A DNA stretch of 64,000 nucleotides, taken from assembly GCF_900114645.1 (NCBI RefSeq), contig NZ_FOTR01000016.1:1-64000 (forward strand), given 5' to 3'. This document shows, piece after piece, positions 1 through 64,000 of the stretch (positions within the stretch are counted from its first letter, which is position 1; the number at the start of each line of letters is the position of its first letter). The translations under genes were made by a program, and so were the position numbers. Origin of the DNA: Gracilibacillus orientalis. GTDB taxonomy: Bacteria; Bacillota; Bacilli; Bacillales; Amphibacillaceae. Below the pieces are notes generated by a model. The model searched no databases. It saw only the letters and a list, made by a program, of their open reading frames with translations, and was not told where the DNA came from.

Positions 1-189
1 CTTAACTCGTTCATTTAATATATCCCTAAGTTTTGGATAAGTAATATATAGTTCAGCACCCACAGCAGTTCTTTCGAGCAACATACCTAATAGTAAATGA
101 ACTGGATAAACAATCTTGGTTGTCTTTTCGGCTTCCTTTTCTCCATTTTTAAGAACTCTTAAAGTACGTTCAGTGAATCTCAAGACCAT
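1..189 (-). CDS. Clp N-terminal-domain protein, cut by window edge
   Basis: The reverse strand reads open from an ATG at 189 to the window edge, 63 codons. The product starts VLRFTERTLRVLKNGEKEAE and continues with a HLLLGMLLERTAVGAELY-like segment. This is the pattern of the Clp N-terminal repeat domain (ClpA/ClpC N domain), which binds adaptors or substrates. An AAGGGGG ribosome binding site lies just upstream; ATG at 192 is too close to it, so 189 is preferred. Whether AAA+ modules follow cannot be seen; it may be a stand-alone N-domain protein. It borders an accessory island. Confidence 0.65.
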   Translation of the reverse strand, partial: MVLRFTERTLRVLKNGEKEAEKTTKIVYPVHLLLGMLLERTAVGAELYITYPKLRDILNERVK

Positions 190-310
190 CATCCCCCTTT
201 CTAATTGTTTATAAATTCTATAAAGTGACTGAAAAATCTTTTAAAATAGGACATTATTTATGTAGTTCTTGTTCAACTCTAGCTCCCTTTAGTTTAATAA
301 TCTTTCAACT

Positions 311-511
311 TTATTTTTTAGTTTCTATATTGAATATTTTTTTAATGACAAGTTCTAATATAATCCATATTCCAATAAAAACGCCAAAGTCAACGATAAA
401 TCCTAATGGTTCGCTTCCGTAATAAAATGGATTAAATGGGGCTGTTAAGCGATGAATTAAAAGTGTTAAACCCACAATTACTAACTGTACTTTAAATGAA
501 ATTATGAACAC
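311..511 (-). CDS. Small membrane protein, unknown
   Basis: A 66-codon frame with a strong GAGGAGGTG ribosome binding site at its 5' end. The GTG at 511 sits inside that site, so the real start may be a few codons further in. The product has two hydrophobic stretches (about residues 3-20 and 36-55) separated by a polar loop with NPFYYGSEP, and ends in lysines. I do not recognise the family. It is followed upstream by other small, decaying membrane-protein genes, so it may itself be recently acquired. Confidence 0.4.
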   Translation of the reverse strand: MFIISFKVQLVIVGLTLLIHRLTAPFNPFYYGSEPLGFIVDFGVFIGIWIILELVIKKIFNIETKK

Positions 512-566
512 CTCCTCAAATTATAAAAACGTATCGTAACATTGTTCTACTTTACTTTTTCTTTAG

Positions 567-619
567 CGCAATAGGATCTACCGCATCGACAACTTCCTAT
601 TCAATATTTGCACCCTTTA
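567..619. repeat. Diverged direct repeat, copy 1
   Basis: About 55 bp that recur at 866-920 with roughly 85% identity by eye. On the reverse strand both contain GTTGTCGATG, flanked by arms that can pair (AATAGGA/TCCTATT here). One reverse frame reads VVDAVDPIALK, so it could also be the tail of a duplicated, broken coding sequence. Confidence 0.55.
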
Positions 620-804
620 ACTGAATAAATTAAGTGCTAATAAGTTAATTGAAGCAAACAATACCCCTAATGCAAATGTAGTTATGTAGTTCCTACTGAG
701 TAGATAAAAAATTGCTTAAAACTGCTTATGTTATGCCCTAATACATATTTCAGAAGGGAAACAAGAAATGTAATTAATAACATTATAGTAATCCATAATT
801 CCAC
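617..804 (-). pseudogene. Frameshifted small membrane protein
   Basis: From a GTG at 804, with GAGGTG upstream, the frame reads VELWITIMLLITFLVSLLKY and continues to a stop near 680. The next reading frame then continues TTFALGVLFASINLLALNL to TAA at 617. The break lies at an exact 8-bp tandem duplication (ACTACATA twice in the coding sense); removing one copy restores a single 59-60-residue protein with two membrane segments. The family is not recognised. It lies between the two copies of the diverged direct repeat. Confidence 0.5.
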
Positions 805-865
805 AAGAACACCTCATTTCACTCAAAATATATTTTAATTCTTATTACATTAAACTGCCTTTTAA

Positions 866-920
866 CACAATAGGAGCTGCCACATCGACAACTCCTTATT
901 CAATATTTGCCACCCTTTAG
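866..920. repeat. Diverged direct repeat, copy 2
   Basis: Partner of the repeat at 567-619. Here the arms around the shared GTTGTCGATG core are AGGAGTTG and CAGCTCCT, which pair with one G-T wobble. The two copies flank the frameshifted membrane-protein gene at 617-804. Confidence 0.55.
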
Positions 921-934
921 TTTAATAAGAGAGT

Positions 935-1310
935 TTACTTTTTTGACAAGATAGTTTTATCTAATGGGACAGTTGTTTCTAAAAAATCTTGGTCAATTTT
1001 AAAGAATATTTCTTTGAGTTTTTCTCTTCCACCCATTTTTTTTATGCCAATTCTGAACACGCTTAACATGTTCTTCATCACTTTTAACTTTGTTTTCAAT
1101 AATTTCATAATTTTCATAGTTGTCATATTCCCAAATAGCAAAAATTTCCATGATACCGTTATCTTTTTTTGTCATCCACCTACCAACTAATCTTGAGCCA
1201 TATTTAAGTTGGGTTGGTAGAAGAGTTTTATTAAAATGTTCGTTAAAATCATCTAAAATACTTGGATCAACATTGTACATCTTTCTACGATAAATCATCG
1301 TTTTTTTCAC
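935..1310 (-). pseudogene. NIPSNAP/ABM-like dimeric alpha-beta protein, frameshifted
   Basis: The first frame (1310 down to about 1040) starts MIYRRKMYNVDPSILDDFNE and carries LPTQLKYGSRLVGRW and EIFAIWEYDNYENYE, the pattern of the small NIPSNAP family (ferredoxin-like fold). It then runs off-frame. The neighbouring frame continues with GGREKLKEIFFKIDQDF and stops at 935, which looks like the natural C-terminus. The switch is at a run of eight A in the coding strand (near 1036-1043); seven would keep the frame. It is either a true frameshift, a slippage-prone phase-variable tract, or a sequencing error. Confidence 0.75.
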
Positions 1311-1468
1311 TCTCTCCTTTTAAGTCGTTATCAATATATTTCAATATTGGTTGAAATAACTCGCCAAGTTAACATTATATAACTTATTCAATAAAAAGGA
1401 GTATATTCTTCTTGAAGATAAGCCCCCGTTAGTTCAACAACATCCTTTATCACGATGTTGAAAATTAG

Positions 1469-2035
1469 TCATAAACTTTCAGAAATATGAACTATTTCTT
1501 TAATTACAAAGTCAGCTTCTTCGTTATCTTTAATTACAAATAAATGGTCTGCTTCCCCTTTTTCTGGGTCTATTACGTCTTCATTTAGAGACTCAGCCTG
1601 TTGGCGAATAAGTACATCCTTAAAATTAGAATAAGCCCCTCTAAATATATTGGAACTTCGTTGACTATGAATAACTCGCTCATGAAGAATTTCATCTGGA
1701 ATATCAAAATGAACTAAGATACGTACAAACTCATTTTTATCATATATTTCTTCCAGTAAATACTTTCTCCCTTTTCTAGTTCGATTGGCACTACTAGTAA
1801 TAATATGAAAATCAGTATGTTCTTTAGCGTAATCAACAATTAACTTTGAGATAGAATGCTTAAAAGTATTAGGTCCTTGTTTTGGTTGCAACTTTTTGTA
1901 ATAAGTATTTATAAATTCAGCATGGTTATCTTGGTCCATAACAAAAGAGTTATTTAGCTCTTTTTCTAAAGCTTTTGCAAATGTACTTTTCCCGCTATGG
2001 GTTTTACCCACTGTAATAATTACTATCCTTTTCAT
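1469..2035 (-). CDS. P-loop kinase-like ATP-binding protein
   Basis: A 188-residue protein whose N-terminus holds a Walker A motif, GKTHSGKST, at residues 10-18 after a hydrophobic beta-strand. The spacing, the LVHFDIPDEILHERV segment and the charged C-terminus fit a small AAA/zeta-type kinase or polynucleotide-kinase-like fold. The substrate cannot be read from the sequence. The start ATG at 2035 is the natural one because the Walker motif begins 10 residues in. It stands alone between decayed genes, so a cargo role in the mobile island is plausible but unproven. Confidence 0.65.
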   Translation of the reverse strand: MKRIVIITVGKTHSGKSTFAKALEKELNNSFVMDQDNHAEFINTYYKKLQPKQGPNTFKHSISKLIVDYAKEHTDFHIITSSANRTRKGRKYLLEEIYDKNEFVRILVHFDIPDEILHERVIHSQRSSNIFRGAYSNFKDVLIRQQAESLNEDVIDPEKGEADHLFVIKDNEEADFVIKEIVHISESL

Positions 2036-2256
2036 GATTTCCCCTCATTCTCACATAAGAATATTTCACCATGTTAATTCAGCTAATTGTTAAACTATTC
2101 TGCCACGTTAGTTTAAGTGTAATTTTTCACAATTTCTATTTATCTTACCATAAAATTTCTAATATCTTTTGAACTTTTCTCCGATTTTCATTTTAAAATG
2201 AACCACAACTTATAAGTTATGATACCGATAAAGTAAAAGATATAATGCTTATTCCC

Positions 2257-2641
2257 CTAATCCTTCAACTTAGCAAACTCTTGTTACAATACATCCTCGT
2301 TAACAGAATCATGTTTTATTCCAGCTTTTATTTCATGCTTAGATGTAATGCTTACCTAACCGAATTATGTACTGTAGAATTTGTGCTTTAATTCTTGCAT
2401 TCTCTAGTCGTATCAGCCAATTCCCACAATGCGTTAACCGTATCTTCTAATTACTATCAATAATCTTTTCTACTAAGACCTTACGTTGCTGTAATCGTCT
2501 GTCCAACTCAGCCTTAAATACAGCATCATCATTATACCAAACATATAAAGTTTGACTGGCAATTCCACAACGCTTTGCTATTTCTGTTTTTGTTAACTCT
2601 CCCTCAGCTAACAATTGAAATAGCCAATGTTTTTCTACCAT
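2257..2641 (-). pseudogene. phBC6A51-type small-terminase-like HTH gene, decayed
   Basis: The intact first part (64 codons from 2641) carries a helix-turn-helix, LTKTEIAKRCGIASQTLYVW, followed by a VEKIIDSN helix. This matches the N-terminal half of phage phBC6A51-type proteins, used as small terminase or packaging-linked HTH proteins. After a stop, other frames still read EDTVNALWELADTT, then ARIKAQILQYIIRLGK, then KHEIKAGIKHDSVNEDVL, ending at 2257. So the rest of the gene is present but broken by stops and frameshifts. It supports a phage-satellite or prophage origin for the island. Confidence 0.6.
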
Positions 2642-2746
2642 TTAAAATTTCTATATTTTTACTACCATAAAGTTTACATTTTAATTTACAAATTGTTGTA
2701 TTTATAATAATCTTATATTGAAATAATTATTTATGAGGTGTGTAAT

Positions 2747-3406
2747 ATGATAATAAATACGAATTGGTTCAGTATTTTTGCTAATATCCAATTAGATTAT
2801 TTTAGTGAGTATAACGACAGGTTAGAAAGTTTTTTAGATTCTAAAAAAAATAATATCGAAGAAAGCTTTAATGATCGGATTCAAGCCTTAAAATTACAAA
2901 ATGCTGAACAAAAAAATAAACTTTTCGAGATGCATTATGAAGATGAGTATCATTCATTTAACAAAGAATTTCCAACAATATTAAGAACCTCACTTTTCAA
3001 TACTATATATTCACATCTTGAGGTTGAATTACATAATTTATGTAAAAGATTTGAAAATGATAAAAGCATTAAGGTTAATGACTTAAATCATAGAGGAATC
3101 GAAAGATCTAAGGTATATCTTACAAAGGTATGTAATATCGATTTTCCCTCAAATACAAATGAGTGGAGATTAATCAAAAACTATCAAACAATTAGAAATA
3201 AATTAACACATGAAGGCTATGAATTTACTGTTGATAAGGATAACAAAAAGCTTGTAACAGCTATTCAAAACGTTGTTGGTGTTAATATGGTCGATAGAAG
3301 GTTATATTATGAAGTCACTTTTGATGAAAGTTTTTGCTATATATTTCTTTCAATTCTTTATAACTTTTTTTATCAAATTGCAGAAATTTTACCCAACGAA
3401 AAATAA
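2747..3406 (+). CDS. HEPN-motif protein, unknown
   Basis: 219 residues from ATG 2747, chosen because GAGGTG lies six bases upstream; the GTG at 2738 is part of that ribosome binding site. The protein is helical and charged, with a segment at residues 74-100 (FPTILRTSLFNTIYSHLEVELHN) and the motif RNKLTH at residues 150-155. Rx4H is the catalytic signature of HEPN ribonucleases found in toxins and abortive-infection proteins. The whole-family assignment is inference from this motif and the all-helical look. It converges on the DUF4062 gene, 38 bp away. Confidence 0.5.
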   Translation: MIINTNWFSIFANIQLDYFSEYNDRLESFLDSKKNNIEESFNDRIQALKLQNAEQKNKLFEMHYEDEYHSFNKEFPTILRTSLFNTIYSHLEVELHNLCKRFENDKSIKVNDLNHRGIERSKVYLTKVCNIDFPSNTNEWRLIKNYQTIRNKLTHEGYEFTVDKDNKKLVTAIQNVVGVNMVDRRLYYEVTFDESFCYIFLSILYNFFYQIAEILPNEK

Positions 3407-3444
3407 ATACACTAAAATCAAGTAGTGTTTTAAAAATAAACTAA

Positions 3445-4401
3445 TTACTTTTTGAAATCTTCCATTTCATACATAGATAGGAATTTAAGACCTGTTTTAG
3501 AAGTTTGCACTCTTTGATATGTCTTACCAGCTACTTTTATTTTTTCAACTAAATTAAATGCCATTAATTTTGGTGCAACACGAAAGAACACAAATTTATC
3601 TTCTTGATCCATACCGTATTGATTTTGAATTCCAATCGCTAGGACGTCCTTAAAAGTTACGAAAAGATCTAACAAAGACATCGATTTTCCTGCTAATTCT
3701 TCTGTAAAATCACTAGGAAAGTCAATACTAGTATCCATAAGATATTTTTTAACATCCTGATAAGAGTATCCTTCTATTTCATTTTCTTTATTTAGTTTTT
3801 CTTCTAACTTGTCATTAATTGTTCTTAGTTTACTTAATTCCTTTAATAGTTCATGATTTTCTTTTAACATAGCTTCATAATTGCCAACATCCTTACCTGA
3901 AACCCAACCTTTTAAACTTGTATCTCTTTCATTTTCTTTTAATGATTCTAAGACAGCTAACTTAATATCTTTGATGTCTGAGAAAAATTTAGAAGTTTTA
4001 TTTAATACTTCTGTTTTAAAATCAATATATAATGGATAATTTTCTCGTTCCATCACGTTTTGTCCATGCATTTTTACTTTTTCATCTAACGCTTTATCAT
4101 CAATAACAATTGCAAACCTTGGTAAACCTTTTTCTCCAGCATATTCATATTCCCAATGAGTGTAACTCTTCCCACTCTCTTCATCAATAGTTCCATATCT
4201 GCCGCCTAGAATTAACATATATACATCTGATTCTTCTATCCATCTTTTAATAGTTTCTTTTTGCGATTCATCGCCAGCTTTGAACAGTTCCATACCAGCA
4301 GGAATATGACCAGCATTTAATATAGATGATACTGCTGCCTGTCTTTCTTCTTGTAAATCAGTAAATGTAGATGAAACAAATACCTGTAATTTTTTCTCCA
4401 T
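3445..4401 (-). CDS. DUF4062-domain protein
   Basis: 318 residues. The N-terminus (about 5-95) is a clear DUF4062 domain: QVFVSSTFTDLQEERQA, AGMELF, ESDVYMLILGGRYG and SYTHWEYEYA. This is a Rossmann-like fold related to TIR/SEFIR and nucleoside deoxyribosyltransferase-like domains, common in bacterial NLR-like and defence proteins. Residues about 176-212 form a likely coiled coil (heptad Leu/Glu/Lys). The C-terminal 100 residues look like a small alpha-beta or winged-helix domain. The product is probably cytoplasmic. A stress-sensing or antiphage role is inference. Confidence 0.75.
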   Translation of the reverse strand: MEKKLQVFVSSTFTDLQEERQAAVSSILNAGHIPAGMELFKAGDESQKETIKRWIEESDVYMLILGGRYGTIDEESGKSYTHWEYEYAGEKGLPRFAIVIDDKALDEKVKMHGQNVMERENYPLYIDFKTEVLNKTSKFFSDIKDIKLAVLESLKENERDTSLKGWVSGKDVGNYEAMLKENHELLKELSKLRTINDKLEEKLNKENEIEGYSYQDVKKYLMDTSIDFPSDFTEELAGKSMSLLDLFVTFKDVLAIGIQNQYGMDQEDKFVFFRVAPKLMAFNLVEKIKVAGKTYQRVQTSKTGLKFLSMYEMEDFKK

Positions 4402-4452
4402 TTTAAATTGCCACCACCATTAGAACATATTTCCTATATTCTAACATATTTT

Positions 4453-4731
4453 TTACTGATCCTTTATTTGATAAACTATCTTTTTAACCATTTCAGCATC
4501 AAATACATTTGTAATATCTCTTACATCTCCAATATTATTATAGATGGATTAATATTTATTTAGGTATCCTCTACTTATTTTTTATACATATTTGTTATCT
4601 GCTATATACCTTGCTAGCTTTAGAAAAATATCTAAAGTATAAATGACAACTTGTTCGTTAATTTCAATATGTTTACCCTTACCAGTTACATTGCTGTTTG
4701 GAAACCTTCTATAAACCCATACAAAAAAATT
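4453..4731 (-). pseudogene. Remnant of an unidentified gene
   Basis: Between the DUF4062 and HNH genes the reverse strand holds broken coding stretches: WVYRRFPNSNVTGKGKHIEI followed by NEQVVIYTLDIFLKLARY up to a stop, then, after two more stops, VTNVFDAEMVKKIVYQIKD-like sequence ending at 4453. The protein-like composition suggests a dead gene, but I cannot name the family. The rest of 4402-4997 shows no other feature. Confidence 0.3.
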
Positions 4732-4997
4732 TCACGACACGATTGATTTTATCATGTCAAACAATAGGATAGTTTAGTATCTTCATGTAATCACTAATTT
4801 TACATAATCTGCTTTCTAAAACTATTTATAAATCCTATCCCTCTATATATAATTATTAGCTAAAAGCTCCCCTAATTTATTTTATATTAATGAATACTTT
4901 ATTTTGCACTTGGTAATAATAAATAATTTGGTCGTATAAGAATTGAATTTGTGGTGATACTGGTATTTAAAATACTAACGACACGGGAGCGATAGTA

Positions 4998-6449
4998 ATG
5001 CTAATACTACCACAAACAATAATTATAACATGGGTCGGCTCTAATAGAAGTTATTATGAGGAAAGAGGATACCATTTCACAAGCTATCATGACACATTTA
5101 AAGTAAGTGTATTAGATCTACCTGTTAAGTCTAATAAAAAAGTTAAAGTTTTGTGTGACTACTGTAATGAAATTGGAATTAAAAGAGAGATTCTTAAGAA
5201 TTATTCAGGATATAATAGTCAAAGATTGATTGTTGAAAAAGATGCTTGTAATGATTGTCAACAGTTGAAAAGAGAAGATATATTTCTTAATAAATATAAC
5301 GTAATGAATCCATCACATTTATCAAAAGTTACAGAAAAAATAGCTAACAAACGTAGAACCTCTCTTTATAAAGTTAAAGAAGACTTTCTTAAGCAAGGTT
5401 TTAATTTATTGAGTAACCGTTATATAAATGACAGAACTCCTCTTAAGTTTTTATGTACAAAGCATACATCGCTTGGTACACAATTCGGAAATTATAAAAG
5501 TGTTTTAGAAAATCGGTTAATTTGCAAGGGATGTTTATCTGATAAGAAATCATTAAATACAGCAAAAGAAAAGAATCCCATGTGGAAAGGTGGAACTAGA
5601 AAACTAAATACACATTTGAGAGATATACTTGTTGAATGGAAAAAACAAAGCTTTAAAAGTTGCAATTATAAATGTATAGTCACAGGTGAAAGAAATCCAC
5701 ATAAACTTACGATACATCATTTATATAGCTTCCATAAAATAGTTAAAGAAGCACTTCTCCAATTAAAACTTTATATCAAAGAAAATATTGGTTTATACTC
5801 AAAAAAAGAACTTAATCTGATTGAACAAAGAGTTATTGAATTACATAAAAAGTATCCGCTTGGTGTTGTTTTAAAAAAAACTATACATAATCATTTTCAT
5901 TCTATTTATAGGAGCAGTTATAGTACTCCAGAACAATTTATTGAGTATTTAGCTAAAAATTATGAAGGACAACACAACCTATCAATTAAATATTCAGAGA
6001 AACATAGGCGATATTTCCCACCAAAATATAATAGAAGTTCCTCCTTTCATGGGGTAACTTATGTAAATAAACAAAAAAGGAAATATTTAGCTAATATCAA
6101 ACAAAATGGGAGTACTATTTATATAGGTTCATATGAAACTGAAATTGAAGCTGCTTATTTCTTTAATCAAAAAGCAATTGAACTAAGAGGAGAGCATACC
6201 ACTTTAAACTATTTAACCGAAAAAGAAAAAAGTTTTGTAGAAGAAAGAATCAAAAATGGTTTTTATATAAGTAATAAAAAAACAAAATACAAAAATGTTA
6301 AAAAACGAGGAAAACATTGGGAATGTTCCTTTCATTATAAAAATAAATTATATTATGTAGGCTATTTTAAGAATGATAAAGAAGCAGCGTTAGCCTATAA
6401 TAACTTTATTACCAAAAATAAATTTAATAAACCATTAAATATTATTTGA
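4998..6449 (+). CDS. HNH endonuclease with tandem AP2 domains
   Basis: 483 residues; ATG 4998 follows GGGAG. The N-terminal part has two zinc-binding pairs (C53/C56 with C84/C87) and a second cluster (C153, C176/C179). Then come the pre-HNH motif NPMWKGG (193-199) and an HNH-like core with C226 and H240-H241 (KLTIHHLYSF). The C-terminus has two AP2-type DNA-binding repeats, about 350-404 and 429-478, each with the IGSYETEIEAAYFFN / VGYFKNDKEAALAYN pattern. This is the architecture of free-standing homing endonucleases from phages and mobile DNA. No flanking group I intron was recognised. Confidence 0.8.
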   Translation: MLILPQTIIITWVGSNRSYYEERGYHFTSYHDTFKVSVLDLPVKSNKKVKVLCDYCNEIGIKREILKNYSGYNSQRLIVEKDACNDCQQLKREDIFLNKYNVMNPSHLSKVTEKIANKRRTSLYKVKEDFLKQGFNLLSNRYINDRTPLKFLCTKHTSLGTQFGNYKSVLENRLICKGCLSDKKSLNTAKEKNPMWKGGTRKLNTHLRDILVEWKKQSFKSCNYKCIVTGERNPHKLTIHHLYSFHKIVKEALLQLKLYIKENIGLYSKKELNLIEQRVIELHKKYPLGVVLKKTIHNHFHSIYRSSYSTPEQFIEYLAKNYEGQHNLSIKYSEKHRRYFPPKYNRSSSFHGVTYVNKQKRKYLANIKQNGSTIYIGSYETEIEAAYFFNQKAIELRGEHTTLNYLTEKEKSFVEERIKNGFYISNKKTKYKNVKKRGKHWECSFHYKNKLYYVGYFKNDKEAALAYNNFITKNKFNKPLNII

Positions 6450-6534
6450 TTGTTAACTAAATAGAATCTCAATTGCATTTACTTTCATGAATTATTAAAC
6501 TACGAAATACCCTGTTATGCTATAAGGCAAGCGA

Positions 6535-6990
6535 ATTTAAGCCATTAGAAAAAGATTGCCTCGATTGACAATTGTGGGGATGATAACTTGTTTATTTCAA
6601 GACAATTGTTCGAGTCTCTTTAAGTTTTTTGGTCTTTTAGTTTTTGGGGTAATCCCATATCCTTTAAAATAATCTTAGTTAAATCTTTCTTCACAACCTT
6701 CTTCCATATTGATACTGTAACCTTAGTTTTTTCAATAGTTATAGCATTTTTGCCATTTACCTTTGTTTTACTTTTTTAAAAAAAATACTATGGAAAGAAG
6801 AAATAAATTAAAATTAATTTCGTCGTTCATGAATAAATTAGAACCTTATTGTTACAATACACAGTACTGCGCAATCACTTATAAATAAAATTTAACAATG
6901 CTATAAACGCTCCCCCACCTTCTCTATCACATAGAAAAGACCTCTCACTATAATAGTAAGAGGTCTTTTCTGACATTAATAGTTACTTTA
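6535..6990. repeat. Duplicated non-coding block, copy 1, with hairpin
   Basis: About 0.45 kb that recurs, diverged, at 12435-12830. The best conserved part is 6758-6985, including TTTCGTCGTTCATGAA, CAGTACTG and a CTCCCCCAC stretch. It ends in a long hairpin at 6933-6971 whose arms AGAAAAGACCTCT and AGAGGTCTTTTCT pair fully. No conserved reading frame spans both copies. It could be a replication or transcription-control segment of the element, or a structured RNA. Confidence 0.7.
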
Positions 6991-7024
6991 ATTGATAAAA
7001 TAAAAAGTAACTTACCCTACTAAT

Positions 7025-7042
7025 GGTGACCGTCACTTAATA
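7025..7042 (+). repeat. Short direct repeat, copy 1
   Basis: GGTGACCGTCACTTAATA. It includes a perfect inverted repeat GTGAC-C-GTCAC at 7026-7036. The last 12 bases, CGTCACTTAATA, recur at 7590-7601, bracketing two dead genes. It may be an iteron or an excision scar. Confidence 0.45.
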
Positions 7043-7133
7043 TATATTATACCCTAAAAAATAACTTTAATACAGATAAAAACTCAAATTGTGATAATTT
7101 AAAAGCATACAATACAAAAATACACTATTAAGC

Positions 7134-7345
7134 TTATAAATCTGTATATTTTTCAACCGAACCATATGCCCTTTAAATAGGGTATTTCTTTTTTTATCCA
7201 ATTTCTCTAAAATTATCTCTTCGATATTTAGATTTAGTTCATCTGCTAATAAAATGCTATATATCAATGTGTCAGCTAATTCTTCCTTAATATTGACAGA
7301 GTTATAGCTAATGGCTTCTTCACTATTTTTACATTGATAGGAAAG
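7134..7345 (-). pseudogene. MazG-type nucleotide pyrophosphohydrolase, 3' fragment
   Basis: Reverse-strand reading gives YQCKNSEEAISYNSVNIKEE then LADTLIYSILLADELNLNIE and EIILEKLDKK. This is the EExxE-ELAD core of small MazG/RS21-C6 pyrophosphohydrolases, which hydrolyse non-canonical NTPs. Just after, the frame is lost, but another frame reads KYP then RAYGSVEKYTDL to a stop at 7134, the normal C-terminus. No start is present at the 5' end. So it is a 5'-truncated, frameshifted pseudogene. Phage-borne MazG genes are common. Confidence 0.65.
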
Positions 7346-7404
7346 GTACTATACCAATACAGGAATCATAAAACTCAAAGATCTGATTAAGAAAACTATT
7401 TAAT

Positions 7405-7590
7405 TTAAACCAATATTTCTTTATAATAAATCAAGTTGTCAACACCTAAATAAAGGACATGGTTATTATTTGTTTTAATTGCTATTGCGTGATTTATAAA
7501 AGTAACACATCCCTTCTACGCCATATAGGTTGTGAATTACTTTTTCATCAAGATATTCAGCTAGAAATTGACTCACACAAACGGTTGATC
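7405..7590 (-). pseudogene. Remnant of an unidentified gene
   Basis: One reverse frame reads FLAEYLDEKVIHNLYGVEGM then CYFYKSRN to a stop. The adjacent frame continues AIKTNNNHVLYLGVDNLIYY and KEILV to TAA at 7405. The two pieces join smoothly if one frameshift is removed, so a dead gene is likely. I do not recognise it. Confidence 0.35.
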
Positions 7591-7601
7591 GTCACTTAAT
7601 A
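7583..7601 (+). repeat. Short direct repeat, copy 2
   Basis: GGTTGATCGTCACTTAATA; the last 12 bases are identical to those ending at 7042. Copy 2 lacks the perfect palindrome of copy 1. Between 7602 and 8080 there is AT-rich DNA with a GGAGAG site but no convincing gene. Confidence 0.4.
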
Positions 7602-8080
7602 CTTACTTTCAATATAATAAATTGAAGTATACAAAAAAGATTAGTAATCACGATTAATTGTCATAAAAATTGGAAGTATATTATTTGCCAATTCTATTAA
7701 ATTTTGAATTTTTAATTATAATTTAAAAAAATTTAAAGGAGAGTTTTTACAGTATTTCATTGCATAAACCTCTCTTCATTTATCTCTCAAAACGGCTCTA
7801 CAGAGCTACTCACACTAGACAAAGAACTTGTTTTCTAGTATTATTATCACATAACATTAAACAGAAAAGCCAACAACAACATAAGCTTGATCAAGCTATG
7901 GCTCAAAACATTAAAACAATTAAATCATTCTTCAGTAGAGGTTATAGAATAAATGTGTCCTCATCTCTACAAAAGATGGTGTTTATCTTGTTTAGTTTTG
8001 ATGCTACTAGCTTTTTTTATTAGCTAAAACAAAAAAACATTAAAAAGGAGAGAAGATTATAGGAAAAAAGGAGAGATTAT

Positions 8081-9958
8081 ATGGAAGTATACAAGACAGA
8101 GAAATTTTTTAGAGATGTACATCGAGGGAAATCTATTAATTTTCGATGCATTAACAAAAAAAATGTGTTTGATTACAATGGTCTATATAATGAGAAGACA
8201 AAGGACATATTATCACAATTCAATGAACAAGACTATGAAATTTATTTCCTTGTTAATTCAGGTGGCTTTAAATCAAAAGAAATCACAAGCTATAATTCTG
8301 TATTCCTTGATTTAGATTGTGGAAAAGATGAAGAAGGGAATTATATGGAGACAAAAATAGTAAATGATTACAAATATAAGAAGTCACTCGAATTATCAGA
8401 GTTTGAAGTACCACCTTCTTATATTATAGAAACACGAAACGGATACCACGTTTATTGGTTACTAGAAAATGGTGCAACTGCACAAGACTTTATGATATGT
8501 CAAGAAAGGTTGATAGAGTATTTTGATGGCGATCCAGTTGTAAAAAATCCGAATAGATTGCTTCGAGTACCAAACTATTATTGGTGTAAGGATAAGGACA
8601 GTAAATTTTTAGTAAGAACTTTACAATCAGAAGGGCATAGATACGAAATTCAACATATTATATCTTTATTACCAAAAGTAAAAGGATCTGTTAAAAGGGA
8701 AAAGAGTACCCACAGTAAAAAGGAATGTAATTCATTTCTTTCTATTGAGGGTACTAATCCCCCTGCTGGCTCACACATTGATTTAATAATTAATAAAGAT
8801 ATTGTTGAGTTGCAACAACTTATAAAACCAAAAGAAGTTGAATTAACTAGTCATATGCAGGTTTATGATTATTTAAAAAAGCAAGATCTTGCAAAGTTTT
8901 TAGGACTGGACGGATATAACTTTAATTGTATATTCCATGAAGACAATACTCCAAGTGCAGGTTTTGTTAAAAACGAAGAAACAGGGCATTTTATCTATAA
9001 CTGTTTAAGCAGTTCCTGTAATGTTAGTTATAACATTATACAAGTTATTCAAAGTCTAACCAGTTGGGATACCCCAGAGTGCCTAACTTTCTTAAGGAAA
9101 GTATTCAAAGTAAGATATCCAGAATCTAAATGGAAACAAGAACGAGAGGCAGCACTTAATGAAAACATAAAAACGGTCTCCTCTCAGGAATTTGGCTTAA
9201 GATACAAAGAATTAAATCAATTTGTTACAAGATATTATGATTTTTTCTTATTATTTCATAAAATTACATTGGATCATATATATACAGAAAATTTTACTGA
9301 TGCACAAGGTAATCCTGTTTTTTTCATTAGTACTAGAAAGTTAGCCCAGCATTTAAACAAGGATTCTAAAACAATTTCTAAAAGATGTAGCATTCTGGCA
9401 TATCTTGGGTTGATAAGAAAATTACCCGAAAGTGAGATTCCATCACATATGTTAAAAAAGGCAAAAGAAATAGCAAGGAAAAGCAAACATGGAAAAATAA
9501 CTTCTTACTATTCCATTCCTATATATGATAAAGTTAATTTGAATTTTTCACAAGAAAAAGCAATACAGTACACGGAACTTGGTTTTACTGTTAAAGGATT
9601 TAGCAGAGAGCTTATTTATCGTTCTTTAGGTGAAGAAGAAGCAAATAGAGTTTATCCTCTAATGAATGGAAAAGCAATTTCTGAAAATAGCCTAAAGGTT
9701 TCTTCGCAAGTGGAACTTATCATATTACAGCAGATTGAAGATAAGTGTTGGACTAGTGAAAAAGAAATTCTGGATATTATCTATAGTGAAAATGGAAGAA
9801 AGAATTATTATGAGAAATTGATAAAACGTATTTTACCAGAAATAGTAGAAAAATATAGCCTCGTAAAGATAAGGCTAAAAAAGTCAATTAAACTAAATTT
9901 CGGAATTCAAATAAATGGTTATCCTTTTATTATTACTACTAATGAAAATTTAAAATAA
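8081..9958 (+). CDS. Archaeo-eukaryotic-type primase/replication protein
   Basis: 625 residues, ATG preceded by GGAGAGATTAT. The N-terminal domain has the primase (AEP, RepB-like) catalytic signature: FLDLDC with D77 and D79, RNGYHVYW with H123, and NRLLRVPNYYW (158-168). A zinc-binding segment follows, C283-x2-H286 with C308-x4-C313, as in CHC2-type primase fingers. The remaining 300 residues look helical with a winged-helix-like region (STRKLAQHLNKDSKTISKR). Such proteins start replication of plasmids, phage satellites and IMEs. It stands alone; no helicase or initiator gene is visible nearby. Confidence 0.75.
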   Translation: MEVYKTEKFFRDVHRGKSINFRCINKKNVFDYNGLYNEKTKDILSQFNEQDYEIYFLVNSGGFKSKEITSYNSVFLDLDCGKDEEGNYMETKIVNDYKYKKSLELSEFEVPPSYIIETRNGYHVYWLLENGATAQDFMICQERLIEYFDGDPVVKNPNRLLRVPNYYWCKDKDSKFLVRTLQSEGHRYEIQHIISLLPKVKGSVKREKSTHSKKECNSFLSIEGTNPPAGSHIDLIINKDIVELQQLIKPKEVELTSHMQVYDYLKKQDLAKFLGLDGYNFNCIFHEDNTPSAGFVKNEETGHFIYNCLSSSCNVSYNIIQVIQSLTSWDTPECLTFLRKVFKVRYPESKWKQEREAALNENIKTVSSQEFGLRYKELNQFVTRYYDFFLLFHKITLDHIYTENFTDAQGNPVFFISTRKLAQHLNKDSKTISKRCSILAYLGLIRKLPESEIPSHMLKKAKEIARKSKHGKITSYYSIPIYDKVNLNFSQEKAIQYTELGFTVKGFSRELIYRSLGEEEANRVYPLMNGKAISENSLKVSSQVELIILQQIEDKCWTSEKEILDIIYSENGRKNYYEKLIKRILPEIVEKYSLVKIRLKKSIKLNFGIQINGYPFIITTNENLK

Positions 9959-10303
9959 TCATAGAATAGATCAAATTATAGAATAAGTCTAAGTAAGCAA
10001 CCACTATGACTTATATGTGGATATCTGGATTAGTAATTGTTAAAAACATAGGTTGCAAACATAAAATTAAAACGAAAACCATACAATTACTAATCGAGAT
10101 AAATCCAATATTTAATAATCTTTTTATTTTGAGAAGAAAATGCTATAAAAAATTTAGCCAAGCATTGTGTACATAGCTAATGATAGATCAAAAAATATGG
10201 AACTACAAAGATATAGTTCTTTATTTTTGAAAAGCATTTTACAAAGTTATTGAAACTGGATGAAATCTTAATTTCATTTATACTTCAATAACACTTATTC
10301 TAC
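9959..10303. other. Gene-free AT-rich interval
   Basis: 345 bp between the primase gene and the McrA-like gene, which converge here. A weak hairpin GAACTA/TAGTTC lies near 10200. I see no coding sequence, RNA gene or strong terminator. Confidence 0.4.
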
Positions 10304-11257
10304 TTAGCTTCTTTTAAAAATTATTGATTTTAGTTCGTAAACAGCAATCATAGGATTTCGATGAATCATACGGTGACAGTTACTACAAAGCATTGCAATA
10401 TCTTCAACCTTAGTCTTTTCTCCCTCTAGCATTTCTGACACAGGTTTTGTATGGTGTGCTTCTATAAAATTATTCCCACGCTCTCCATATACCTTTTCAA
10501 AATTAATATCACATGCTTCACAAAATAATTCTCCATATTTCTTTTGGAACAGCTTCTTAGCTTCTTTTACTAGATTTGGATCTCTTTCTTTGTATCTATG
10601 TAATCTGTATGCTTCTTTTCCTTCAGCAAATGCTTTCTCTTCGTCTATATCAACATATTTATCTTCGTCAATATTTTTACTATTTATGATTCTCTCCAAA
10701 GACTCAATTACTATAGCAAACTCTGATATTCCTTTATGTTTAAGTTGTTCAATTGCTTCTTTAATATCATTGTCTTGAAATAGACCTTTATGCTTATCTA
10801 TTAACCCAATATAATGTAATATCCCCATTGATTGATAACCCCGACTATAATTAGAATCCATTCCAATTATATTCTCATCAAGCCATCTATGAGTTTTAGC
10901 ATTGAATAGGTATTCATATATTATTTTATCTCTAACAGCATCACCATAGCTGTTATACTCACGTGAACGAGTTTTTGGCTCTAACTTAGGTATTTTATTT
11001 TGTATATCAAAACCAAGATTATTTAGATATGAATTTACTTCTTCTCCCCCATTAAACTTACTTGGGTGCAATTGTTCACCGTTAACATAATTGTTAGCAA
11101 TCGATACTACATACTTAGGTGAGTAAAGTTTATTATTATATTGAACATGAAATTTTGTAGCTTCTCTCTCTTTTGGAGTGCCATGTTCATCAATGGAGTC
11201 AAATGCTTGGAGTATATGTTCTTTTTCTATATTTCTTGGTATTGTCAAACTGTTCAC
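10304..11257 (-). CDS. McrA-type HNH restriction endonuclease
   Basis: 317 residues. The first about 85 residues (AFDSIDEHGTPKEREATKFH, LYSPKYVVSIANNYVNGEQL) match the N-terminal head domain of ScoMcrA-like enzymes, which recognise modified DNA. The C-terminus is a ββα-metal HNH nuclease: C246/C249, AHH at 267-269, C291/C294 and H295/H299 (CSNCHRMIH). The middle is helical. Enzymes of this type cut DNA with modified cytosine or phosphorothioate and need no partner methylase, consistent with none being present. It is likely a type IV defence gene carried by the island. The modification recognised cannot be read from sequence. Confidence 0.75.
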   Translation of the reverse strand: MNSLTIPRNIEKEHILQAFDSIDEHGTPKEREATKFHVQYNNKLYSPKYVVSIANNYVNGEQLHPSKFNGGEEVNSYLNNLGFDIQNKIPKLEPKTRSREYNSYGDAVRDKIIYEYLFNAKTHRWLDENIIGMDSNYSRGYQSMGILHYIGLIDKHKGLFQDNDIKEAIEQLKHKGISEFAIVIESLERIINSKNIDEDKYVDIDEEKAFAEGKEAYRLHRYKERDPNLVKEAKKLFQKKYGELFCEACDINFEKVYGERGNNFIEAHHTKPVSEMLEGEKTKVEDIAMLCSNCHRMIHRNPMIAVYELKSIIFKRS

Positions 11258-11467
11258 TTCCTTTGTATATTCTTTTTATAAATTTTTAAACGGTTTTCAA
11301 TATTTACATCCTTTTCACAAAAAATCCGTTATCACTGTTTCATCTAATTAAGTAAATTATACCATATCAGTATTAAATCTTTTGACCCTTTCATAGTAAT
11401 CTATGTACTTACATGCTTTCATCCATAAATATGGTATAATTTAAAAAACAGTGAGAGCTGACTCCAA

Positions 11468-11601
11468 ATGGATAAAAGATAAATGTTTTGCACAAGTTTA
11501 TTGACGACCTTCCAGAGGACAAACTGCCTGAAGCATATGAAATATTTTTGAATTTGGTTGTGGAGGAAGATGAAGTAGTAAGCAATGAAGAGAAAAAATA
11601 A
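11468..11601 (+). pseudogene. Small acidic protein, frameshifted near start
   Basis: A TATAAT-like box precedes ATG 11468, which runs into a stop after four codons. One frame over, HKFIDDLPEDKLPEAYEIFL then NLVVEEDEVVSNEEKK runs cleanly to TAA at 11601. Dropping one base near codon 4 would fuse them into a 43-44-residue protein of the short 'DELPEDKLxEAYE' type seen next to toxin-antitoxin or hypothetical genes. The function is unknown. The interval 11602-11961 holds only scraps (for example TNSETLEELREMKGK on the reverse strand). Confidence 0.5.
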
Positions 11602-11961
11602 TTCGAACTTGATCGAAGGTAAATATAAAATGGAGAGATATTTCGAAGAAGTATTTGGATAGGAATGTAATGGAGAAAGGGATAAAAATTATTACTTACC
11701 TTTCATTTCTCGTAACTCTTCGAGAGTTTCAGAATTTGTTTTATGTAACTACTTTAATGTTCCTTCAATGGATAGAAGGATAAGAAAAAATATAATAATT
11801 ATAATTACTTACAAATTAGTTCCCTCTACATTACTGATTAAAGCACCTCATGGTTTAAGTATAATTCTTCACGAAGATACCCTTCATCTTTGCTTTGCAA
11901 TCTTATACATTAATAACTACACCTTTCTCCTTAAACAATGAACTTTAAAAAATGGCAACAA

Positions 11962-11985
11962 AAAAGTCGTCATTTGACGACTTTT
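11962..11985. terminator. Rho-independent terminator, reverse strand
   Basis: AAAAGTCGTCA-TT-TGACGACTTTT, an 11-bp perfect stem, six bases past the stop of the small ORF at 11992-12105, with T-rich sequence on both sides. It supports that ORF's transcription unit being real. Confidence 0.75.
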
Positions 11986-11991
11986 AAAAAT

Positions 11992-12105
11992 TTATTCGCT
12001 CATATACTGAGCACTTATAGCGATACCAGATACTCCTGTCCAAAATGTTTCCGATACAACAGATAAAAGAAATTTTGCATTTAGAAGACTAGGTAATTTC
12101 TTCAT
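11992..12105 (-). CDS. Small ORF behind a CtsR-box promoter
   Basis: 37 codons from ATG 12105, six bases after GGGAGAG. The product begins MKKLPSLLNAKFLLSVVSET and ends SGIAISAQYMSE; it is amphipathic to hydrophobic. The same frame stays open upstream to 12216 and would add a membrane segment (PVAISLLLLAIVVRIIDL), but no start codon is found there, so the gene may be a longer one that lost its start. It has a consensus promoter overlapped by a CtsR operator and a strong terminator. The function is unknown. Confidence 0.45.
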   Translation of the reverse strand: MKKLPSLLNAKFLLSVVSETFWTGVSGIAISAQYMSE

Positions 12106-12244
12106 AGACATCTCTCCCGTCAATATTTTTAAGTCGATAATTCTTACTACAATTGCTAACAGGAGTAAACTTATTGCTACTGGTATAGATGGGGCTACAG
12201 TTACACTCGTAAGTGCTCAATATACGAACTATTTAACTATAATT

Positions 12245-12284
12245 AGTATATCACAAATATTCAAAAAAGTCAAAAATGGTCAAA
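12245..12284 (-). promoter_or_regulatory. SigA promoter overlapped by a perfect CtsR operator
   Basis: On the reverse strand TTGACT (12273-12268), a 17-bp spacer and TATACT (12250-12245), with a TG extension, make a near-consensus vegetative promoter. On the forward strand 12268-12284 reads AGTCAAA-AAT-GGTCAAA, an exact match to the CtsR heptad operator RGTCAAA-NAN-RGTCAAA, covering the -35 box. CtsR represses class III heat-shock genes (clp, mcs) in Firmicutes. The unit controlled is the small ORF at 11992-12105. Confidence 0.7.
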
Positions 12285-12434
12285 TATCAATTTACACAAA
12301 AAGGTATTTATGTAAAAATACTTTTTTAGAATGGGACTATAAAAATTAATTATTCCTTCTTCCACTGACCTGCTAGTTAGCATAATATTTCTCGCACCAT
12401 TTTAACATAATATTCCAATGATTTTCATGTTGAA

Positions 12435-12830
12435 TTTTAGCCATTAGAAAAAGATCACCTCGATTGGACGATCCTCTTCTTGACCTTTTGCCATCCAATA
12501 GTTGAATAAGAAGAAGTAAAAGTCATTACTGTTTTCAAAAATTGTGGTATGTCTTTTGTTAAAATGATAATTTGTTTATCATAGAGCCTTTTTGAGATTT
12601 TTGGTTTTCTACGTTTGTTTTACGTTTTTAAAAAATACTATGAAAAGAGCTAAAATTAATTTCGTCGTTCATGAATTAATTAGAACCGCAATGCTACGAT
12701 ATACAGTACTGCACAATCACTTATAAGCAAAATCTAATATTACTATAAACACTCCCCCACTCACTATGACATAGAAAAGACCACTTACTACAATAGTAAG
12801 TGGTCTTTTCTAACATTAATCGTTAATTTA
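12435..12830. repeat. Duplicated non-coding block, copy 2, with hairpin
   Basis: Second copy of the block at 6535-6990. The shared start GCCATTAGAAAAAGAT lies at 12441, the best conserved stretch at 12611-12826, and the terminal hairpin at 12773-12811. Here the arms are AGAAAAGACCACTTACTA and TAGTAAGTGGTCTTTTCT; the T-A to A-T change against copy 1 keeps the pair. No coding sequence was found in 12840-13016. Confidence 0.7.
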
Positions 12831-13016
12831 TTCGATAAGTTTGAAAATTATAACATAAAAATCAAAATTTTCAAGATTATCCTATATACTACCATTGAAA
12901 AAGAGAAAATTAATACTTTAATCAATACAAAGTACAATTTATTAAATTCATTCAGTATAACACTATTAAATATCCAATAAATTTAGCGGATTATATTTAT
13001 CATTCTGTTCCCTCAA

Positions 13017-13345
13017 TTAATTACCCCACATTGCAACCTACCGCATAGTTACAGAGATGTTTTGATGTCTCATTAGTTTTTTTGTATTGCGAATGCTCTC
13101 ATACCACTCATAGCTAGTCTATGACAAAATGTATGACGGAAAGTGTGTGCTGATACACGTACATCTTTGAAATTCATTTTGTCTTGAAGATAACAAAAAA
13201 TCATCATTATCGCATTTACCTCACACTCAACCATGTAGTTTAAAAATGCTTCTGCTTGATTTCCTTTATTTTGGAAAACTCTTAAATACTGTCCACTTTG
13301 AACGTAATTTATATAAGCACCATTCACCACCTCATTATTAAACAA
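13017..13345 (-). pseudogene. Tyrosine recombinase, C-terminal relic
   Basis: The first frame carries DVRVSAHTFRHTFCHRLAMS then GMRAFAIQK, which includes the HxxR catalytic motif of tyrosine recombinases. The next frame continues LMRHQNISVTMR, a stop, then VAMWGN to TAA at 13017, with the residue before VAMWGN being the stop where the nucleophilic Tyr region is expected. So the gene has lost its N-terminal half, one frame and a sense codon. It lies 190 bp downstream of the intact integrase and suggests an earlier insertion at the same place. Confidence 0.75.
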
Positions 13346-13535
13346 TAGTTATTATGCCCCTAATATTGTCTAATAATTTCTTCTAAGTTTACGTCAGATC
13401 ATGTTCCCTTTTTGAGAAGGTGATATAATCTTTAGCAAAATATTAATTACATAGAAGTGGGTTTGTACCCGCTTCTACTAATTCATTATCAAATTATTTA
13501 ATAGTTTTAGTTTTATGATGTGCTCAACTTTAAAT

Positions 13536-14570
13536 TTACTTCCGTTTGTTTAACATGTTCATAACTGGTGAATGTGTATCATGACTTTTTCTAATATCAC
13601 CTGTATCCATTTGGATATATCTCCTCATAGTTCTCATATCTGACCAACCACCAATTTTTTGTAGAGTAAATGGGTCACAACCATTTACTACCATATTCTT
13701 TGCCCACGTGTGCCGATAAACGTGGGCTGTAACTTTCTTCCCTTCAATACCTGCCTTATTTCCATAGTATTTTAACCTTTTGTTAAAGTGATTTTGTCCT
13801 AGTGGTTCACCATATGAAGACAAAAATATTCTATCCGTTGAAAAATGTTGTTTGTTCTCATTAACAAGCTGTAAAACAAGTTTAACTGTGTGAACAGATA
13901 TTGGAATAATACGTGGTTTACGGTTTTTATTTTTGTCTCCACCTAATGTGATAAATCTTGTTTGAAAGTCAATATTAGATGAACGGATATTCAATAGTTC
14001 ATTAGCTCGTATCCCACTATCTAAAAGCAAAATCATTGCTACATAGTCCCTGTAACCCACATAATCCCTTTGGTTAGGTTGTCTCAATATTTCTTTAACT
14101 TCTTCGTCGGTAAAACAATTGGTTAAATCAATATCCTGCCTTAATAATCTGATATTAGACATTGGGTTGTACTCAATTAAATCTTCTCTTTCTAAGTAAT
14201 TAAACATTGCCCTATAAACTCTTAACCGAATATTAATAGTTGTTTCTGACAATCCTATCCCCTGCTTATCACTATCGATAAATTTATGTCCATTGTATTT
14301 TGGGGCGTCATACTTAAGATAATTTATATAGTCCCGAAATACTTGAGGTGTTAGTTCATCAATCGTTTCAACTTCATAGTGACCATTCAGCCATTTAACA
14401 AAGTACCCCCAGTCTTTTTGATAATCCTTCAAGGTTCTTTCTCTTAATCCTTCTGCACTTTTGCCCGAAATGACTAAATCAATTGCCTGTTCCAACGTAA
14501 GTTTAGGATATTCCTTTTGATTAGACATTTTTCCTACTGGTTTTCGTTTCTTCCTCTTGTTTAAAGCCAT
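13536..14570 (-). CDS. Tyrosine integrase of the mobile island
   Basis: 344 residues, ATG 14570 after GAGGAGGTAG. It has a basic N-terminus, a SAM-like core-binding domain (about 20-145) and a full catalytic domain: R188 in GIRANELL, the K213-K216 region, H283-x2-R286 in HVYRHT, W309, and nucleophile Y318 in MRRYIQM. All key residues are present, so it is probably active. It performs site-specific strand exchange between attP and attB. Its 5' end faces the 3' end of yutM only 230 bp away, so the island's right attachment site should lie in or beside the last codons of yutM. Confidence 0.88.
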   Translation of the reverse strand: MALNKRKKRKPVGKMSNQKEYPKLTLEQAIDLVISGKSAEGLRERTLKDYQKDWGYFVKWLNGHYEVETIDELTPQVFRDYINYLKYDAPKYNGHKFIDSDKQGIGLSETTINIRLRVYRAMFNYLEREDLIEYNPMSNIRLLRQDIDLTNCFTDEEVKEILRQPNQRDYVGYRDYVAMILLLDSGIRANELLNIRSSNIDFQTRFITLGGDKNKNRKPRIIPISVHTVKLVLQLVNENKQHFSTDRIFLSSYGEPLGQNHFNKRLKYYGNKAGIEGKKVTAHVYRHTWAKNMVVNGCDPFTLQKIGGWSDMRTMRRYIQMDTGDIRKSHDTHSPVMNMLNKRK

Positions 14571-14625
14571 AAAAAAACTACCTCCTCAATAGTATTGTTT
14601 AAACATTTACTATCAAAAAGGTAGT

Positions 14626-14687
14626 GATTCACAACCTCGATTACATCAATCTGGGGTTGTTATTATGCACATTCACACTTGTGAATC
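14626..14687. promoter_or_regulatory. Nested inverted repeats upstream of the integrase
   Basis: GATTCACAA at 14626-14634 is mirrored by TTGTGAATC at 14679-14687. Inside, ACAACC..GATT (14631-14642) faces AATC..GGTTGT (to 14660). Such arrays between an integrase and the element end usually act as arm-type binding sites or an operator. The exact role is inference. Confidence 0.5.
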
Positions 14688-14799
14688 TTCATATTCTTAC
14701 TGTAATTCATAACCATTTAGAGATTTTTATTTTGGAAAATTCCACCTTTAAATAAAAGCATTAAATCTCTAACAAACGTTGATACAACAGTCTTTAAAA

Positions 14800-15159
14800 T
14801 TAGCAATTTCCAGGTGTTCCTTCTCTTTCCTTCGCTTTAAAGGAAGAGCCACAGCCACATGATACAACGGCATTCGGATTATCAATCGTGAATCCCCCAC
14901 CCATCATGTTTTGTTTGAAATCGACGGTTGTTCCTTCGATCACATCAATATCAAACTTCTTGATCGTTAACGGAATACCATTTGATTCTTCGATATGATC
15001 TAATTCATCATTCACATCATAATCAAATCCAAGTGAATAGGAAAGACCACTGCATCCGCCACCTTTGACACCAAAACGAAGACGTACAGATTCTGCGTCC
15101 TCTTCTTTCATCATTTCTTCTATTTGATGTTTCGCATTTTCGGTAATATTAATAACCAT
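14800..15159 (-). CDS. yutM: A-type Fe-S carrier (HesB/ErpA family)
   Basis: 119 residues with the three conserved cysteines of A-type Fe-S carriers: C36 in GGGCSG, and C101 and C103 in SCGCGSSF. It passes Fe-S clusters to apoproteins in the cytoplasm, downstream of the Suf machinery found at 43-48 kb. The length and ending GTPGNC are normal, so the insertion of the island beside its stop has not damaged the coding sequence, although no terminator is seen after it. An AAGGAG site precedes ATG 15159. Confidence 0.88.
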   Translation of the reverse strand: MVINITENAKHQIEEMMKEEDAESVRLRFGVKGGGCSGLSYSLGFDYDVNDELDHIEESNGIPLTIKKFDIDVIEGTTVDFKQNMMGGGFTIDNPNAVVSCGCGSSFKAKEREGTPGNC

Positions 15160-15253
15160 AGAAAAAAACTCCTTTTTCTAAGTATTTTTAATACTTATTG
15201 TATGACCAAGTATACAAATTCAACCATTGTAATTCAATATTTTTGCTTGAAAG

Positions 15254-16108
15254 TTACTCCATAAAAAATGTTCCTTCAATGGTTGTTTCTGCCTTTCCGC
15301 GCATCCAGACACGACCATCTTCTGCCCATGTAATATATAAATCTCCACCGGCTAAATGAACAGTAATTTCTTTTCCTTTGTCTAGTTTACCATTCAGAGC
15401 CGATGCCACAACAGAAGCACAAGCTCCAGTACCACATGCTAGGGTTACTCCTGATCCGCGTTCCCATACTCGAAAATGGATCTCCTGGTCATTCACTTGT
15501 TCGATAAATTCGGCATTGACACTTTCCGGAAAGCGTTCATCTTTTTCAATGACTGGTCCTAATGTCGTTAATGGTGCTTCATTAATATCATTTACAAAGA
15601 AAACGGCATGTGGATTACCCATTGATACTGTTGTAACTTCAAGATTTTCACCTCGAATTTCAAACGGTTCAGCTATTACCTGTTCTTGATCCTCACCTAA
15701 CATCGGAATCTCCGATCGTTTTAATATAGGCACCCCCATATCAACCGTTACTTCATCTACCGATTCTCGTTCTCCATGTACTTCCGCACTAACATTTCCT
15801 GCTTTTGTTTCGATGGTAAACTGTTTTGAATCTACTAATTGATGTTCATAGGCATACTTTGCAACGCATCGTAAGCCATTGCCACAGTTTTTTCCTTCTG
15901 AGCCATCTTTGTTAAAAATACGCATGCCAACTTCTGCGTTTTCGGTGGGATGGATCAGAATCAGACCATCTGAGCCAATTCCAGTATCTTTATTAGAAAC
16001 AGCTTTGGCCAAGTCGGCCAAAATATTCTCTTCAATTGAAAATTCAAATACATTGATAAAAATATAACTGTTTCCTATTCCATGCATTTTAGTAAAAGGT
16101 ATTTTCAT
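15254..16108 (-). CDS. dapF: Diaminopimelate epimerase
   Basis: 284 residues. DapF interconverts LL- and meso-diaminopimelate in the lysine and peptidoglycan pathway by a two-base cysteine mechanism without cofactor. Both catalytic cysteines are seen: C75 in NCGNGLRC and C225 in ACGTGACA. The N-terminal motif [12 protein letters not shown] is also typical. It lies 17 bp downstream of yuzB in the same direction, with yutM behind, the order known from Bacillus subtilis (there called yutL). Confidence 0.95.
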
Positions 16109-16125
16109 CTCTCTTTTCCCCTTTA

Positions 16126-16374
16126 TTATAACTGATCGATTAATTCATTATCGATATAATCATTAATATTATCAAATAGTTGTTCTGGTGTATCTGCTGT
16201 TATTGGCTGGCCATTCACGATTGCTACATGATATTTACTGCAAATGCCACAATAACTGGTACATCCAAATTCGGCTACATCCATATCAGGGTCTTTTAAT
16301 AATTTTTGACGGACTTGCTCTGTGCCTTTTGCTAAGTTTTTTACACAAAAGCCAACTCTTATTCTTATCATCAT
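16126..16374 (-). CDS. yuzB: YuzB family (DUF1450) protein
   Basis: 82 residues matching the UPF0349/YuzB family, with three to four cysteines in the middle ([20 protein letters not shown]) and C9. The cysteine spacing suggests a small metal- or Fe-S-binding protein of the thioredoxin-like ferredoxin group, but the function is not established. It starts the yuzB-dapF unit and is divergent from yutI. ATG 16374 is followed by a second ATG, either of which may be used. Confidence 0.85.
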
Positions 16375-16565
16375 TATATCACACCTTCAGTATATCTTAA
16401 GGTTCACCTGCCTATTATATTTTTAACACACTTTTATTTACAAATAAATGAATAAAAGATAAAATAGTGTTGAAAATGTTTATCATTCGCATGGCAAGTA
16501 GCATAGATTTTTAATCCAATAACCTTTATAATAGAGTAGTGGTGAGGAAAGGAGAGTCTCCATTC

Positions 16566-16796
16566 ATGGAAGAACAATCAGATCAAGTTCAGGAAGTATT
16601 AAATAAATTACGTCCCTTTTTATTACGTGATGGTGGCGATGTAGAATTAGTGGACGTGGAAGATGGTATCGTTCGCTTACGTTTGATGGGTGCTTGTGGT
16701 AACTGTCCAAGCTCCACAATTACACTGAAAGCAGGTATTGAACGTGCATTAATGGCAGAAGTACCTGGCGTTACAGAAATTGAACAAGTATTTTAA
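16566..16796 (+). CDS. yutI: NifU C-terminal-domain Fe-S scaffold (Nfu type)
   Basis: 76 residues from ATG 16566, preceded by AAAGGAGAG; an upstream GTG in frame overlaps the binding site. The protein is a lone Nfu domain with the cluster-binding motif C44-G-N-C47 (GACGNCPSS). It binds a 4Fe-4S cluster at a dimer interface and hands it on to targets. It works with the Suf system and YutM. It is followed 15 bp later by a strong terminator. Confidence 0.92.
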
Positions 16797-16811
16797 TAGC
16801 AACTTGCAAAA

Positions 16812-16849
16812 GGGAAACGATTCTCATCACAGAATCGTTTCCCTTTTTT
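16812..16849 (+). terminator. Terminator after yutI
   Basis: GGGAAACGATTCT-catcac-AGAATCGTTTCCC, 13-bp perfect stem, followed by TTTTTTT. Confidence 0.92.
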
Positions 16850-16866
16850 ATTTTTCGAAATAAAAT

Positions 16867-16897
16867 AAACCCATTTCTTTTGAAAAAAAATGGGTTT
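16867..16897 (-). terminator. Terminator after thrB
   Basis: AAACCCATTT and AAATGGGTTT arms, followed on the reverse strand by a T-rich run; it lies 40 bp past the thrB stop. Confidence 0.8.
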
Positions 16898-16936
16898 ATC
16901 CTTTCAAACTACTTCATCGAAAAAGTAGCCTGCTCA

Positions 16937-17842
16937 TTATTTTATTTCTTCTCGCATTTTTTCGACGGTTGATCCGGAGTTTTCTACTTGTAGTGGGAGC
17001 CATTGATAATCTGGGTAGTCTGCTCTCCAATTTTTGACCAACGAAAATACTTTTTTATCATCAACAACTGCAATCATCGTTGGTCCCGCCCCACTTAGAA
17101 ATACACCATAAGCACCTTCATTTAAATAGTTATAAAGCTCATCATAATGTGAAATAAGTGCTTTTCTATACGGCTGGTGAAAATGATCTTTTTCCATCAT
17201 TTTACCTAATGTTTCCCAATCACCTTTGCAAATAGCTGCTACACTTACATTAGCTACACTGCTGGCTTGAACGCTTTCCTTAAACGTAAATTCATTTGGT
17301 AATACGGCACGAGCATCCTTTGTTTTCAATTCAAAACTCGGTATCACCGCTACAAAGGTAACACCTTTTATTGGAATTTGAGTGTATGAAACTTTACCAT
17401 CGTAATGGCCGACCACACATCCGCCTAAAAGAGATGGCGCAACATTGTCCGGATGTCCTTCAATATCTGTCGCAATTTGAAGTTTATCTTCATCAGATAA
17501 TTTTAAGCCTAATAACATATTGGCTAATTCAATTCCCGCAATAATTGCTGTTGCACTACTCCCTAAACCTCTTGCGAGTGGGATCTTACTTTTCATTTCA
17601 ACTCGGCAAGTAGGCAGTTGACCTGCTTGCCCAAATTTAGATGCCACATGTTCTGCAATCTCATATACTAAATTGTCTTTCCCAGTTGGAATTCCTGCCA
17701 AATATTCTGAACCAGCTACAAACTCCCATTGATCCGCTTCTGTTACCTCTAATTCTAAATATAAGTTCAGTGCCAAACCAACGGAGTCAAAACCCGCTCC
17801 TAGATTGGATGTACTTGATGGTACTTTGATAGACCAACTCAT
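16937..17842 (-). CDS. thrB: Homoserine kinase
   Basis: 301 residues, a GHMP kinase: N-terminal [20 protein letters not shown] and the ATP-binding loop [12 protein letters not shown] (about residues 88-99), with the C-terminal SGAGPT motif. It phosphorylates homoserine to O-phosphohomoserine for threonine synthase. The start codon overlaps the thrC stop by four bases (ATGA), showing translational coupling. It is the last gene of hom-thrC-thrB. Confidence 0.95.
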
Positions 17843-18900
17843 GCCTTGACACTACCTAAAATTTCATTGATGATTACTTCTTCATCATTTGGCAATACTA
17901 CTGGCTTCACATCACTGTAGTTAATTGCTGTATCCGGGTCTTTTAAGCCATTACCAGTTAAGACTGTAACAATGGTTGATCCTTTTTCTATTTTTCCTTC
18001 TTCTATTTTTTTCAATAAACCTGCCACAGATGCACAAGATGCTGGTTCGGCAAATATTCCTTCATTTTGGGCAATCCATTGATATGCTTCAATCATTTCT
18101 TCATCTGTGATTTCATCGATTTCACCATTGGATTCATCACGTGCATTTACTGCACCTTGCCAGGTTGCAGGATTACCGATACGAATAGCTGTACCTACTG
18201 TTTCAGGGTTCTCAAACACACGATTTTGTACAATCGCTGCCGCACCACTCGCTTCAAATCCCATCATTTTCGGTAGGCCAGTTGACTTCATTTCGTGGTA
18301 TTCTTTGAAACCTTTCCAATATGCTGTAATGTTACCTGCATTTCCGACCGGAATAAATAAATATTCGGGTGCCTTACCTAATGCATCACATACTTCAAAA
18401 GATGCCGTTTTTTGACCCTCAATACGATATGGGTTAACAGAGTTCACAAGTGCTACATCGCCACTCTCTGCTAATTTACGAACATAGCGTAACGCATCGT
18501 CAAAATTACCTTTTATCGAATAAATTTCAGCTCCGTACATTACTGCTTGTGCAAGTTTACCTTGCGCAATTTTACCTTCAGGAATAACAACGATACATTT
18601 TAACCCTGCACGCGCAGCAAAAGCCGCAGCAGATGCCGATGTATTACCGGTAGAAGCACATATAACTGCTTTTGCACCTTCTTCCACAGCTTTCGCCATC
18701 GCCATTACCATGCCCCGGTCTTTAAATGAACCGGTCGGATTTAAACCTTCGAATTTAGCATACACATTAACATCAAATTTTTCTGAGAATTTATCCAATT
18801 TAATTAAAGGTGTATTTCCTTCATGTAAGCTGATTAACGGAGTATTTTCTTCAATCGGTAAATATTCTTTATATTCTTTCAACAGTCCCTGCCATGCCAT
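17839..18900 (-). CDS. thrC: Threonine synthase
   Basis: 353 residues from ATG 18900 ([15 protein letters not shown]), selected because GGGAGGA lies upstream; a longer in-frame extension would overlap hom without its own site. It is a PLP enzyme that turns O-phosphohomoserine into threonine. [10 protein letters not shown] carries the Schiff-base lysine, and [18 protein letters not shown] and the GNGLKD-type C-terminus match the short class of threonine synthases. The spacing to hom is five bases. Confidence 0.95.
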
Positions 18901-18905
18901 AACAA

Positions 18906-20198
18906 TTAGTCCTCCCCATCGACGCGATAACAACTGATTATTTCATTAACAACGTCTAGTCCTTTTAGATTTTCTCTACTGTTCAATAATTGCTGTTTAC
19001 TGATTTTGTGAGTAACCATTACTATTTCTGCCATTTTTTCTTTTTCAGATGGTAATTGCAAGATCTTTTGGAAGCTTACTTTTTCATTCGTAAACACGTT
19101 CGTTATGTTTTGGAATGTGCCAGCTTCATCATCCACTTCCATACGAATGAAATATTGCATATACTTTTCATTATTTTCTTTTAATTGTTTTTCATATTGT
19201 GGGATGATATATTCATTCCCAGTAATGCCCAGACGAATATTTTTCACTACATCCATTAAATCTGATACAACGGCAGTTGCAGTTGGCATACTTCCTGCTC
19301 CTGGTCCGTAGAACATCGTTTCCCCTACTGCTTCACCATAGACATATACAGCATTAAACTCATTTTTTACTAGTGCCAATGGATGGTCTTTTGGTAAAAG
19401 GGTCGGCTCCACACTTACTTCTGCTTTTCCATTATGGCTCGATGCAATCCCTATCAATTTAATAGTATACCCTAAACTTGTCGCAAAAGTAATATCTTCT
19501 TGGGAAATGGTTCGAATTCCTGAAACTTCTACATCATCTAAACCAATTTCCATTTTAAAAGCTAAATTTGCAAGCAAAGTCATTTTTCGTGCAGCATCGA
19601 GTCCATCGACATCAGACGTAGGGTCTGCCTCGGCAAAACCAAGTTCTTGTGCCTCTTTTAAAACTGGCTCAAATGCTAATTGTTCATCAGTCATTTTGGT
19701 TAAAATATAGTTTGTCGTCCCATTAACGATTCCCATAATTTTTTGAATACGATCAGATGCCAATCCCTCTGTTAAGGAACGAATAATCGGAATACCACCA
19801 GCAACACTGGCATCATATAAAATATCACAATTATTTTCTTTGGCTAATCGTAATAACTTCTGACCATGAACTGCCATCAAGTCTTTATTAGCTGTAACAA
19901 TATGTTTTTGGTTACGGATTGCTTTTTCTAATAAAAGGTTCGTATCTTCAATGCCACCCATCACTTCGATTATAATATCGAGATCCGGGTTGCTTACTAA
20001 TTCTTCCGGATTATCTGTTAGCCACTCTGGTTGGATTACAACATCACGTTTCTTTTTAATATCATTAACCAGAATTTTTTTTATTTGAATTTCACTACCA
20101 ACTTTATATTTAATTTCATCAGCGTGGTTTTGTAACAGTTTGACAACTCCTGTTCCGACTGTACCTAGACCACATAAACCAACATTAACTTGATTCAT
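18906..20198 (-). CDS. hom: Homoserine dehydrogenase
   Basis: 430 residues from ATG 20198 ([17 protein letters not shown]), with AGGGAGGA upstream; an 28-codon upstream extension has no ribosome binding site. It reduces aspartate semialdehyde to homoserine. It has a Rossmann dinucleotide domain (residues 4-130), the catalytic domain with [32 protein letters not shown], and a C-terminal ACT domain (about 350-425: [19 protein letters not shown]) for threonine feedback. First gene of the threonine operon. No T-box or other leader was recognised in the 110 bp upstream. Confidence 0.95.
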
Positions 20199-20310
20199 AT
20201 AGACGTCCTCCCTTTGTTTGCGTTGCGTGTACATCTGTTTATATATAGTGGACATTATACATGTGAATGCTACCTTTATCAAGACACAATCGTCTAAAAA
20301 TTAAAAAAAA

Positions 20311-20340
20311 TGCACCCCCATCTTTGCAAATGGAAATGCA
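20311..20340 (-). terminator. Terminator after yutH
   Basis: On the reverse strand TGCATTTCCAT and ATGGGGGTGCA pair with three G-T wobbles, followed by TTTTTTTT. It separates yutH from hom. Confidence 0.8.
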
Positions 20341-20354
20341 TCGATTATTATTTT

Positions 20355-21326
20355 CTACACATCTAGTAGCCAATCTAATTGGATACTATTTATTTCTCTC
20401 TCATCAATGCCGATCTGATAAAAAAATGTTCGCAAATTTTCTTCATATACTGATTGATTTTCGATCAATTCTTCCATGTCAGAATAATGATTGGATGTTT
20501 CGCGAATTTGATCCATGAAATCTAATAAATGAATAGGAAAAATCAATCGTGCATATAATAGTTTCCATCCAAATATTGATATCGGCATATTCGATACATA
20601 CCCTTGTAGAAATTGTTGGCATCCCTGAGAGGATAGTCCATCCGGTGTTAGCATGTACTGTCGTAACTTTTCTGCTATATCACGTACTGGATGATCATAT
20701 ACAAATTGATTACTCCAAATAAATACATCATTCATATCATGGTGATAACGTCCAAAAGTAATCGATGGCTGATCACTTTCATTAAATTGTGATTCTTGTT
20801 CGACAATATGCATGTATTGGATTGCATTTTCTGCTAAACCAATTATATAGGGAAACATATTAACAAATCCTCGAATAAAGGGAGACGCCGGTCGCTGTTG
20901 GTATAATTGCTTATATAAGGCCTCATACTGATCTATCTTGGAAGTCCATAGCTCATTCCATTTTCCATAACTGTTCATCGTACTCGGCTGATATGGATAG
21001 TCAAAACCAATTTGGTGAAAGCCAGATAGTTTAGCGGCTTCTTCACGGTGGTTATCCGTGTATATCGCATAACACAACAAATATTTTTCTTTACCAATTG
21101 ACGTAAGGAATTGATTGTGTACATTTGGTATCGGACATGTAACATTCGTCCATCCTTGTTGATGATAATGGGTAGCAATAGTATATAATTCTAAGGCAAA
21201 CCTTTCAGTTATTGAAGTAGGGATGATAAAATAATAATAGGCTTGGTCAGCAAATGTTAAGTATGGCTGGTCAGAGACTTGTTTAGTTGGCACCTGAATT
21301 GGGTAATGTAAGAATATTGGATGCAA
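20355..21326 (-). CDS. yutH: Spore-coat-associated CotS/kinase-like protein YutH
   Basis: 323 residues. Sequence and position (next to hom, divergent from yutG) match YutH, a spore-coat-associated protein of the CotS/CotI family, which has a diverged aminoglycoside-phosphotransferase-like kinase fold. The usual HxD catalytic motif is hard to see; SITFGRYHHDMNDVFIWSN is the likely remnant of the HGDxxxxN loop, suggesting weak or absent kinase activity. It is expected to be made in the mother cell during sporulation. The family match is firm; enzymatic activity is uncertain. Confidence 0.8.
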   Translation of the reverse strand: MHPIFLHYPIQVPTKQVSDQPYLTFADQAYYYFIIPTSITERFALELYTIATHYHQQGWTNVTCPIPNVHNQFLTSIGKEKYLLCYAIYTDNHREEAAKLSGFHQIGFDYPYQPSTMNSYGKWNELWTSKIDQYEALYKQLYQQRPASPFIRGFVNMFPYIIGLAENAIQYMHIVEQESQFNESDQPSITFGRYHHDMNDVFIWSNQFVYDHPVRDIAEKLRQYMLTPDGLSSQGCQQFLQGYVSNMPISIFGWKLLYARLIFPIHLLDFMDQIRETSNHYSDMEELIENQSVYEENLRTFFYQIGIDEREINSIQLDWLLDV

Positions 21327-21406
21327 TGTATTTTCCCCCTTAATGTTTATATATTAAACTATATGTATACCGTGAAATGAAAATGATGAATATAGGATGT
21401 GATCAA

Positions 21407-21916
21407 ATGTCAAACGAACGAGAACAAACCGAATTAGAACTAAAAGCAAGACAATGGTTAACAGATCGAGGTGTGCAATTAGACGATATCGCTGAATTAG
21501 TCTATTTTTTACAAAATAAATATCAGGATGAACTAACTTTAGAGCGTTGTTATGAAAATGTAGACCGGGTATTAAGGAAGCGTGAAGTGCAAAATGCGGT
21601 TATTACTGGTATTCAACTTGATGTTTTAGCTGAAGAAAATAAATTGGAGTCCCCTCTTCAGGAAATATTGGAAACAGATGAGAGCTTGTACGGTATTGAT
21701 GAAGTAATTGCACTGTCAATTGTCAATGTGTATGGCTCGATCGGATTTACCAATTATGGATACATCGACAAGGTAAAGCCCGGTATCTTGGAGAAATTAA
21801 ATGATAAATCTCAAGGTTGCCATACTTTCTTAGATGATATCGTCGGAGCGATCGCTGCCGCAGCATCATCACGATTAGCACACAGCGCAGCTAATGAATC
21901 GATAGAAGATGAATAA
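21407..21916 (+). CDS. yutG: PgpA-related protein YutG
   Basis: 169 residues from ATG 21407 (MSNEREQTELELKARQWL); GGATGTGA precedes it. It matches the phosphatidylglycerophosphatase A-related YutG family: LTDRGVQLDDIAELVYFLQ, SIVNVYGSIGFTNYGYIDK and the C-terminal HTFLDDIVGAIAAAASSRLA. Unlike membrane-bound PgpA it is soluble-looking. PgpA removes phosphate from phosphatidylglycerophosphate; whether YutG does so is not established. It is monocistronic and divergent from yutH. Confidence 0.88.
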   Translation: MSNEREQTELELKARQWLTDRGVQLDDIAELVYFLQNKYQDELTLERCYENVDRVLRKREVQNAVITGIQLDVLAEENKLESPLQEILETDESLYGIDEVIALSIVNVYGSIGFTNYGYIDKVKPGILEKLNDKSQGCHTFLDDIVGAIAAAASSRLAHSAANESIEDE

Positions 21917-22048
21917 AAAGGACTGATAAAATTTCAAAGAAAAACCGGGAAGCCCACCCGCCCCTTTCGTTTATAAACCAGAATAATGTACGCTAACCAA
22001 GTTAGAAACGATGAAATGTTTTCATCTGCTACGGCAACCGCTTCGGCT

Positions 22049-22155
22049 GACCGTTTCGCTTTCCGGGGGCATGCTCTTCAGCTAACTTTGAAAAGAAAAA
22101 CGCTTTTCAAAGTGGATCTTCAGATCACGCTAATTCCCCAGGAGTCGAAACGGTC
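22049..22155 (-). repeat. Palindromic intergenic element, copy A
   Basis: A 107-nt element. Outer stem GACCGTTTCG (22049-22058) with CGAAACGGTC (22146-22155); central stem ACTTTGAAAAG (22085-22095) with CTTTTCAAAGT (22103-22113). Read on the reverse strand it has the conserved boxes GACTCCTG, CTGAAGATCCA, TTAGCTGA and CGGAAAGCGAA shared with copies B and D. It contains no gene. It faces copy B. Confidence 0.8.
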
Positions 22156-22302
22156 GGCCTACGCTATTGTTATGTTCTACAACTTATTATATAGAATCAT
22201 TTTTGCGTTTACTGCATCATGTAGACCTCTATTTTTTTCTATCGCTATAAAAAGCCAAAATATTTGCTGTCACCATAGGTGTAGAGCCTATCTTAAAGCG
22301 TA

Positions 22303-22423
22303 GGAAAAATGCGAAGACTCCAGCGGGATTAGCATGAGCTGAAGATCCATTTTTTTAAATAAAATTCATTTTATTTAAAAAAATTAGCTGAGGCCATGCC
22401 CGCGGGAAGCGAAGCATTTTTCC
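22303..22423 (+). repeat. Palindromic intergenic element, copy B
   Basis: A 121-nt element in the opposite orientation to A. Outer stem GGAAAAATGC (22303-22312) with GCATTTTTCC (22414-22423); central stem of 16 bp at 22350-22365 with 22368-22383. The conserved boxes (GACTCC, CTGAAGATCCA, TTAGCTGAGG, GGGAAGCGAA) match A and D, but both stems have wholly different sequences that still pair. Confidence 0.8.
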
Positions 22424-22503
22424 GGAGCTGTGCCCAGCACTCTATACATTTCAAAACACTTTTTATTTATGTCGCTAGGATTTTATACTTTCCTTGCTAA
22501 TAA

Positions 22504-22556
22504 GAAAAAAGTATACCTCTTTTTCGATGTATAATCGAAAGGAGGTATACTTTTTT
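22504..22556 (-). terminator. Terminator of the molybdenum-cofactor operon
   Basis: A long hairpin of about 22 bp with arms AAGTATACCTC and GAGGTATACTT extended by TTTTCGAT/ATCGAAA, followed on the reverse strand by TTTTTT; 17 bp past the DUF454 stop. Confidence 0.9.
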
Positions 22557-22572
22557 CCAAGTTCTTTCTCAA

Positions 22573-22974
22573 TCAATATTTCATTATTTCTGAACTCTTA
22601 TTTATCACTTTTAAAAGAGGTGAAGTAAAAATAAAGATTGTCACAAATATAGCAATCCCAAACATAAAGACCTTCACAAGGAATAGCGGTATAACTGTAA
22701 GAGTGAATAAAACACTAGTCCAAACAGTCAGGACCGCAAAAATTTTTATTCGGATCGGCACACCTTTTCCACTGTTATAATCTGCTATGTAATGGCCAAA
22801 GTACTTGTTCGTCACAAGCCAATTATACAATCGCGGAGATGATTTACCATAACAAAAACCTGCTAGTAGCACTAATGGTGTTGTTGGCAAAATGGGTACG
22901 ATGATACCTATTAAGCCAGTAACAAGACTAAGACTACCTGCTATTATCCAAAGTGCCCTTTTGATGTTCCACAT
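22573..22974 (-). CDS. YbaN/DUF454 membrane protein
   Basis: 133 residues from ATG 22974 (MWNIKRALWIIAGSLSLVTG), preceded by GGAGAGTGAGC. It fits the DUF454/YbaN family of small inner-membrane proteins: IVPILPTTPLVLLAGFCYGK near the N-terminus, a cytoplasmic loop, and two more membrane helices. No function is known. It overlaps the mobA stop by 41 bases and ends the Moco operon, so it may be co-expressed with it by accident or have a linked role. Confidence 0.82.
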   Translation of the reverse strand: MWNIKRALWIIAGSLSLVTGLIGIIVPILPTTPLVLLAGFCYGKSSPRLYNWLVTNKYFGHYIADYNSGKGVPIRIKIFAVLTVWTSVLFTLTVIPLFLVKVFMFGIAIFVTIFIFTSPLLKVINKSSEIMKY

Positions 22975-23575
22975 TTTGCTCACTCTCCATCTTATCTCCC
23001 ACATACCTTTGATAATCTTCCTGCGTATTAATATTAATAAAATACTTCTCATCTTCAGAGTGAAAATCGACGTATGTCACGGTTAATTTTTTTAATAATT
23101 GATGCATTGATCGCTTTTCAGCCAATAATTGTCGTTCCATCACTTGCATTGCATCCAGCTTATACAGGGCAACTAACGGCTGTACTCTTGCATTTACTCG
23201 AGGAACAATCGCATCGACATTAGCATCAATATAGGTGATTAATTTCTTTAAAATGGATTGCTCCATTAGTGGTGTATCGACTGGTAAGACGAGATACCAC
23301 TTAGCTGCACCTTCTTCCATCATCGCAGAATAAATCCCTGCTAAAGGTCCTTTTCCTTTAAAAGGTGCATGATCTGTTATAACCTTAATATTTTCGGACT
23401 CTAGTTGTAAAGGTTGATTGTCACGTATCACTAAAAAAGTGTTATCTACACAAGCTAACATTACTTCTAATGCATTCTCGTAAAATAAATTTCCCTTATA
23501 GGAAGCAAATGCTTTATCCCTCTTAAACCTAGATGATTTACCCCCAGTTAACACGATACCTGTTATTATTTCCAC
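22934..23575 (-). CDS. mobA: Molybdenum cofactor guanylyltransferase
   Basis: 213 residues. MobA links GMP to Mo-molybdopterin. The N-terminal nucleotide-binding motif LTGGKSSRFKRDKA (10-23), the PFKGKGPLAGIYSAM loop and LPVDTPLM (metal-binding Asp) are all present. About 15 residues longer at the C-terminus than the domain needs; that tail (ESEQNVEHQKGTLDNSR) overlaps the next gene. It is in the moaA-to-DUF454 operon. Confidence 0.93.
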   Translation of the reverse strand: MEIITGIVLTGGKSSRFKRDKAFASYKGNLFYENALEVMLACVDNTFLVIRDNQPLQLESENIKVITDHAPFKGKGPLAGIYSAMMEEGAAKWYLVLPVDTPLMEQSILKKLITYIDANVDAIVPRVNARVQPLVALYKLDAMQVMERQLLAEKRSMHQLLKKLTVTYVDFHSEDEKYFININTQEDYQRYVGDKMESEQNVEHQKGTLDNSR

Positions 23576-23644
23576 TGCTTCTACACCTCAAAAGTCAGAG
23601 TTTCTTCACGTTTTTTTGCTCATCACTTAGACTGCTTCCATTGT

Positions 23645-24121
23645 TTACAAGAAGGGTTTTATCTTTTCAAATTCGAACTCATGCCAGTTGGCTTCCACTA
23701 TATTAAATAATTGCTCTGCATTTTCCTGATATATATATTTCACGTTTTCTACTTTTTCTAATAGTGGGTCCTCTTTACTATATAATAAAGCGATTTTTGG
23801 TAGAGGGACCTGCTTATATCCTTCAATAATCACAACATCGATATTCATCGATTGATAGAATAACAAAAGTGATTGTAGAGGAAGTTTCTTTTTATCTGCA
23901 GTAATTAAGAGCTGATTCTCTCCTACAACCGTAGTTACCTTTGCACCTTGGTTAAAATGCTGATAACCGTCTGTTTCTTGTACTTGATCTGGCTCACCAC
24001 CATGACCGTGGTGCTTAATGGTAGCAACCTGATAATTCTTTTTTGTTAAGTATTCAATCCATTGAGAAATAAATGTTGTCTTTCCACTATTTTTATAGCC
24101 AACCACTTGAACAACATACAT
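23645..24121 (-). CDS. mobB: Molybdopterin-guanine dinucleotide biosynthesis adaptor
   Basis: 158 residues, P-loop GTP-binding protein: Walker A GYKNSGKTT (8-16), ATIKHHGHGGEPD and VVIIEGYKQVPLPKI. MobB binds GTP and is thought to feed it to MobA. ATG 24121 starts two bases after the moaD stop, consistent with tight coupling. Confidence 0.92.
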   Translation of the reverse strand: MYVVQVVGYKNSGKTTFISQWIEYLTKKNYQVATIKHHGHGGEPDQVQETDGYQHFNQGAKVTTVVGENQLLITADKKKLPLQSLLLFYQSMNIDVVIIEGYKQVPLPKIALLYSKEDPLLEKVENVKYIYQENAEQLFNIVEANWHEFEFEKIKPFL

Positions 24122-24123
24122 AT

Positions 24124-24357
24124 TTAACCACCACTAACAGGGGGAATAATAGCTACTGTGTCCCCGGTTTGAATGATGTCACCATCTAAGGCATATTCTT
24201 CATTAACTGCAACCATCGATTCTTTTACCTGACTCAAATGAAATTGAGATTGTAATTTTTCCTTTATCTCCTTGACTGTGATTTCTTTTATATCTAAAAG
24301 GATTTTATCTTTACCAGCTTCCTCTTGTAATTGGGCAAATAATAAAACTTCAATCAT
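24124..24357 (-). CDS. moaD: Molybdopterin synthase small subunit
   Basis: 77 residues from ATG 24357 (MIEVLLFAQLQEEAG); AAAGGA lies eight bases upstream, whereas the earlier ATG at 24366 is adjacent to it. Ubiquitin-like fold ending in the required Gly-Gly (PPVSGG), which is adenylated by MoeB and converted to thiocarboxylate to supply sulfur for molybdopterin. It overlaps the end of moaE. Confidence 0.93.
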   Translation of the reverse strand: MIEVLLFAQLQEEAGKDKILLDIKEITVKEIKEKLQSQFHLSQVKESMVAVNEEYALDGDIIQTGDTVAIIPPVSGG

Positions 24358-24826
24358 TGTCTTCATCCTTTATCTCTGGTTTCCCCGTTGGATACGGAAC
24401 ATTTTCCTTTTGATCACCGATCCATGCTTCCCCATCTTCCCACTGTTCCTTCTTCCAAATCGGAACTATTTGTTTAATTCGTTCAATGGCATATTCATTC
24501 GCTTGATATGCTGGTTTACGGTGAGGTGAGGAAACAGCAATCACTACGGCAATTGCTGAGATATCAAGTGAGCCAATCCGGTGTGTAATAGCCACTTTTG
24601 TATCTGGCCATCTTTCATTAATTTCCTTGCCAATCTGAGCAAGCATCTTTTCTGCCATCGGTTTATATGCCTGATATTCTAGATATATCGTCTTTTTTTT
24701 ACCTGTGATTTCACGAACAGTACCGATAAAGGTTGTAATCGCACCAGCATTACGATCTTCTACCTTTTTTATTAGTGAATCAACGGAAATGGGATCTTCT
24801 ACAACTTCAAACAATTTGTCTCTCAT
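24350..24826 (-). CDS. moaE: Molybdopterin synthase catalytic subunit
   Basis: 158 residues from the second ATG (24826), seven bases after AGGAG. MoaE with MoaD converts cyclic pyranopterin monophosphate to molybdopterin. Motifs: GAITTFIGTVRE, AYKPMAEKML, THRIGSLDISAIAVVIAVSS PHR region, and KPAYQANEYAIERIKQIVPI with the catalytic lysines, then KKE. Length is normal. Confidence 0.94.
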   Translation of the reverse strand: MRDKLFEVVEDPISVDSLIKKVEDRNAGAITTFIGTVREITGKKKTIYLEYQAYKPMAEKMLAQIGKEINERWPDTKVAITHRIGSLDISAIAVVIAVSSPHRKPAYQANEYAIERIKQIVPIWKKEQWEDGEAWIGDQKENVPYPTGKPEIKDEDND

Positions 24827-24828
24827 TC

Positions 24829-26070
24829 TCATTCTCCTAACAAATGAATCGTTACTTTGTCCCCTTGTTTATATCCTTCCGTACCACCAGGTAATTGGAT
24901 CAAACAGTTGGCCATTGCCAAGCTGTGCACCATATTTGATTTGTCCTTACCTGCCGGTTCTGTAACTAGCTGACCATTTTTAAATTCGTAACGGCCTCGA
25001 ATAAAACGATCAAAGGGATTTACTTTTGAAAAATCAACTGCTAATGTTGCTTGTTCTTGCTGTATCCCAATTGTTTCTTTAGCTAAAAAGGAATCAATAA
25101 TTGGTCTTGTAAACAGTTCAAACCCGACATAACATGCCGAAGGATTACCGGATAATCCAAATAACAAGGTATCATTAACAGCTGCAACTGTGGTGACACT
25201 CCCTGGCCGCATCGCTACTTTATTAAACAGAACATCAGCACCTAATTCTTGATATATCTCTGGCAATAAATCAAAATCACCTACGGATACACCACCAGTT
25301 GTAATTAGAAAATCAACTTCCTTCATCACTTCCGAAATCTTTTCAAGACTTTCTTCTAGATTATCTGTTAATGCACCATAATATTGCGGAATTGCTCCTG
25401 CTCTTTGTAATTGACCAATCATCATATAAGCATTACTATTACGGATTTTTCCTGGCTCCAGCGGCTGATCTATTTCCAACAATTCACTTCCTGTTGCAAT
25501 TACACCAATTACCGGTTTCTTAGCTACAGGTACTTGCGCATAACCAAATGTTGCTAATAATGCAATGATGCCAGGGTTTATTACTGTTCCTTTATTCACT
25601 AATGCTGTCCCATTTTTAACATCTTCTCCTTTGAATGATATATTCTGCTGATGTTGAAGTTGCTTTCTAATCGATACAAAGGATTTTCCGCTTTCTTCAA
25701 AGGTGGTAGTATCTTCTAACATAATAATTGCATCGGCTCCATCTGGAATCGGAGCACCTGTCATAATACGAACCGCTTGATTTTTTTCTAACTTTTTATG
25801 ATAGACACTGCCTGCACCAATATGACCGACAACCGACAAAATTTTCGGGGTATTCTTCATTACTTCTGTCGTATCTTCTGAGCGAAGCGCATATCCATCA
25901 TATGGTGAACGGTCAAACGACGGCACATCATGATCCGCTATTAAATCTTCCGCTAATACACGACTACGAGCCTCCGTTAATTCAATATACTCCGTTTCAC
26001 CTTTTTTACAATACTTAGTAACTTGTTTAATTGCTTCTACAACCGGAATTGGGTTACGTTCATTTAACAT
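24829..26070 (-). CDS. moeA: Molybdopterin molybdotransferase
   Basis: 413 residues, inserts molybdate into adenylated molybdopterin. The four-domain MoeA pattern is visible: DVPSFDRSPYDGYALRSED near residue 50, RIMTGAPIPDGADAIIMLED, the GVIATGSELLE nucleotide-binding domain with TTGGVSVGDFDLLPE, and LFGLSGNPSACYVGFELF. The stop overlaps the moaE ribosome binding site. It has full length. Confidence 0.95.
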   Translation of the reverse strand: MLNERNPIPVVEAIKQVTKYCKKGETEYIELTEARSRVLAEDLIADHDVPSFDRSPYDGYALRSEDTTEVMKNTPKILSVVGHIGAGSVYHKKLEKNQAVRIMTGAPIPDGADAIIMLEDTTTFEESGKSFVSIRKQLQHQQNISFKGEDVKNGTALVNKGTVINPGIIALLATFGYAQVPVAKKPVIGVIATGSELLEIDQPLEPGKIRNSNAYMMIGQLQRAGAIPQYYGALTDNLEESLEKISEVMKEVDFLITTGGVSVGDFDLLPEIYQELGADVLFNKVAMRPGSVTTVAAVNDTLLFGLSGNPSACYVGFELFTRPIIDSFLAKETIGIQQEQATLAVDFSKVNPFDRFIRGRYEFKNGQLVTEPAGKDKSNMVHSLAMANCLIQLPGGTEGYKQGDKVTIHLLGE

Positions 26071-26081
26071 TGATCATGCTC

Positions 26082-27095
26082 CTAACCAACAATCTGATAA
26101 TATAGCTTTTTAGCATCCTCTATCGAATGGGTACCGTGAACAAAGGTACGACCATCCTGAAAAAAAACCAGTCTTTTTTCATCGATATCAACAGAAACTA
26201 AAAAAGGATTTGCTTGTACCTCACCATACTGGGTAAGCTTTGACTCCAACATTTTAAGTGAATATTGTTTCCCACGAATTTGCACCGTATCTCTGCCACA
26301 CAGAACCTCTGTCTTTGTTCTGCCATGATAAGTCAAACTAGGATAAGTCGGTTCTACACCACAACTGGAGCAATTGGCTCGTTTCGCACGACTGACATCA
26401 ATCGTTTGGTAATGATTATTCCATAAATCAAAGATAATCAATTTACTATTTATTTTTGACTTCGCTTCAACTAACAGTTTTAAAGCTTCCGTTGTTTGGT
26501 GCGTAACCACCATTTGTACTGCAGGTCCAATCACTCCAACTGCATCACAGGTTGCCCCAAACATAGGCGTTACTTTTAATAAACAATCAAGGCATGGCGT
26601 TTGCCCTGGAATTATCGTGAATGTCATACCTGAACTGCCTACACATGCTCCAAAAATCCATGGTTTCCTATATTTATGGGCAAGGTCATTGATTAAAAAG
26701 CGTGTATCAAAATTATCAGTTGCATCGATTACTATGTCTGCATTTTGCACATAGCTAGTGAGATTTTCAACCGTAGCATCCATCACAACAGCGTGAATAT
26801 TTATGCCACTATTTATTTTTTTTAGTTTTCTTGCTGCGGCGATTGCCTTTGGTGTTTGTTCATGAACATCCTCTTCGGTAAATAAATGTTGACGTTGAAG
26901 GTTGGTCCATTCAACGTAATCACGATCGATGATGGTAATTTTGCCTACACCTGCACGTATCAGTATTTCGGCTGATGAAGAACCAAGTGCGCCACAACCA
27001 ATGATTAGAACATGTTTCGAAAGCAATTGTGCTTGTCCTTCTTGGCCTATTCCTTGAAAAAGCATTTGCCGATGATATCTGTTCATATCTGACAT
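26082..27095 (-). CDS. moeB: MoeB/ThiF-type adenylyltransferase
   Basis: 337 residues. The E1-like enzyme adenylates the C-terminal glycine of MoaD. It has the ATP loop GCGALGSS (about 34-41), the DNFDTR motif, and zinc-binding CxxC pairs (CLDC and CSSC). A short C-terminal domain of about 75 residues follows, which is not a full rhodanese. In Bacillaceae such proteins can also serve ThiS; genomic position here points to MoaD. Located between moaA and moeA. Confidence 0.88.
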   Translation of the reverse strand: MSDMNRYHRQMLFQGIGQEGQAQLLSKHVLIIGCGALGSSSAEILIRAGVGKITIIDRDYVEWTNLQRQHLFTEEDVHEQTPKAIAAARKLKKINSGINIHAVVMDATVENLTSYVQNADIVIDATDNFDTRFLINDLAHKYRKPWIFGACVGSSGMTFTIIPGQTPCLDCLLKVTPMFGATCDAVGVIGPAVQMVVTHQTTEALKLLVEAKSKINSKLIIFDLWNNHYQTIDVSRAKRANCSSCGVEPTYPSLTYHGRTKTEVLCGRDTVQIRGKQYSLKMLESKLTQYGEVQANPFLVSVDIDEKRLVFFQDGRTFVHGTHSIEDAKKLYYQIVG

Positions 27096-27112
27096 CCGAT
27101 ACAGTCCTCTCT

Positions 27113-28129
27113 TTAACCACCTATATAAGACATTTCAATCTTCTTACGGTTTTTGGCAGTTTCTTCTGTACGTTCATCTGAATAACGGTCATCACGATAT
27201 TTCCAACGAGAAACAATTGTATCCGTTACTTCTTCATCTGTTGCTCCATTACGTAAAATATCTTTAAGGTTCAAACCTTCTCCAGCAAATAAACAAGTGA
27301 AAAAGTGACCATCTGCTGCAATTCTTGCTCTTGTACAAGAAGAACAAAATGATTCCGACACAGATGTGATAAATCCCACTTCCGTATTTGTTCCCTTATA
27401 GCGGTAACGTTTTGCTACCTCACCAAAATAGGCAGGATCAACTGGTTCTAATTCAAACTGTTCTGAAATCTCATCGTACATCTCTTTTTTTGTTACAACA
27501 TGCTTAAAGTCCCAGCCGTTCGTTTGACCAACATCCATAAATTCAATGAAACGTAACGTTACACCAAGCTCTTTAAAATACTTAGCCATTGGTACCACTT
27601 GATGGTCATTCATCCCTTTTTTCACTACCATATTCACTTTCACACCTAATCCGGTTTCTTTTGCCTTGATAATACTGTCAATCACAGGCTGAGTACGTAC
27701 CCTACTGTCATTTATCTTCATAAATGTGTCATCATCAATCGCATCTAAACTAACATTAACACGTTTTAAACCAGCATTTTTGAGATCCTCTGCCATCTTT
27801 CCAAGCAAGACAGCATTCGTTGTCAGTCCAATATCTTGCAAGCCCTCCAAGTTGGATAATCGCTTGATTAAAGTGGTAATATCACGTCTTAATAATGGTT
27901 CACCACCAGTTAAACGAATCTTGCGAACACCTAAGTTTAAAAATACTTTTGTTAGCCGCTCGATTTCTTCAAAACTTAATAAGTGTTCTTTTGGTAAAAA
28001 GGCGAAATCCTTTCCGAAAATCTCCCGTGGCATACAGTAGCGGCAACGAAAATTGCAACGATCTGTCACAGAGATCCGCAAATCTTGTAGCGTTCGACCA
28101 AATTTATCTGTTATGACTGACTGTTGCAT
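27113..28129 (-). CDS. moaA: GTP 3',8-cyclase
   Basis: 338 residues, radical SAM enzyme for the first step of molybdenum cofactor synthesis. N-terminal cluster motif C-x3-C-x2-C in [12 protein letters not shown] (about residues 23-34), and a C-terminal second cluster, C-x2-C ... C in [11 protein letters not shown] with CLFAG. The GG end is present as YIGG. It is the first gene of the operon; ATG 28129 follows GGAGCG. moaC and moaB/mog are not in the window. Confidence 0.95.
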
Positions 28130-28353
28130 GTTGAATCGCTCCGTTTCATAAGTAGTTTATCTATATTTAGTAAAATAAATTGTATATAAAATCATTGTGA
28201 GAAACATCACAACTACTGATAAAAAGAAAAAAGAAGATTATATTATTTCCCCTCTATTTAAAACTTCTCTCACTGTAATACATGCTGCTTTATAGTTAAT
28301 GCTATAGAATAAAATGGATATCGAATTGCTGTTGCTAGCACTCCTGCACTGCA

Positions 28354-28797
28354 TTACTCATTGTTTGTAAAGGTATTGGCTACACCCATTTCAGTTGCCA
28401 AGTAGGTACGGATATGAGTACTGAAGTTCGTAAGTGTATTTATATTTTCATTTAAAATAGATTGTAGTTGTTTGTGATCAATTTGTCTATAGTGCTGAAC
28501 AAGTGTCTTTCGCAATCCAATAATTGCTTCATACGCACGATTTTCATTCTCTGGAATAACATTTTCATCAATTAGAATATGAACAATGTCCAAGTAACTT
28601 CCTGGATCACGCATGATAAACCCATCGATCATCATATTTCCGACATCTAAGATATTTTCAATTAATAGATGTGTTATTCGTTCTAACGCTAAGTATTCAA
28701 TAGATGATTGAAATTTATTCTCTTTCACTAACGCTAATGTTTGATCAAAATATTCTAATGTTTCATTCATTTTTCTCATATCAACAAAATACACCAC
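28354..28797 (-). CDS. yutE: DUF86/HepT-like protein YutE
   Basis: 147 residues from a GTG at 28797 (GTG 28794 also possible) after TAGGGGG. It matches the DUF86 family, a HEPN-type helical bundle. The segment LRKTLVQHYRQID near residue 110 is the HepT-like R-x5-HY motif; HepT ribonucleases normally have Rx4HxY, so the spacing is one longer and toxicity is doubtful. No MNT antitoxin gene is adjacent. Conserved yut-region position suggests a housekeeping role. Confidence 0.8.
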   Translation of the reverse strand: MVYFVDMRKMNETLEYFDQTLALVKENKFQSSIEYLALERITHLLIENILDVGNMMIDGFIMRDPGSYLDIVHILIDENVIPENENRAYEAIIGLRKTLVQHYRQIDHKQLQSILNENINTLTNFSTHIRTYLATEMGVANTFTNNE

Positions 28798-28875
28798 TAA
28801 TCCCCCTACATTTCCAAAACAAGTCTAACTATATGATACCATATTACAAAAGATGTCGTTAGTGATAAATTCCGA

Positions 28876-28977
28876 TTAATTTGGTTGTATAAGATTGGAC
28901 AGGATGCAAAATAGTAATTGTGCCCGAGTTTTGAAGATCAAATCCATTAGATTTCTTAGAACTGGCTTGATAAACAT
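28876..28977 (-). CDS. Possible short ORF after the membrane-protein pair
   Basis: 33 codons from ATG 28977, eight bases after a perfect GGAGG. The product is MFIKPVLRNLMDLIFKTRAQ plus a hydrophobic tail. A second frame through the same DNA reads LTKGHQTGGLENVYQASSKK, also protein-like, so this may be the relic of a different gene. The only real support is the ribosome binding site and the position 26 bp after the membrane gene. Confidence 0.2.
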   Translation of the reverse strand: MFIKPVLRNLMDLIFKTRAQLLFCILSNLIQPN

Positions 28978-29003
28978 TTTCCAATCCTCCTGTTTGGTGT
29001 CCT

Positions 29004-29351
29004 TTAGTTAGAAAAATCCTTTTTATATCGAACAGCTAGATATATTCCTGAAGCGATAAATGCAAGAGAATACTTGAATAAGAAGAAAATTTGCCACATA
29101 TAATCTTTTGGGAAAATTATGTCGGACAAAATTACTACCCATAATAAAATATAGGCACTTCTTAAATGTATTTGATTTGTTCTTTCGTCAGGTTTACCTA
29201 TTTTTTGGGAATATGCATATATCAGAATCAAGCCAACTAAAAGCAATACAAAACCACTGCCTAGAAGCATATTCCAATTACCAGGTGATGCTTCCGCCCA
29301 TGTTTTTAAAGGATAAAAGATTGTATGTGATATTTCATCAGGGTTATTCAT
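29004..29351 (-). CDS. Small membrane protein of an XRE-membrane pair
   Basis: 115 residues from ATG 29351 (MNNPDEISHTIFYPLKTWAE), nine bases after AAAGGAA. Three or four hydrophobic segments (LLGSGFVLLLVGLILIYAYS; SAYILLWVVILSDIIF; the C-terminal FKYSLAFIASGIYLAV) with DERTNQIHLRSA between them. This DExT/ERxxxI loop after a helix is typical of DUF2178-like proteins paired with small HTH regulators. It overlaps the regulator gene by eight bases. The function is unknown. Confidence 0.7.
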   Translation of the reverse strand: MNNPDEISHTIFYPLKTWAEASPGNWNMLLGSGFVLLLVGLILIYAYSQKIGKPDERTNQIHLRSAYILLWVVILSDIIFPKDYMWQIFFLFKYSLAFIASGIYLAVRYKKDFSN

Positions 29352-29580
29352 TTGAATCATTTCCTTTCTCATAAGTAAAAATATCGTTAACATCAACATT
29401 AAAAAATTCGGCAATTCGATAGGCCAACAGCAGAGTCGGAACATAATTTCCTTTTTCCATTACGAAAATGGTTTGTTTGGAAACACCGACCTTCTCTGCT
29501 AATTCTTTCTGAGACATTCTGGCAAGCACACGATATTCATAAACCTTATTGGATATCGAATCACCAGACTTTTTTTTCAT
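29344..29580 (-). CDS. Small XRE-family regulator
   Basis: 78 residues from ATG 29580 (MKKKSGDSISNKVYEYRVLA), seven bases after AAGAGGTGA. A compact helix-turn-helix: RMSQKELAEKVGVSKQTIFVMEKGNYVPTLLLAYRIAEFF, residues about 22-62. Regulators of this size paired with membrane proteins control their own operon and often cell-envelope or developmental traits. Translationally coupled to the membrane gene. Confidence 0.85.
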   Translation of the reverse strand: MKKKSGDSISNKVYEYRVLARMSQKELAEKVGVSKQTIFVMEKGNYVPTLLLAYRIAEFFNVDVNDIFTYEKGNDSNE

Positions 29581-29708
29581 GACTATCACCTCTTAAAAAA
29601 TATTATAAACTTTAATTTTATAAAAGTAAAGTAAACTTATACAAAAGATATAAATACTTTAACTAAAGATTGTATTACTTTGATTTAACAAGAGCGAGAA
29701 TGCAGAAA

Positions 29709-29741
29709 GAACCTGACGTAAGTATGAATTTCGTCAGGTTC
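29709..29741. other. Inverted repeat
   Basis: GAACCTGACG and CGTCAGGTTC, 10 bp, loop of 13. There is no T-run, so it may be an operator or a weak terminator. The rest of 29590-30010 holds a 60-codon forward frame starting at a GTG with poor support, not annotated. Confidence 0.4.
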
Positions 29742-30019
29742 ACATATCGATCTGGTTTAATTTAAGGTTTTTGATGGTGCATCTTATAATATTTATTAGT
29801 GCAATGGTGTGCTTTACTTTACCAAGTTTGCTCAATGCCTGATCCTCAGAAAGGGAGTATTTTTCCGCAGCAACGATCAAGCAATCATCAATAAAAGAAT
29901 GAAAGAAGGCAAGTCTAAAAAAGATACCTTCGCAGTTGAAAATTTCATCGATAGCTGTTCTTTAAATAATTTACAGAAAAGGGAGAAATGACTATAATTT
30001 GGATTAGGGAGTGATGTTG

Positions 30020-30301
30020 ATGAGTGATGAAAAATTAAAATTTATCAAAAATGAAACAGAACAAAGTACTACACGGCTTGTTAGTTTTAAAGGAGATATG
30101 GAGAGGTTTGATCTAGCGGTTATATCTTCTCCGGCATTCGGCGACGACTGTCTTGTAGTAGACCTTAATACGAATAAATACTCACGTATTAATATTGACA
30201 AACTTAAAGAAAATTATTATGTAGAACATGCTTTTCAATTCAATGAAATAGAAGCAGAGGATTTCAGGTTATTCATCAAGCCATTATTGAACGAAAACTA
30301 A
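30020..30301 (+). CDS. SAV0927/DUF3055-like protein
   Basis: 93 residues from ATG 30020 (MSDEKLKFIKNETEQSTTRL), eight bases after GGGAG. The pattern TTRLVSFKGDMERFDLAVIS and VVDLNTNKYSRINIDKL resembles the DUF3055/SAV0927 family of short Firmicute proteins with no known function. It lies convergent with yutD, sharing a bidirectional terminator. Confidence 0.6.
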   Translation: MSDEKLKFIKNETEQSTTRLVSFKGDMERFDLAVISSPAFGDDCLVVDLNTNKYSRINIDKLKENYYVEHAFQFNEIEAEDFRLFIKPLLNEN

Positions 30302-30323
30302 CACATCCTTATGTGTTAGTTTT
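30294..30323. terminator. Bidirectional terminator between 30020-30301 and yutD
   Basis: AAAACTAACACAT-cctt-ATGTGTTAGTTTT, 13-bp perfect stem with A and T runs on the two sides; it overlaps the last codons of the forward gene. Confidence 0.9.
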
Positions 30324-30591
30324 CAATTTGTTTAACAATAAAAAAACGGCAACCAAAATTACAATATTCGTATAAATAATCTTCACAGGTACTAATTTTT
30401 GTATCAAAAGATGCTTTAGGGCTTTGATCATCATAAAACCCTTTGAGACGAAGCTGCTCATAACCCCAGTCTCCTACAATAAAATCATATTTACTTAAAA
30501 TATCTGTAAATCTTTCCTTAAACGCTTCTTCCTCAAAACCGTTACGATAGTCCTTAATGATTTCATAACAATGACCTTGAACTTCTACCAC
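30316..30591 (-). CDS. yutD: YutD family (DUF1027) protein
   Basis: 91 residues; clear match to YutD: YEIIKDYRNGFEEEAFKERF, KYDFIVGDWGYEQLRLKGFY, and DYLYEYCNFGCRFFIVK. A conserved Bacillales protein of unknown function. It sits beside lytH (yunA), as in Bacillus subtilis, in the opposite direction to it. Confidence 0.92.
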   Translation of the reverse strand: MVEVQGHCYEIIKDYRNGFEEEAFKERFTDILSKYDFIVGDWGYEQLRLKGFYDDQSPKASFDTKISTCEDYLYEYCNFGCRFFIVKQIEN

Positions 30592-30710
30592 TATATCTCA
30601 CACCTTTTTTTGCAATATTCAAATTTAACAAAAGTTACTAGCATGAAATCAAAGTTTATAACCTAAACTAACGTTATCCTTTGAAAAATTAACTAGGGAG
30701 GCTATATCCT

Positions 30711-31667
30711 TTGATTCAGCGTTGCTTATTATTAACATTCACAATTTTTTTGCTTCTTTCTACTATAGCACATGCAGAAGAAAATGTGGATATCGATCAA
30801 GAAAAAATCAGCCTATATAAACAAATGGAAGCTATCACATTAATTCCTTGGTATTATTTAGCAGCAATTAACCGTTATGAATCCAATATTAATTCCGATC
30901 AGTCAGATGAAAATTCATTAATTAGGATCAAGATCCCTGAACAAAAATGGTATGGACTTACTCCTGCCAACGAACCAACTGCTGAAAGTGTACTTGAATT
31001 TTTTAATGGTATTGGAAGAGATGGTGATGGTGACGAAACAGCCGATCACACTAATGAATATGATATTTTATATACGATGGCCCATTATCTTCAACAATAC
31101 GGACATTCAGATCAAGATATTCGCACAGCACTTTGGAATTATTATCACCGAGAATTAACTGTTTTATCTATTATGAACTATGCCCGTCTGTTTAAAACGT
31201 ATCAAAAAATCAGTCTTGATGAAACAGCTTTTCCAATACCAAAAGGTTATAATTACACCTACCATAACACATGGGGTGATGCTAGAGGATTTGGTGGAAG
31301 GAGAATTCACGAAGGAACTGACATATTTGCTGGTTATGGAACACCAGTAAGAGCTACCACTTTTGGTGTTGTAGAGCTTAAAGGCTGGAATAAATTTGGT
31401 GGTTGGCGCATTGGTATTCGTGATATCTACAACAGATATCATTACTATGCTCATTTAAATGGATTTACTGATGGTCTGGAAATAGGTGATATCGTGGAAG
31501 CAGGGCAAGCGATCGGATCTGTCGGCTCCACTGGTTATGGCCCTCCAGGAACCTCTGGAAAATTCCCGCCCCATTTACATTATGGTATGTATAAAGATAA
31601 TGGTAAAACAGAATGGTCATTTGATCCCTATCCACATTTAAAACGATGGGAAAGTAAAGATCCGTAA
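30711..31667 (+). CDS. lytH: L-Ala-D-Glu endopeptidase LytH, sporulation
   Basis: 318 residues from TTG 30711, with AGGGAGG ten bases before. A signal peptide (LLLTFTIFLLLSTIAHAEE) directs export. The C-terminal half is an M23 zinc peptidase: H200 to D204 in HEGTD, and the HLHYG motif near residue 287. LytH (YunA) trims peptide side chains to single L-alanine in spore cortex synthesis. Position next to yutD and yunB agrees. The N-terminal domain (25-165) is family-specific. Confidence 0.9.
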   Translation: MIQRCLLLTFTIFLLLSTIAHAEENVDIDQEKISLYKQMEAITLIPWYYLAAINRYESNINSDQSDENSLIRIKIPEQKWYGLTPANEPTAESVLEFFNGIGRDGDGDETADHTNEYDILYTMAHYLQQYGHSDQDIRTALWNYYHRELTVLSIMNYARLFKTYQKISLDETAFPIPKGYNYTYHNTWGDARGFGGRRIHEGTDIFAGYGTPVRATTFGVVELKGWNKFGGWRIGIRDIYNRYHYYAHLNGFTDGLEIGDIVEAGQAIGSVGSTGYGPPGTSGKFPPHLHYGMYKDNGKTEWSFDPYPHLKRWESKDP

Positions 31668-31689
31668 AGTGATAATCACTTTACGGATC
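31659..31689. terminator. Terminator after lytH
   Basis: GATCCGTAAAGTGA-taa-TCACTTTACGGATC, 14-bp perfect stem then TTTATATTTATT; the stem begins inside the last lytH codons. It may also end the convergent transporter unit. Confidence 0.88.
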
Positions 31690-31696
31690 TTTATAT

Positions 31697-31798
31697 TTAT
31701 TCTTTGGATGCAATTCTTGCTTTTATTATACTTGCTACTAAGCCGCCCCATATAATAACAATACCAATCACTGCCATAACTATTGCACTACCAGACAT
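31697..31798 (-). CDS. MetS-type small subunit of NSS transporter
   Basis: 33 residues, ATG 31798 after GGAGG. A single transmembrane helix (AVIGIVIIWGGLVASIIKAR) with a short basic tail. It directly follows the NSS transporter gene, 26 bp downstream, which is the arrangement of MetS-type accessory subunits that are needed by MetP-type Na+/amino-acid symporters. Confidence 0.88.
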   Translation of the reverse strand: MSGSAIVMAVIGIVIIWGGLVASIIKARIASKE

Positions 31799-31824
31799 GA
31801 AGCAAACCTCCTTTTAGACGAAAT

Positions 31825-33306
31825 TTATGATTCTTTATCTTTACTTGGCCATTTTTTAATAGTTATCACTGCACCTAACAACATCGCTCCAATTGCTACT
31901 AACCAGCCAAAGTTGAATAAGAAATCAAATGGGTAGTCCTCATATGGACGTGATACTTCCGTTTTCAAGTTTAGTATCATCATACAGCCTAATACAAGCG
32001 GTGTAATAAAACCTAAGCAAATTCTCCACCATATACCAAGTTTAATGTCTGATACAGAATTTGCATGATTTTGTAAATCTTTTAATGAACGAGCAAACCA
32101 TGCTATCGCCACTACTTCAAATAGACCAGCTAAGGCAACACCATAGTTATTAATAAAGTGGTCAACAGTATCCAAGAGGTTAAGTCCACCTTGGGTCGCA
32201 TAGAATAATGAAACGAGCAATGCAAGACCACCACCGCACAGTACCGCTGTCCCACGTGAAATCGAGAACTTCTCCTGTAAACCTGCAATATAGGTTTCTG
32301 AAATCGAGATCATGGATGATAAACCTGCTAAAAACAAGGCTGCAAAGAACAGGAATCCAAAGAATCCGGATGCAGGCATTTGACTAATGATTTCAGGGAA
32401 CACCATAAACGCTAACCCGACACCACTTTCAACTACTTCAGATATATCTGTATCCGCTTGAACTGACATAAATCCTAGTGCCGCAAAAACACCAATACCA
32501 GCTAATAGTTCAAAAGATGAATTCGCAAAACCGGTGATAAACGCATTATTAGTAATATCAGACTTTTTGGGTAAATAAGAAGAATAAGTAATCATGATAG
32601 CAAATGCGATCGACAAACTAAAGAAAATTTGACCATATGCTGCAACCCAAACAGAACCATCAAAAATACTACCCCAATCAGGTTTAAAAAATGCATCTAA
32701 ACCTTCCATTGCCCCAGGTAATGTAACTGCGCGAATAACAATAATGAAAAACACAATAAATAATGTCGGAATAAAGATTCTATTAGCAAACTCAATACCT
32801 TTCTTAACACCTCGTCCTAGGAAGAATAACACAATTACCCAGACAACAAGTAAAGGAATCATTACAGCAGGTACCACTGAACCGAATGTACCAGCATCTG
32901 CAAGGTTTAAAAAGTCCCCAACAAAGAATCCTGTCGGGTCATTACCCCACTTAGTTCCAAAAGAGAAATAGGCATACATAATAGACCAAGCAATAATAAT
33001 TGGATAGTAAGTAGAAATAACGAATGAAATAAGGACTTGCCACCAGCCTATCCATTCCACACCTTTACTAATCTTCGAAAAACTTCTTGGTGATGAGCTA
33101 CGATACTTATGTCCAATTGTATATTCCATAATCAGTAGTGGAATACCTGCCGTTAATAATGCAAATAAGTATGGAACAAAGAATGCACCTCCACCATTTT
33201 CAAAAGCTGTTGCAGGGAAACGCCAGATATTTCCTAAACCTACTGCAGACCCAATTGCTGCTAGAAGGAAACCTAGACGTGTGCCCCACTGTGATCTGTT
33301 TTCCAT
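31825..33306 (-). CDS. Na+-dependent amino-acid symporter (NSS family)
   Basis: 493 residues with 11-12 membrane helices. N-terminal signature RLGFLLAAIGSAVGLGNIWRFP with the unwound TM1 sodium site, then GGGAFFVPYL. MetP-like NSS proteins import methionine and alanine with Na+. Together with the 33-residue partner it forms a two-component transporter. The exact substrate is inferred from the partner gene. It has a good AAGGAG site and its own promoter region at 33310-33410. Confidence 0.88.
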   Translation of the reverse strand: MENRSQWGTRLGFLLAAIGSAVGLGNIWRFPATAFENGGGAFFVPYLFALLTAGIPLLIMEYTIGHKYRSSSPRSFSKISKGVEWIGWWQVLISFVISTYYPIIIAWSIMYAYFSFGTKWGNDPTGFFVGDFLNLADAGTFGSVVPAVMIPLLVVWVIVLFFLGRGVKKGIEFANRIFIPTLFIVFFIIVIRAVTLPGAMEGLDAFFKPDWGSIFDGSVWVAAYGQIFFSLSIAFAIMITYSSYLPKKSDITNNAFITGFANSSFELLAGIGVFAALGFMSVQADTDISEVVESGVGLAFMVFPEIISQMPASGFFGFLFFAALFLAGLSSMISISETYIAGLQEKFSISRGTAVLCGGGLALLVSLFYATQGGLNLLDTVDHFINNYGVALAGLFEVVAIAWFARSLKDLQNHANSVSDIKLGIWWRICLGFITPLVLGCMMILNLKTEVSRPYEDYPFDFLFNFGWLVAIGAMLLGAVITIKKWPSKDKES

Positions 33307-33417
33307 TAACCTAACTCCTTCCTTTTTAAATATTCTCTATATTAACAATAGTTTTAATCTTTGAAATTATATCGAACTTTTGAATATTCTGTCAAAGGAA
33401 AATATAGGAATATTTTA

Positions 33418-34209
33418 TTATTCTAAATCTGGATCTATTGGAATAGAAAGATCAGATGATCCCTCTCCACCTTCATTATAATAATTCGGAACATCACCAG
33501 GATGAAATACTTTTGTTACAGGAATATCTTGAACCACTTTATACGGCTCGGAAGCAAAGGGTATCACTACCATCATTTCTACTGCTATATGCACATTAAC
33601 ATGAATATACGCGCCATTTATACCAGTTTCAACGATTTTACTCGTTAATTCTGTTTCAACACTACCAATCACTTCCATATTCACTGGTACTTTTGGCCCG
33701 AGATTAGCTAATATAGGAACCCCTAATGCTTGGCCTAAAGGAACTTCCACTAATAATCCTTGTTCTCTTACATCATTAAGTAATTCTTGTTCAGATGGCT
33801 CGAGGTCCATTTCTACCTCAAGAGGTACACCGGTTTCAGGCCGTTCCCCTTTCTCCAATAACTTAAGAAAATTTTCTACACGATATTGAACATTTCTTTG
33901 CACACGATTTTCAACTACTGCATTAAAAATATAATTTTCTACTCTTCCTTCATCGTCCTGTTGTACTTGTATTAAATCCCCAGCTTCTAGATCTTCATTA
34001 ATCTTTTTGCTAACAGCTATTCCCATTGCTTGGTTGGCAATCTGCTCTACACGAAATTTCGCATAATCCATCAGTACTGGTTTGATTCCCTCGTTTACAA
34101 TTAAAATACTTGTAATCATCACGAGAACAAAAAAGAAAAAAGAAATAATAACTAATTGATTAGCTGGAGGTGAACCTATTTTTCGTCTATTCCATTTTTT
34201 TCTCCGCAT
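33418..34209 (-). CDS. yunB: Sporulation protein YunB
   Basis: 263 residues from ATG 34209 (MRRKKWNRRKIGSPPANQLV), seven bases after GGGGGG. One N-terminal membrane helix (LVIISFFFFVLVMITSILIV), then an extracytoplasmic domain with ANQAMGIAVSKKINED and the C-terminal acidic tail. The length fits YunB, made in the mother cell under sigma-E. Its exact role in spore formation is not settled. Its separation from lytH by the transporter genes is a local insertion. Confidence 0.9.
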   Translation of the reverse strand: MRRKKWNRRKIGSPPANQLVIISFFFFVLVMITSILIVNEGIKPVLMDYAKFRVEQIANQAMGIAVSKKINEDLEAGDLIQVQQDDEGRVENYIFNAVVENRVQRNVQYRVENFLKLLEKGERPETGVPLEVEMDLEPSEQELLNDVREQGLLVEVPLGQALGVPILANLGPKVPVNMEVIGSVETELTSKIVETGINGAYIHVNVHIAVEMMVVIPFASEPYKVVQDIPVTKVFHPGDVPNYYNEGGEGSSDLSIPIDPDLE

Positions 34210-34273
34210 TATAAATCCCCCCAATTCATTCATATGATTGAAGGGATATATTTAGATATAATTATATAAATTT

Positions 34274-35368
34274 TTATCTACCTGTAATTAATTGCTCCAT
34301 ATTTACGATCATGACATCCAATACCTTTGATAAATCTAAATCATACGGCTTTACTTTTAAATCATTGTCTTTCAGCACTCGAACTACTGGACGTTCATAC
34401 ATTTGCGAATTTTGACGTGCAACTACCCCTTCTCTACCATCACTTAAATAAACGTTTAAGCCATTAGGATAAACTGCAATCGTCTTCTTAAACATTTCTA
34501 CATGATGTAGGTCGAATTGAGTTCCTGCTCCACCATATAAGATTTCTAATCCTTCATGTGGCAACATCGCGTCCCGATATGTTCGATTACTTGTCACCGC
34601 ATCAAAAACATCTGCTACACCTATAATTCTGGCAAATGGGTGAATATCATCCTTATGGATACCTCGCGGATAACCTGTTCCATCTAACCGTTCATGATGC
34701 TGATAGGCGCAGTGTGCAACATGTAGCGGAATATTATGAGATTTTCGCAACAAATCAAAACCATATTCTGTATGTGCTTGCATAATCTTAAATTCCATGT
34801 TCGTAAGTCTTCCTGGCTTATTTAAAACTTCTTCTGGTATAACTATTTTACCGATATCATGTAAAACTGCACCTAACCCCAATTGTTCCATATCTTTATT
34901 TTTTAAATTCAATGCCTGTGCTAGTGCAAGTGTATACATACTCACATTTAGAGAATGGGAATAGACGTAGTCATCAATAATAAATAAGTCAGATAAATAA
35001 TGAATAACTTCATCATTTTTACTTAATTCTTTTGCAATTTCTTTTACTAATTGTTCTAATTTAAATGTAGCTTTTTCTAACAAATAATTATTTTTCGTAA
35101 GATCTTCTAATTCTAAAGATTGGAATGCCTCTTTTATTTTTTGAAGCGTTTCTATCCTTTGCTGTTCGGGAATCGGAGGATGAACAATGATATCATCTGT
35201 ATCCTCATCACGAATAAATACATAGGTTATCCCTAAATTTTTCAAACGATCAACCATGGACTTGGTTAATTGCACATTTTTTTGTAATAAGACTCGACCA
35301 TGTGCATCATATATAGGTTTTGCTAATTCAATTCCTGCTCGAATCAATTTTGTTGGAATTAATCTCAT
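34274..35368 (-). CDS. HD-GYP domain c-di-GMP phosphodiesterase
   Basis: 364 residues. The N-terminal part (1-120) is a family-specific sensory or linker region. The HD-GYP domain has H170-D171 (LHDIGKIVIPE), the HERLDGTGYPRG motif at 225-236 and the downstream DVFDAVTSNRTYR segment. It hydrolyses cyclic di-GMP to pGpG or GMP. No membrane helix, so cytoplasmic. No diguanylate cyclase is in the window; its partner and target are unknown. Confidence 0.9.
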   Translation of the reverse strand: MRLIPTKLIRAGIELAKPIYDAHGRVLLQKNVQLTKSMVDRLKNLGITYVFIRDEDTDDIIVHPPIPEQQRIETLQKIKEAFQSLELEDLTKNNYLLEKATFKLEQLVKEIAKELSKNDEVIHYLSDLFIIDDYVYSHSLNVSMYTLALAQALNLKNKDMEQLGLGAVLHDIGKIVIPEEVLNKPGRLTNMEFKIMQAHTEYGFDLLRKSHNIPLHVAHCAYQHHERLDGTGYPRGIHKDDIHPFARIIGVADVFDAVTSNRTYRDAMLPHEGLEILYGGAGTQFDLHHVEMFKKTIAVYPNGLNVYLSDGREGVVARQNSQMYERPVVRVLKDNDLKVKPYDLDLSKVLDVMIVNMEQLITGR

Positions 35369-35480
35369 TTTCTAACACCCATCTGCTATTTTGGTAAAAT
35401 TTTATCAGATAATGTCGGTATAATCTACTATTTTCATAACCTTTTTATTATTAAATGACTAAAACTAGTAAAATTGACCC

Positions 35481-35789
35481 TTATTTGTTTGCTATTTTCA
35501 ACAATGCTTCTTCAATAATCATTCCTTCTTTCCAACCATAATTTTTTGAATGGTTGGTCACTTTATCCAGCTTAGCTTGTTGCAAGTCTTCGATTGTCTT
35601 CACACCGATAGCTCGCCCTGCAACAATGGGACGATCAGTCAATAGATCATTTAATAAATCTACATCTAATGCTCCACACATTACATACCCTACTTCATTC
35701 GTAATCACTAAAAGATTCGTATGTGGAAGCTTTACCGAAATCGCTGTAAAAGGATGATTCTTTATAAAAATTGGTTTCATTTCCATCAC
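35481..35789 (-). CDS. yunC: YunC family (DUF1805) protein
   Basis: 102 residues matching YunC/DUF1805: YVMCGALDVDLLNDLLTDRP then VAGRAIGVKTIEDLQQAKL. A conserved Bacillales and archaeal small alpha-beta protein with unknown function. Single gene upstream of the yunD region and on the same strand. Confidence 0.88.
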   Translation of the reverse strand: MMEMKPIFIKNHPFTAISVKLPHTNLLVITNEVGYVMCGALDVDLLNDLLTDRPIVAGRAIGVKTIEDLQQAKLDKVTNHSKNYGWKEGMIIEEALLKIANK

Positions 35790-35920
35790 AAAAAAACACT
35801 CCTCTCCATATTAGAAAACGTGAATTATCGCGTTTTTCTTATACTTTAATCCATAAAAATTTCATACATTCTTATAGTTTAAAATATGAAGGGAGTGTAT
35901 AATTGTGTCTATTATCATAA

Positions 35921-37306
35921 CTACGATCTTAAGGCATCCGCCAATAAATCTCTCATGAACTCTGGCAAATAAAACTCCTTTGTCGTCGACCTGGCAATTT
36001 CCGGGAACATTTGTCCAAATGTAAACATATCTGCAGTCGCAAAAGTATACACCTTATCATGCTCAATTTCATGTCCATTAAAGGTAACATGGTGAACATG
36101 CTCAATTCCTGCTTCATCTATATCAGTATCAATGTCAATACCACTAAATATAAATTTACCCATGACTTTTCCGCGGAAACCAAAACCCTTTAACTCAAAC
36201 CGCATAAGAGCCTCATCATGAGCACCACGTACAATCTCCAGTACTTCAATGCCTCTTAGTTTTACTGTACAAGGATTAATCGGATGAGGGCAAATCCGGT
36301 GTATGTCTCCATAAGTAACTTCGCCTGCTCCGATATTTTCTAACAATATGCCTGCATTTAACATACTGATATCAGCATTAGTCCAGTCTTTTAATTTATC
36401 TGTTAACGAGTCAATAATAGGAGTCTGTTCAAACCAATTAACGGTTAAACTGTTTTCTAAGTAAGTCACTTGCTTATTTAATAATTCTTGAGCCTGATTG
36501 TTCATTTTTTCCAGTTTGTTGACGGTATCTTGATCTTGACTCAAATGTTCGGTCTCCACTGTATATGCTTGTTTATTCACTATTTTATCTAATTGATGGT
36601 CCCACTCAATATGTACTTCTCCCACAAATTTTCCATGTTTACCGGCAGCAGTTAATAATGTATTTTGAATCTCTTTCCCATTTTTCAATAAATGATGGGT
36701 ATGACCGCCAATAATTATATCAATCTCAGGATATCTTTCCGCGATTAATTGGTCTTCAGATAATCCTAAGTGAGAAAGTAATATCAGTATGTCGGCATCT
36801 CTTTTCAATTCATTAATTTCACGTTCTATATAATCGTATGGTGATTCAACATGCCAACCTAAAGGATGATAAAAAGCATTAAACGGTGCAGTCAGTCCAA
36901 ATAATTTGATGTTTAAGTTCTCTTTCGTTTGTATCGTAATGCTATGTTGCAACCAAGATGGTTTGTTTTTATTTAACGGTTTTAAATTACCGCAAGTAAC
37001 CTGAAAATTGGCCTGATCATATAAATGATATAAATGTTCATGCTCCAGCGTAATACCTTCATTATTTCCAATGGTTGCAAAATCAATGCCGGCTTCATTT
37101 AATAATTCAACATTAGCTTTTCCGTTGTAAGCTTCAGCAATTGGATGGAACCGGTCTACATGGTCCCCGATATCAATTCTCCAACTTTGTTCATCTGCTT
37201 GAGCATGCTGTTTTTTCTTTTTGTTAAAATAATGTACGATGTTCGGCCATTGATCAAAATGACTATGTAAGTCATTACAGTAATAAAAATGAATATGTTC
37301 GATCAT
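35921..37306 (-). CDS. yunD: 5'-nucleotidase/metallophosphatase YunD
   Basis: 461 residues. Two-domain UshA-like enzyme: N-terminal calcineurin-type metallophosphatase (FYYCNDLHSHFDQWPN, IGNNEG, LLSHLGLSEDQ, IIGGHTHH) and C-terminal nucleotidase domain (about 300-440: ADISMLNAGILLENIGAGEV). No signal peptide, so likely cytoplasmic, unlike periplasmic UshA. The N-terminus starts with the metal-binding strand directly. It is 15 bases upstream of yunE and probably co-transcribed with it. Confidence 0.9.
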   Translation of the reverse strand: MIEHIHFYYCNDLHSHFDQWPNIVHYFNKKKKQHAQADEQSWRIDIGDHVDRFHPIAEAYNGKANVELLNEAGIDFATIGNNEGITLEHEHLYHLYDQANFQVTCGNLKPLNKNKPSWLQHSITIQTKENLNIKLFGLTAPFNAFYHPLGWHVESPYDYIEREINELKRDADILILLSHLGLSEDQLIAERYPEIDIIIGGHTHHLLKNGKEIQNTLLTAAGKHGKFVGEVHIEWDHQLDKIVNKQAYTVETEHLSQDQDTVNKLEKMNNQAQELLNKQVTYLENSLTVNWFEQTPIIDSLTDKLKDWTNADISMLNAGILLENIGAGEVTYGDIHRICPHPINPCTVKLRGIEVLEIVRGAHDEALMRFELKGFGFRGKVMGKFIFSGIDIDTDIDEAGIEHVHHVTFNGHEIEHDKVYTFATADMFTFGQMFPEIARSTTKEFYLPEFMRDLLADALRS

Positions 37307-37321
37307 AAAGACAAGCCCTCC

Positions 37322-38152
37322 CTAAAACAAACCTTGCCAAATTAAGCGCAAACCAATCAAAAATACGACGGTTCTTAATAAATACTCTACTGCTTTACTG
37401 GAAAGTTGTTGATTAATTTTCGCACCTAAAATTCCACCAAACCACGCACCTGGAATAAATGCCCATACATACATCCATTCTATATGACCTAATGCAATAT
37501 GTGTAGTAGAACTTACAAGACTAAGTGCTAAGATCATAAACATGGAAGTAGCAGTTGCTATATGAGGCGGAAAACCGAACAGTATGATCATAGCAGGAAC
37601 CATCAAAGAACCTCCACCAATTCCGAAAAAGCCGGACAACATTCCGACCATAAAAGCAATAGCAATTGCAATAAACGGTGAAAAAGTATAACGGTATGTG
37701 GTATCCCCTATCTTCACCTCACGAACCACTTTATGTGAAGTGTCCATATTTATGTTTTCTTTATCCTGATTGGGTGTTTTCTTAAATAAGAACATGGTAA
37801 AGATCAATAACATAAATATACCCAAAAACAGCGAAAATAAATCTGTTTCAACAAACTCGTTTAACCATGCCCCTAAAACACCACCAGGCAGGCTACCTGC
37901 AATAAAATATAATCCGCTTTTATAATCTATTCGTTTGCTTTTCGCATAAGCATAAGTGGATGACATTGCAGTAAATATCATAATAATCAAGGATATACCT
38001 ACTACCGTACTTGCATCAGCCCAATCAAACAATGGGGTGATTGAATGAAGGATTAGTAAAATTGGCACCAGGATGACCCCTCCACCAAATCCTACAATAC
38101 TTCCTAACATAGCTGATAATAATCCAATTAATAAACAAATAATAATAACCAA
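37322..38152 (-). CDS. yunE: TauE/SafE-family membrane transporter YunE
   Basis: 276 residues with seven to eight hydrophobic helices and two repeats of the glycine-rich motif (GSIVGFGGGVILVP and GFFGIGGGSLMVPAMII) typical of TauE/SafE exporters of sulfur compounds or organic anions. Substrate unknown. Start ATG 38152 is followed at once by the first helix. It is the first gene of the yunE-yunD unit. Confidence 0.9.
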   Translation of the reverse strand: MVIIICLLIGLLSAMLGSIVGFGGGVILVPILLILHSITPLFDWADASTVVGISLIIMIFTAMSSTYAYAKSKRIDYKSGLYFIAGSLPGGVLGAWLNEFVETDLFSLFLGIFMLLIFTMFLFKKTPNQDKENINMDTSHKVVREVKIGDTTYRYTFSPFIAIAIAFMVGMLSGFFGIGGGSLMVPAMIILFGFPPHIATATSMFMILALSLVSSTTHIALGHIEWMYVWAFIPGAWFGGILGAKINQQLSSKAVEYLLRTVVFLIGLRLIWQGLF

Positions 38153-38306
38153 AAGTTATCCCTACAATCTCTTTGCTGTGATAAGTAACTCTTATTTATT
38201 ATAAAGGTAACAGAGGAATTTATCCAATCAAGGATTTTGTATAAACGAAATTCCAAACAAGTTAATCAACTGGGATCAACTCAGAAGTGAATCTCTAATT
38301 TTATTC

Positions 38307-39392
38307 TCAATTAGCTGACAGATCCGATGAATTAGATTTCAAGAATCCGGTGTTTTGAATATCAATTTCTATACTTAAATCCATTTTCAACTCCTGATAG
38401 TATTTAGAACGCCAATCCTTCAATTCTCTCCGTGGTATTTTATTTCTAAAATGCTGCCCTAACCCTAAAATATCGGCTTCACTTTCTTGTAGTTTTGTGA
38501 ACATTCCATCAAATCTTTCTTGCAAAATAGTACTTAGCTCTTCTTTAATTAACTCAATTGTATGATCATCTTTTGTTTCTAATAGGACTACTTTTAAATT
38601 AATTACATTTTCTAAACTGGGTTCATCATCGATAAAATTACTCTTGCTGTTAGTTTTATTGCTAATAATTAATACACTTGCATGATCGCTAACCTCAACT
38701 CTACCTTGGGCACTTTCTTCTTTGAAAGCATTAATAAGAAGGGTCTCATCAGGCGTGATTGTTTCCACCATTTTACCATTTTTCATAACTGCTGACCCCA
38801 TATGCCTAATATTCGTACTTCCTCCTGAAACCACAATTGGAACAGCAACATCATGAGTATAAGAATGAACGCTACGGTATACTTGCCAAACCCTTGTTAA
38901 GGCTATTTGTGGAGTCCAGCCGGCATTTTTTTCAAAGAATTCAAACAGGTTTATAGCATTTACGTCTAAATCATTCGAGACTGTATTGAAAAACTTTTCA
39001 ATGTCCTCATCACAAATAGTAACTAAAGCATTTGAGGATACATCTCTTGACCTCATAAAACCAGAAATGACATCTTTTACTCCCTCTTTCGCTAATTGCT
39101 TATCAATTAAAATCACTTTTACATGAAGTAAGTCTATTTGACTTTCCATATTTCCACTTAGTGTATCTATTGTTTTCGTTATGGTTTGTCCTGATTCCTT
39201 TATGATTCTATTTTTCATCTGACCTTCAACTGGCTCTGGAACCTGAAGAATAACTTGGTATTCTTCCCCTTCCTTGGATATTCCCATTGCCACAGGTAAA
39301 AGGCGATGATCAATATCTTTAGTATCCCAGCACCCCGTTAATGTGACTATAACAAAGACAAGAAATATTAATTTTAAACGTAATTTAACCAT
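38307..39392 (-). CDS. gerC: Germinant receptor C-subunit lipoprotein
   Basis: 361 residues, Ger(x)C family. The lipobox LTGC (with C22 lipidated) in LVFVIVTLTGCWDTKDIDHR ends the signal peptide; domains DHRLLPVAMGIS and the C-terminal FRNKIPRRELKDWRSKY match GerAC/GerBC. It anchors the inner-membrane germinant receptor. Four bases after the gerB stop. Letter names follow gene order (A, B, C), not receptor specificity, which cannot be told. Confidence 0.92.
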   Translation of the reverse strand: MVKLRLKLIFLVFVIVTLTGCWDTKDIDHRLLPVAMGISKEGEEYQVILQVPEPVEGQMKNRIIKESGQTITKTIDTLSGNMESQIDLLHVKVILIDKQLAKEGVKDVISGFMRSRDVSSNALVTICDEDIEKFFNTVSNDLDVNAINLFEFFEKNAGWTPQIALTRVWQVYRSVHSYTHDVAVPIVVSGGSTNIRHMGSAVMKNGKMVETITPDETLLINAFKEESAQGRVEVSDHASVLIISNKTNSKSNFIDDEPSLENVINLKVVLLETKDDHTIELIKEELSTILQERFDGMFTKLQESEADILGLGQHFRNKIPRRELKDWRSKYYQELKMDLSIEIDIQNTGFLKSNSSDLSAN

Positions 39393-39395
39393 AGC

Positions 39396-40463
39396 TTATC
39401 TTACCTTCCTTTTGGATCTTACTCCAAAAATTAAAACCGAAAAAGGAATGACTAAAATAACGTAAAATCTAAAATAAGTATTCCACCAAAAAAGTTTTTC
39501 CACCACTTTCCAATCAGGTAACATTACACAAATAATGAATATCAATATAGAAAGGAAATATAATACATAGCTATGTTTCACAATTGGGACAAAATGAACA
39601 AGAATGCTAGAGACCATCCATAGTAACAAGGAAAGAAAAATCATAATAAAGATAAGTAAACTTATCAAAAAAAACATCGTGATTCTATCAAATACAAGCC
39701 AGCTTATATAAACGGAATCAAGGGCTGTAACAAAAGGGAATTGAAAAGTAGCAGAAGTTGCTTGTCCAAAAGTCAGGATTGGAACATACACTGAAAAGAG
39801 AAAAAATGGAAGAAGTAGGATTGCTGATAGTAACACTTTTTTTCTATCGTAAGTATGATATGGCTGTATAAAACCAAGAAATAAAAACACGCCAGCAAAA
39901 GAGAAAAAGCTTTTATAATAAGAACGATTTGAGATAAATGAATAATCAATATCAAATAAAGGAAAAAAGTATCTCCAGTCTACATTTTGAAAAGAAAGAA
40001 TAAAAATAAATAAAAAAAGAGGCAAAAACACACATGCTACTATAAATGCAGTATGGAAAATTACGTTTAATCCTTTCGCAGCTATATAAGTCGCAATAAA
40101 AAGGAAAGGTATCATTGTAGCCCATAATGGTGTTTCAGAAAGAAAAACAATGTTTATTATTTCTGAATATGCTCTAACCGTAGTAATATTAGCTAAGAAA
40201 AAATAACCTATAATTGGTATTAAAAAAATTAAGGAAAGTCCCTTTCCCTTTTCCATGTAAATATCAATAATGTTTTTTCCTGGGAAATAACTTAAGCCTT
40301 TCATATAAATCCATATAAAAACAAGATGAAATACCATTCCAATAAAAATCGGTACCCAGTGAGTTCGACTTGCACTTTCTATTATATCTGTTGGATACAT
40401 AAAAAAAATTAACCCGACATGTGTGATAAAATACATTAAAATTACCTGCAAGTTTTTATTCAC
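39396..40463 (-). CDS. gerB: Germinant receptor B-subunit, permease-like
   Basis: 355 residues, about ten membrane helices, of the GerAB amino-acid permease-like family (endospore germination permease). It forms the ligand-binding and channel subunit of the receptor with GerA and GerC. Overlaps the gerA stop by four bases (ATGA), indicating coupled translation. Shorter than some homologues by only a few residues. Confidence 0.92.
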   Translation of the reverse strand: MNKNLQVILMYFITHVGLIFFMYPTDIIESASRTHWVPIFIGMVFHLVFIWIYMKGLSYFPGKNIIDIYMEKGKGLSLIFLIPIIGYFFLANITTVRAYSEIINIVFLSETPLWATMIPFLFIATYIAAKGLNVIFHTAFIVACVFLPLFLFIFILSFQNVDWRYFFPLFDIDYSFISNRSYYKSFFSFAGVFLFLGFIQPYHTYDRKKVLLSAILLLPFFLFSVYVPILTFGQATSATFQFPFVTALDSVYISWLVFDRITMFFLISLLIFIMIFLSLLLWMVSSILVHFVPIVKHSYVLYFLSILIFIICVMLPDWKVVEKLFWWNTYFRFYVILVIPFSVLIFGVRSKRKVR

Positions 40464-41788
40464 CTTTTAATAACATCCCTTTCGAGATTGACGTTTAGAT
40501 AAGATACTCCAAATGTTTTTAGACTAGATAAATAAGCTATAATTAATAACATTCCAGCTAAAAGACCAAAAACACCATATATAGATGCAAAAATAACGAT
40601 TAAGTATTTATATAATCTTATGGATAGTGAATTTTGAACACCTACAATTGTAAAATTAGCAATAGTAGTCGCAGCTAAAATGATAATCAATAAATTACTC
40701 ACTAGTTTTGCATCGACAATAGCCTGACCTAAAATAATACCACCCACCATCGTAATAGTAGGACCAATACTTTTTGGCAACCTTACGCTAGCTTCAAGAA
40801 TTAATTCCAAAATTAATAACATAATAAGAACTTCAACTAACGCGGGATAGGGTACTCCTTGGCGGCTTTGGGCAATGGATAATGCCATCTCTATTCGTAA
40901 AACTCCTGGATTAACAGCTACAAGTGCTACGTATAAACCTGGCACTATTAACGTTGTCAAGAGTCCTAATACTCGCAGAACACGTATTAAGATCATTAAG
41001 GGATAAGGGTAATTGTGTTCATTTTCTATCGTAAACATATCCCATATTAAACTTGGAAGTATAAATGCAATTGGCAACCTATCTATAAATAATACAACTC
41101 TACCCTGGAGTAGCATTTTCACTGCTTCTGAAGGAAGTTCAGATGTGTGAAATTTAGACATTGTTAACCAAGGAGAAAAACCCAGTATATTAGATAAATC
41201 TTGTTGATTTTGTAATTCTTTTTTTATATTTTTTTCAATTTGGTTTTGCATTTCGCTTAATATATCTTTGTTGACATTACCTTCAATATACAATAATGCT
41301 AATTTTTTATTCTGCCTCTTTCCCATCGAATAAGAGTTGACACATAATTTCTCTGAAGTTTTTTCTTTTCTAATCAAACCTATATTGGTCTCGAGATCCT
41401 CAATAAAGGAGCTTTGCGAACCTTGTAGTACATTTTCGTTAGAAGGTGGCTCTATCGAACGATTCAGTTCCTTTGGAATAGGATCAACAACTACATATTG
41501 GCCTTTATTAGAGCAAATGATCAATTTTCCCTCAAAAATAGATTGAATAGCATCATCTATATTTCCTTCTTTCACTTCGCCTATTGTTTTAAGGAAATCA
41601 TCCAAAGTCATATCAGGCGTATGCACACTTTTTGTATACTCCTGAAGAATATCTTTTGTTTTAGGAATATTGATTAACGTATTGAATCCCATTATCTCTA
41701 CTATTTCTTTGTATAGATAAGTTTCCTGTTGAAAAAAATCATCGTAGTTTTTAAATCTTTTTTTTACTTTTTTGGAAACTTCACCCAT
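40460..41788 (-). CDS. gerA: Germinant receptor A-subunit
   Basis: 442 residues from ATG 41788 (MGEVSKKVKKRFKNYDDFFQ) with AAGGGA ten bases upstream; the longer start at 41806 has no binding site. A GerA-family receptor subunit: cytoplasmic N-terminal domain (1-235, with NIGLIRKEKTSEKLCVNSYS and ALLYIEGNVNKDI), then five to six C-terminal helices with GVPYPALVEVLIMLLILELI. The N-terminal part is shorter than in the second operon by about 50 residues. Confidence 0.92.
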   Translation of the reverse strand: MGEVSKKVKKRFKNYDDFFQQETYLYKEIVEIMGFNTLINIPKTKDILQEYTKSVHTPDMTLDDFLKTIGEVKEGNIDDAIQSIFEGKLIICSNKGQYVVVDPIPKELNRSIEPPSNENVLQGSQSSFIEDLETNIGLIRKEKTSEKLCVNSYSMGKRQNKKLALLYIEGNVNKDILSEMQNQIEKNIKKELQNQQDLSNILGFSPWLTMSKFHTSELPSEAVKMLLQGRVVLFIDRLPIAFILPSLIWDMFTIENEHNYPYPLMILIRVLRVLGLLTTLIVPGLYVALVAVNPGVLRIEMALSIAQSRQGVPYPALVEVLIMLLILELILEASVRLPKSIGPTITMVGGIILGQAIVDAKLVSNLLIIILAATTIANFTIVGVQNSLSIRLYKYLIVIFASIYGVFGLLAGMLLIIAYLSSLKTFGVSYLNVNLERDVIKR

Positions 41789-41970
41789 AACTAAAAATCC
41801 CTTCATATCATAAGATTATAAATTTAACTTTCCTATTATTAACAGTTTTATACAGACATATACACATCATAATGATCGGCTTCAGCTCACCATTATAGTC
41901 AAACCCTTCTTATGAATAGCCGGATTAAAGTAATTACGTTTTTCCTCTTTACGATAATATAAATTGAACA

Positions 41971-41994
41971 AGGACCGATTGAAAAATCGGTCCT
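41971..41994. terminator. Hairpin after the DUF378 gene
   Basis: AGGACCGATT-gaaa-AATCGGTCCT, 10-bp perfect stem, 25 bp past the DUF378 stop on the reverse strand; a weak T-tract follows. Confidence 0.65.
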
Positions 41995-42018
41995 ATCAAA
42001 TGACGAATATACAATTGA

Positions 42019-42306
42019 TCATTTCTCTTTATCATTGTCAAATTCACACGGATCATTTTCCTCTGCAAACTCAGTAGAATAAGCTAAGTTCCTTCCCTTT
42101 TCAGCACCTCTCTTATCTTCATCAGCTAAGGGAGTAAATAATAAAGGTAAGCAACATAAAGCACCGATTCCTACTAATGTATAGATGACTCTAGATAGTG
42201 GAGCATCTTGTCCTCCAAATATAGATGCAACCAAATCAAATTGGAATAATCCAATTAGACCCCAATTTATAGCACCAATTATTACTAATACTAAAGCAAT
42301 TCGTAT
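42019..42306 (-). CDS. DUF378 membrane protein with no canonical start
   Basis: The frame IRIALVLVIIGAINWGLIGL then FQFDLVASIFGGQDAPLSRV and YTLVGIGALCCL is a full DUF378 (YuzA-like) two-helix domain, followed by a charged tail to 42019. It is open from codon ATA at 42306, but the codon before is a stop. A good AAGGAGATGAT site precedes an ATG at 42310 that is in another frame. A one-base insertion or two-base deletion in the first codons therefore probably kills it, unless a non-standard ATA/ATT start is used. Coordinates follow the open frame. Confidence 0.6.
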   Translation of the reverse strand: MRIALVLVIIGAINWGLIGLFQFDLVASIFGGQDAPLSRVIYTLVGIGALCCLPLLFTPLADEDKRGAEKGRNLAYSTEFAEENDPCEFDNDKEK

Positions 42307-42607
42307 TCATATCATCTCCTTCATAAGAGTATTATTATACGATTGAACATTTATATTTAGCAATAAGAACCCACCACTTATTAGTGATGGGTGTGGAGCA
42401 ACGGCTGTGTTTAGATATGAGGCCTGCTACTTTATTAGTATGGATTAAAATTTAAATAAATATGATGTATTTGCAGGAAATTTGTTGGGTGATGAAGAAG
42501 TGTATGTAATGATATTAGAAATTACCTCTCTATTACCAAATAGAGAGATCGATTAATTAGAATTTTTATTTTTGGCTAAAAAAGATAGTGATGGAGGTTT
42601 TATTAAA

Positions 42608-42978
42608 ATGGAATTTATTATATCAGAAGAAAAGAAAACAAGGGTAATTATCAATACGGATGCTAAGAATGAAGTAGATGATCAATATGCAATTGTACAT
42701 GCGGTTTAGTAGAGCAGCTCATTAATTTTAACAATCAAAGCGTATCGAGACCTTCAGAATACCGCTTGCTTGGTGATTCCCCAGCTGTTGGTGTAATACT
42801 ATATTCAGATTGTGGTAAATGGACATGGAAACCCGCTCCTTTATTTGATGAAAATATGAAATATATTCATTCCGGTAAATATCGTCCTATCAAAGTATAT
42901 GAGTCGATTGACTCTCGATTTATATTTGAGGACCTTTTTGCAAAGTTAGCTCAATTCTGTAGAAATTATGGTAACTAA
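42608..42978 (+). pseudogene. Nucleoside hydrolase-like gene with internal deletion
   Basis: ATG 42608 follows GGAGG. The first 34 codons give FIISEEKKTRVIINTDAKNE then VDDQYAIVHAV, the N-terminal Asp-rich motif of nucleoside hydrolases, to a stop. From about 42742 another frame reads YRLLGDSPAVGVILYSDCGK then WTWKPAPLFDENMKYIHSGK and ends in IFEDLFAKLAQF, a C-terminal part. The central 200-odd residues are missing. A dead gene whose ends survive. Confidence 0.75.
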
Positions 42979-43115
42979 GATCTAAACAATTTACAAAAAA
43001 TAAAATGATTATTAATCAAGGTATTGTTCATAGCTTTAGTTACATAGAAAAAGGCTAAAATTAATTGGACAACTATTTACACCGTCATAGTTAGTGATAC
43101 TTTTCGTGTTATTGC

Positions 43116-43255
43116 AAAGAAGCTCACGGATTTAGACATACTCATGATATTTTACAATTAGAAAGTGGCGCTAACTTAAAATATGTTGCACACCATTTAG
43201 GTCATCAAATATTAAAACAACCGCTGATAAATATCTATCCGACACTGCGAAGTAG
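43116..43255 (+). pseudogene. Tyrosine recombinase, C-terminal relic
   Basis: Reads KEAHGFRHTHDILQLESGAN then LKYVAHHLGH in one frame, carrying the HxxR box and the LGH motif of tyrosine recombinases. A one-base shift then gives IKTTADKYLSDTAK to TAG at 43255, the region with the catalytic tyrosine. Remains of an old insertion, unrelated in sequence to the integrase at 13.5 kb. Confidence 0.7.
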
Positions 43256-43300
43256 GAAATGAGAAATGATCAGTTAGATGTTTTTCTGAATATAAAAAAA

Positions 43301-43340
43301 GATAACGAGATCGGCACAAAATCGGCTCGAACTCGTTATC
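43301..43340 (-). terminator. Terminator of the suf operon
   Basis: GATAACGAG and CTCGTTATC arms with inner pairing, followed on the reverse strand by TTTTTTT; 54 bp past the sufB stop. Confidence 0.9.
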
Positions 43341-43393
43341 CCTCATTTAATCTCACACATTGAAAGCTTAGTATATCAACTATTTATAGTCAA

Positions 43394-44791
43394 TTAACCA
43401 ATACTACCTTCCATTTCGAACTTGATAAGGCGGTTCATTTCTACTGCGTATTCCATTGGAAGCTCTTTTGTAAATGGCTCGATAAAGCCCATTACAATCA
43501 TTTCAGTAGCTTCTTCTTCAGAAAGACCACGACTCATAAGATAGAATAATTGTTCTTCAGATACTTTAGAAACTTTCGCTTCGTGCTCTAATGAGATGTT
43601 TTCGTTTAGAATCTCATTATAAGGAATGGTATCTGATGTAGATTTATTATCCATGATTAGTGTATCACATTCGATATTGGAACGAGCATTATCAGCTTTT
43701 CGCCCAAAGTGTACAATACCACGATACGATACTTTTCCACCTTGTTTCGAAATCGACTTAGAAACGATTGTAGAAGATGTGTTAGGTGCTAAGTGGTGCA
43801 TTTTCGCACCAGCATCTTGGTGTTGCCCCTTACCAGCTAAAGCGATAGAAAGTGTGTTACCACGTGCGCCTTCACCTTTTAAGATAACAGATGGATATTT
43901 CATCGTTAACTTGGAACCAATGTTACCATCGATCCACTCCATTGTTGCATTCGCATCACAAATGGCACGTTTTGTAACCAAGTTATAAACATTGTTTGCC
44001 CAGTTTTGAATGGTTGTATAACGGCAATATGCATCTTTCTTAACAAAGATTTCAACAACTGCACTGTGTAATGAATTGGTTGTATATGTTGGTGCCGTAC
44101 AACCTTCTACATAGTGTACAGAAGCTCCTTCATCAACAATGATTAACGTACGTTCGAATTGACCCATGTTTTCAGAGTTAATTCGGAAGTATGCTTGTAA
44201 AGGTGTCTCCGTTTTTACGCCTTTTGGTACGTAAATAAATGATCCACCAGACCAAACTGCCGAGTTTAATGCTGAGAATTTATTGTCAGACGATGGTATT
44301 ACTTTTCCAAAATATTCTTTAAACAGATCTTCGTTTTCTTTTAATGCGGTATCTGTATCTTTAAAGACAATACCTAAATCTTGTAAGTCTTGTTTTAAGT
44401 TGTGATATACAACTTCAGATTCGTATTGTGCAGATACACCAGAAAGATATTTTTGTTCTGCTTCAGGAATACCTAATTTATCAAATGTTTGTTTGATTTC
44501 GTCAGGTACTTCATCCCAGGAACGTTCAGAACGCTCAGATGGTTTTACGTAGTAAGTAATCTCATCAAAGTCTAATTCTGAAAGGTCGCCACCCCATTGT
44601 GGCATTGGTTTTTTATAGAATTGTTCTAATGCTTTTAAGCGGTATTCTAACATCCACTCTGGTTCTTCTTTCATGCGAGAAATTTCTTCCACTACTGCAC
44701 GTGTAAGACCTTTTTCAGTACGAAAAATCGAAACATCTCTATCATGAAAGCCATATTTATATTCTTCTATTTCAGGTGCCTTTTTAGCCAT
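43394..44791 (-). CDS. sufB: Fe-S scaffold complex subunit SufB
   Basis: 465 residues from ATG 44791 ([20 protein letters not shown]), after TAGGAGG. SufB is the core of the SufBC2D scaffold on which the cluster is assembled. Beta-helix repeats, C-terminal [20 protein letters not shown] and conserved cysteine in [16 protein letters not shown] are as in the family. Last gene in sufC-D-S-U-B. Confidence 0.96.
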
Positions 44792-44825
44792 AATATTACC
44801 TCCTATATTAGGATTTCTTTTGTGC

Positions 44826-47786
<2,961 letters not shown>

Positions 47787-47801
47787 ACGATACCTCCTAC
47801 C

Positions 47802-48587
47802 TTACGCTTTTTGTTCTACAGTTTCATCTTCAATACCAAGTTCTTGCTTGATCCAGTCATAACCTTCTGCTTCTAGGCGTTTAGCTAATTCTGGTCCACC
47901 AGATTTCACAACACGACCGTTCATCATTACATGTACTTTGTCTGGTGTGATGTAATCTAATAAACGTTGATAGTGCGTAATGATCAAGCAACCGAATGAC
48001 TCATCACGTAATTTATTGATCCCTTTTGATACTACTTTTAATGCATCGATATCAAGACCAGAGTCAATCTCATCAAGAATACTGATAGCTGGTTTCAACA
48101 TCATTAATTGAAGAATTTCGTTACGTTTTTTCTCACCGCCAGAGAATCCTTCATTTAGGTAACGTTGTGCCATGTTTTTATCTATTTCCAAATAATCTAA
48201 TGCTTCGTCCATTTCTTTAATAAATTTCATTAAAGAAATTTCGTCGCCTTCCTCACGGTGTGCATTAATAGAAGAACGTAAGAAATCAGAAGTTGTTACA
48301 CCACTAATTTCACTTGGGTATTGCATTGCTAAAAACAGACCAGCTTGCGCACGCTCATCTACTTCCATTTCTAATACATTTTCCCCATCAAGAAGTACTT
48401 CACCTTTTGTAACTTCATACTTAGGGTGACCCATGATAGCAGATGCTAATGTTGATTTACCTGTACCATTTGGTCCCATTACTGCGTGGAATTCTCCACC
48501 CGTTATGGTAAGATTAACACCTTTTAATATTTCCTGACCTTCTATTTCAACATGAAGATCCTTAATTTCTAAAGTAGAACTTGCCAT
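47802..48587 (-). CDS. sufC: Fe-S assembly ATPase SufC
   Basis: 261 residues, soluble ABC-type ATPase: Walker A GPNGTGKST (about 37-45), signature LNEGFSGGEKKRNEI, Walker B ISILDEIDSGLD. Powers structural change in the SufBC2D scaffold. First gene of the operon; a good AGGTATG site lies upstream. Confidence 0.96.
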   Translation of the reverse strand: MASSTLEIKDLHVEIEGQEILKGVNLTITGGEFHAVMGPNGTGKSTLASAIMGHPKYEVTKGEVLLDGENVLEMEVDERAQAGLFLAMQYPSEISGVTTSDFLRSSINAHREEGDEISLMKFIKEMDEALDYLEIDKNMAQRYLNEGFSGGEKKRNEILQLMMLKPAISILDEIDSGLDIDALKVVSKGINKLRDESFGCLIITHYQRLLDYITPDKVHVMMNGRVVKSGGPELAKRLEAEGYDWIKQELGIEDETVEQKA

Positions 48588-48634
48588 ATCTACATACCTC
48601 CAAAGCTTTTAAATGTGATAATGAAATTAAATCC

Positions 48635-48652
48635 ATTCTCACTTTATTCTCA
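48635..48652. promoter_or_regulatory. Direct ATTCTCA half-sites upstream of suf
   Basis: ATTCTCA at 48635-48641 and again at 48646-48652, 11 bases apart, in the 50-65 bp before sufC. This equals half of a Fur/PerR-type box (TGAGAAT, read in reverse) repeated directly, not inverted as in a full operator. Suggestive only. Confidence 0.3.
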
Positions 48653-48860
48653 TTACAATCTTATACTATTTCGTATCTATAATCAACCATTTAACCGCTA
48701 TTGGGAACGACTGATTTTATTCATTCCGATTGTTATTATACCACACTTAACACGTATTTATCGATTTATTAGTAAGATAAACCGCTCATAACCCACATCA
48801 GCCTTATTCGCAACTAGATAAAAACTGCGCAACAATGAAAATTCTTTCTTTATTAAAAAA

Positions 48861-48892
48861 ACAACAGCTACTTATAGAAAAGTAACTGTTGT
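48861..48892 (-). terminator. Terminator after the 63-codon ORF
   Basis: ACAACAG and CTGTTGT arms with inner TACTT/AAGTA pairs, followed on the reverse strand by TTTTTTTAAT. It lies 54 bp past the stop at 48947, which supports that small gene being transcribed. Confidence 0.75.
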
Positions 48893-48946
48893 ATCTTAGT
48901 GTCTATTTTCATTTCATTTATTTAAATTTCCTCTAACATCCAAATA

Positions 48947-49138
48947 TTATCTGTGAACTAAGCGGTCTACATCTTTCACAACTTCTTGGCTTTTTTGGTA
49001 GCTTGTTTCTCTTTCCCTTTCGATATCTAACCGTTGGGAGAGCTTACGGCTATACTCTGCATATCCTACCCCGTGCGACTGAAGCATCGCTTTTTCCATT
49101 TCCGTTGTATACTGTAGATGTAACTGGTCACTAATAAT
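48947..49138 (-). CDS. Small charged coiled-coil protein, non-AUG start
   Basis: Open frame of 63 codons from ATT 49138 to TAA 48947 with product SDQLHLQYTTEMEKAMLQSH, a central GVGYAEYSRKLSQRLDIERE and a Lys/Asp-rich C-terminus; highly helical. AAAGGA lies six to seven bases before the ATT pair, but no ATG, GTG or TTG is in frame there; the first ATG (49099) has no binding site. So either an ATT start is used or the start is mutated. Function unknown. Lies between suf and yusE. Confidence 0.45.
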   Translation of the reverse strand: MISDQLHLQYTTEMEKAMLQSHGVGYAEYSRKLSQRLDIERERETSYQKSQEVVKDVDRLVHR

Positions 49139-49296
49139 AAATCAATCCTTTCTTTTTTTGACAATTACAATTGTAACATCTTCTTACATAGTGACCAAAC
49201 TTGATGAAAGTAGATCTGTACAGATACACAACCACTTGTAATCATATATAACTAACAGAAAAATATATGATATAAATTCTTACAAAATACTTGATT

Positions 49297-49626
49297 TTAT
49301 TGCTGAATGCTCTGTTTTTGCTTCCAACCTTCCAAGACATTGTGTAATTTAGTTACCGATTCAAAAGCATACAGTTGATCAATTACCACGCCATCTTTTA
49401 CTAATAACAGAGCCGGTACACTCGTGATTTTTTGTTGCTCCATGAATTCCGGAAAAAAAGAAGCGTTCATCCGGAAAAAGGATTGTGCGTGATCTGCTTC
49501 TTCCAATATTGTTAACATTCGTTCTGCTAATTGACACGTCGCACAAAAAGGTGTGTGCACAAAGATGACCAGTGCTTCCTCATGATGTAACATGTTATTC
49601 CAATTTTCCTTATTTATATTAATCAT
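49297..49626 (-). CDS. yusE: Thioredoxin-like protein YusE
   Basis: 109 residues with a thioredoxin fold and active site C-x2-C, CATC, in HTPFCATCQLAERM (about residue 28-31), and VPALLLVKDG with the cis-proline. A cytoplasmic thiol-disulfide protein of unknown partner. Part of the yusE-yusF pair, separated by 17 bases. Confidence 0.9.
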   Translation of the reverse strand: MININKENWNNMLHHEEALVIFVHTPFCATCQLAERMLTILEEADHAQSFFRMNASFFPEFMEQQKITSVPALLLVKDGVVIDQLYAFESVTKLHNVLEGWKQKQSIQQ

Positions 49627-49643
49627 TACAATCTCCTTCTATA

Positions 49644-50003
49644 TTATAAATAATCTGGGTTGATCATGATATGTGATGAAACCAGTGCTACTGCTAACTC
49701 AGATTCAGGTGTAGCTGCAACTTCACGATACGATTTGTCAATATAAACATGAATCGCATGTGGTAATTCTTTGGATAATTGTTTTCTTAATTTCTTACCT
49801 GCATTATCTTCGTCAACTAATATATAAACATCACGATAATCCATATAGAACATTTCAATCAAATTTTCCAAGCGATCAACATTAATCGTACCATTAGTAC
49901 AGACAATATCTACTTCTTCATCTACTAATTTTGCCACTTTTTCTTTATCAGATCTACCCTCGACTATAATTACTTTTATTTCTTGTGTTGACAATTGGCT
50001 CAC
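49644..50003 (-). CDS. yusF: Toprim-domain protein YusF
   Basis: 119 residues with a small toprim fold: VIIVEGRSDKEKV (catalytic Glu), then VYILVDEDNAGKKLRKQLSK with the DxD pair. Such RNase M5-like toprim proteins cut or bind nucleic acids. The function of YusF is unknown. First gene of the pair with yusE. Confidence 0.9.
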   Translation of the reverse strand: MSQLSTQEIKVIIVEGRSDKEKVAKLVDEEVDIVCTNGTINVDRLENLIEMFYMDYRDVYILVDEDNAGKKLRKQLSKELPHAIHVYIDKSYREVAATPESELAVALVSSHIMINPDYL

Positions 50004-50104
50004 CTACTTCATCAAAGTTCAAATTAAACCAAAAGCTATTATTGTATTGTATGGATACAGGTAATCAAGTTATGACAGACTAATGATACTTAGTTAAAAA
50101 ATAT

Positions 50105-50127
50105 AGCATTCGCTATATGCGAATGCT
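50105..50127 (-). terminator. Terminator after gcvH
   Basis: AGCATTCGC-atata-GCGAATGCT, 9-bp perfect stem, followed on the reverse strand by ATATTTTTTAA; 10 bp past gcvH. Confidence 0.85.
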
Positions 50128-50136
50128 ACTAAATTG

Positions 50137-50520
50137 TTACTCTTCATTGATCATTTTATCATAATCTTCAGCTGATAATAAATCTTCTAATTCTGACTGG
50201 TTGCTAGGTTCTACCACAATCATCCATGCTTTCTCATATGGAGATTCGTTTACTAATTCTGGATTATCCTCTAATTCACTGTTTACTTCTACCACTTTAC
50301 CCGTTACAGGGGCATATAATTCTGAAACAGTCTTAACGGATTCAGCACTTCCAAATGGTTCACCTATTTTGATTTCATCTCCAACTTCTGGCAGCTCAAT
50401 AAACACAATATCTCCTAATTCTGATTGTGCATGATCTGTAACACCAATTCTTAACTTGCCATCTTCCTGATTCGCCCATTCATGTTCATTTGAATATAGA
50501 TATTTTTCAGGTAAACTCAT
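50137..50520 (-). CDS. gcvH: Glycine cleavage system H protein
   Basis: 127 residues. GcvH carries lipoate on the lysine in [15 protein letters not shown] (about K63), shuttling the aminomethyl group. In Firmicutes it also delivers lipoate to other enzymes, which explains its position away from the gcvPT genes. The neighbourhood yusF-gcvH-yusI matches Bacillus subtilis. Confidence 0.96.
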
Positions 50521-50559
50521 GAAAAACCCTCCTAAATAGTTGCATTTTATAGTATTTTT

Positions 50560-50916
50560 TTAATTCCAAGTTTGCTCAAATGTTTCCTCTTTAAAACCAA
50601 CTGTCACTTGGTCTTTACCTACTGTCAAGGGTCGTTTCAATAACATACCGTCAGAAGCTAAATAATCCAACATTTCTTCTTCAGTAGCATCCTTCAATTT
50701 ATCCTTCAAACCTAATTCACGATATTTCTTTCCACTTGTGTTAAAGAATTTTTTATATGGTAAAGAACTTTTATCGATCATTTTTTTCAATTCTGTTTTG
50801 CTAGGTGGGTTGTCCACGATATGTACAGCTTCATAATCAACTTGATGTTCATCTAACCATTTCTTCGCCTTTTGACAGGTCCCACATTTAGGATACCAAT
50901 AAAACTGAACTGTCAT
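50560..50916 (-). CDS. yusI: ArsC/Spx-family protein YusI
   Basis: 118 residues of the ArsC/Spx family: N-terminal YPKCGTCQKAKKWLDEH with a CxxC pair at about residues 10-13 and the C-terminal LKRPLTVGKDQVTVGF. The CxxC and thioredoxin-like fold point to a redox role; it is not a proven arsenate reductase and it lacks Spx's RNA-polymerase contact features as far as can be seen. Monocistronic. Confidence 0.9.
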   Translation of the reverse strand: MTVQFYWYPKCGTCQKAKKWLDEHQVDYEAVHIVDNPPSKTELKKMIDKSSLPYKKFFNTSGKKYRELGLKDKLKDATEEEMLDYLASDGMLLKRPLTVGKDQVTVGFKEETFEQTWN

Positions 50917-51177
50917 GCATTACTCCTCCTCATTATCGTTGTTATTATTTTAACGAAAAAACCTGATAAAAATCAAATGATCGAGTTGGAATATCATAAC
51001 AATACCACAATCAAATACTTTTATGTATAACGTTTTACGAAGATGGCACAACCTATGACAGGCTTCAGCACTATAAACAACAAATATTCATCACTAATTT
51101 AATGTTTGGCGAAATAGGTGTATTTCTTTTATCTTTACGTATGATTTCTAGATTTTCCGGTCTTGATAATTTACAAA

Positions 51178-51192
51178 CCGTAATGATTACGA
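51178..51192 (+). promoter_or_regulatory. Zur box
   Basis: CCGTAAT-G-ATTACGA, 7-1-7 inverted repeat, differs from the perfect TCGTAAT-N-ATTACGA by one base. It lies 38 bp upstream of the znuC ATG at a place where it would block the promoter, and the operon itself encodes Zur, so negative autoregulation is expected. Confidence 0.8.
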
Positions 51193-51229
51193 TAAAATAT
51201 GAACAGATTGAAAAACGAAGGTGATAATT

Positions 51230-51982
51230 ATGTCAAAACCAATTGTTGAGATGAAGAATGTCAGCTTTCATTATGGCGATCGGCAAGCTTTGTCAGATGT
51301 CAATTTTATCATAAATGAAGGTGACTTCATTGGACTCGTAGGGCCGAATGGTGGAGGAAAAACAACGCTAATCAAACTATTACTTGGGATGGAAAAGCAA
51401 ACTAATGGGACGATTCAGCTTTTCGGTCAACCGATTCACAAATTTAAAGAAAAAAATAAATTAAGTTATGTTTCTCAAAAAGCAAACACTTTTAACCGTG
51501 GTTTCCCTGCCACAGTGGAAGAAGTTGTTACAATGGGACTCACTGCAAAGCTAGGCTATTTTAGACGATTATCACGTCAGCATAAAAAGCGCATTTACGA
51601 AGCTGTAGAAAAAGTAGGAATGACCGGTTATCTTTCTGAAAATATTGGAGAACTGTCAGGAGGACAGCAACAGCGGATTTTTATCGCTAGGGCACTTGTC
51701 AGTAATCCACAATTAATAATCTTGGATGAGCCTACAGTTGGTGTTGATGCTGAAAATGTAGAGAAGTTTTTTGAGCTCTTACATGAATTAAATAAACAAA
51801 ACATTACCTTGTTATTAATAACACATGATATTGGAACAATGACACATCATGCCTCTAGAGTGGCTTGTTTGAACAAAACATTGCATTTTCATGGTAATCC
51901 AAATGAGTTTCAAACCCTATCCAAAGATCAATTATCGGATTTTTATGGCCACCCGCTAAATCTAGTGACCCACGAGCATTAA
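51230..51982 (+). CDS. znuC: Zinc ABC transporter ATPase
   Basis: 250 residues from ATG 51230 (MSKPIVEMKNVSFHYGDRQA), after GAAGGTGATAATT. ABC ATPase: Walker A GPNGGGKTT (about 38-46), signature LSGGQQQR, Walker B LIILDEPT, H-loop ITHD. It energises zinc uptake with the permease. No zinc-binding lipoprotein gene (znuA) is adjacent; it must be elsewhere. Confidence 0.93.
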   Translation: MSKPIVEMKNVSFHYGDRQALSDVNFIINEGDFIGLVGPNGGGKTTLIKLLLGMEKQTNGTIQLFGQPIHKFKEKNKLSYVSQKANTFNRGFPATVEEVVTMGLTAKLGYFRRLSRQHKKRIYEAVEKVGMTGYLSENIGELSGGQQQRIFIARALVSNPQLIILDEPTVGVDAENVEKFFELLHELNKQNITLLLITHDIGTMTHHASRVACLNKTLHFHGNPNEFQTLSKDQLSDFYGHPLNLVTHEH

Positions 51983-51995
51983 TGGAGGAACAAAT

Positions 51996-52859
51996 ATGTT
52001 AACGAATTTATTAGAGTATGAGTTTTTAAGGAACACCTTTTTAACTGGAATCATTATCGGTATCATCGCTCCATTACTGGGCGCCTTTGTTGTAGTACGT
52101 AGATTATCTCTAATTGCTGATGCATTATCTCACGTTACACTTGCAGGGATTGCTTTTGGACTGCTACTAGAAAAAAAGACAGGTGCAATGCTGATCACCC
52201 CCTTTTATTCGGGTTTAGGATTTTCCATTATAGGTTCTGTAATTGTTGAACGCTTGCGCCGTGTTTACACCGCATTTCAGGAGTTAGCCATCCCTATTAT
52301 TTTGTCCGGCGGCGTTGGTTTAAGTGTTATTTTTATTTCGATGGCCAATGGATTTAATACAGACTTGTATAATTATTTATTTGGCTCTGTTTCAGCGGTA
52401 AGTAGGCACGATCTATACAGTATTATCATCATAGCGATTATCGTTTGTACGGTTATCTTTTTATTATATAAGGAACTATTTTTACTATCCTTTGATGAAG
52501 AGCAAGCAGTTGTTACTGGTATACATGCTAAAAGAATTCATTTTGTTTTTATTGTATTAACTGCACTTGTGATTGCCGCTTCGATTCGTATTGTTGGTGT
52601 TCTATTAGTTTCCGCATTAATGACGTTACCAGTTGCAGCAAGTATTCGTATCGCAAAAGGATTTAAACAAACGATTATTTATGCGATAATATATGGAGAA
52701 ACAGCTGTTATTTTAGGATTAGTATCTGGTTACTATTTAGAGATACCACCAGGTGGTACCATTGTTATGCTTCTCATCCTTTTATTAATAACTACCATAG
52801 TAACCAAAAGAGTAATAGAAAATCTAAAAAGTAGAAAGCATCGTTTAAAGACGGGGTGA
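51996..52859 (+). CDS. znuB: Zinc ABC transporter permease
   Basis: 287 residues, eight to nine membrane helices, of the manganese/zinc ABC-3 permease family: [67 protein letters not shown]. Preceded by GGAGG. It follows znuC by 13 bases. Confidence 0.93.
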
Positions 52860-52863
52860 TCGA

Positions 52864-53271
52864 ATGAATACAAACGAAGCACTTGGCATATTAAAAGAAA
52901 AAGGCTATAAATATACGGATAAACGAAAACATATGATCGATTTCTTTGTAGACGAAAATCGTTATTGTACAGCAAAAGATTTATTGGAGAATATGGAGCC
53001 AAACTACGAAGGAATAAGCTTTGATACGATTTATAGAAACCTACATTTATTTGATCAATTAGGTATCTTAGAATCCACCGAACTAAATGGTGAAAAGCAC
53101 TTTAGACTTAAATGTGACCACCACCATCATCATCATTTTATTTGCAAAAACTGTGGTGTTACAAAAGAAATCCACCATTGTCCGATGGATCAGCTATCAG
53201 AGGAATTAAAGCCCTATATGATTGACGATCATAAGTTTGAAATTTACGGATTTTGTCCAACATGTCAATAA
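52864..53271 (+). CDS. zur: Zinc uptake regulator Zur (Fur family)
   Basis: 135 residues with the Fur fold: winged helix (residues 1-75: [36 protein letters not shown]) and dimer domain with a run of six histidines after CD (about 92-98) and two CxxC zinc sites (CKNC; CPTC). Its operon with znuCB and the Zur box upstream identify it as Zur and not Fur or PerR. Four bases after znuB; overlaps crcB. Confidence 0.93.
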
Positions 53272-53657
53272 AAGCAAAGCAAGTAAAGCTTTTTTTGGCT
53301 GTTGGGATTGGTGGTGTGCTCGGAGCTCTTCTCCGTTATATCATAGCAGAATCCGTATCATTTATCAGCTTACCTATTGGCACAACAATTGCTAATTTAA
53401 TCGGATGCTTTGTATTAGCATATGCTGCATTTCATCCTTTTTTTAAAAATAAACTGCCACCATACATTTTCACAGCATTTACAACAGGATTGTTGGGGTC
53501 TTTCACGACTTTTTCCACCTTTATAGCGGAGAGTGTGTTGCTTTTGGATAAAAGCATGACATGGCTAATTCTTTATCTGTCGATACAAATTTTCGGTGGT
53601 GTAGGTTTATGTTTTATTGGTGCCAGGTTAGCAATCAGTAAGGAGAAGATCGTATGA
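53262..53657 (+). CDS. crcB: Fluoride channel CrcB, first copy
   Basis: 131 residues from ATG 53262 ([20 protein letters not shown]), which lies inside the end of zur; a longer TTG start exists. Four-helix Fluc-type fluoride channel: [44 protein letters not shown]. It exports fluoride passively as a dual-topology or heteromeric channel. It works with the next copy. Coupling to a zinc operon is unusual. Confidence 0.9.
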
Positions 53658-54016
53658 GCTATTTGTTTGTTGGTTTAGGCGGCTTCATTGGTGCCATATT
53701 AAGATATATGTTAAGCCTGCGATTTAATACAAGTAAATATTGGTTACCTGTGGGTACATTGCTTGCCAATTTCACAGGTAGTATCCTTTTCGCTTATACC
53801 TATTTATTTTATCAAGCAGAATGGATCTCATTATGGACATGGAGCTTTTTAGGTGTAGGAATTTGTGGAGCTTTTACGACTTACTCCACTTTTAGTGTGG
53901 AAGTCGTTGAAATGTTGGAACAAAAACAGTGGAATAAAGCTATCTTTTATCTGTTTGGATCAGTTGGAATCAGTTTTATTACAGTATTCACGATATGGAA
54001 AATCATTATTTTATAA
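53654..54016 (+). CDS. crcB: Fluoride channel CrcB, second copy
   Basis: 120 residues; start overlaps the first copy by four bases (ATGA). GGFIGAILRYMLSLRF, GTLLANFTGSILFAY and FTTYSTFSVEVVEML match CrcB. In organisms with two adjacent copies the proteins form a heterodimeric channel with opposite topologies. It ends within the convergent uspA stop (11-bp overlap). Confidence 0.9.
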   Translation: MSYLFVGLGGFIGAILRYMLSLRFNTSKYWLPVGTLLANFTGSILFAYTYLFYQAEWISLWTWSFLGVGICGAFTTYSTFSVEVVEMLEQKQWNKAIFYLFGSVGISFITVFTIWKIIIL

Positions 54017-54407
54017 TCAGGATTGGGCAGTTGATATGTTTAACTGTTTTATGACTGATGCTTCCTAAAACCATTTCTTGAAATTTATTTAATCCCCTGC
54101 TCCCTATAATACAAAGGTCAACTTCTTCACGCTTAGCATATTTCACAATTTCATGTTTGGGGTCACCTATTAAAATAATAGTACGAAAATGAACATTTGC
54201 CTGCTTCAATTTTTGCTTGGTTAATTTTAATTTCTCCTCTACCAATCTTGCTAAATTGATCGATTGTTTTCCTTTCTTTTCTTCGTTCATGACAATAACA
54301 ATATCTAACCGATATTCTGATACACTTTCCACAAATTTTATGGCATGGTCTGTAGCCCTCAATGCATGCTCAGATCCATCTGCAGCAAGAATTATTCTTT
54401 GATACAT
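54006..54407 (-). CDS. UspA-family universal stress protein
   Basis: 133 residues. UspA fold with ATP-binding motif IGDPKHEIVKYAKREEVDLC then IIGSRGLNKFQEMVLGSISH (G-2x-G-9x-G-S type). Probably an ATP-binding stress protein in the cytoplasm; the role is unknown. Convergent with crcB. Confidence 0.9.
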   Translation of the reverse strand: MYQRIILAADGSEHALRATDHAIKFVESVSEYRLDIVIVMNEEKKGKQSINLARLVEEKLKLTKQKLKQANVHFRTIILIGDPKHEIVKYAKREEVDLCIIGSRGLNKFQEMVLGSISHKTVKHINCPILIIK

Positions 54408-54580
54408 CCCGCACTCTTCCTTTCCAACTCATTCTATTATAACAAAATCACCCTCCACTTTGAAAGCGTTATCTTAATTATGTTAGTAATTTTTTACAAT
54501 CATTTAACATAATCCTGTTGTTCTTTACATTTTTTCGACATATGTTTGAAGTGAGGAATAGTTCCTAGGGGGGAGACAAT

Positions 54581-55726
54581 ATGAAAATTGCTATCTTTAC
54601 TGATACCTTTCTTCCAGATGTTAATGGTGTTGCCAAGACACTGGGCCGTTTTACGAAGTATTTAGACCAAAGTCACCATTCTTATATTGTGATATCACCA
54701 AAGCAAACTAAAAAAGAAATAAGCGCTGGGCAAATTTACCGTCAATCCAGTTTTCCGTTTCCGCTTTATAAAGATTGTCGTATATCTTTACCAAATACCA
54801 TGCATTTAAAAGAAATCATAAAAAAATTCCAACCCGATATCATCCATGTTGCAACACCGTTTTCGATTGGTTTAACTGGGCTTCACCTCGCAAAAAAATA
54901 TAATATTCCCATTGTTGGATCTTACCATACTGATTTTGATCATTATTTAAAATACTATCATTTAACCTTATTATCGAAAGCACTCTGGCGTTATATGGAA
55001 TGGTTCCATCAACCATTACTTCGTATTTTCGTACCATCCGCTGTTACCTATGATCAATTACAAAAAAAAGGCTTTCAGCATTTGCAAATTTGGCAACGTG
55101 GTGTTGATATGAACATTTTCCATCCATATTACTCTACTGATGAAGTCAGAAAGAAATATAACATTAAAGAACGTTATATTTTAAGTTATGTTGGTCGATT
55201 AGCCCCAGAGAAAAACGTAGAGTTACTTCCAAAGATTGCAAAACAACTACCACCCGAACTACAAGAAAACGTTCATTGGCTCATTATTGGTGACGGTCCA
55301 TCTAAAAGCAGCCTGAGAAATGACTGGCAGCAAAATGTAACATATACAGGATTCTTACCACAAAAAGAGGTTGCCAAAATTGTTTCTGCCAGTGATTTAT
55401 TTGTATTTCCTTCTGAAACAGAAACATTCGGAAATGTAGTTTTAGAAGCGTTAGCGACAGGAACACCAGTTGTTGCTGCAAATGAAGGTGGTGTAAAAAA
55501 TATAGTTCAAGAGGGTTTTACCGGTAAGTTGTGTAATAGCAACCATTTAGACTCATTTGTGAACGCTATTGATTCAATATTAAATGATGAAGATTGGCGA
55601 TATCAATTGACACAAAATGCTGTTCGCTACGCGCAAAAGCAACGATGGGAAGACCGTTTTGAAGAATTAATCAGCACTTATCAGTTTATATTAGAAGAAA
55701 CAAAATCCAAACAAAAGCATGCTTAA
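54581..55726 (+). CDS. GT4 glycosyltransferase
   Basis: 381 residues; ATG 54581 follows GGGGGGAGA. GT-B retaining family 4: N-terminal IAIFTDTFLPDVNGVAKTLG (glycine-rich acceptor loop), RQSSFPFPLY, HVATPFSIGLTGLHLA, and the C-terminal donor domain FPSETETFGNVVLEALATGT with the E-x7-E motif. Similar to transferases that make glucosyl- or mannosyl-diacylglycerol; the acceptor cannot be told. Own transcription unit with a terminator. Confidence 0.88.
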   Translation: MKIAIFTDTFLPDVNGVAKTLGRFTKYLDQSHHSYIVISPKQTKKEISAGQIYRQSSFPFPLYKDCRISLPNTMHLKEIIKKFQPDIIHVATPFSIGLTGLHLAKKYNIPIVGSYHTDFDHYLKYYHLTLLSKALWRYMEWFHQPLLRIFVPSAVTYDQLQKKGFQHLQIWQRGVDMNIFHPYYSTDEVRKKYNIKERYILSYVGRLAPEKNVELLPKIAKQLPPELQENVHWLIIGDGPSKSSLRNDWQQNVTYTGFLPQKEVAKIVSASDLFVFPSETETFGNVVLEALATGTPVVAANEGGVKNIVQEGFTGKLCNSNHLDSFVNAIDSILNDEDWRYQLTQNAVRYAQKQRWEDRFEELISTYQFILEETKSKQKHA

Positions 55727-55745
55727 ACAATTAAGCATGCTTTTT
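55713..55745 (+). terminator. Terminator after the GT4 gene
   Basis: AAAAGCATGCTTAA-acaa-TTAAGCATGCTTTT, 14-bp perfect stem. The next 60 bases (from 55747) begin GAGGCTGAAGCGTTCCCC, which resembles part of the palindromic elements at 22 and 61 kb. Confidence 0.9.
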
Positions 55746-55843
55746 GAGGAGGCTGAAGCGTTCCCCAACGGCATAGAAAACACTACAAAAGCGAACTTTG
55801 CTTGAAGTTGCCACTGCAAATTCTTAGCATAATTAAGCCTTCT

Positions 55844-57001
55844 TTACGAAAATGCGTTTTTCGCTAATGAGGAGATGACCATATCATCCATTGGAGGGTT
55901 ATGGAGTCCTGCTCGCACATCACGGTAATATTGCTCAAACGGCATATTTTTAGATAACCCGCGACCTCCAGCAATTCGCATCACGAGATCGACCACTTCA
56001 TTTGCACTATTAGTTGCGACTAGTTTAACAGCACCTAGTTCTTTCATTAGTTGTCCACGTTTATCCGGATATGTATCCCATTTTTCTGCAACACTATACA
56101 TAAAGTAACGTGCTTGTAATAGTTTTAAATCTATTTCTCCCACTTTATTACGCACGTGCTCTACTTCAGATATCGGCTTATCTAAGCTGTTTGGTTGAAA
56201 TTCTTTGGCAAATTGAATGACATCATTACGTGCTGCAAGCGCAATACCCAAATAACAGGCCGGAATATGTAATAACCAACCTTTTGGACCCGGTCTCTTC
56301 GGTTTATCATTTAATTCTACTAAATTTTCTTTTGGTACTCGTACGTTCTCTAGTATTAAGTCATCACTACCGGTTCCACGCATACCTAAAGTATCCCATG
56401 TTTTGTCCACACGAAGACCTTCTGTTTCTTTTGGAATCAGAATGGAACCAACAGCATCTTTATCTTTCACATAAGCTGTTACAATATAATAATCCAACAC
56501 CAATGCCATCGTTGTAAATGTCTTTTTACCATTAATGACATATTCTTCACCATCTAAAGTAGCAGTTGTTTCAGGAATGCCGCCTCGCGTTGGACTTCCA
56601 GTTGCAGGTTCTGTCGCACAACGGTTTATTAATTTTTGATTTCCCCCTACTTCTTTGGCTATATAATCATATTTTTCAGGTTCCCATAATTTCTCTTCGC
56701 TCAACTCTTTGACTACCCCTAAATGCCAACCTACAGATAAAGCAGTTGCACCATCGCCTTCTGCTAATTTTTCTTGCATTAGCAAAAATTCATATAAGGA
56801 TAATGCTTCTCCTCCATATTCCTTTGGTAAAGTTAATGATAAATAGTTTTCATCTCGTAAATCTTTGATACTTGCTTTCGGTAAAGTTGCTTCACTATCG
56901 GCTTGTTGTTTTCTGTTTTTTAGTTTCTTTGCTAATTGCTCTGCTTTATGGTAAAGCATTTCATGACGGTCTGTCTGAAGAAAATTACTTGACAAGTCCA
57001 T
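55844..57001 (-). CDS. Acyl-CoA dehydrogenase-family flavoprotein
   Basis: 385 residues with three acyl-CoA dehydrogenase domains: helical N-terminus, beta-barrel middle (CATEPATGSPTRGG, YVINGKKTFTTMAL) and helical C-terminus (ELGAVKLVATNSANEVVDLV then MRIAGGRGLSKNMPFEQYYR). The Glu-base position typical of short- or medium-chain enzymes is not evident, so it may belong to the YdbM-like or sulfur-acquisition oxidoreductases that use FMN or FAD. Substrate unknown. Single gene. Confidence 0.82.
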   Translation of the reverse strand: MDLSSNFLQTDRHEMLYHKAEQLAKKLKNRKQQADSEATLPKASIKDLRDENYLSLTLPKEYGGEALSLYEFLLMQEKLAEGDGATALSVGWHLGVVKELSEEKLWEPEKYDYIAKEVGGNQKLINRCATEPATGSPTRGGIPETTATLDGEEYVINGKKTFTTMALVLDYYIVTAYVKDKDAVGSILIPKETEGLRVDKTWDTLGMRGTGSDDLILENVRVPKENLVELNDKPKRPGPKGWLLHIPACYLGIALAARNDVIQFAKEFQPNSLDKPISEVEHVRNKVGEIDLKLLQARYFMYSVAEKWDTYPDKRGQLMKELGAVKLVATNSANEVVDLVMRIAGGRGLSKNMPFEQYYRDVRAGLHNPPMDDMVISSLAKNAFS

Positions 57002-57151
57002 ACTCTAACCTCCTTTTGTTGCTACTTTGATGATAGCGAACTATCTTCACTTTTACCACTAATCTACTCAAATAACAATCAATGAAGATGTGTATACTTA
57101 AAGCTCAAACCACACATACTATGCTTAACTTTCGACTAAGAGGTATCTATC

Positions 57152-58657
57152 ATGATTAGAAAAAAAAACTCCAATATACAGAAAAAAAATAAACAACCAA
57201 AAAAAGATATAAACAGTTTTAATGACTTACTTCCTATGATGGAAAAAAGCGATGATTTTAAGCATTTGATCTTAGGAAGTACGAAAAATATCGAAATTTT
57301 TTATTATCAATCATTGATTAATATGGAAAAGATCGAAGTTAGTCTCTTTGGGAAATTAGAAGATGCAAAGGTTGATAACCTTGACGTATTAGAAAATTTG
57401 CTACCTTTCTCTGAGGCAGAAATAACTGAGGATATAAAAATAATTGAAGAGAAATTATTAACTGGATTTATTGCAGTAAAATTTATCAACAATAGTCAGA
57501 ATGTATTACTGATTCCTGCTAAATTTGAAGCTGATCGGGATGTATCCCAACCTGAAATTGAATTTAGTGTTCTTGGCCCTAAACTTGCTTTCATCGAAGA
57601 TCTTAATACTAATATTAATCTGATTCGTAAAAGAATAAAATTGCCTCAATTACATGTTAAAAGTCTTCAAGTAGGTAAAATTACTAAAACTGATATATCT
57701 ATTGTCTTTATAGATGGCATTGCCAATCCTGATAACGTCGATATAATTGAACAAAGAATTTCAGCGGTTGAATATGATCAGATCATGGACAGTTCATTTA
57801 TTGCCCAAATGATTTCTGATAATTCTCAATCACCTTTTCCACAGCTAATGGATACCGAACGCCCAGACCGGGTGTCAAGTGCTTTAGTGGAAGGGAAAAT
57901 CGCGATTGTTGTTGATGGCTCACCACATGTATTAATAGCTCCAACTACACTAGTTGAATTTTTTGCATCCTATGAGGATTATTTTTTATCGTGGCATATT
58001 GCCAGTGCTTTCCGAATTATTCGTATCTTTGCTGTTATATTTTCCGTGCTCATTACCCCTATGTATGTTGCCGTGTTAACTTATCATTATCACATTGTGC
58101 CTGGAGACCTTTTGGGGACATTAATTTCTTCAAGAAAAGATATTCCGTTTCCACCAATTCTTGAAGCGTTAATTTTGGAATTAACAATCGAATTATTACG
58201 AGAAGCTGGTGCACGCCTTCCAACAAAAATCGGCCAAACGATCGGTATTGTCGGTGGTATTGTGATCGGAACAGCTGCAGTAGAAGCTGGTCTCACCAGT
58301 AACGTATTATTGATATTAATCGCATTAGCCGCACTAGCGTCCTTCACTACGCCTATCTACCGGATGGGTAATACGATTCGATTATTGCGCTTTCCATTTA
58401 TTATATTTGCTCAAATGTGGGGACTTATCGGGATTTTTATTTCTATTATGTTTCTTATTACACATTTATTAAGATTAACTTCACTAGGGCGTCCTTTCTT
58501 AGAACCTTTATATCCTCCTCGTTGGAGAGATTTTAAAGATGCTGTAATTCGCTTACCATTTAGTGTGCAAGGAGCAAGACCCATCATCACTACGCCGAAA
58601 GATAAAAATCGTATTAATCTTGCTAGAACCAATGCTAAACGTGCCAGACGAAAGTAG
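57152..58657 (+). CDS. gerA: Germinant receptor A-subunit, second operon
   Basis: 501 residues with a highly basic N-terminal tail (KKNSNIQKKNKQPKKDINSF) and then the GerA domain: NTNINLIRKRIKLPQLHVKS, VFIDGIANPDNVDIIEQRIS, then membrane helices with KDIPFPPILEALILELTIEL and LPTKIGQTIGIVGGIVIGTA. About 50 residues longer than the copy at 40.5 kb. It belongs to gerA-gerB-gerC; sequence similarity between the two copies is moderate, so ligands may differ. Confidence 0.93.
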   Translation: MIRKKNSNIQKKNKQPKKDINSFNDLLPMMEKSDDFKHLILGSTKNIEIFYYQSLINMEKIEVSLFGKLEDAKVDNLDVLENLLPFSEAEITEDIKIIEEKLLTGFIAVKFINNSQNVLLIPAKFEADRDVSQPEIEFSVLGPKLAFIEDLNTNINLIRKRIKLPQLHVKSLQVGKITKTDISIVFIDGIANPDNVDIIEQRISAVEYDQIMDSSFIAQMISDNSQSPFPQLMDTERPDRVSSALVEGKIAIVVDGSPHVLIAPTTLVEFFASYEDYFLSWHIASAFRIIRIFAVIFSVLITPMYVAVLTYHYHIVPGDLLGTLISSRKDIPFPPILEALILELTIELLREAGARLPTKIGQTIGIVGGIVIGTAAVEAGLTSNVLLILIALAALASFTTPIYRMGNTIRLLRFPFIIFAQMWGLIGIFISIMFLITHLLRLTSLGRPFLEPLYPPRWRDFKDAVIRLPFSVQGARPIITTPKDKNRINLARTNAKRARRK

Positions 58658-58664
58658 GTTAATC

Positions 58665-59768
58665 ATGAATCATTTTAAACCTGACATCTCACAAATGGTA
58701 TCACCATTTTTATTGCTCTATATTATTCATGCAACTCAAATTGGAGAAGGTATTTTAAGTTTTGAACGCCAAATCGCAAGTATTGCCGGTTTTGATGCTT
58801 GGATTAGCATTATTCTTACCGGTGTACTTACCACAATTATTATTGTTGTTATTTGGAAAATAATCGGCGACCAACAGAGAGACTTCATGGATATTCACCA
58901 GTATATGTTTGGTAACATACTCGGAAAGATTTTTACATTTATCTTTGGTTTATACCTATTGACCGTTTCAGTAATTGTATTAATTTCCTATATTGAAATT
59001 ATTCAAATTTGGTTTTTTCCGGATATGTCAATCTACTTTTTCTTGTTTGTTCTATTCGTTCTAATTATATATATTTGTTTGGGGGGATTCCGAACAGTCG
59101 TCGGATTTGCATTCTTTAGTTTTTTTGTAACTGCATTTTTGGCAATATTTAAATATGAGGCTTTTGCTGCTGGGCATGTTCATAATTTACTTCCAGTTTT
59201 TAATACTCCGTTTAAAGATATCATTCTTGCTATAGAACCAATGTCCTTTAGTTTTTTAGGCATTGAATTAATTCTAATTTATGCTCCGTTTATACATCGT
59301 TTTCAATCAGGATTAAAATGGGCAATTTCAAGTAATATTCTTACTACTTCTGTCTATCTTTTTTCAGCAATTGCTCTGTTCATCTATTACAACGACCAGC
59401 AAATTCAGTTAATATCTTGGCCAACCCTCCAATTATGGAAGGTTATTAATTTTCCGATTGTTGAAAGATTTGAATATGTTGGGATCGGTTTGCATTTTAT
59501 AGCCATCATAGCAACCAGTTGTTTATATTTTTGGGCAAGCATCCAATGTTTTCACCGTTTAACAAATTTTTCCTTCCGAAAGATGAGTATCTTTTTTTCA
59601 CTAATTGGATTTTCAAGTATATTTTTTATCCATAACTTTCTCATGATCGAAAAAATTACAACTTTCATTTCAAGAGCTGGTGTTATTTTATTATTTGCCT
59701 ATATCCCTTTATTATATCTTTGCCATAAAATAGTGTCAGGAGTGAAAAAAAAGCATGCAAACAACTAG
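58665..59768 (+). CDS. gerB: Germinant receptor B-subunit, second operon
   Basis: 367 residues from ATG 58665 (MNHFKPDISQMVSPFLLLYI), seven bases after the gerA stop; a longer in-frame extension overlaps gerA and has no site. Ten-helix permease-like GerB: ATQIGEGILSFERQIASIAG near the N-terminus; hydrophobic throughout. It overlaps gerC by 14 bases. Confidence 0.92.
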   Translation: MNHFKPDISQMVSPFLLLYIIHATQIGEGILSFERQIASIAGFDAWISIILTGVLTTIIIVVIWKIIGDQQRDFMDIHQYMFGNILGKIFTFIFGLYLLTVSVIVLISYIEIIQIWFFPDMSIYFFLFVLFVLIIYICLGGFRTVVGFAFFSFFVTAFLAIFKYEAFAAGHVHNLLPVFNTPFKDIILAIEPMSFSFLGIELILIYAPFIHRFQSGLKWAISSNILTTSVYLFSAIALFIYYNDQQIQLISWPTLQLWKVINFPIVERFEYVGIGLHFIAIIATSCLYFWASIQCFHRLTNFSFRKMSIFFSLIGFSSIFFIHNFLMIEKITTFISRAGVILLFAYIPLLYLCHKIVSGVKKKHANN

Positions 59769-60834
59769 AATGTATCTTATATTGATATGTTGTTTACTAC
59801 TAACAGGTTGTGTTAAAACGAAAATTCTTGACGATATCGAATTAATTATGACATATGGCTATGATTGGGACCCAGCTGCGGAAACCTACAAGGGCACTGC
59901 TGTTTCTCCCTTATACGGCAAGAGCGAACAAATGGAAATTGGCGGAAATTTCCGATATTCTGGCAGTGCTAAAACTTTTCAAGATATTAGTTCATTTATT
60001 CAGACAAAAGCACCATATCAAGTTGAAGTTGGAAATTTAATAGGTATTTTATTTGGAGAGGAACTCGCAAAAAAAGGAGTCTCAGATATTATTTATGGTA
60101 TTAATGAAGACCCGAATATTGGAAGAGACCTCAATGTTGCCATCGTAGAGGGAGAGGCAGAAACATTATTAAAACAAGACTACAATATGGAACTAACCCT
60201 TTCAAGGTTCATCGAGGAATTGATTAATAATAATAGTAAATCAAATATTCCTAAAATGAATTTGCATGATTTAAATTATCGTTTAACTGGAGAAGGAATG
60301 GATCCTTTTCTTCCCATCCTAAGACAGAGTGAAGATTCTATCGATATAGCTGCTATAGGTATGATGAAAGACGATAAATTAGTTCACGAAATTCCCTATG
60401 AGCAATTTTTTGTATTTAAATTATTATATGAAGATTGTGAAGACCATACTTATGAATTTGATTGGGAAGAAAAAAAGAGGACGGTAGCTATTAGCTCTAT
60501 TCGATCCACAAGAAGCATACATTGGAAATCAAAAAAAGAGGTAGTCATTAAGGCTGATATATCAGGTACTTTAACAGAGTCAAAAAATATGGGAGTGAAA
60601 AATTTTCAAGAAAAAATAGATATAGAACAGGCAGTCTCAAAAAAACTGGAAGAAGAAGGAACTAAACTAGTAAAGAAATTTCAAGAGTTAGATATTGATC
60701 CTTTAATGATTGGTGCCTCTGCGAAAGGGAAATTCAGAGACTGGACGGTAAAAGAATGGGAATCTCAATATCCAGAAATAAAAATTACTCCTTCCGTTGA
60801 TTTTAACTTAGATTTGAGTAACATTATTCAATAA
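59755..60834 (+). CDS. gerC: Germinant receptor C-subunit lipoprotein, second operon
   Basis: 359 residues. Lipobox LTGC in LILICCLLLTGCVKTKILDD, cysteine at about 19; Ger(x)C domains including IELIMTYGYDWDPA and the C-terminal KGKFRDWTVKEWESQYPEIK. The usual WD motif after the lipid cysteine (present in the other copy) is replaced by VK. Overlapping start shows coupled translation. Confidence 0.92.
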   Translation: MQTTRMYLILICCLLLTGCVKTKILDDIELIMTYGYDWDPAAETYKGTAVSPLYGKSEQMEIGGNFRYSGSAKTFQDISSFIQTKAPYQVEVGNLIGILFGEELAKKGVSDIIYGINEDPNIGRDLNVAIVEGEAETLLKQDYNMELTLSRFIEELINNNSKSNIPKMNLHDLNYRLTGEGMDPFLPILRQSEDSIDIAAIGMMKDDKLVHEIPYEQFFVFKLLYEDCEDHTYEFDWEEKKRTVAISSIRSTRSIHWKSKKEVVIKADISGTLTESKNMGVKNFQEKIDIEQAVSKKLEEEGTKLVKKFQELDIDPLMIGASAKGKFRDWTVKEWESQYPEIKITPSVDFNLDLSNIIQ

Positions 60835-60901
60835 TGAGTATTGATTTATTCCCTTAGCAACGTTTATTTGTTATAGTATATCGTGCTAGGGGGAAAGTGA
60901 T

Positions 60902-61534
60902 ATGTTGCAAAAATTACTAAGATCATTCGTTATATATATATTAGGTATTATCACGTTAACATTTGGTATTTCATTGACAATTCAATCACATTTAGGAGCA
61001 TCACCTTTTGATGCCTTGCTCGTAGGTTTATATCGATCATTTGGATTGTCAATTGGAAGCTGGGAAATCATTGTTGGCTTTACAATCGTCATGATTAATG
61101 CCATTGCAATCAAAGCAAAACCTGAATTTTTCGCCATGCTAACGTCATTAATTACTGGTCTTGGGATTGATTCGTGGTTATTTATCCAAGGCTCCTGGTT
61201 CACACCTGACAATTGGTTGGAACAATCGATTTTATTATTATTAGGAATCATTTTTAGCGGAATTGGTATTGCAATATATTTGGAATCCAGTTTTGCGCCA
61301 AACCCAATGGACAGCTCCATGGTTATTGTAACGGATAAAACAGGTTTATCCTTTGGTAAATCTCGTGCTATCATAAGTATTATATTAGTTGTCATTGCTC
61401 TTCTCTTTCATGGTGATGTGGGAATTGGGACATTACTTAACGCATTATTTACCGGGGTTATGATTCAAGCATTACGACCATATATAGTTTCATTAAAGCA
61501 TAAATATATTGTAAAAACGATGAAAGCAAGTTAA
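60902..61534 (+). CDS. YczE/YyaS-family membrane protein
   Basis: 210 residues, five to six membrane helices. The pattern GISLTIQSHLGASPFDALLV, GSWEIIVGFTIVMINAIAI and SSFAPNPMDSSMVIVTDKTG is that of the YczE/YyaS family (YitT-like). Function unknown; a transport role is assumed. Own transcription unit after the ger operon. Confidence 0.85.
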   Translation: MLQKLLRSFVIYILGIITLTFGISLTIQSHLGASPFDALLVGLYRSFGLSIGSWEIIVGFTIVMINAIAIKAKPEFFAMLTSLITGLGIDSWLFIQGSWFTPDNWLEQSILLLLGIIFSGIGIAIYLESSFAPNPMDSSMVIVTDKTGLSFGKSRAIISIILVVIALLFHGDVGIGTLLNALFTGVMIQALRPYIVSLKHKYIVKTMKAS

Positions 61535-61649
61535 TAAGAAAAACCGATCCGGTCCTTATCTTTAACTCAGATGCTGTGCGCTAACTCCATGTAGTAATGT
61601 TGACATGTTTATCACGATGCTAACCGTCTGTAAGACCTCCGCTCCGGCT

Positions 61650-61697
61650 GCCCACTCCCCTTTCCGTGGGGTTTTTCCCTCAGGAGTTGAAGTGGGC
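61650..61697 (-). repeat. Palindromic intergenic element, copy C (short form)
   Basis: 48 nt. Outer stem GCCCACT (61650-61656) with AGTGGGC (61691-61697), different in sequence from A, B and D but still paired. The central segment with CTGAAGATCCA and TTAGCTGAG is missing. Flanks (CCGCTCCGGCT and GGCGGCCTACGC) match copy A's. Confidence 0.65.
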
Positions 61698-61860
61698 GGC
61701 CTACGCTGACACATGCTCTACAACATGTGTCAGACCTAGAATCTTAGGTTATTATCCCTGTGGAAGTGCAAAAGATATGGCGTTAAAAATCACTAATAAT
61801 GATTATAAAACCAATATGCCTTTTCTAATATTCATTGTAGAAAAAAGTATAGCGGAGGCC

Positions 61861-61972
61861 GAACGTTTCGACTCCTGAGGGATTAGCATGATCTGAAGAT
61901 CCACTTTTGCAGGAGGGAACTCCTCCTGCAAAAGTTAGCTGAGGAGCATGCCCCTCGGAAAGCGAAATGGTC
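61861..61972 (+). repeat. Palindromic intergenic element, copy D
   Basis: 112 nt. Outer stem GAACGTTTCG (61861-61870) with CGAAATGGTC (61963-61972), two mismatches; central stem ACTTTTGCAGGAG (61903-61915) with CTCCTGCAAAAGT (61923-61935). The boxes ACTCCTGAGG, CTGAAGATCCA, TTAGCTGAGG and CGGAAAGCGAA match A and B. Faces copy C, as A faces B. The rest of 61535-62178 shows no gene. Confidence 0.8.
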
Positions 61973-62178
61973 AGCCGCAGCGGTTGGGTTGCACAAGCTA
62001 TCTTTCAAAATGACAAACAGGCGAAGTACACATCTTCCTCCATCTGACTATCTATCCTTGCTTTTTTAATGACACGTTTTGCATCAACCTTTTCCTATCT
62101 TACTTGCTTATAAATTGAGACTATGATCAGGGTGTTAGGGGCTGTTATCCCCCACTTAACTTTCTTGTCATATAAAGT

Positions 62179-62212
62179 AGAAACCTGTTTCTTTATCCAG
62201 AAACAGGTTTCT
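62179..62212 (-). terminator. Terminator after cheY
   Basis: AGAAACCTGTTTCT-ttatcc-AGAAACAGGTTTCT, 14-bp perfect stem, 20 bp past the cheY stop; modest T-content downstream. Confidence 0.75.
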
Positions 62213-62232
62213 ATATTTCCATTTACTCTATC

Positions 62233-62589
62233 TTATAATAATTTATCCAATGTTTCTTTTACGCGGTCTTCTGAGAATGGTTTTACAATAAAATCGGTGG
62301 CCCCTGCTTTTATGGCGTCTAATACCATTTGTTGCTGTCCCATCGCAGAACACATAATGATCGTAGCATTGGTATCTTTACTTTTTATCTCTTTCGTTGC
62401 TTCTACACCATTCATTTCTGGCATTGTAATATCCATCGAAACGATATCCGGTTGCAAGTCTTCATACAAACCTGCCGCTTGGTGACCATTTTCTGCTTCA
62501 CCTACTACTTCATGTCCTAAATTAGTGAAAATATTTTTTAATTGCATGCGCATAAATGCAGCATCGTCAACAATTAATACTCGTGCCAC
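62233..62589 (-). CDS. cheY: CheY response regulator
   Basis: 118 residues; a lone receiver domain: acidic pair in VLIVDDAAFMR (D9-D10), phosphorylation site in DIVSMDITMPEMNG (about D53), conserved Thr/Ser in MCSAMGQQQ and lysine in FIVKPF (about K104). It switches flagellar motors when phosphorylated by CheA. CheA is not in the window. In the cheX-cheW-cheY unit. Confidence 0.93.
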   Translation of the reverse strand: MARVLIVDDAAFMRMQLKNIFTNLGHEVVGEAENGHQAAGLYEDLQPDIVSMDITMPEMNGVEATKEIKSKDTNATIIMCSAMGQQQMVLDAIKAGATDFIVKPFSEDRVKETLDKLL

Positions 62590-62619
62590 AGTATTCCCCT
62601 CCGTTGATTTATGTAATTT

Positions 62620-63087
62620 TTATTCATCTGCTACTTGTTGTACTTCGTTAATCTCATCCATACTTAATACATAATCAAGATCTAACAAAAGTAACATACC
62701 TCGATCTACTAGTTTAGCTACACCTTTTATATATTTATAATCTACACCTTTTACTAAGTCAGGTGCATCTTCCACTACTTCTGATGAAATATCAATTACA
62801 TCTGTCGCTTCATCCACAATTAACCCCACTTGTACATCTCGTACATTTGCAATTAGAACTCTTGTCTGCTCCGTAGGTTCAGTCTCTTCCATGCCAAGTC
62901 TTGTGCGTAAATCAATAATCGGAGTCACATTATCACGCAAATTGATGATTCCTTTAATAAAATCAGAAGTTTGCGGTAATGACACAATTTCTTCTAATCT
63001 TTCAATTGATCGAATTTGTTCTATATTTGCACCATATTCCTGATTATTTAATTTTAAAATAATTGATTTTGTTATGGTTCCTACCAT
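62620..63087 (-). CDS. cheW: CheW coupling protein
   Basis: 155 residues, SH3-like CheW fold: IILKLNNQEYGANIEQIRSI, LPQTSDFIKGIINLRDNVTP, IDLRTRLGM and the C-terminal DVLSM-type end. Links receptors to CheA. The typical length (about 150-160) is kept. Confidence 0.93.
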   Translation of the reverse strand: MVGTITKSIILKLNNQEYGANIEQIRSIERLEEIVSLPQTSDFIKGIINLRDNVTPIIDLRTRLGMEETEPTEQTRVLIANVRDVQVGLIVDEATDVIDISSEVVEDAPDLVKGVDYKYIKGVAKLVDRGMLLLLDLDYVLSMDEINEVQQVADE

Positions 63088-63105
63088 TGTTTTGTCACCA
63101 GCCTT

Positions 63106-63570
63106 TTATTGATTTAATAAAAGTGACATTTTCATATCACCGATTGTTGGAAAATGGATTTCTACCTCTAGTATTCTCTTGAATCCAGTTAACTTTGCAT
63201 TACCATTAATAATAGTTGGGTGAGTAATGTCTGTATTAATACCTACATTTGCTAAGTGAGTAGAAAGGCCACCTGCCAACATATTACCCAATTCACCCGA
63301 GAAAGAATCTAACATATCTACTGACAACTGCATACCATATAAAGCTTCTCCAATCGCACTAAACACATGATGTTCCGCTTGAATTAATAGGTCTCCTTTA
63401 AATGTTCCACTATACCCTATTAATACCCCATACTCTACAAATAATGGATTAGTAGTCATTTTGGGAGATTCAAAGTGATTTTCAACTGGTACAACATTTT
63501 TGATGGATTGGACCGATCCATTGTATAATTCTTTGATGATTTCATTAGTACTTACTTCAGTTGATGCCAT
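63106..63570 (-). CDS. cheX: CheX-family chemotaxis phosphatase
   Basis: 154 residues from ATG 63570 (MASTEVSTNEIIKELYNGSV), after AGAGGAAATGATT; the earlier ATG 63576 is too close. CheX/CheC-type fold with the catalytic E-x2-N motif in SGELGNMLAGGLSTHL (about residue 88-103). Removes phosphate from CheY. First gene of the unit; a short 19-base gap leads to cheW. Confidence 0.88.
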   Translation of the reverse strand: MASTEVSTNEIIKELYNGSVQSIKNVVPVENHFESPKMTTNPLFVEYGVLIGYSGTFKGDLLIQAEHHVFSAIGEALYGMQLSVDMLDSFSGELGNMLAGGLSTHLANVGINTDITHPTIINGNAKLTGFKRILEVEIHFPTIGDMKMSLLLNQ

Positions 63571-63904
63571 AATCATTTCCTCTCAATCTTATCTAGTAAA
63601 ATATAATCATTGCTTACACTCCATAATACCTAATGATAAGACAACATTCAACAGCATCAATCAATCCAAAGTAAATATAATGATCTTTAGTTACTATTAT
63701 ATCATAAAATAGGCCTAATCAAACAAGTGTTATCACCTAATTATTAGAAAAATACTAGACCTTTATAACAACGAACGTGTTTCGTTTTCATAAATTAATA
63801 TTATAAAAGTACTATTATTGATCAAACCAATAAAGCGAGACTTCATTCAGTGGTTTTACGTCGATTAGTAACACAAAAAATTTTCATTACTATTCTATAC
63901 AAAA

Positions 63905-63928
63905 ATCCCGTTTCTATTGAAACGGGAT
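63905..63928 (-). terminator. Terminator of a gene entering from the right
   Basis: ATCCCGTTTC-tatt-GAAACGGGAT, 10-bp perfect stem, followed on the reverse strand by TTTTTGT. It lies 44 bp past the stop of the partial gene at 63973. Confidence 0.8.
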
Positions 63929-63972
63929 TTCACTTTCAAAATGACTAATGCGACAACCATTTATAACAATTC

Positions 63973-64000
63973 TTATTGAATGGCATCTTTTACTTCAATT
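63973..64000 (-). CDS. C-terminal end of an unidentified gene
   Basis: The last eight codons before a TAA read IEVKDAIQ, and a good terminator follows, so a reverse-strand gene probably enters the window here. Too little is left to name it. Confidence 0.3.

Follow-up and report, generated by a model that had tools for sequence, protein, structure and literature searches.

A dispersed fold-back repeat with paired structured hairpins in Gracilibacillus orientalis and other Bacilli, probably a non-autonomous mobile element

An intergenic region of Gracilibacillus orientalis contains two hairpins, here called copies A and B, that share short boxes while the stems around these boxes differ, and it raises the question of what kind of element keeps a fold without keeping its sequence. 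The region lies in contig NZ_FOTR01000016.1, of which we have analysed positions 1 to 64,000 (the window, 64,000 nt). We find that both belong to a single dispersed repeat of ∼560 bp, of which they form the inverted arms, and consider the family to be probably a fold-back mobile element of a non-autonomous, MITE- or REPIN-like kind. The full unit would be an imperfect long palindrome (outer end, hairpin of 105–130 nt, spacer, inverted hairpin, other end), copied as one DNA unit, by an enzyme acting in trans, into intergenic sites that often adjoin intrinsic terminators. Each hairpin would hold one strand-specific shape, composed of an outer stem, a U.G pair, a tandem G.A or its replacement, and a free central stem; with stem sequence thus free, subfamilies with unrelated stems would coexist. 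The shape may be recognised on single-stranded DNA or RNA during the mobility or expression of the element, possibly by a protein acting in trans, and should it be what is recognised, the family would be a case of a mobile element identified through structure. Judging by titles and the beginnings of abstracts, we recognised no name or description of the family in the literature. Two candidates from an earlier note on this DNA, a transposable REP-like element and a structured RNA family, both fit, the former through the mobile unit and the latter through a hairpin that appears related to the small RNA tsr24, below the family cut-off.

Copies A and B and their fold

Copy A (22040–22165 as modelled, sense strand minus) and copy B (22297–22428, sense strand plus) score 134.9 and 123.7 bits with our covariance model R1, matches that are by construction, as both are among the 22 sequences used to build it. 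Against shuffled sequences their folds have z scores of −6.29 (A) and −6.91 (B). Direct reading of 22049–22423 confirmed the outer stems GACCGTTTCG/CGAAACGGTC and GGAAAAATGC/GCATTTTTCC, and found a central stem of 11 bp in copy A and of 17 bases per side, perfectly complementary, in copy B; the observation that outer and central stems differ between the copies and yet stay paired thus stands. The fixed shared boxes described earlier are also there. In copy B, on the plus strand, they are GACTCC (22316–22321), CTGAAGATCCA (22339–22349), TTAGCTGA (22384–22391), for which a tandem G.A helix with CTGAAG is possible, and GGGAAGCGAA (22404–22413), which differs by one base from the GGAAAGCGAA first given for it; most copies from the same genome have GGAAAG here. 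By exact count, CTGAAGATCCA occurs 64 times in the 4.61-Mb genome as compared to once for its reversed control, four of the 64 being, by eye, apparent chance matches in coding DNA. From these 64 matches 53 elements were aligned (51 distinct), with 11 loci left out as coding, truncated, or carrying an insert, and 22 representatives were taken as alignment A1.

The loci around the CTGAAGATCCA matches fall into subfamilies in which the stems are wholly different and the boxes are retained. In the 22 representatives, all from the G. orientalis genome, 94.7% of cells pair, and 21 of the 35 pairs have changed on both sides. Their covariation score is 0.390, as compared to a shuffled mean of 0.162 (sd 0.012), and is lost when partners are slid by one to three columns; none of 500 shuffles scored as high, so that covariation exceeds that of random palindromes and supports the earlier proposal that selection or copying acts on the fold as such.

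Read from the outside inward, the fold consists of a short base stem, a variable outer stem, an internal loop in which GACTCC faces GGAAAGCGAA, a CTGNGGG/CCCNCGG stem that includes the conserved U.G pair, a third, variable stem (recognised by eye, and outside the counted structure), a CTGAAG/CTGAAG motif, and finally the variable central stem. The 5′ and 3′ CTGAAG can form, in order, C-G, U-A, G.A, A.G, A-U, and G-C. The tandem G.A/A.G is possible in 176 of 251 readable copies, with the pair outside it mostly U-A or C-G; the motif was not found in 25 of 276 distinct elements, and in the rest the best-pairing candidate was taken. Two of the boxes that had been called single-stranded therefore probably pair with each other.

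The 80 named loci come from a scan listing at least 111 stretches and were chosen by a pattern that contains the boxes. We have therefore judged box conservation on 49 partner hairpins that do not match the pattern, themselves found with the covariance model. ACTCC is present in 43 of them as compared to 4.8 in shuffles, and GGAAAG in 41 as compared to 3.2, while the inner boxes are weaker (GAAGAY 27, GCTGA 22, CTGAAGA 8).

The outer stem has 76 G.U against 24 A.C among 146 distinct copies from the G. orientalis genome (G000) and the complete genome of a relative (G002), and for the named loci, with 130 distinct copies, the figures are 65 against 9. The conserved U.G pair was seen in 126 of 145 copies of the first set and in 110 of 129 of the second. 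The first set, alignment A2, comprises the best 150 of 212 rows (149 after dropping overlaps), and the second, alignment A3, keeps 134 of 143 rows after the same step. A force acting on double-stranded DNA alone should give G.U equal to A.C, so the G.U excess, counted on alignments fitted to the model structure and on related sequences, is good though imperfect evidence for folding of one strand, whether as RNA or as single-stranded DNA, and the fold is probably under strand-specific selection. With stem sequence changing freely and one shape kept, it is the shape that appears to matter, and the family amounts to a natural covariation experiment, with well over a hundred copies within single genomes, unrelated stems, and one shape. 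One hairpin subtype carries on its 3′ side a recurrent insert of ∼60 nt (L018, L020, L021, L024, and L058), perhaps an extra helix or a nested element.

The repeat unit and its spread

Copies A and B had been described as two elements; both are real, and what was missed is that they are arms of one unit. Unit 1 extends over 21937–22496 (right end ± a few bases), limits set where similarity stops in alignments with L052, L054, L014, and L048 and with the internally deleted copies L046 and L047. Its spacer, which separates the hairpins at their 5′ ends (22166–22296, 131 nt), corresponds to spacers of 128–129 nt in L014, L046, L052, and L054, and a host intrinsic terminator, inverted repeat I4, lies directly to its right (22504–22557). 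Unit 2 (61536 to ∼62175, right end approximate) was recognised by the left terminal motif and by model matches, and starts directly past the stop codon of a gene ending at 61534; it has a shortened left hairpin (61641–61707, minus strand, 59.3 bits with R1) and a right hairpin (61851–61981, plus strand, 125.7 bits) that is one of the 22 model sequences. The left terminal motif AAGAAAAACC (21937–21946 in unit 1, plus strand) starts both units and occurs twice in the window, where 0.30 occurrences are expected and 2 of 100 shuffles have two or more. A recurrent motif beginning GACTATGATCAG lies outside one subfamily of units (∼62115–62175 in the window; also L027, L031, and L037) and may be part of the unit or a neighbouring repeat.

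The ends differ between subfamilies. Two subfamilies have sharp inverted ends, of the AAACTGCGAA type and the AGACTGGGACA type, and the pattern AAACTGCGAAS, standing for the AAACTGCGAA ends, has 74 matches in G002 as compared to two for its reversed control; in the subfamily to which the window's units belong, inversion of the ends is weak (AAGAAA, by eye). At its left end, unit 1 has a weak terminator-like hairpin, a 4-bp stem followed by a T-run (21945–21961, minus strand, read and folded). The corresponding hairpin is stronger in other copies, its arms different yet paired, and a terminator scan flagged it in L100, L036, L023, L018, L031, and L096, though not in the window. One 60-bp copy (L153:944–1003) has lost both hairpins and retains little beyond the two terminal repeats.

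The model retrieves at least 138 hairpins in the G. orientalis genome and at least 140 in G002, both lower bounds because only 150 of 2532 and 150 of 2699 candidates, respectively, were scored. This search had been proposed earlier, with the absence of further copies as the outcome that would count against the family. The earlier impression that the boxes occur in intergenic DNA of other Bacillaceae holds as well: own genome included, the model matches 51 of 61 neighbourhood genomes and 85 of 398 genomes of the class Bacilli (28 of 145 genera), from scans with stricter filters that scored 56 and 8 candidates per genome, respectively. The named matches include Gracilibacillus, Oceanobacillus, Virgibacillus, Lentibacillus, Halobacillus, Planococcus, Sporosarcina, and others.

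Neighbouring hairpins face each other 5′ end to 5′ end in 47 of 47 cases within 3 kb in G000, in 47 of 48 within 600 bp in G002 (where 38 of the gaps are 84–89 nt), and in 43 of 44 within 350 bp among the named loci, which represent 12 genera; the exception among the latter is a pair in L286 with both hairpins on the minus strand, and orientations are mixed beyond that distance. In the genus, the spacers of close pairs are quantised. A partner was not detected for 44 of the 138 hairpins in G000, and 34 of the 80 named loci have a single model match; missing partners may be too diverged for the model. Single hairpins are most prominent in two distant genomes, G024 and G060. In G024, 28 of the 34 matches listed (of 49) are single and the rest form three minus–plus pairs, one with a gap of 1868 nt; a plus–minus neighbour at 107 nt was also seen. 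G060, a 4.0-Mb genome from another family of the order, has 130 model matches, of which 76 of the 78 listed are single. Among the matches listed, the paired arrangement is thus not evident in G060 and mostly not in G024, and the G060 hairpins, nearly all single, are an independent expansion.

Among 72,556 plasmid records only one matched with either of two queries, and among 50,697 phage records copy B had no match. The single plasmid record (L163, Radiobacillus kanasensis NZ_CP088021.1) carries mfd, metG, glmU, purR, and other housekeeping genes, and is apparently part of a chromosome that was submitted under the label of a plasmid. Several breaks in the G. orientalis assembly lie within ∼300 bp of a repeat copy (contigs C4, C5, C6, C11, C16, C18, C20, C24, C26, and C27).

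Movement and the sites that units occupy

Two sites in the genus could be compared between genomes. Downstream of a PgpA-like gene (family assigned by Pfam; 17 loci, 16 readable), G000 has unit 1, G001 carries an element of another kind, and in G016 a hairpin pair lies 458 nt downstream; remnants were recognised by eye in G015 and G009. In G002 (L130) the site is empty, and the terminator that lies right of unit 1 in G000 follows directly on the stop codon. At a response-regulator gene (12 loci), hairpin pairs of different subtypes occur in G000, G015, G012, and G013, and the other eight loci are without an adjacent model match, one of them (G009) having a remnant by eye. In G006, moreover, all seven close pairs among the 38 of 43 matches listed enclose an IS200-type gene, and five loci carry the same IS200 insertion. 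Alignment with a free-standing IS200 leaves ∼46 + 68 nt (∼114 nt) of original spacer in these units, so that the gene is best explained, from these alignments, as a captured insertion sequence that was amplified by its host element; decayed IS200-type transposase genes were seen inside the G006 spacers of L170, L179, L186, L191, and L193. The empty site, the repeated occupation of two sites, and the five shared IS200 insertions indicate that the unit moves as DNA, and moves whole, a reading that is well supported within the genus. When 19 end pairs were compared for target duplication, shared words were in slight excess but at no constant offset, and inspection of five G006 units by eye revealed no duplication.

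Of 172 unit sides, 53 have a terminator-like hairpin nearby, as compared to 100 of 2530 random windows, a lenient control since these windows are mostly coding. The terminator-like hairpins peak just outside the unit, 21 of the 53 being at 100–120 nt from the structured hairpin. Gene context was examined for 101 pair units; 38 of them overlap a reading frame from the mechanical calls, and 86 have gene calls close by on either side. Of these 86, only 6 lie in divergent intergenic regions, against 57 of 303 (p 0.008), so that such regions are avoided, and there is no preference for convergent genes (14 of 86, p 0.74).

No transposase tied to the family was found. The spacers of close pairs are too short to hold one (up to 420 nt in G000 and 302 nt in G002), and an autonomous hairpin–gene–hairpin copy was sought in the complete genome G002 and rejected, its only longer-gap pair (1186 nt) enclosing an IS110-type transposase fragment (PF02371, L089:1698–2210). 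The most viable alternative, which we take seriously while leaning against it, is that the units are MITEs of an IS1182/IS1272-type DDE transposase that inserts at stem-loops or terminators without target duplication. Such elements, IS1272 among them, are reported to use hairpins and terminators in this way (PMC4923244, PMC5678879), which would fit the terminator-like hairpins at unit flanks, with the same leniency of control, and the ends of the G006 subfamily, AGACTGGGACAGAA, resemble GAGGCTGGGACATAA beside an IS1182-type fragment in G016 (L229). Yet the Pfam family PF13751 was detected in four of 17 genomes of the genus and was not found in G000, G002, or G015; in G012 an insertion sequence with a 537-aa frame ends in AAGGGGCTGTCGCA and another with a 518-aa frame ends otherwise again; and neither the window's subfamily nor the AAACTGCGAA subfamily has ends resembling the IS1182 type. 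The present units share with IS1182/IS1272 the sites beside terminators or stem-loops and, in one subfamily, a CTGGGACA-type end, and differ in having no transposase gene and, in other subfamilies, different ends. No autonomous relative with the same ends was found, the IS1182-type fragment with similar adjoining sequence being the one case of its kind.

Known relatives and the role of the hairpin

No Rfam family matches in the window at its gathering threshold. Below threshold, the hairpin aligns with tsr24 (RF02577), a small RNA of Staphylococcus aureus, with a best score of 45.9 bits on L010 (E 2.6e-7) against a gathering score of 50. Four of ten sources matched at E 0.01, copy B scores 31.4 bits, copy A is unmatched at E up to 10, and 18 further loci gave no match. 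The order of boxes is the same (GAGACUCC, GGGA, GAAGA, GGCUGA, CCC, and GGAAAGCGAA), the helix stack is similar, and the best match aligns all boxes and helices; tsr24 differs in not being described in Rfam as an inverted pair or a mobile unit. Judged on these alignments, the hairpin is related to tsr24, though below the family cut-off, which would connect this orphan RNA of S. aureus with an extensive family of mobile repeats found across the Bacilli. Other sub-threshold Rfam matches were set aside as chance or as the host terminator at ∼22500–22565.

This relationship favours an alternative that we nevertheless judge unlikely, namely that the hairpins are small RNAs, or 3′-untranslated-region elements with a part in transcript protection or processing; because the pair points outward, a transcript entering from either side would be sure to carry a sense hairpin close to its 3′ end. 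The G.U excess on the sense strand, the terminator with differing but paired arms in one end type, and the avoidance of divergent regions also speak for it. Terminator placement weakens the idea of a 3′-untranslated-region cap: of 94 cases in which a gene reads towards a unit, 39 already have a terminator separating the two and 14 have one only past the unit, which points to landing beside terminators and speaks against the units serving generally in 3′ untranslated regions. Divergent sigma-A promoters in the spacer were likewise considered and rejected: in 82 spacers the mean best promoter score is 8.69, the same as in mononucleotide shuffles (8.69), though a score of 10 is reached in 21% of spacers as compared to 16% of shuffles, a small excess that leans the other way. 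Should the fold-back element be mobile as we propose, it carries a warning that ‘small RNAs’ reported from such regions may be parts of mobile elements.

REPINs, and REP sequences with their RAYT, are inverted hairpin pairs with conserved spacing, high in copy number, intergenic, and non-autonomous, with hairpins of about 20–40 nt. The family described here shares all of these properties of arrangement, and differs in its longer hairpins (105–130 nt), its conserved inner boxes, and the lack of a linked RAYT (Y1) gene flanked by hairpins, only the IS200 cargo of G006 having been found. We consider it distinctly improbable that the units are giant REPINs moved by an IS200/IS605- or RAYT-type HUH (Y1) transposase. 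Inverted pairs at fixed spacing and a strand-specific fold would suit such an enzyme, and Y1 genes do lie within all seven close pairs listed in G006, but the ∼114 nt of original spacer there speak for insertion of IS200 into a pre-existing spacer, and no other genome shows the arrangement, for which reasons Y1/IS200 was rejected as the autonomous partner. A flanking hairpin pair was found at none of 29 IS200-like loci of other genomes and at none of 25 Y1 loci fetched in the genus outside G006 (genes partly shared with the 29); L167/L204, L177, and L211 have single hairpins more than 1 kb from a Y1 gene. Searched twice for Y1, G002 gave no match either time, G015 none and then a 52-residue piece, and G000 a 35-position remnant and then none.

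The least probable alternative, that there is no selection and that template-switch correction of quasi-palindromes keeps the arms complementary, would yield well-paired and freely changing stems without function, but it is strand-symmetric, while G.U exceeds A.C, and should erase internal loops, while ACTCC and GGAAAG are among the best-kept parts.

On account of the longer hairpins, the lack of a linked RAYT, and the tsr24 score below the cut-off, we have filed the family as a non-autonomous fold-back element, and neither as a REPIN nor as tsr24. As in MITEs, the repeat is short, non-coding, and dispersed (at least 138 hairpins in G000 and at least 140 in G002) and has terminal inverted repeats. 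A wider generalisation, rather doubtful at present, would make the family a mobile class throughout the Bacilli, whose internal ends would be recognised by shape and not by sequence. These ends would be strand-specific hairpins with a tandem G.A core, related to tsr24 and with stems free to diverge, so that one factor acting in trans, a protein or an RNP, could move units of unrelated sequence, and the fold would act both as an RNA and as a signal for mobility.

Bacterial MITEs such as bcr1 of Bacillus cereus, RUP, and BOX are likewise short, non-coding, dispersed, and folded repeats with inverted ends; in the present family, in contrast, each arm bears its own covarying hairpin, and the ends vary by subfamily while the fold is kept. 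Repeated stem-loop families have also been reported from B. halodurans (Bhal-1/2) and S. aureus (Sta-1 to Sta-4), the majority being assigned type ‘I’ (Cozzuto et al. 2008, PMC2267715), and on the strength of their descriptions these may include relatives of the family reported here.
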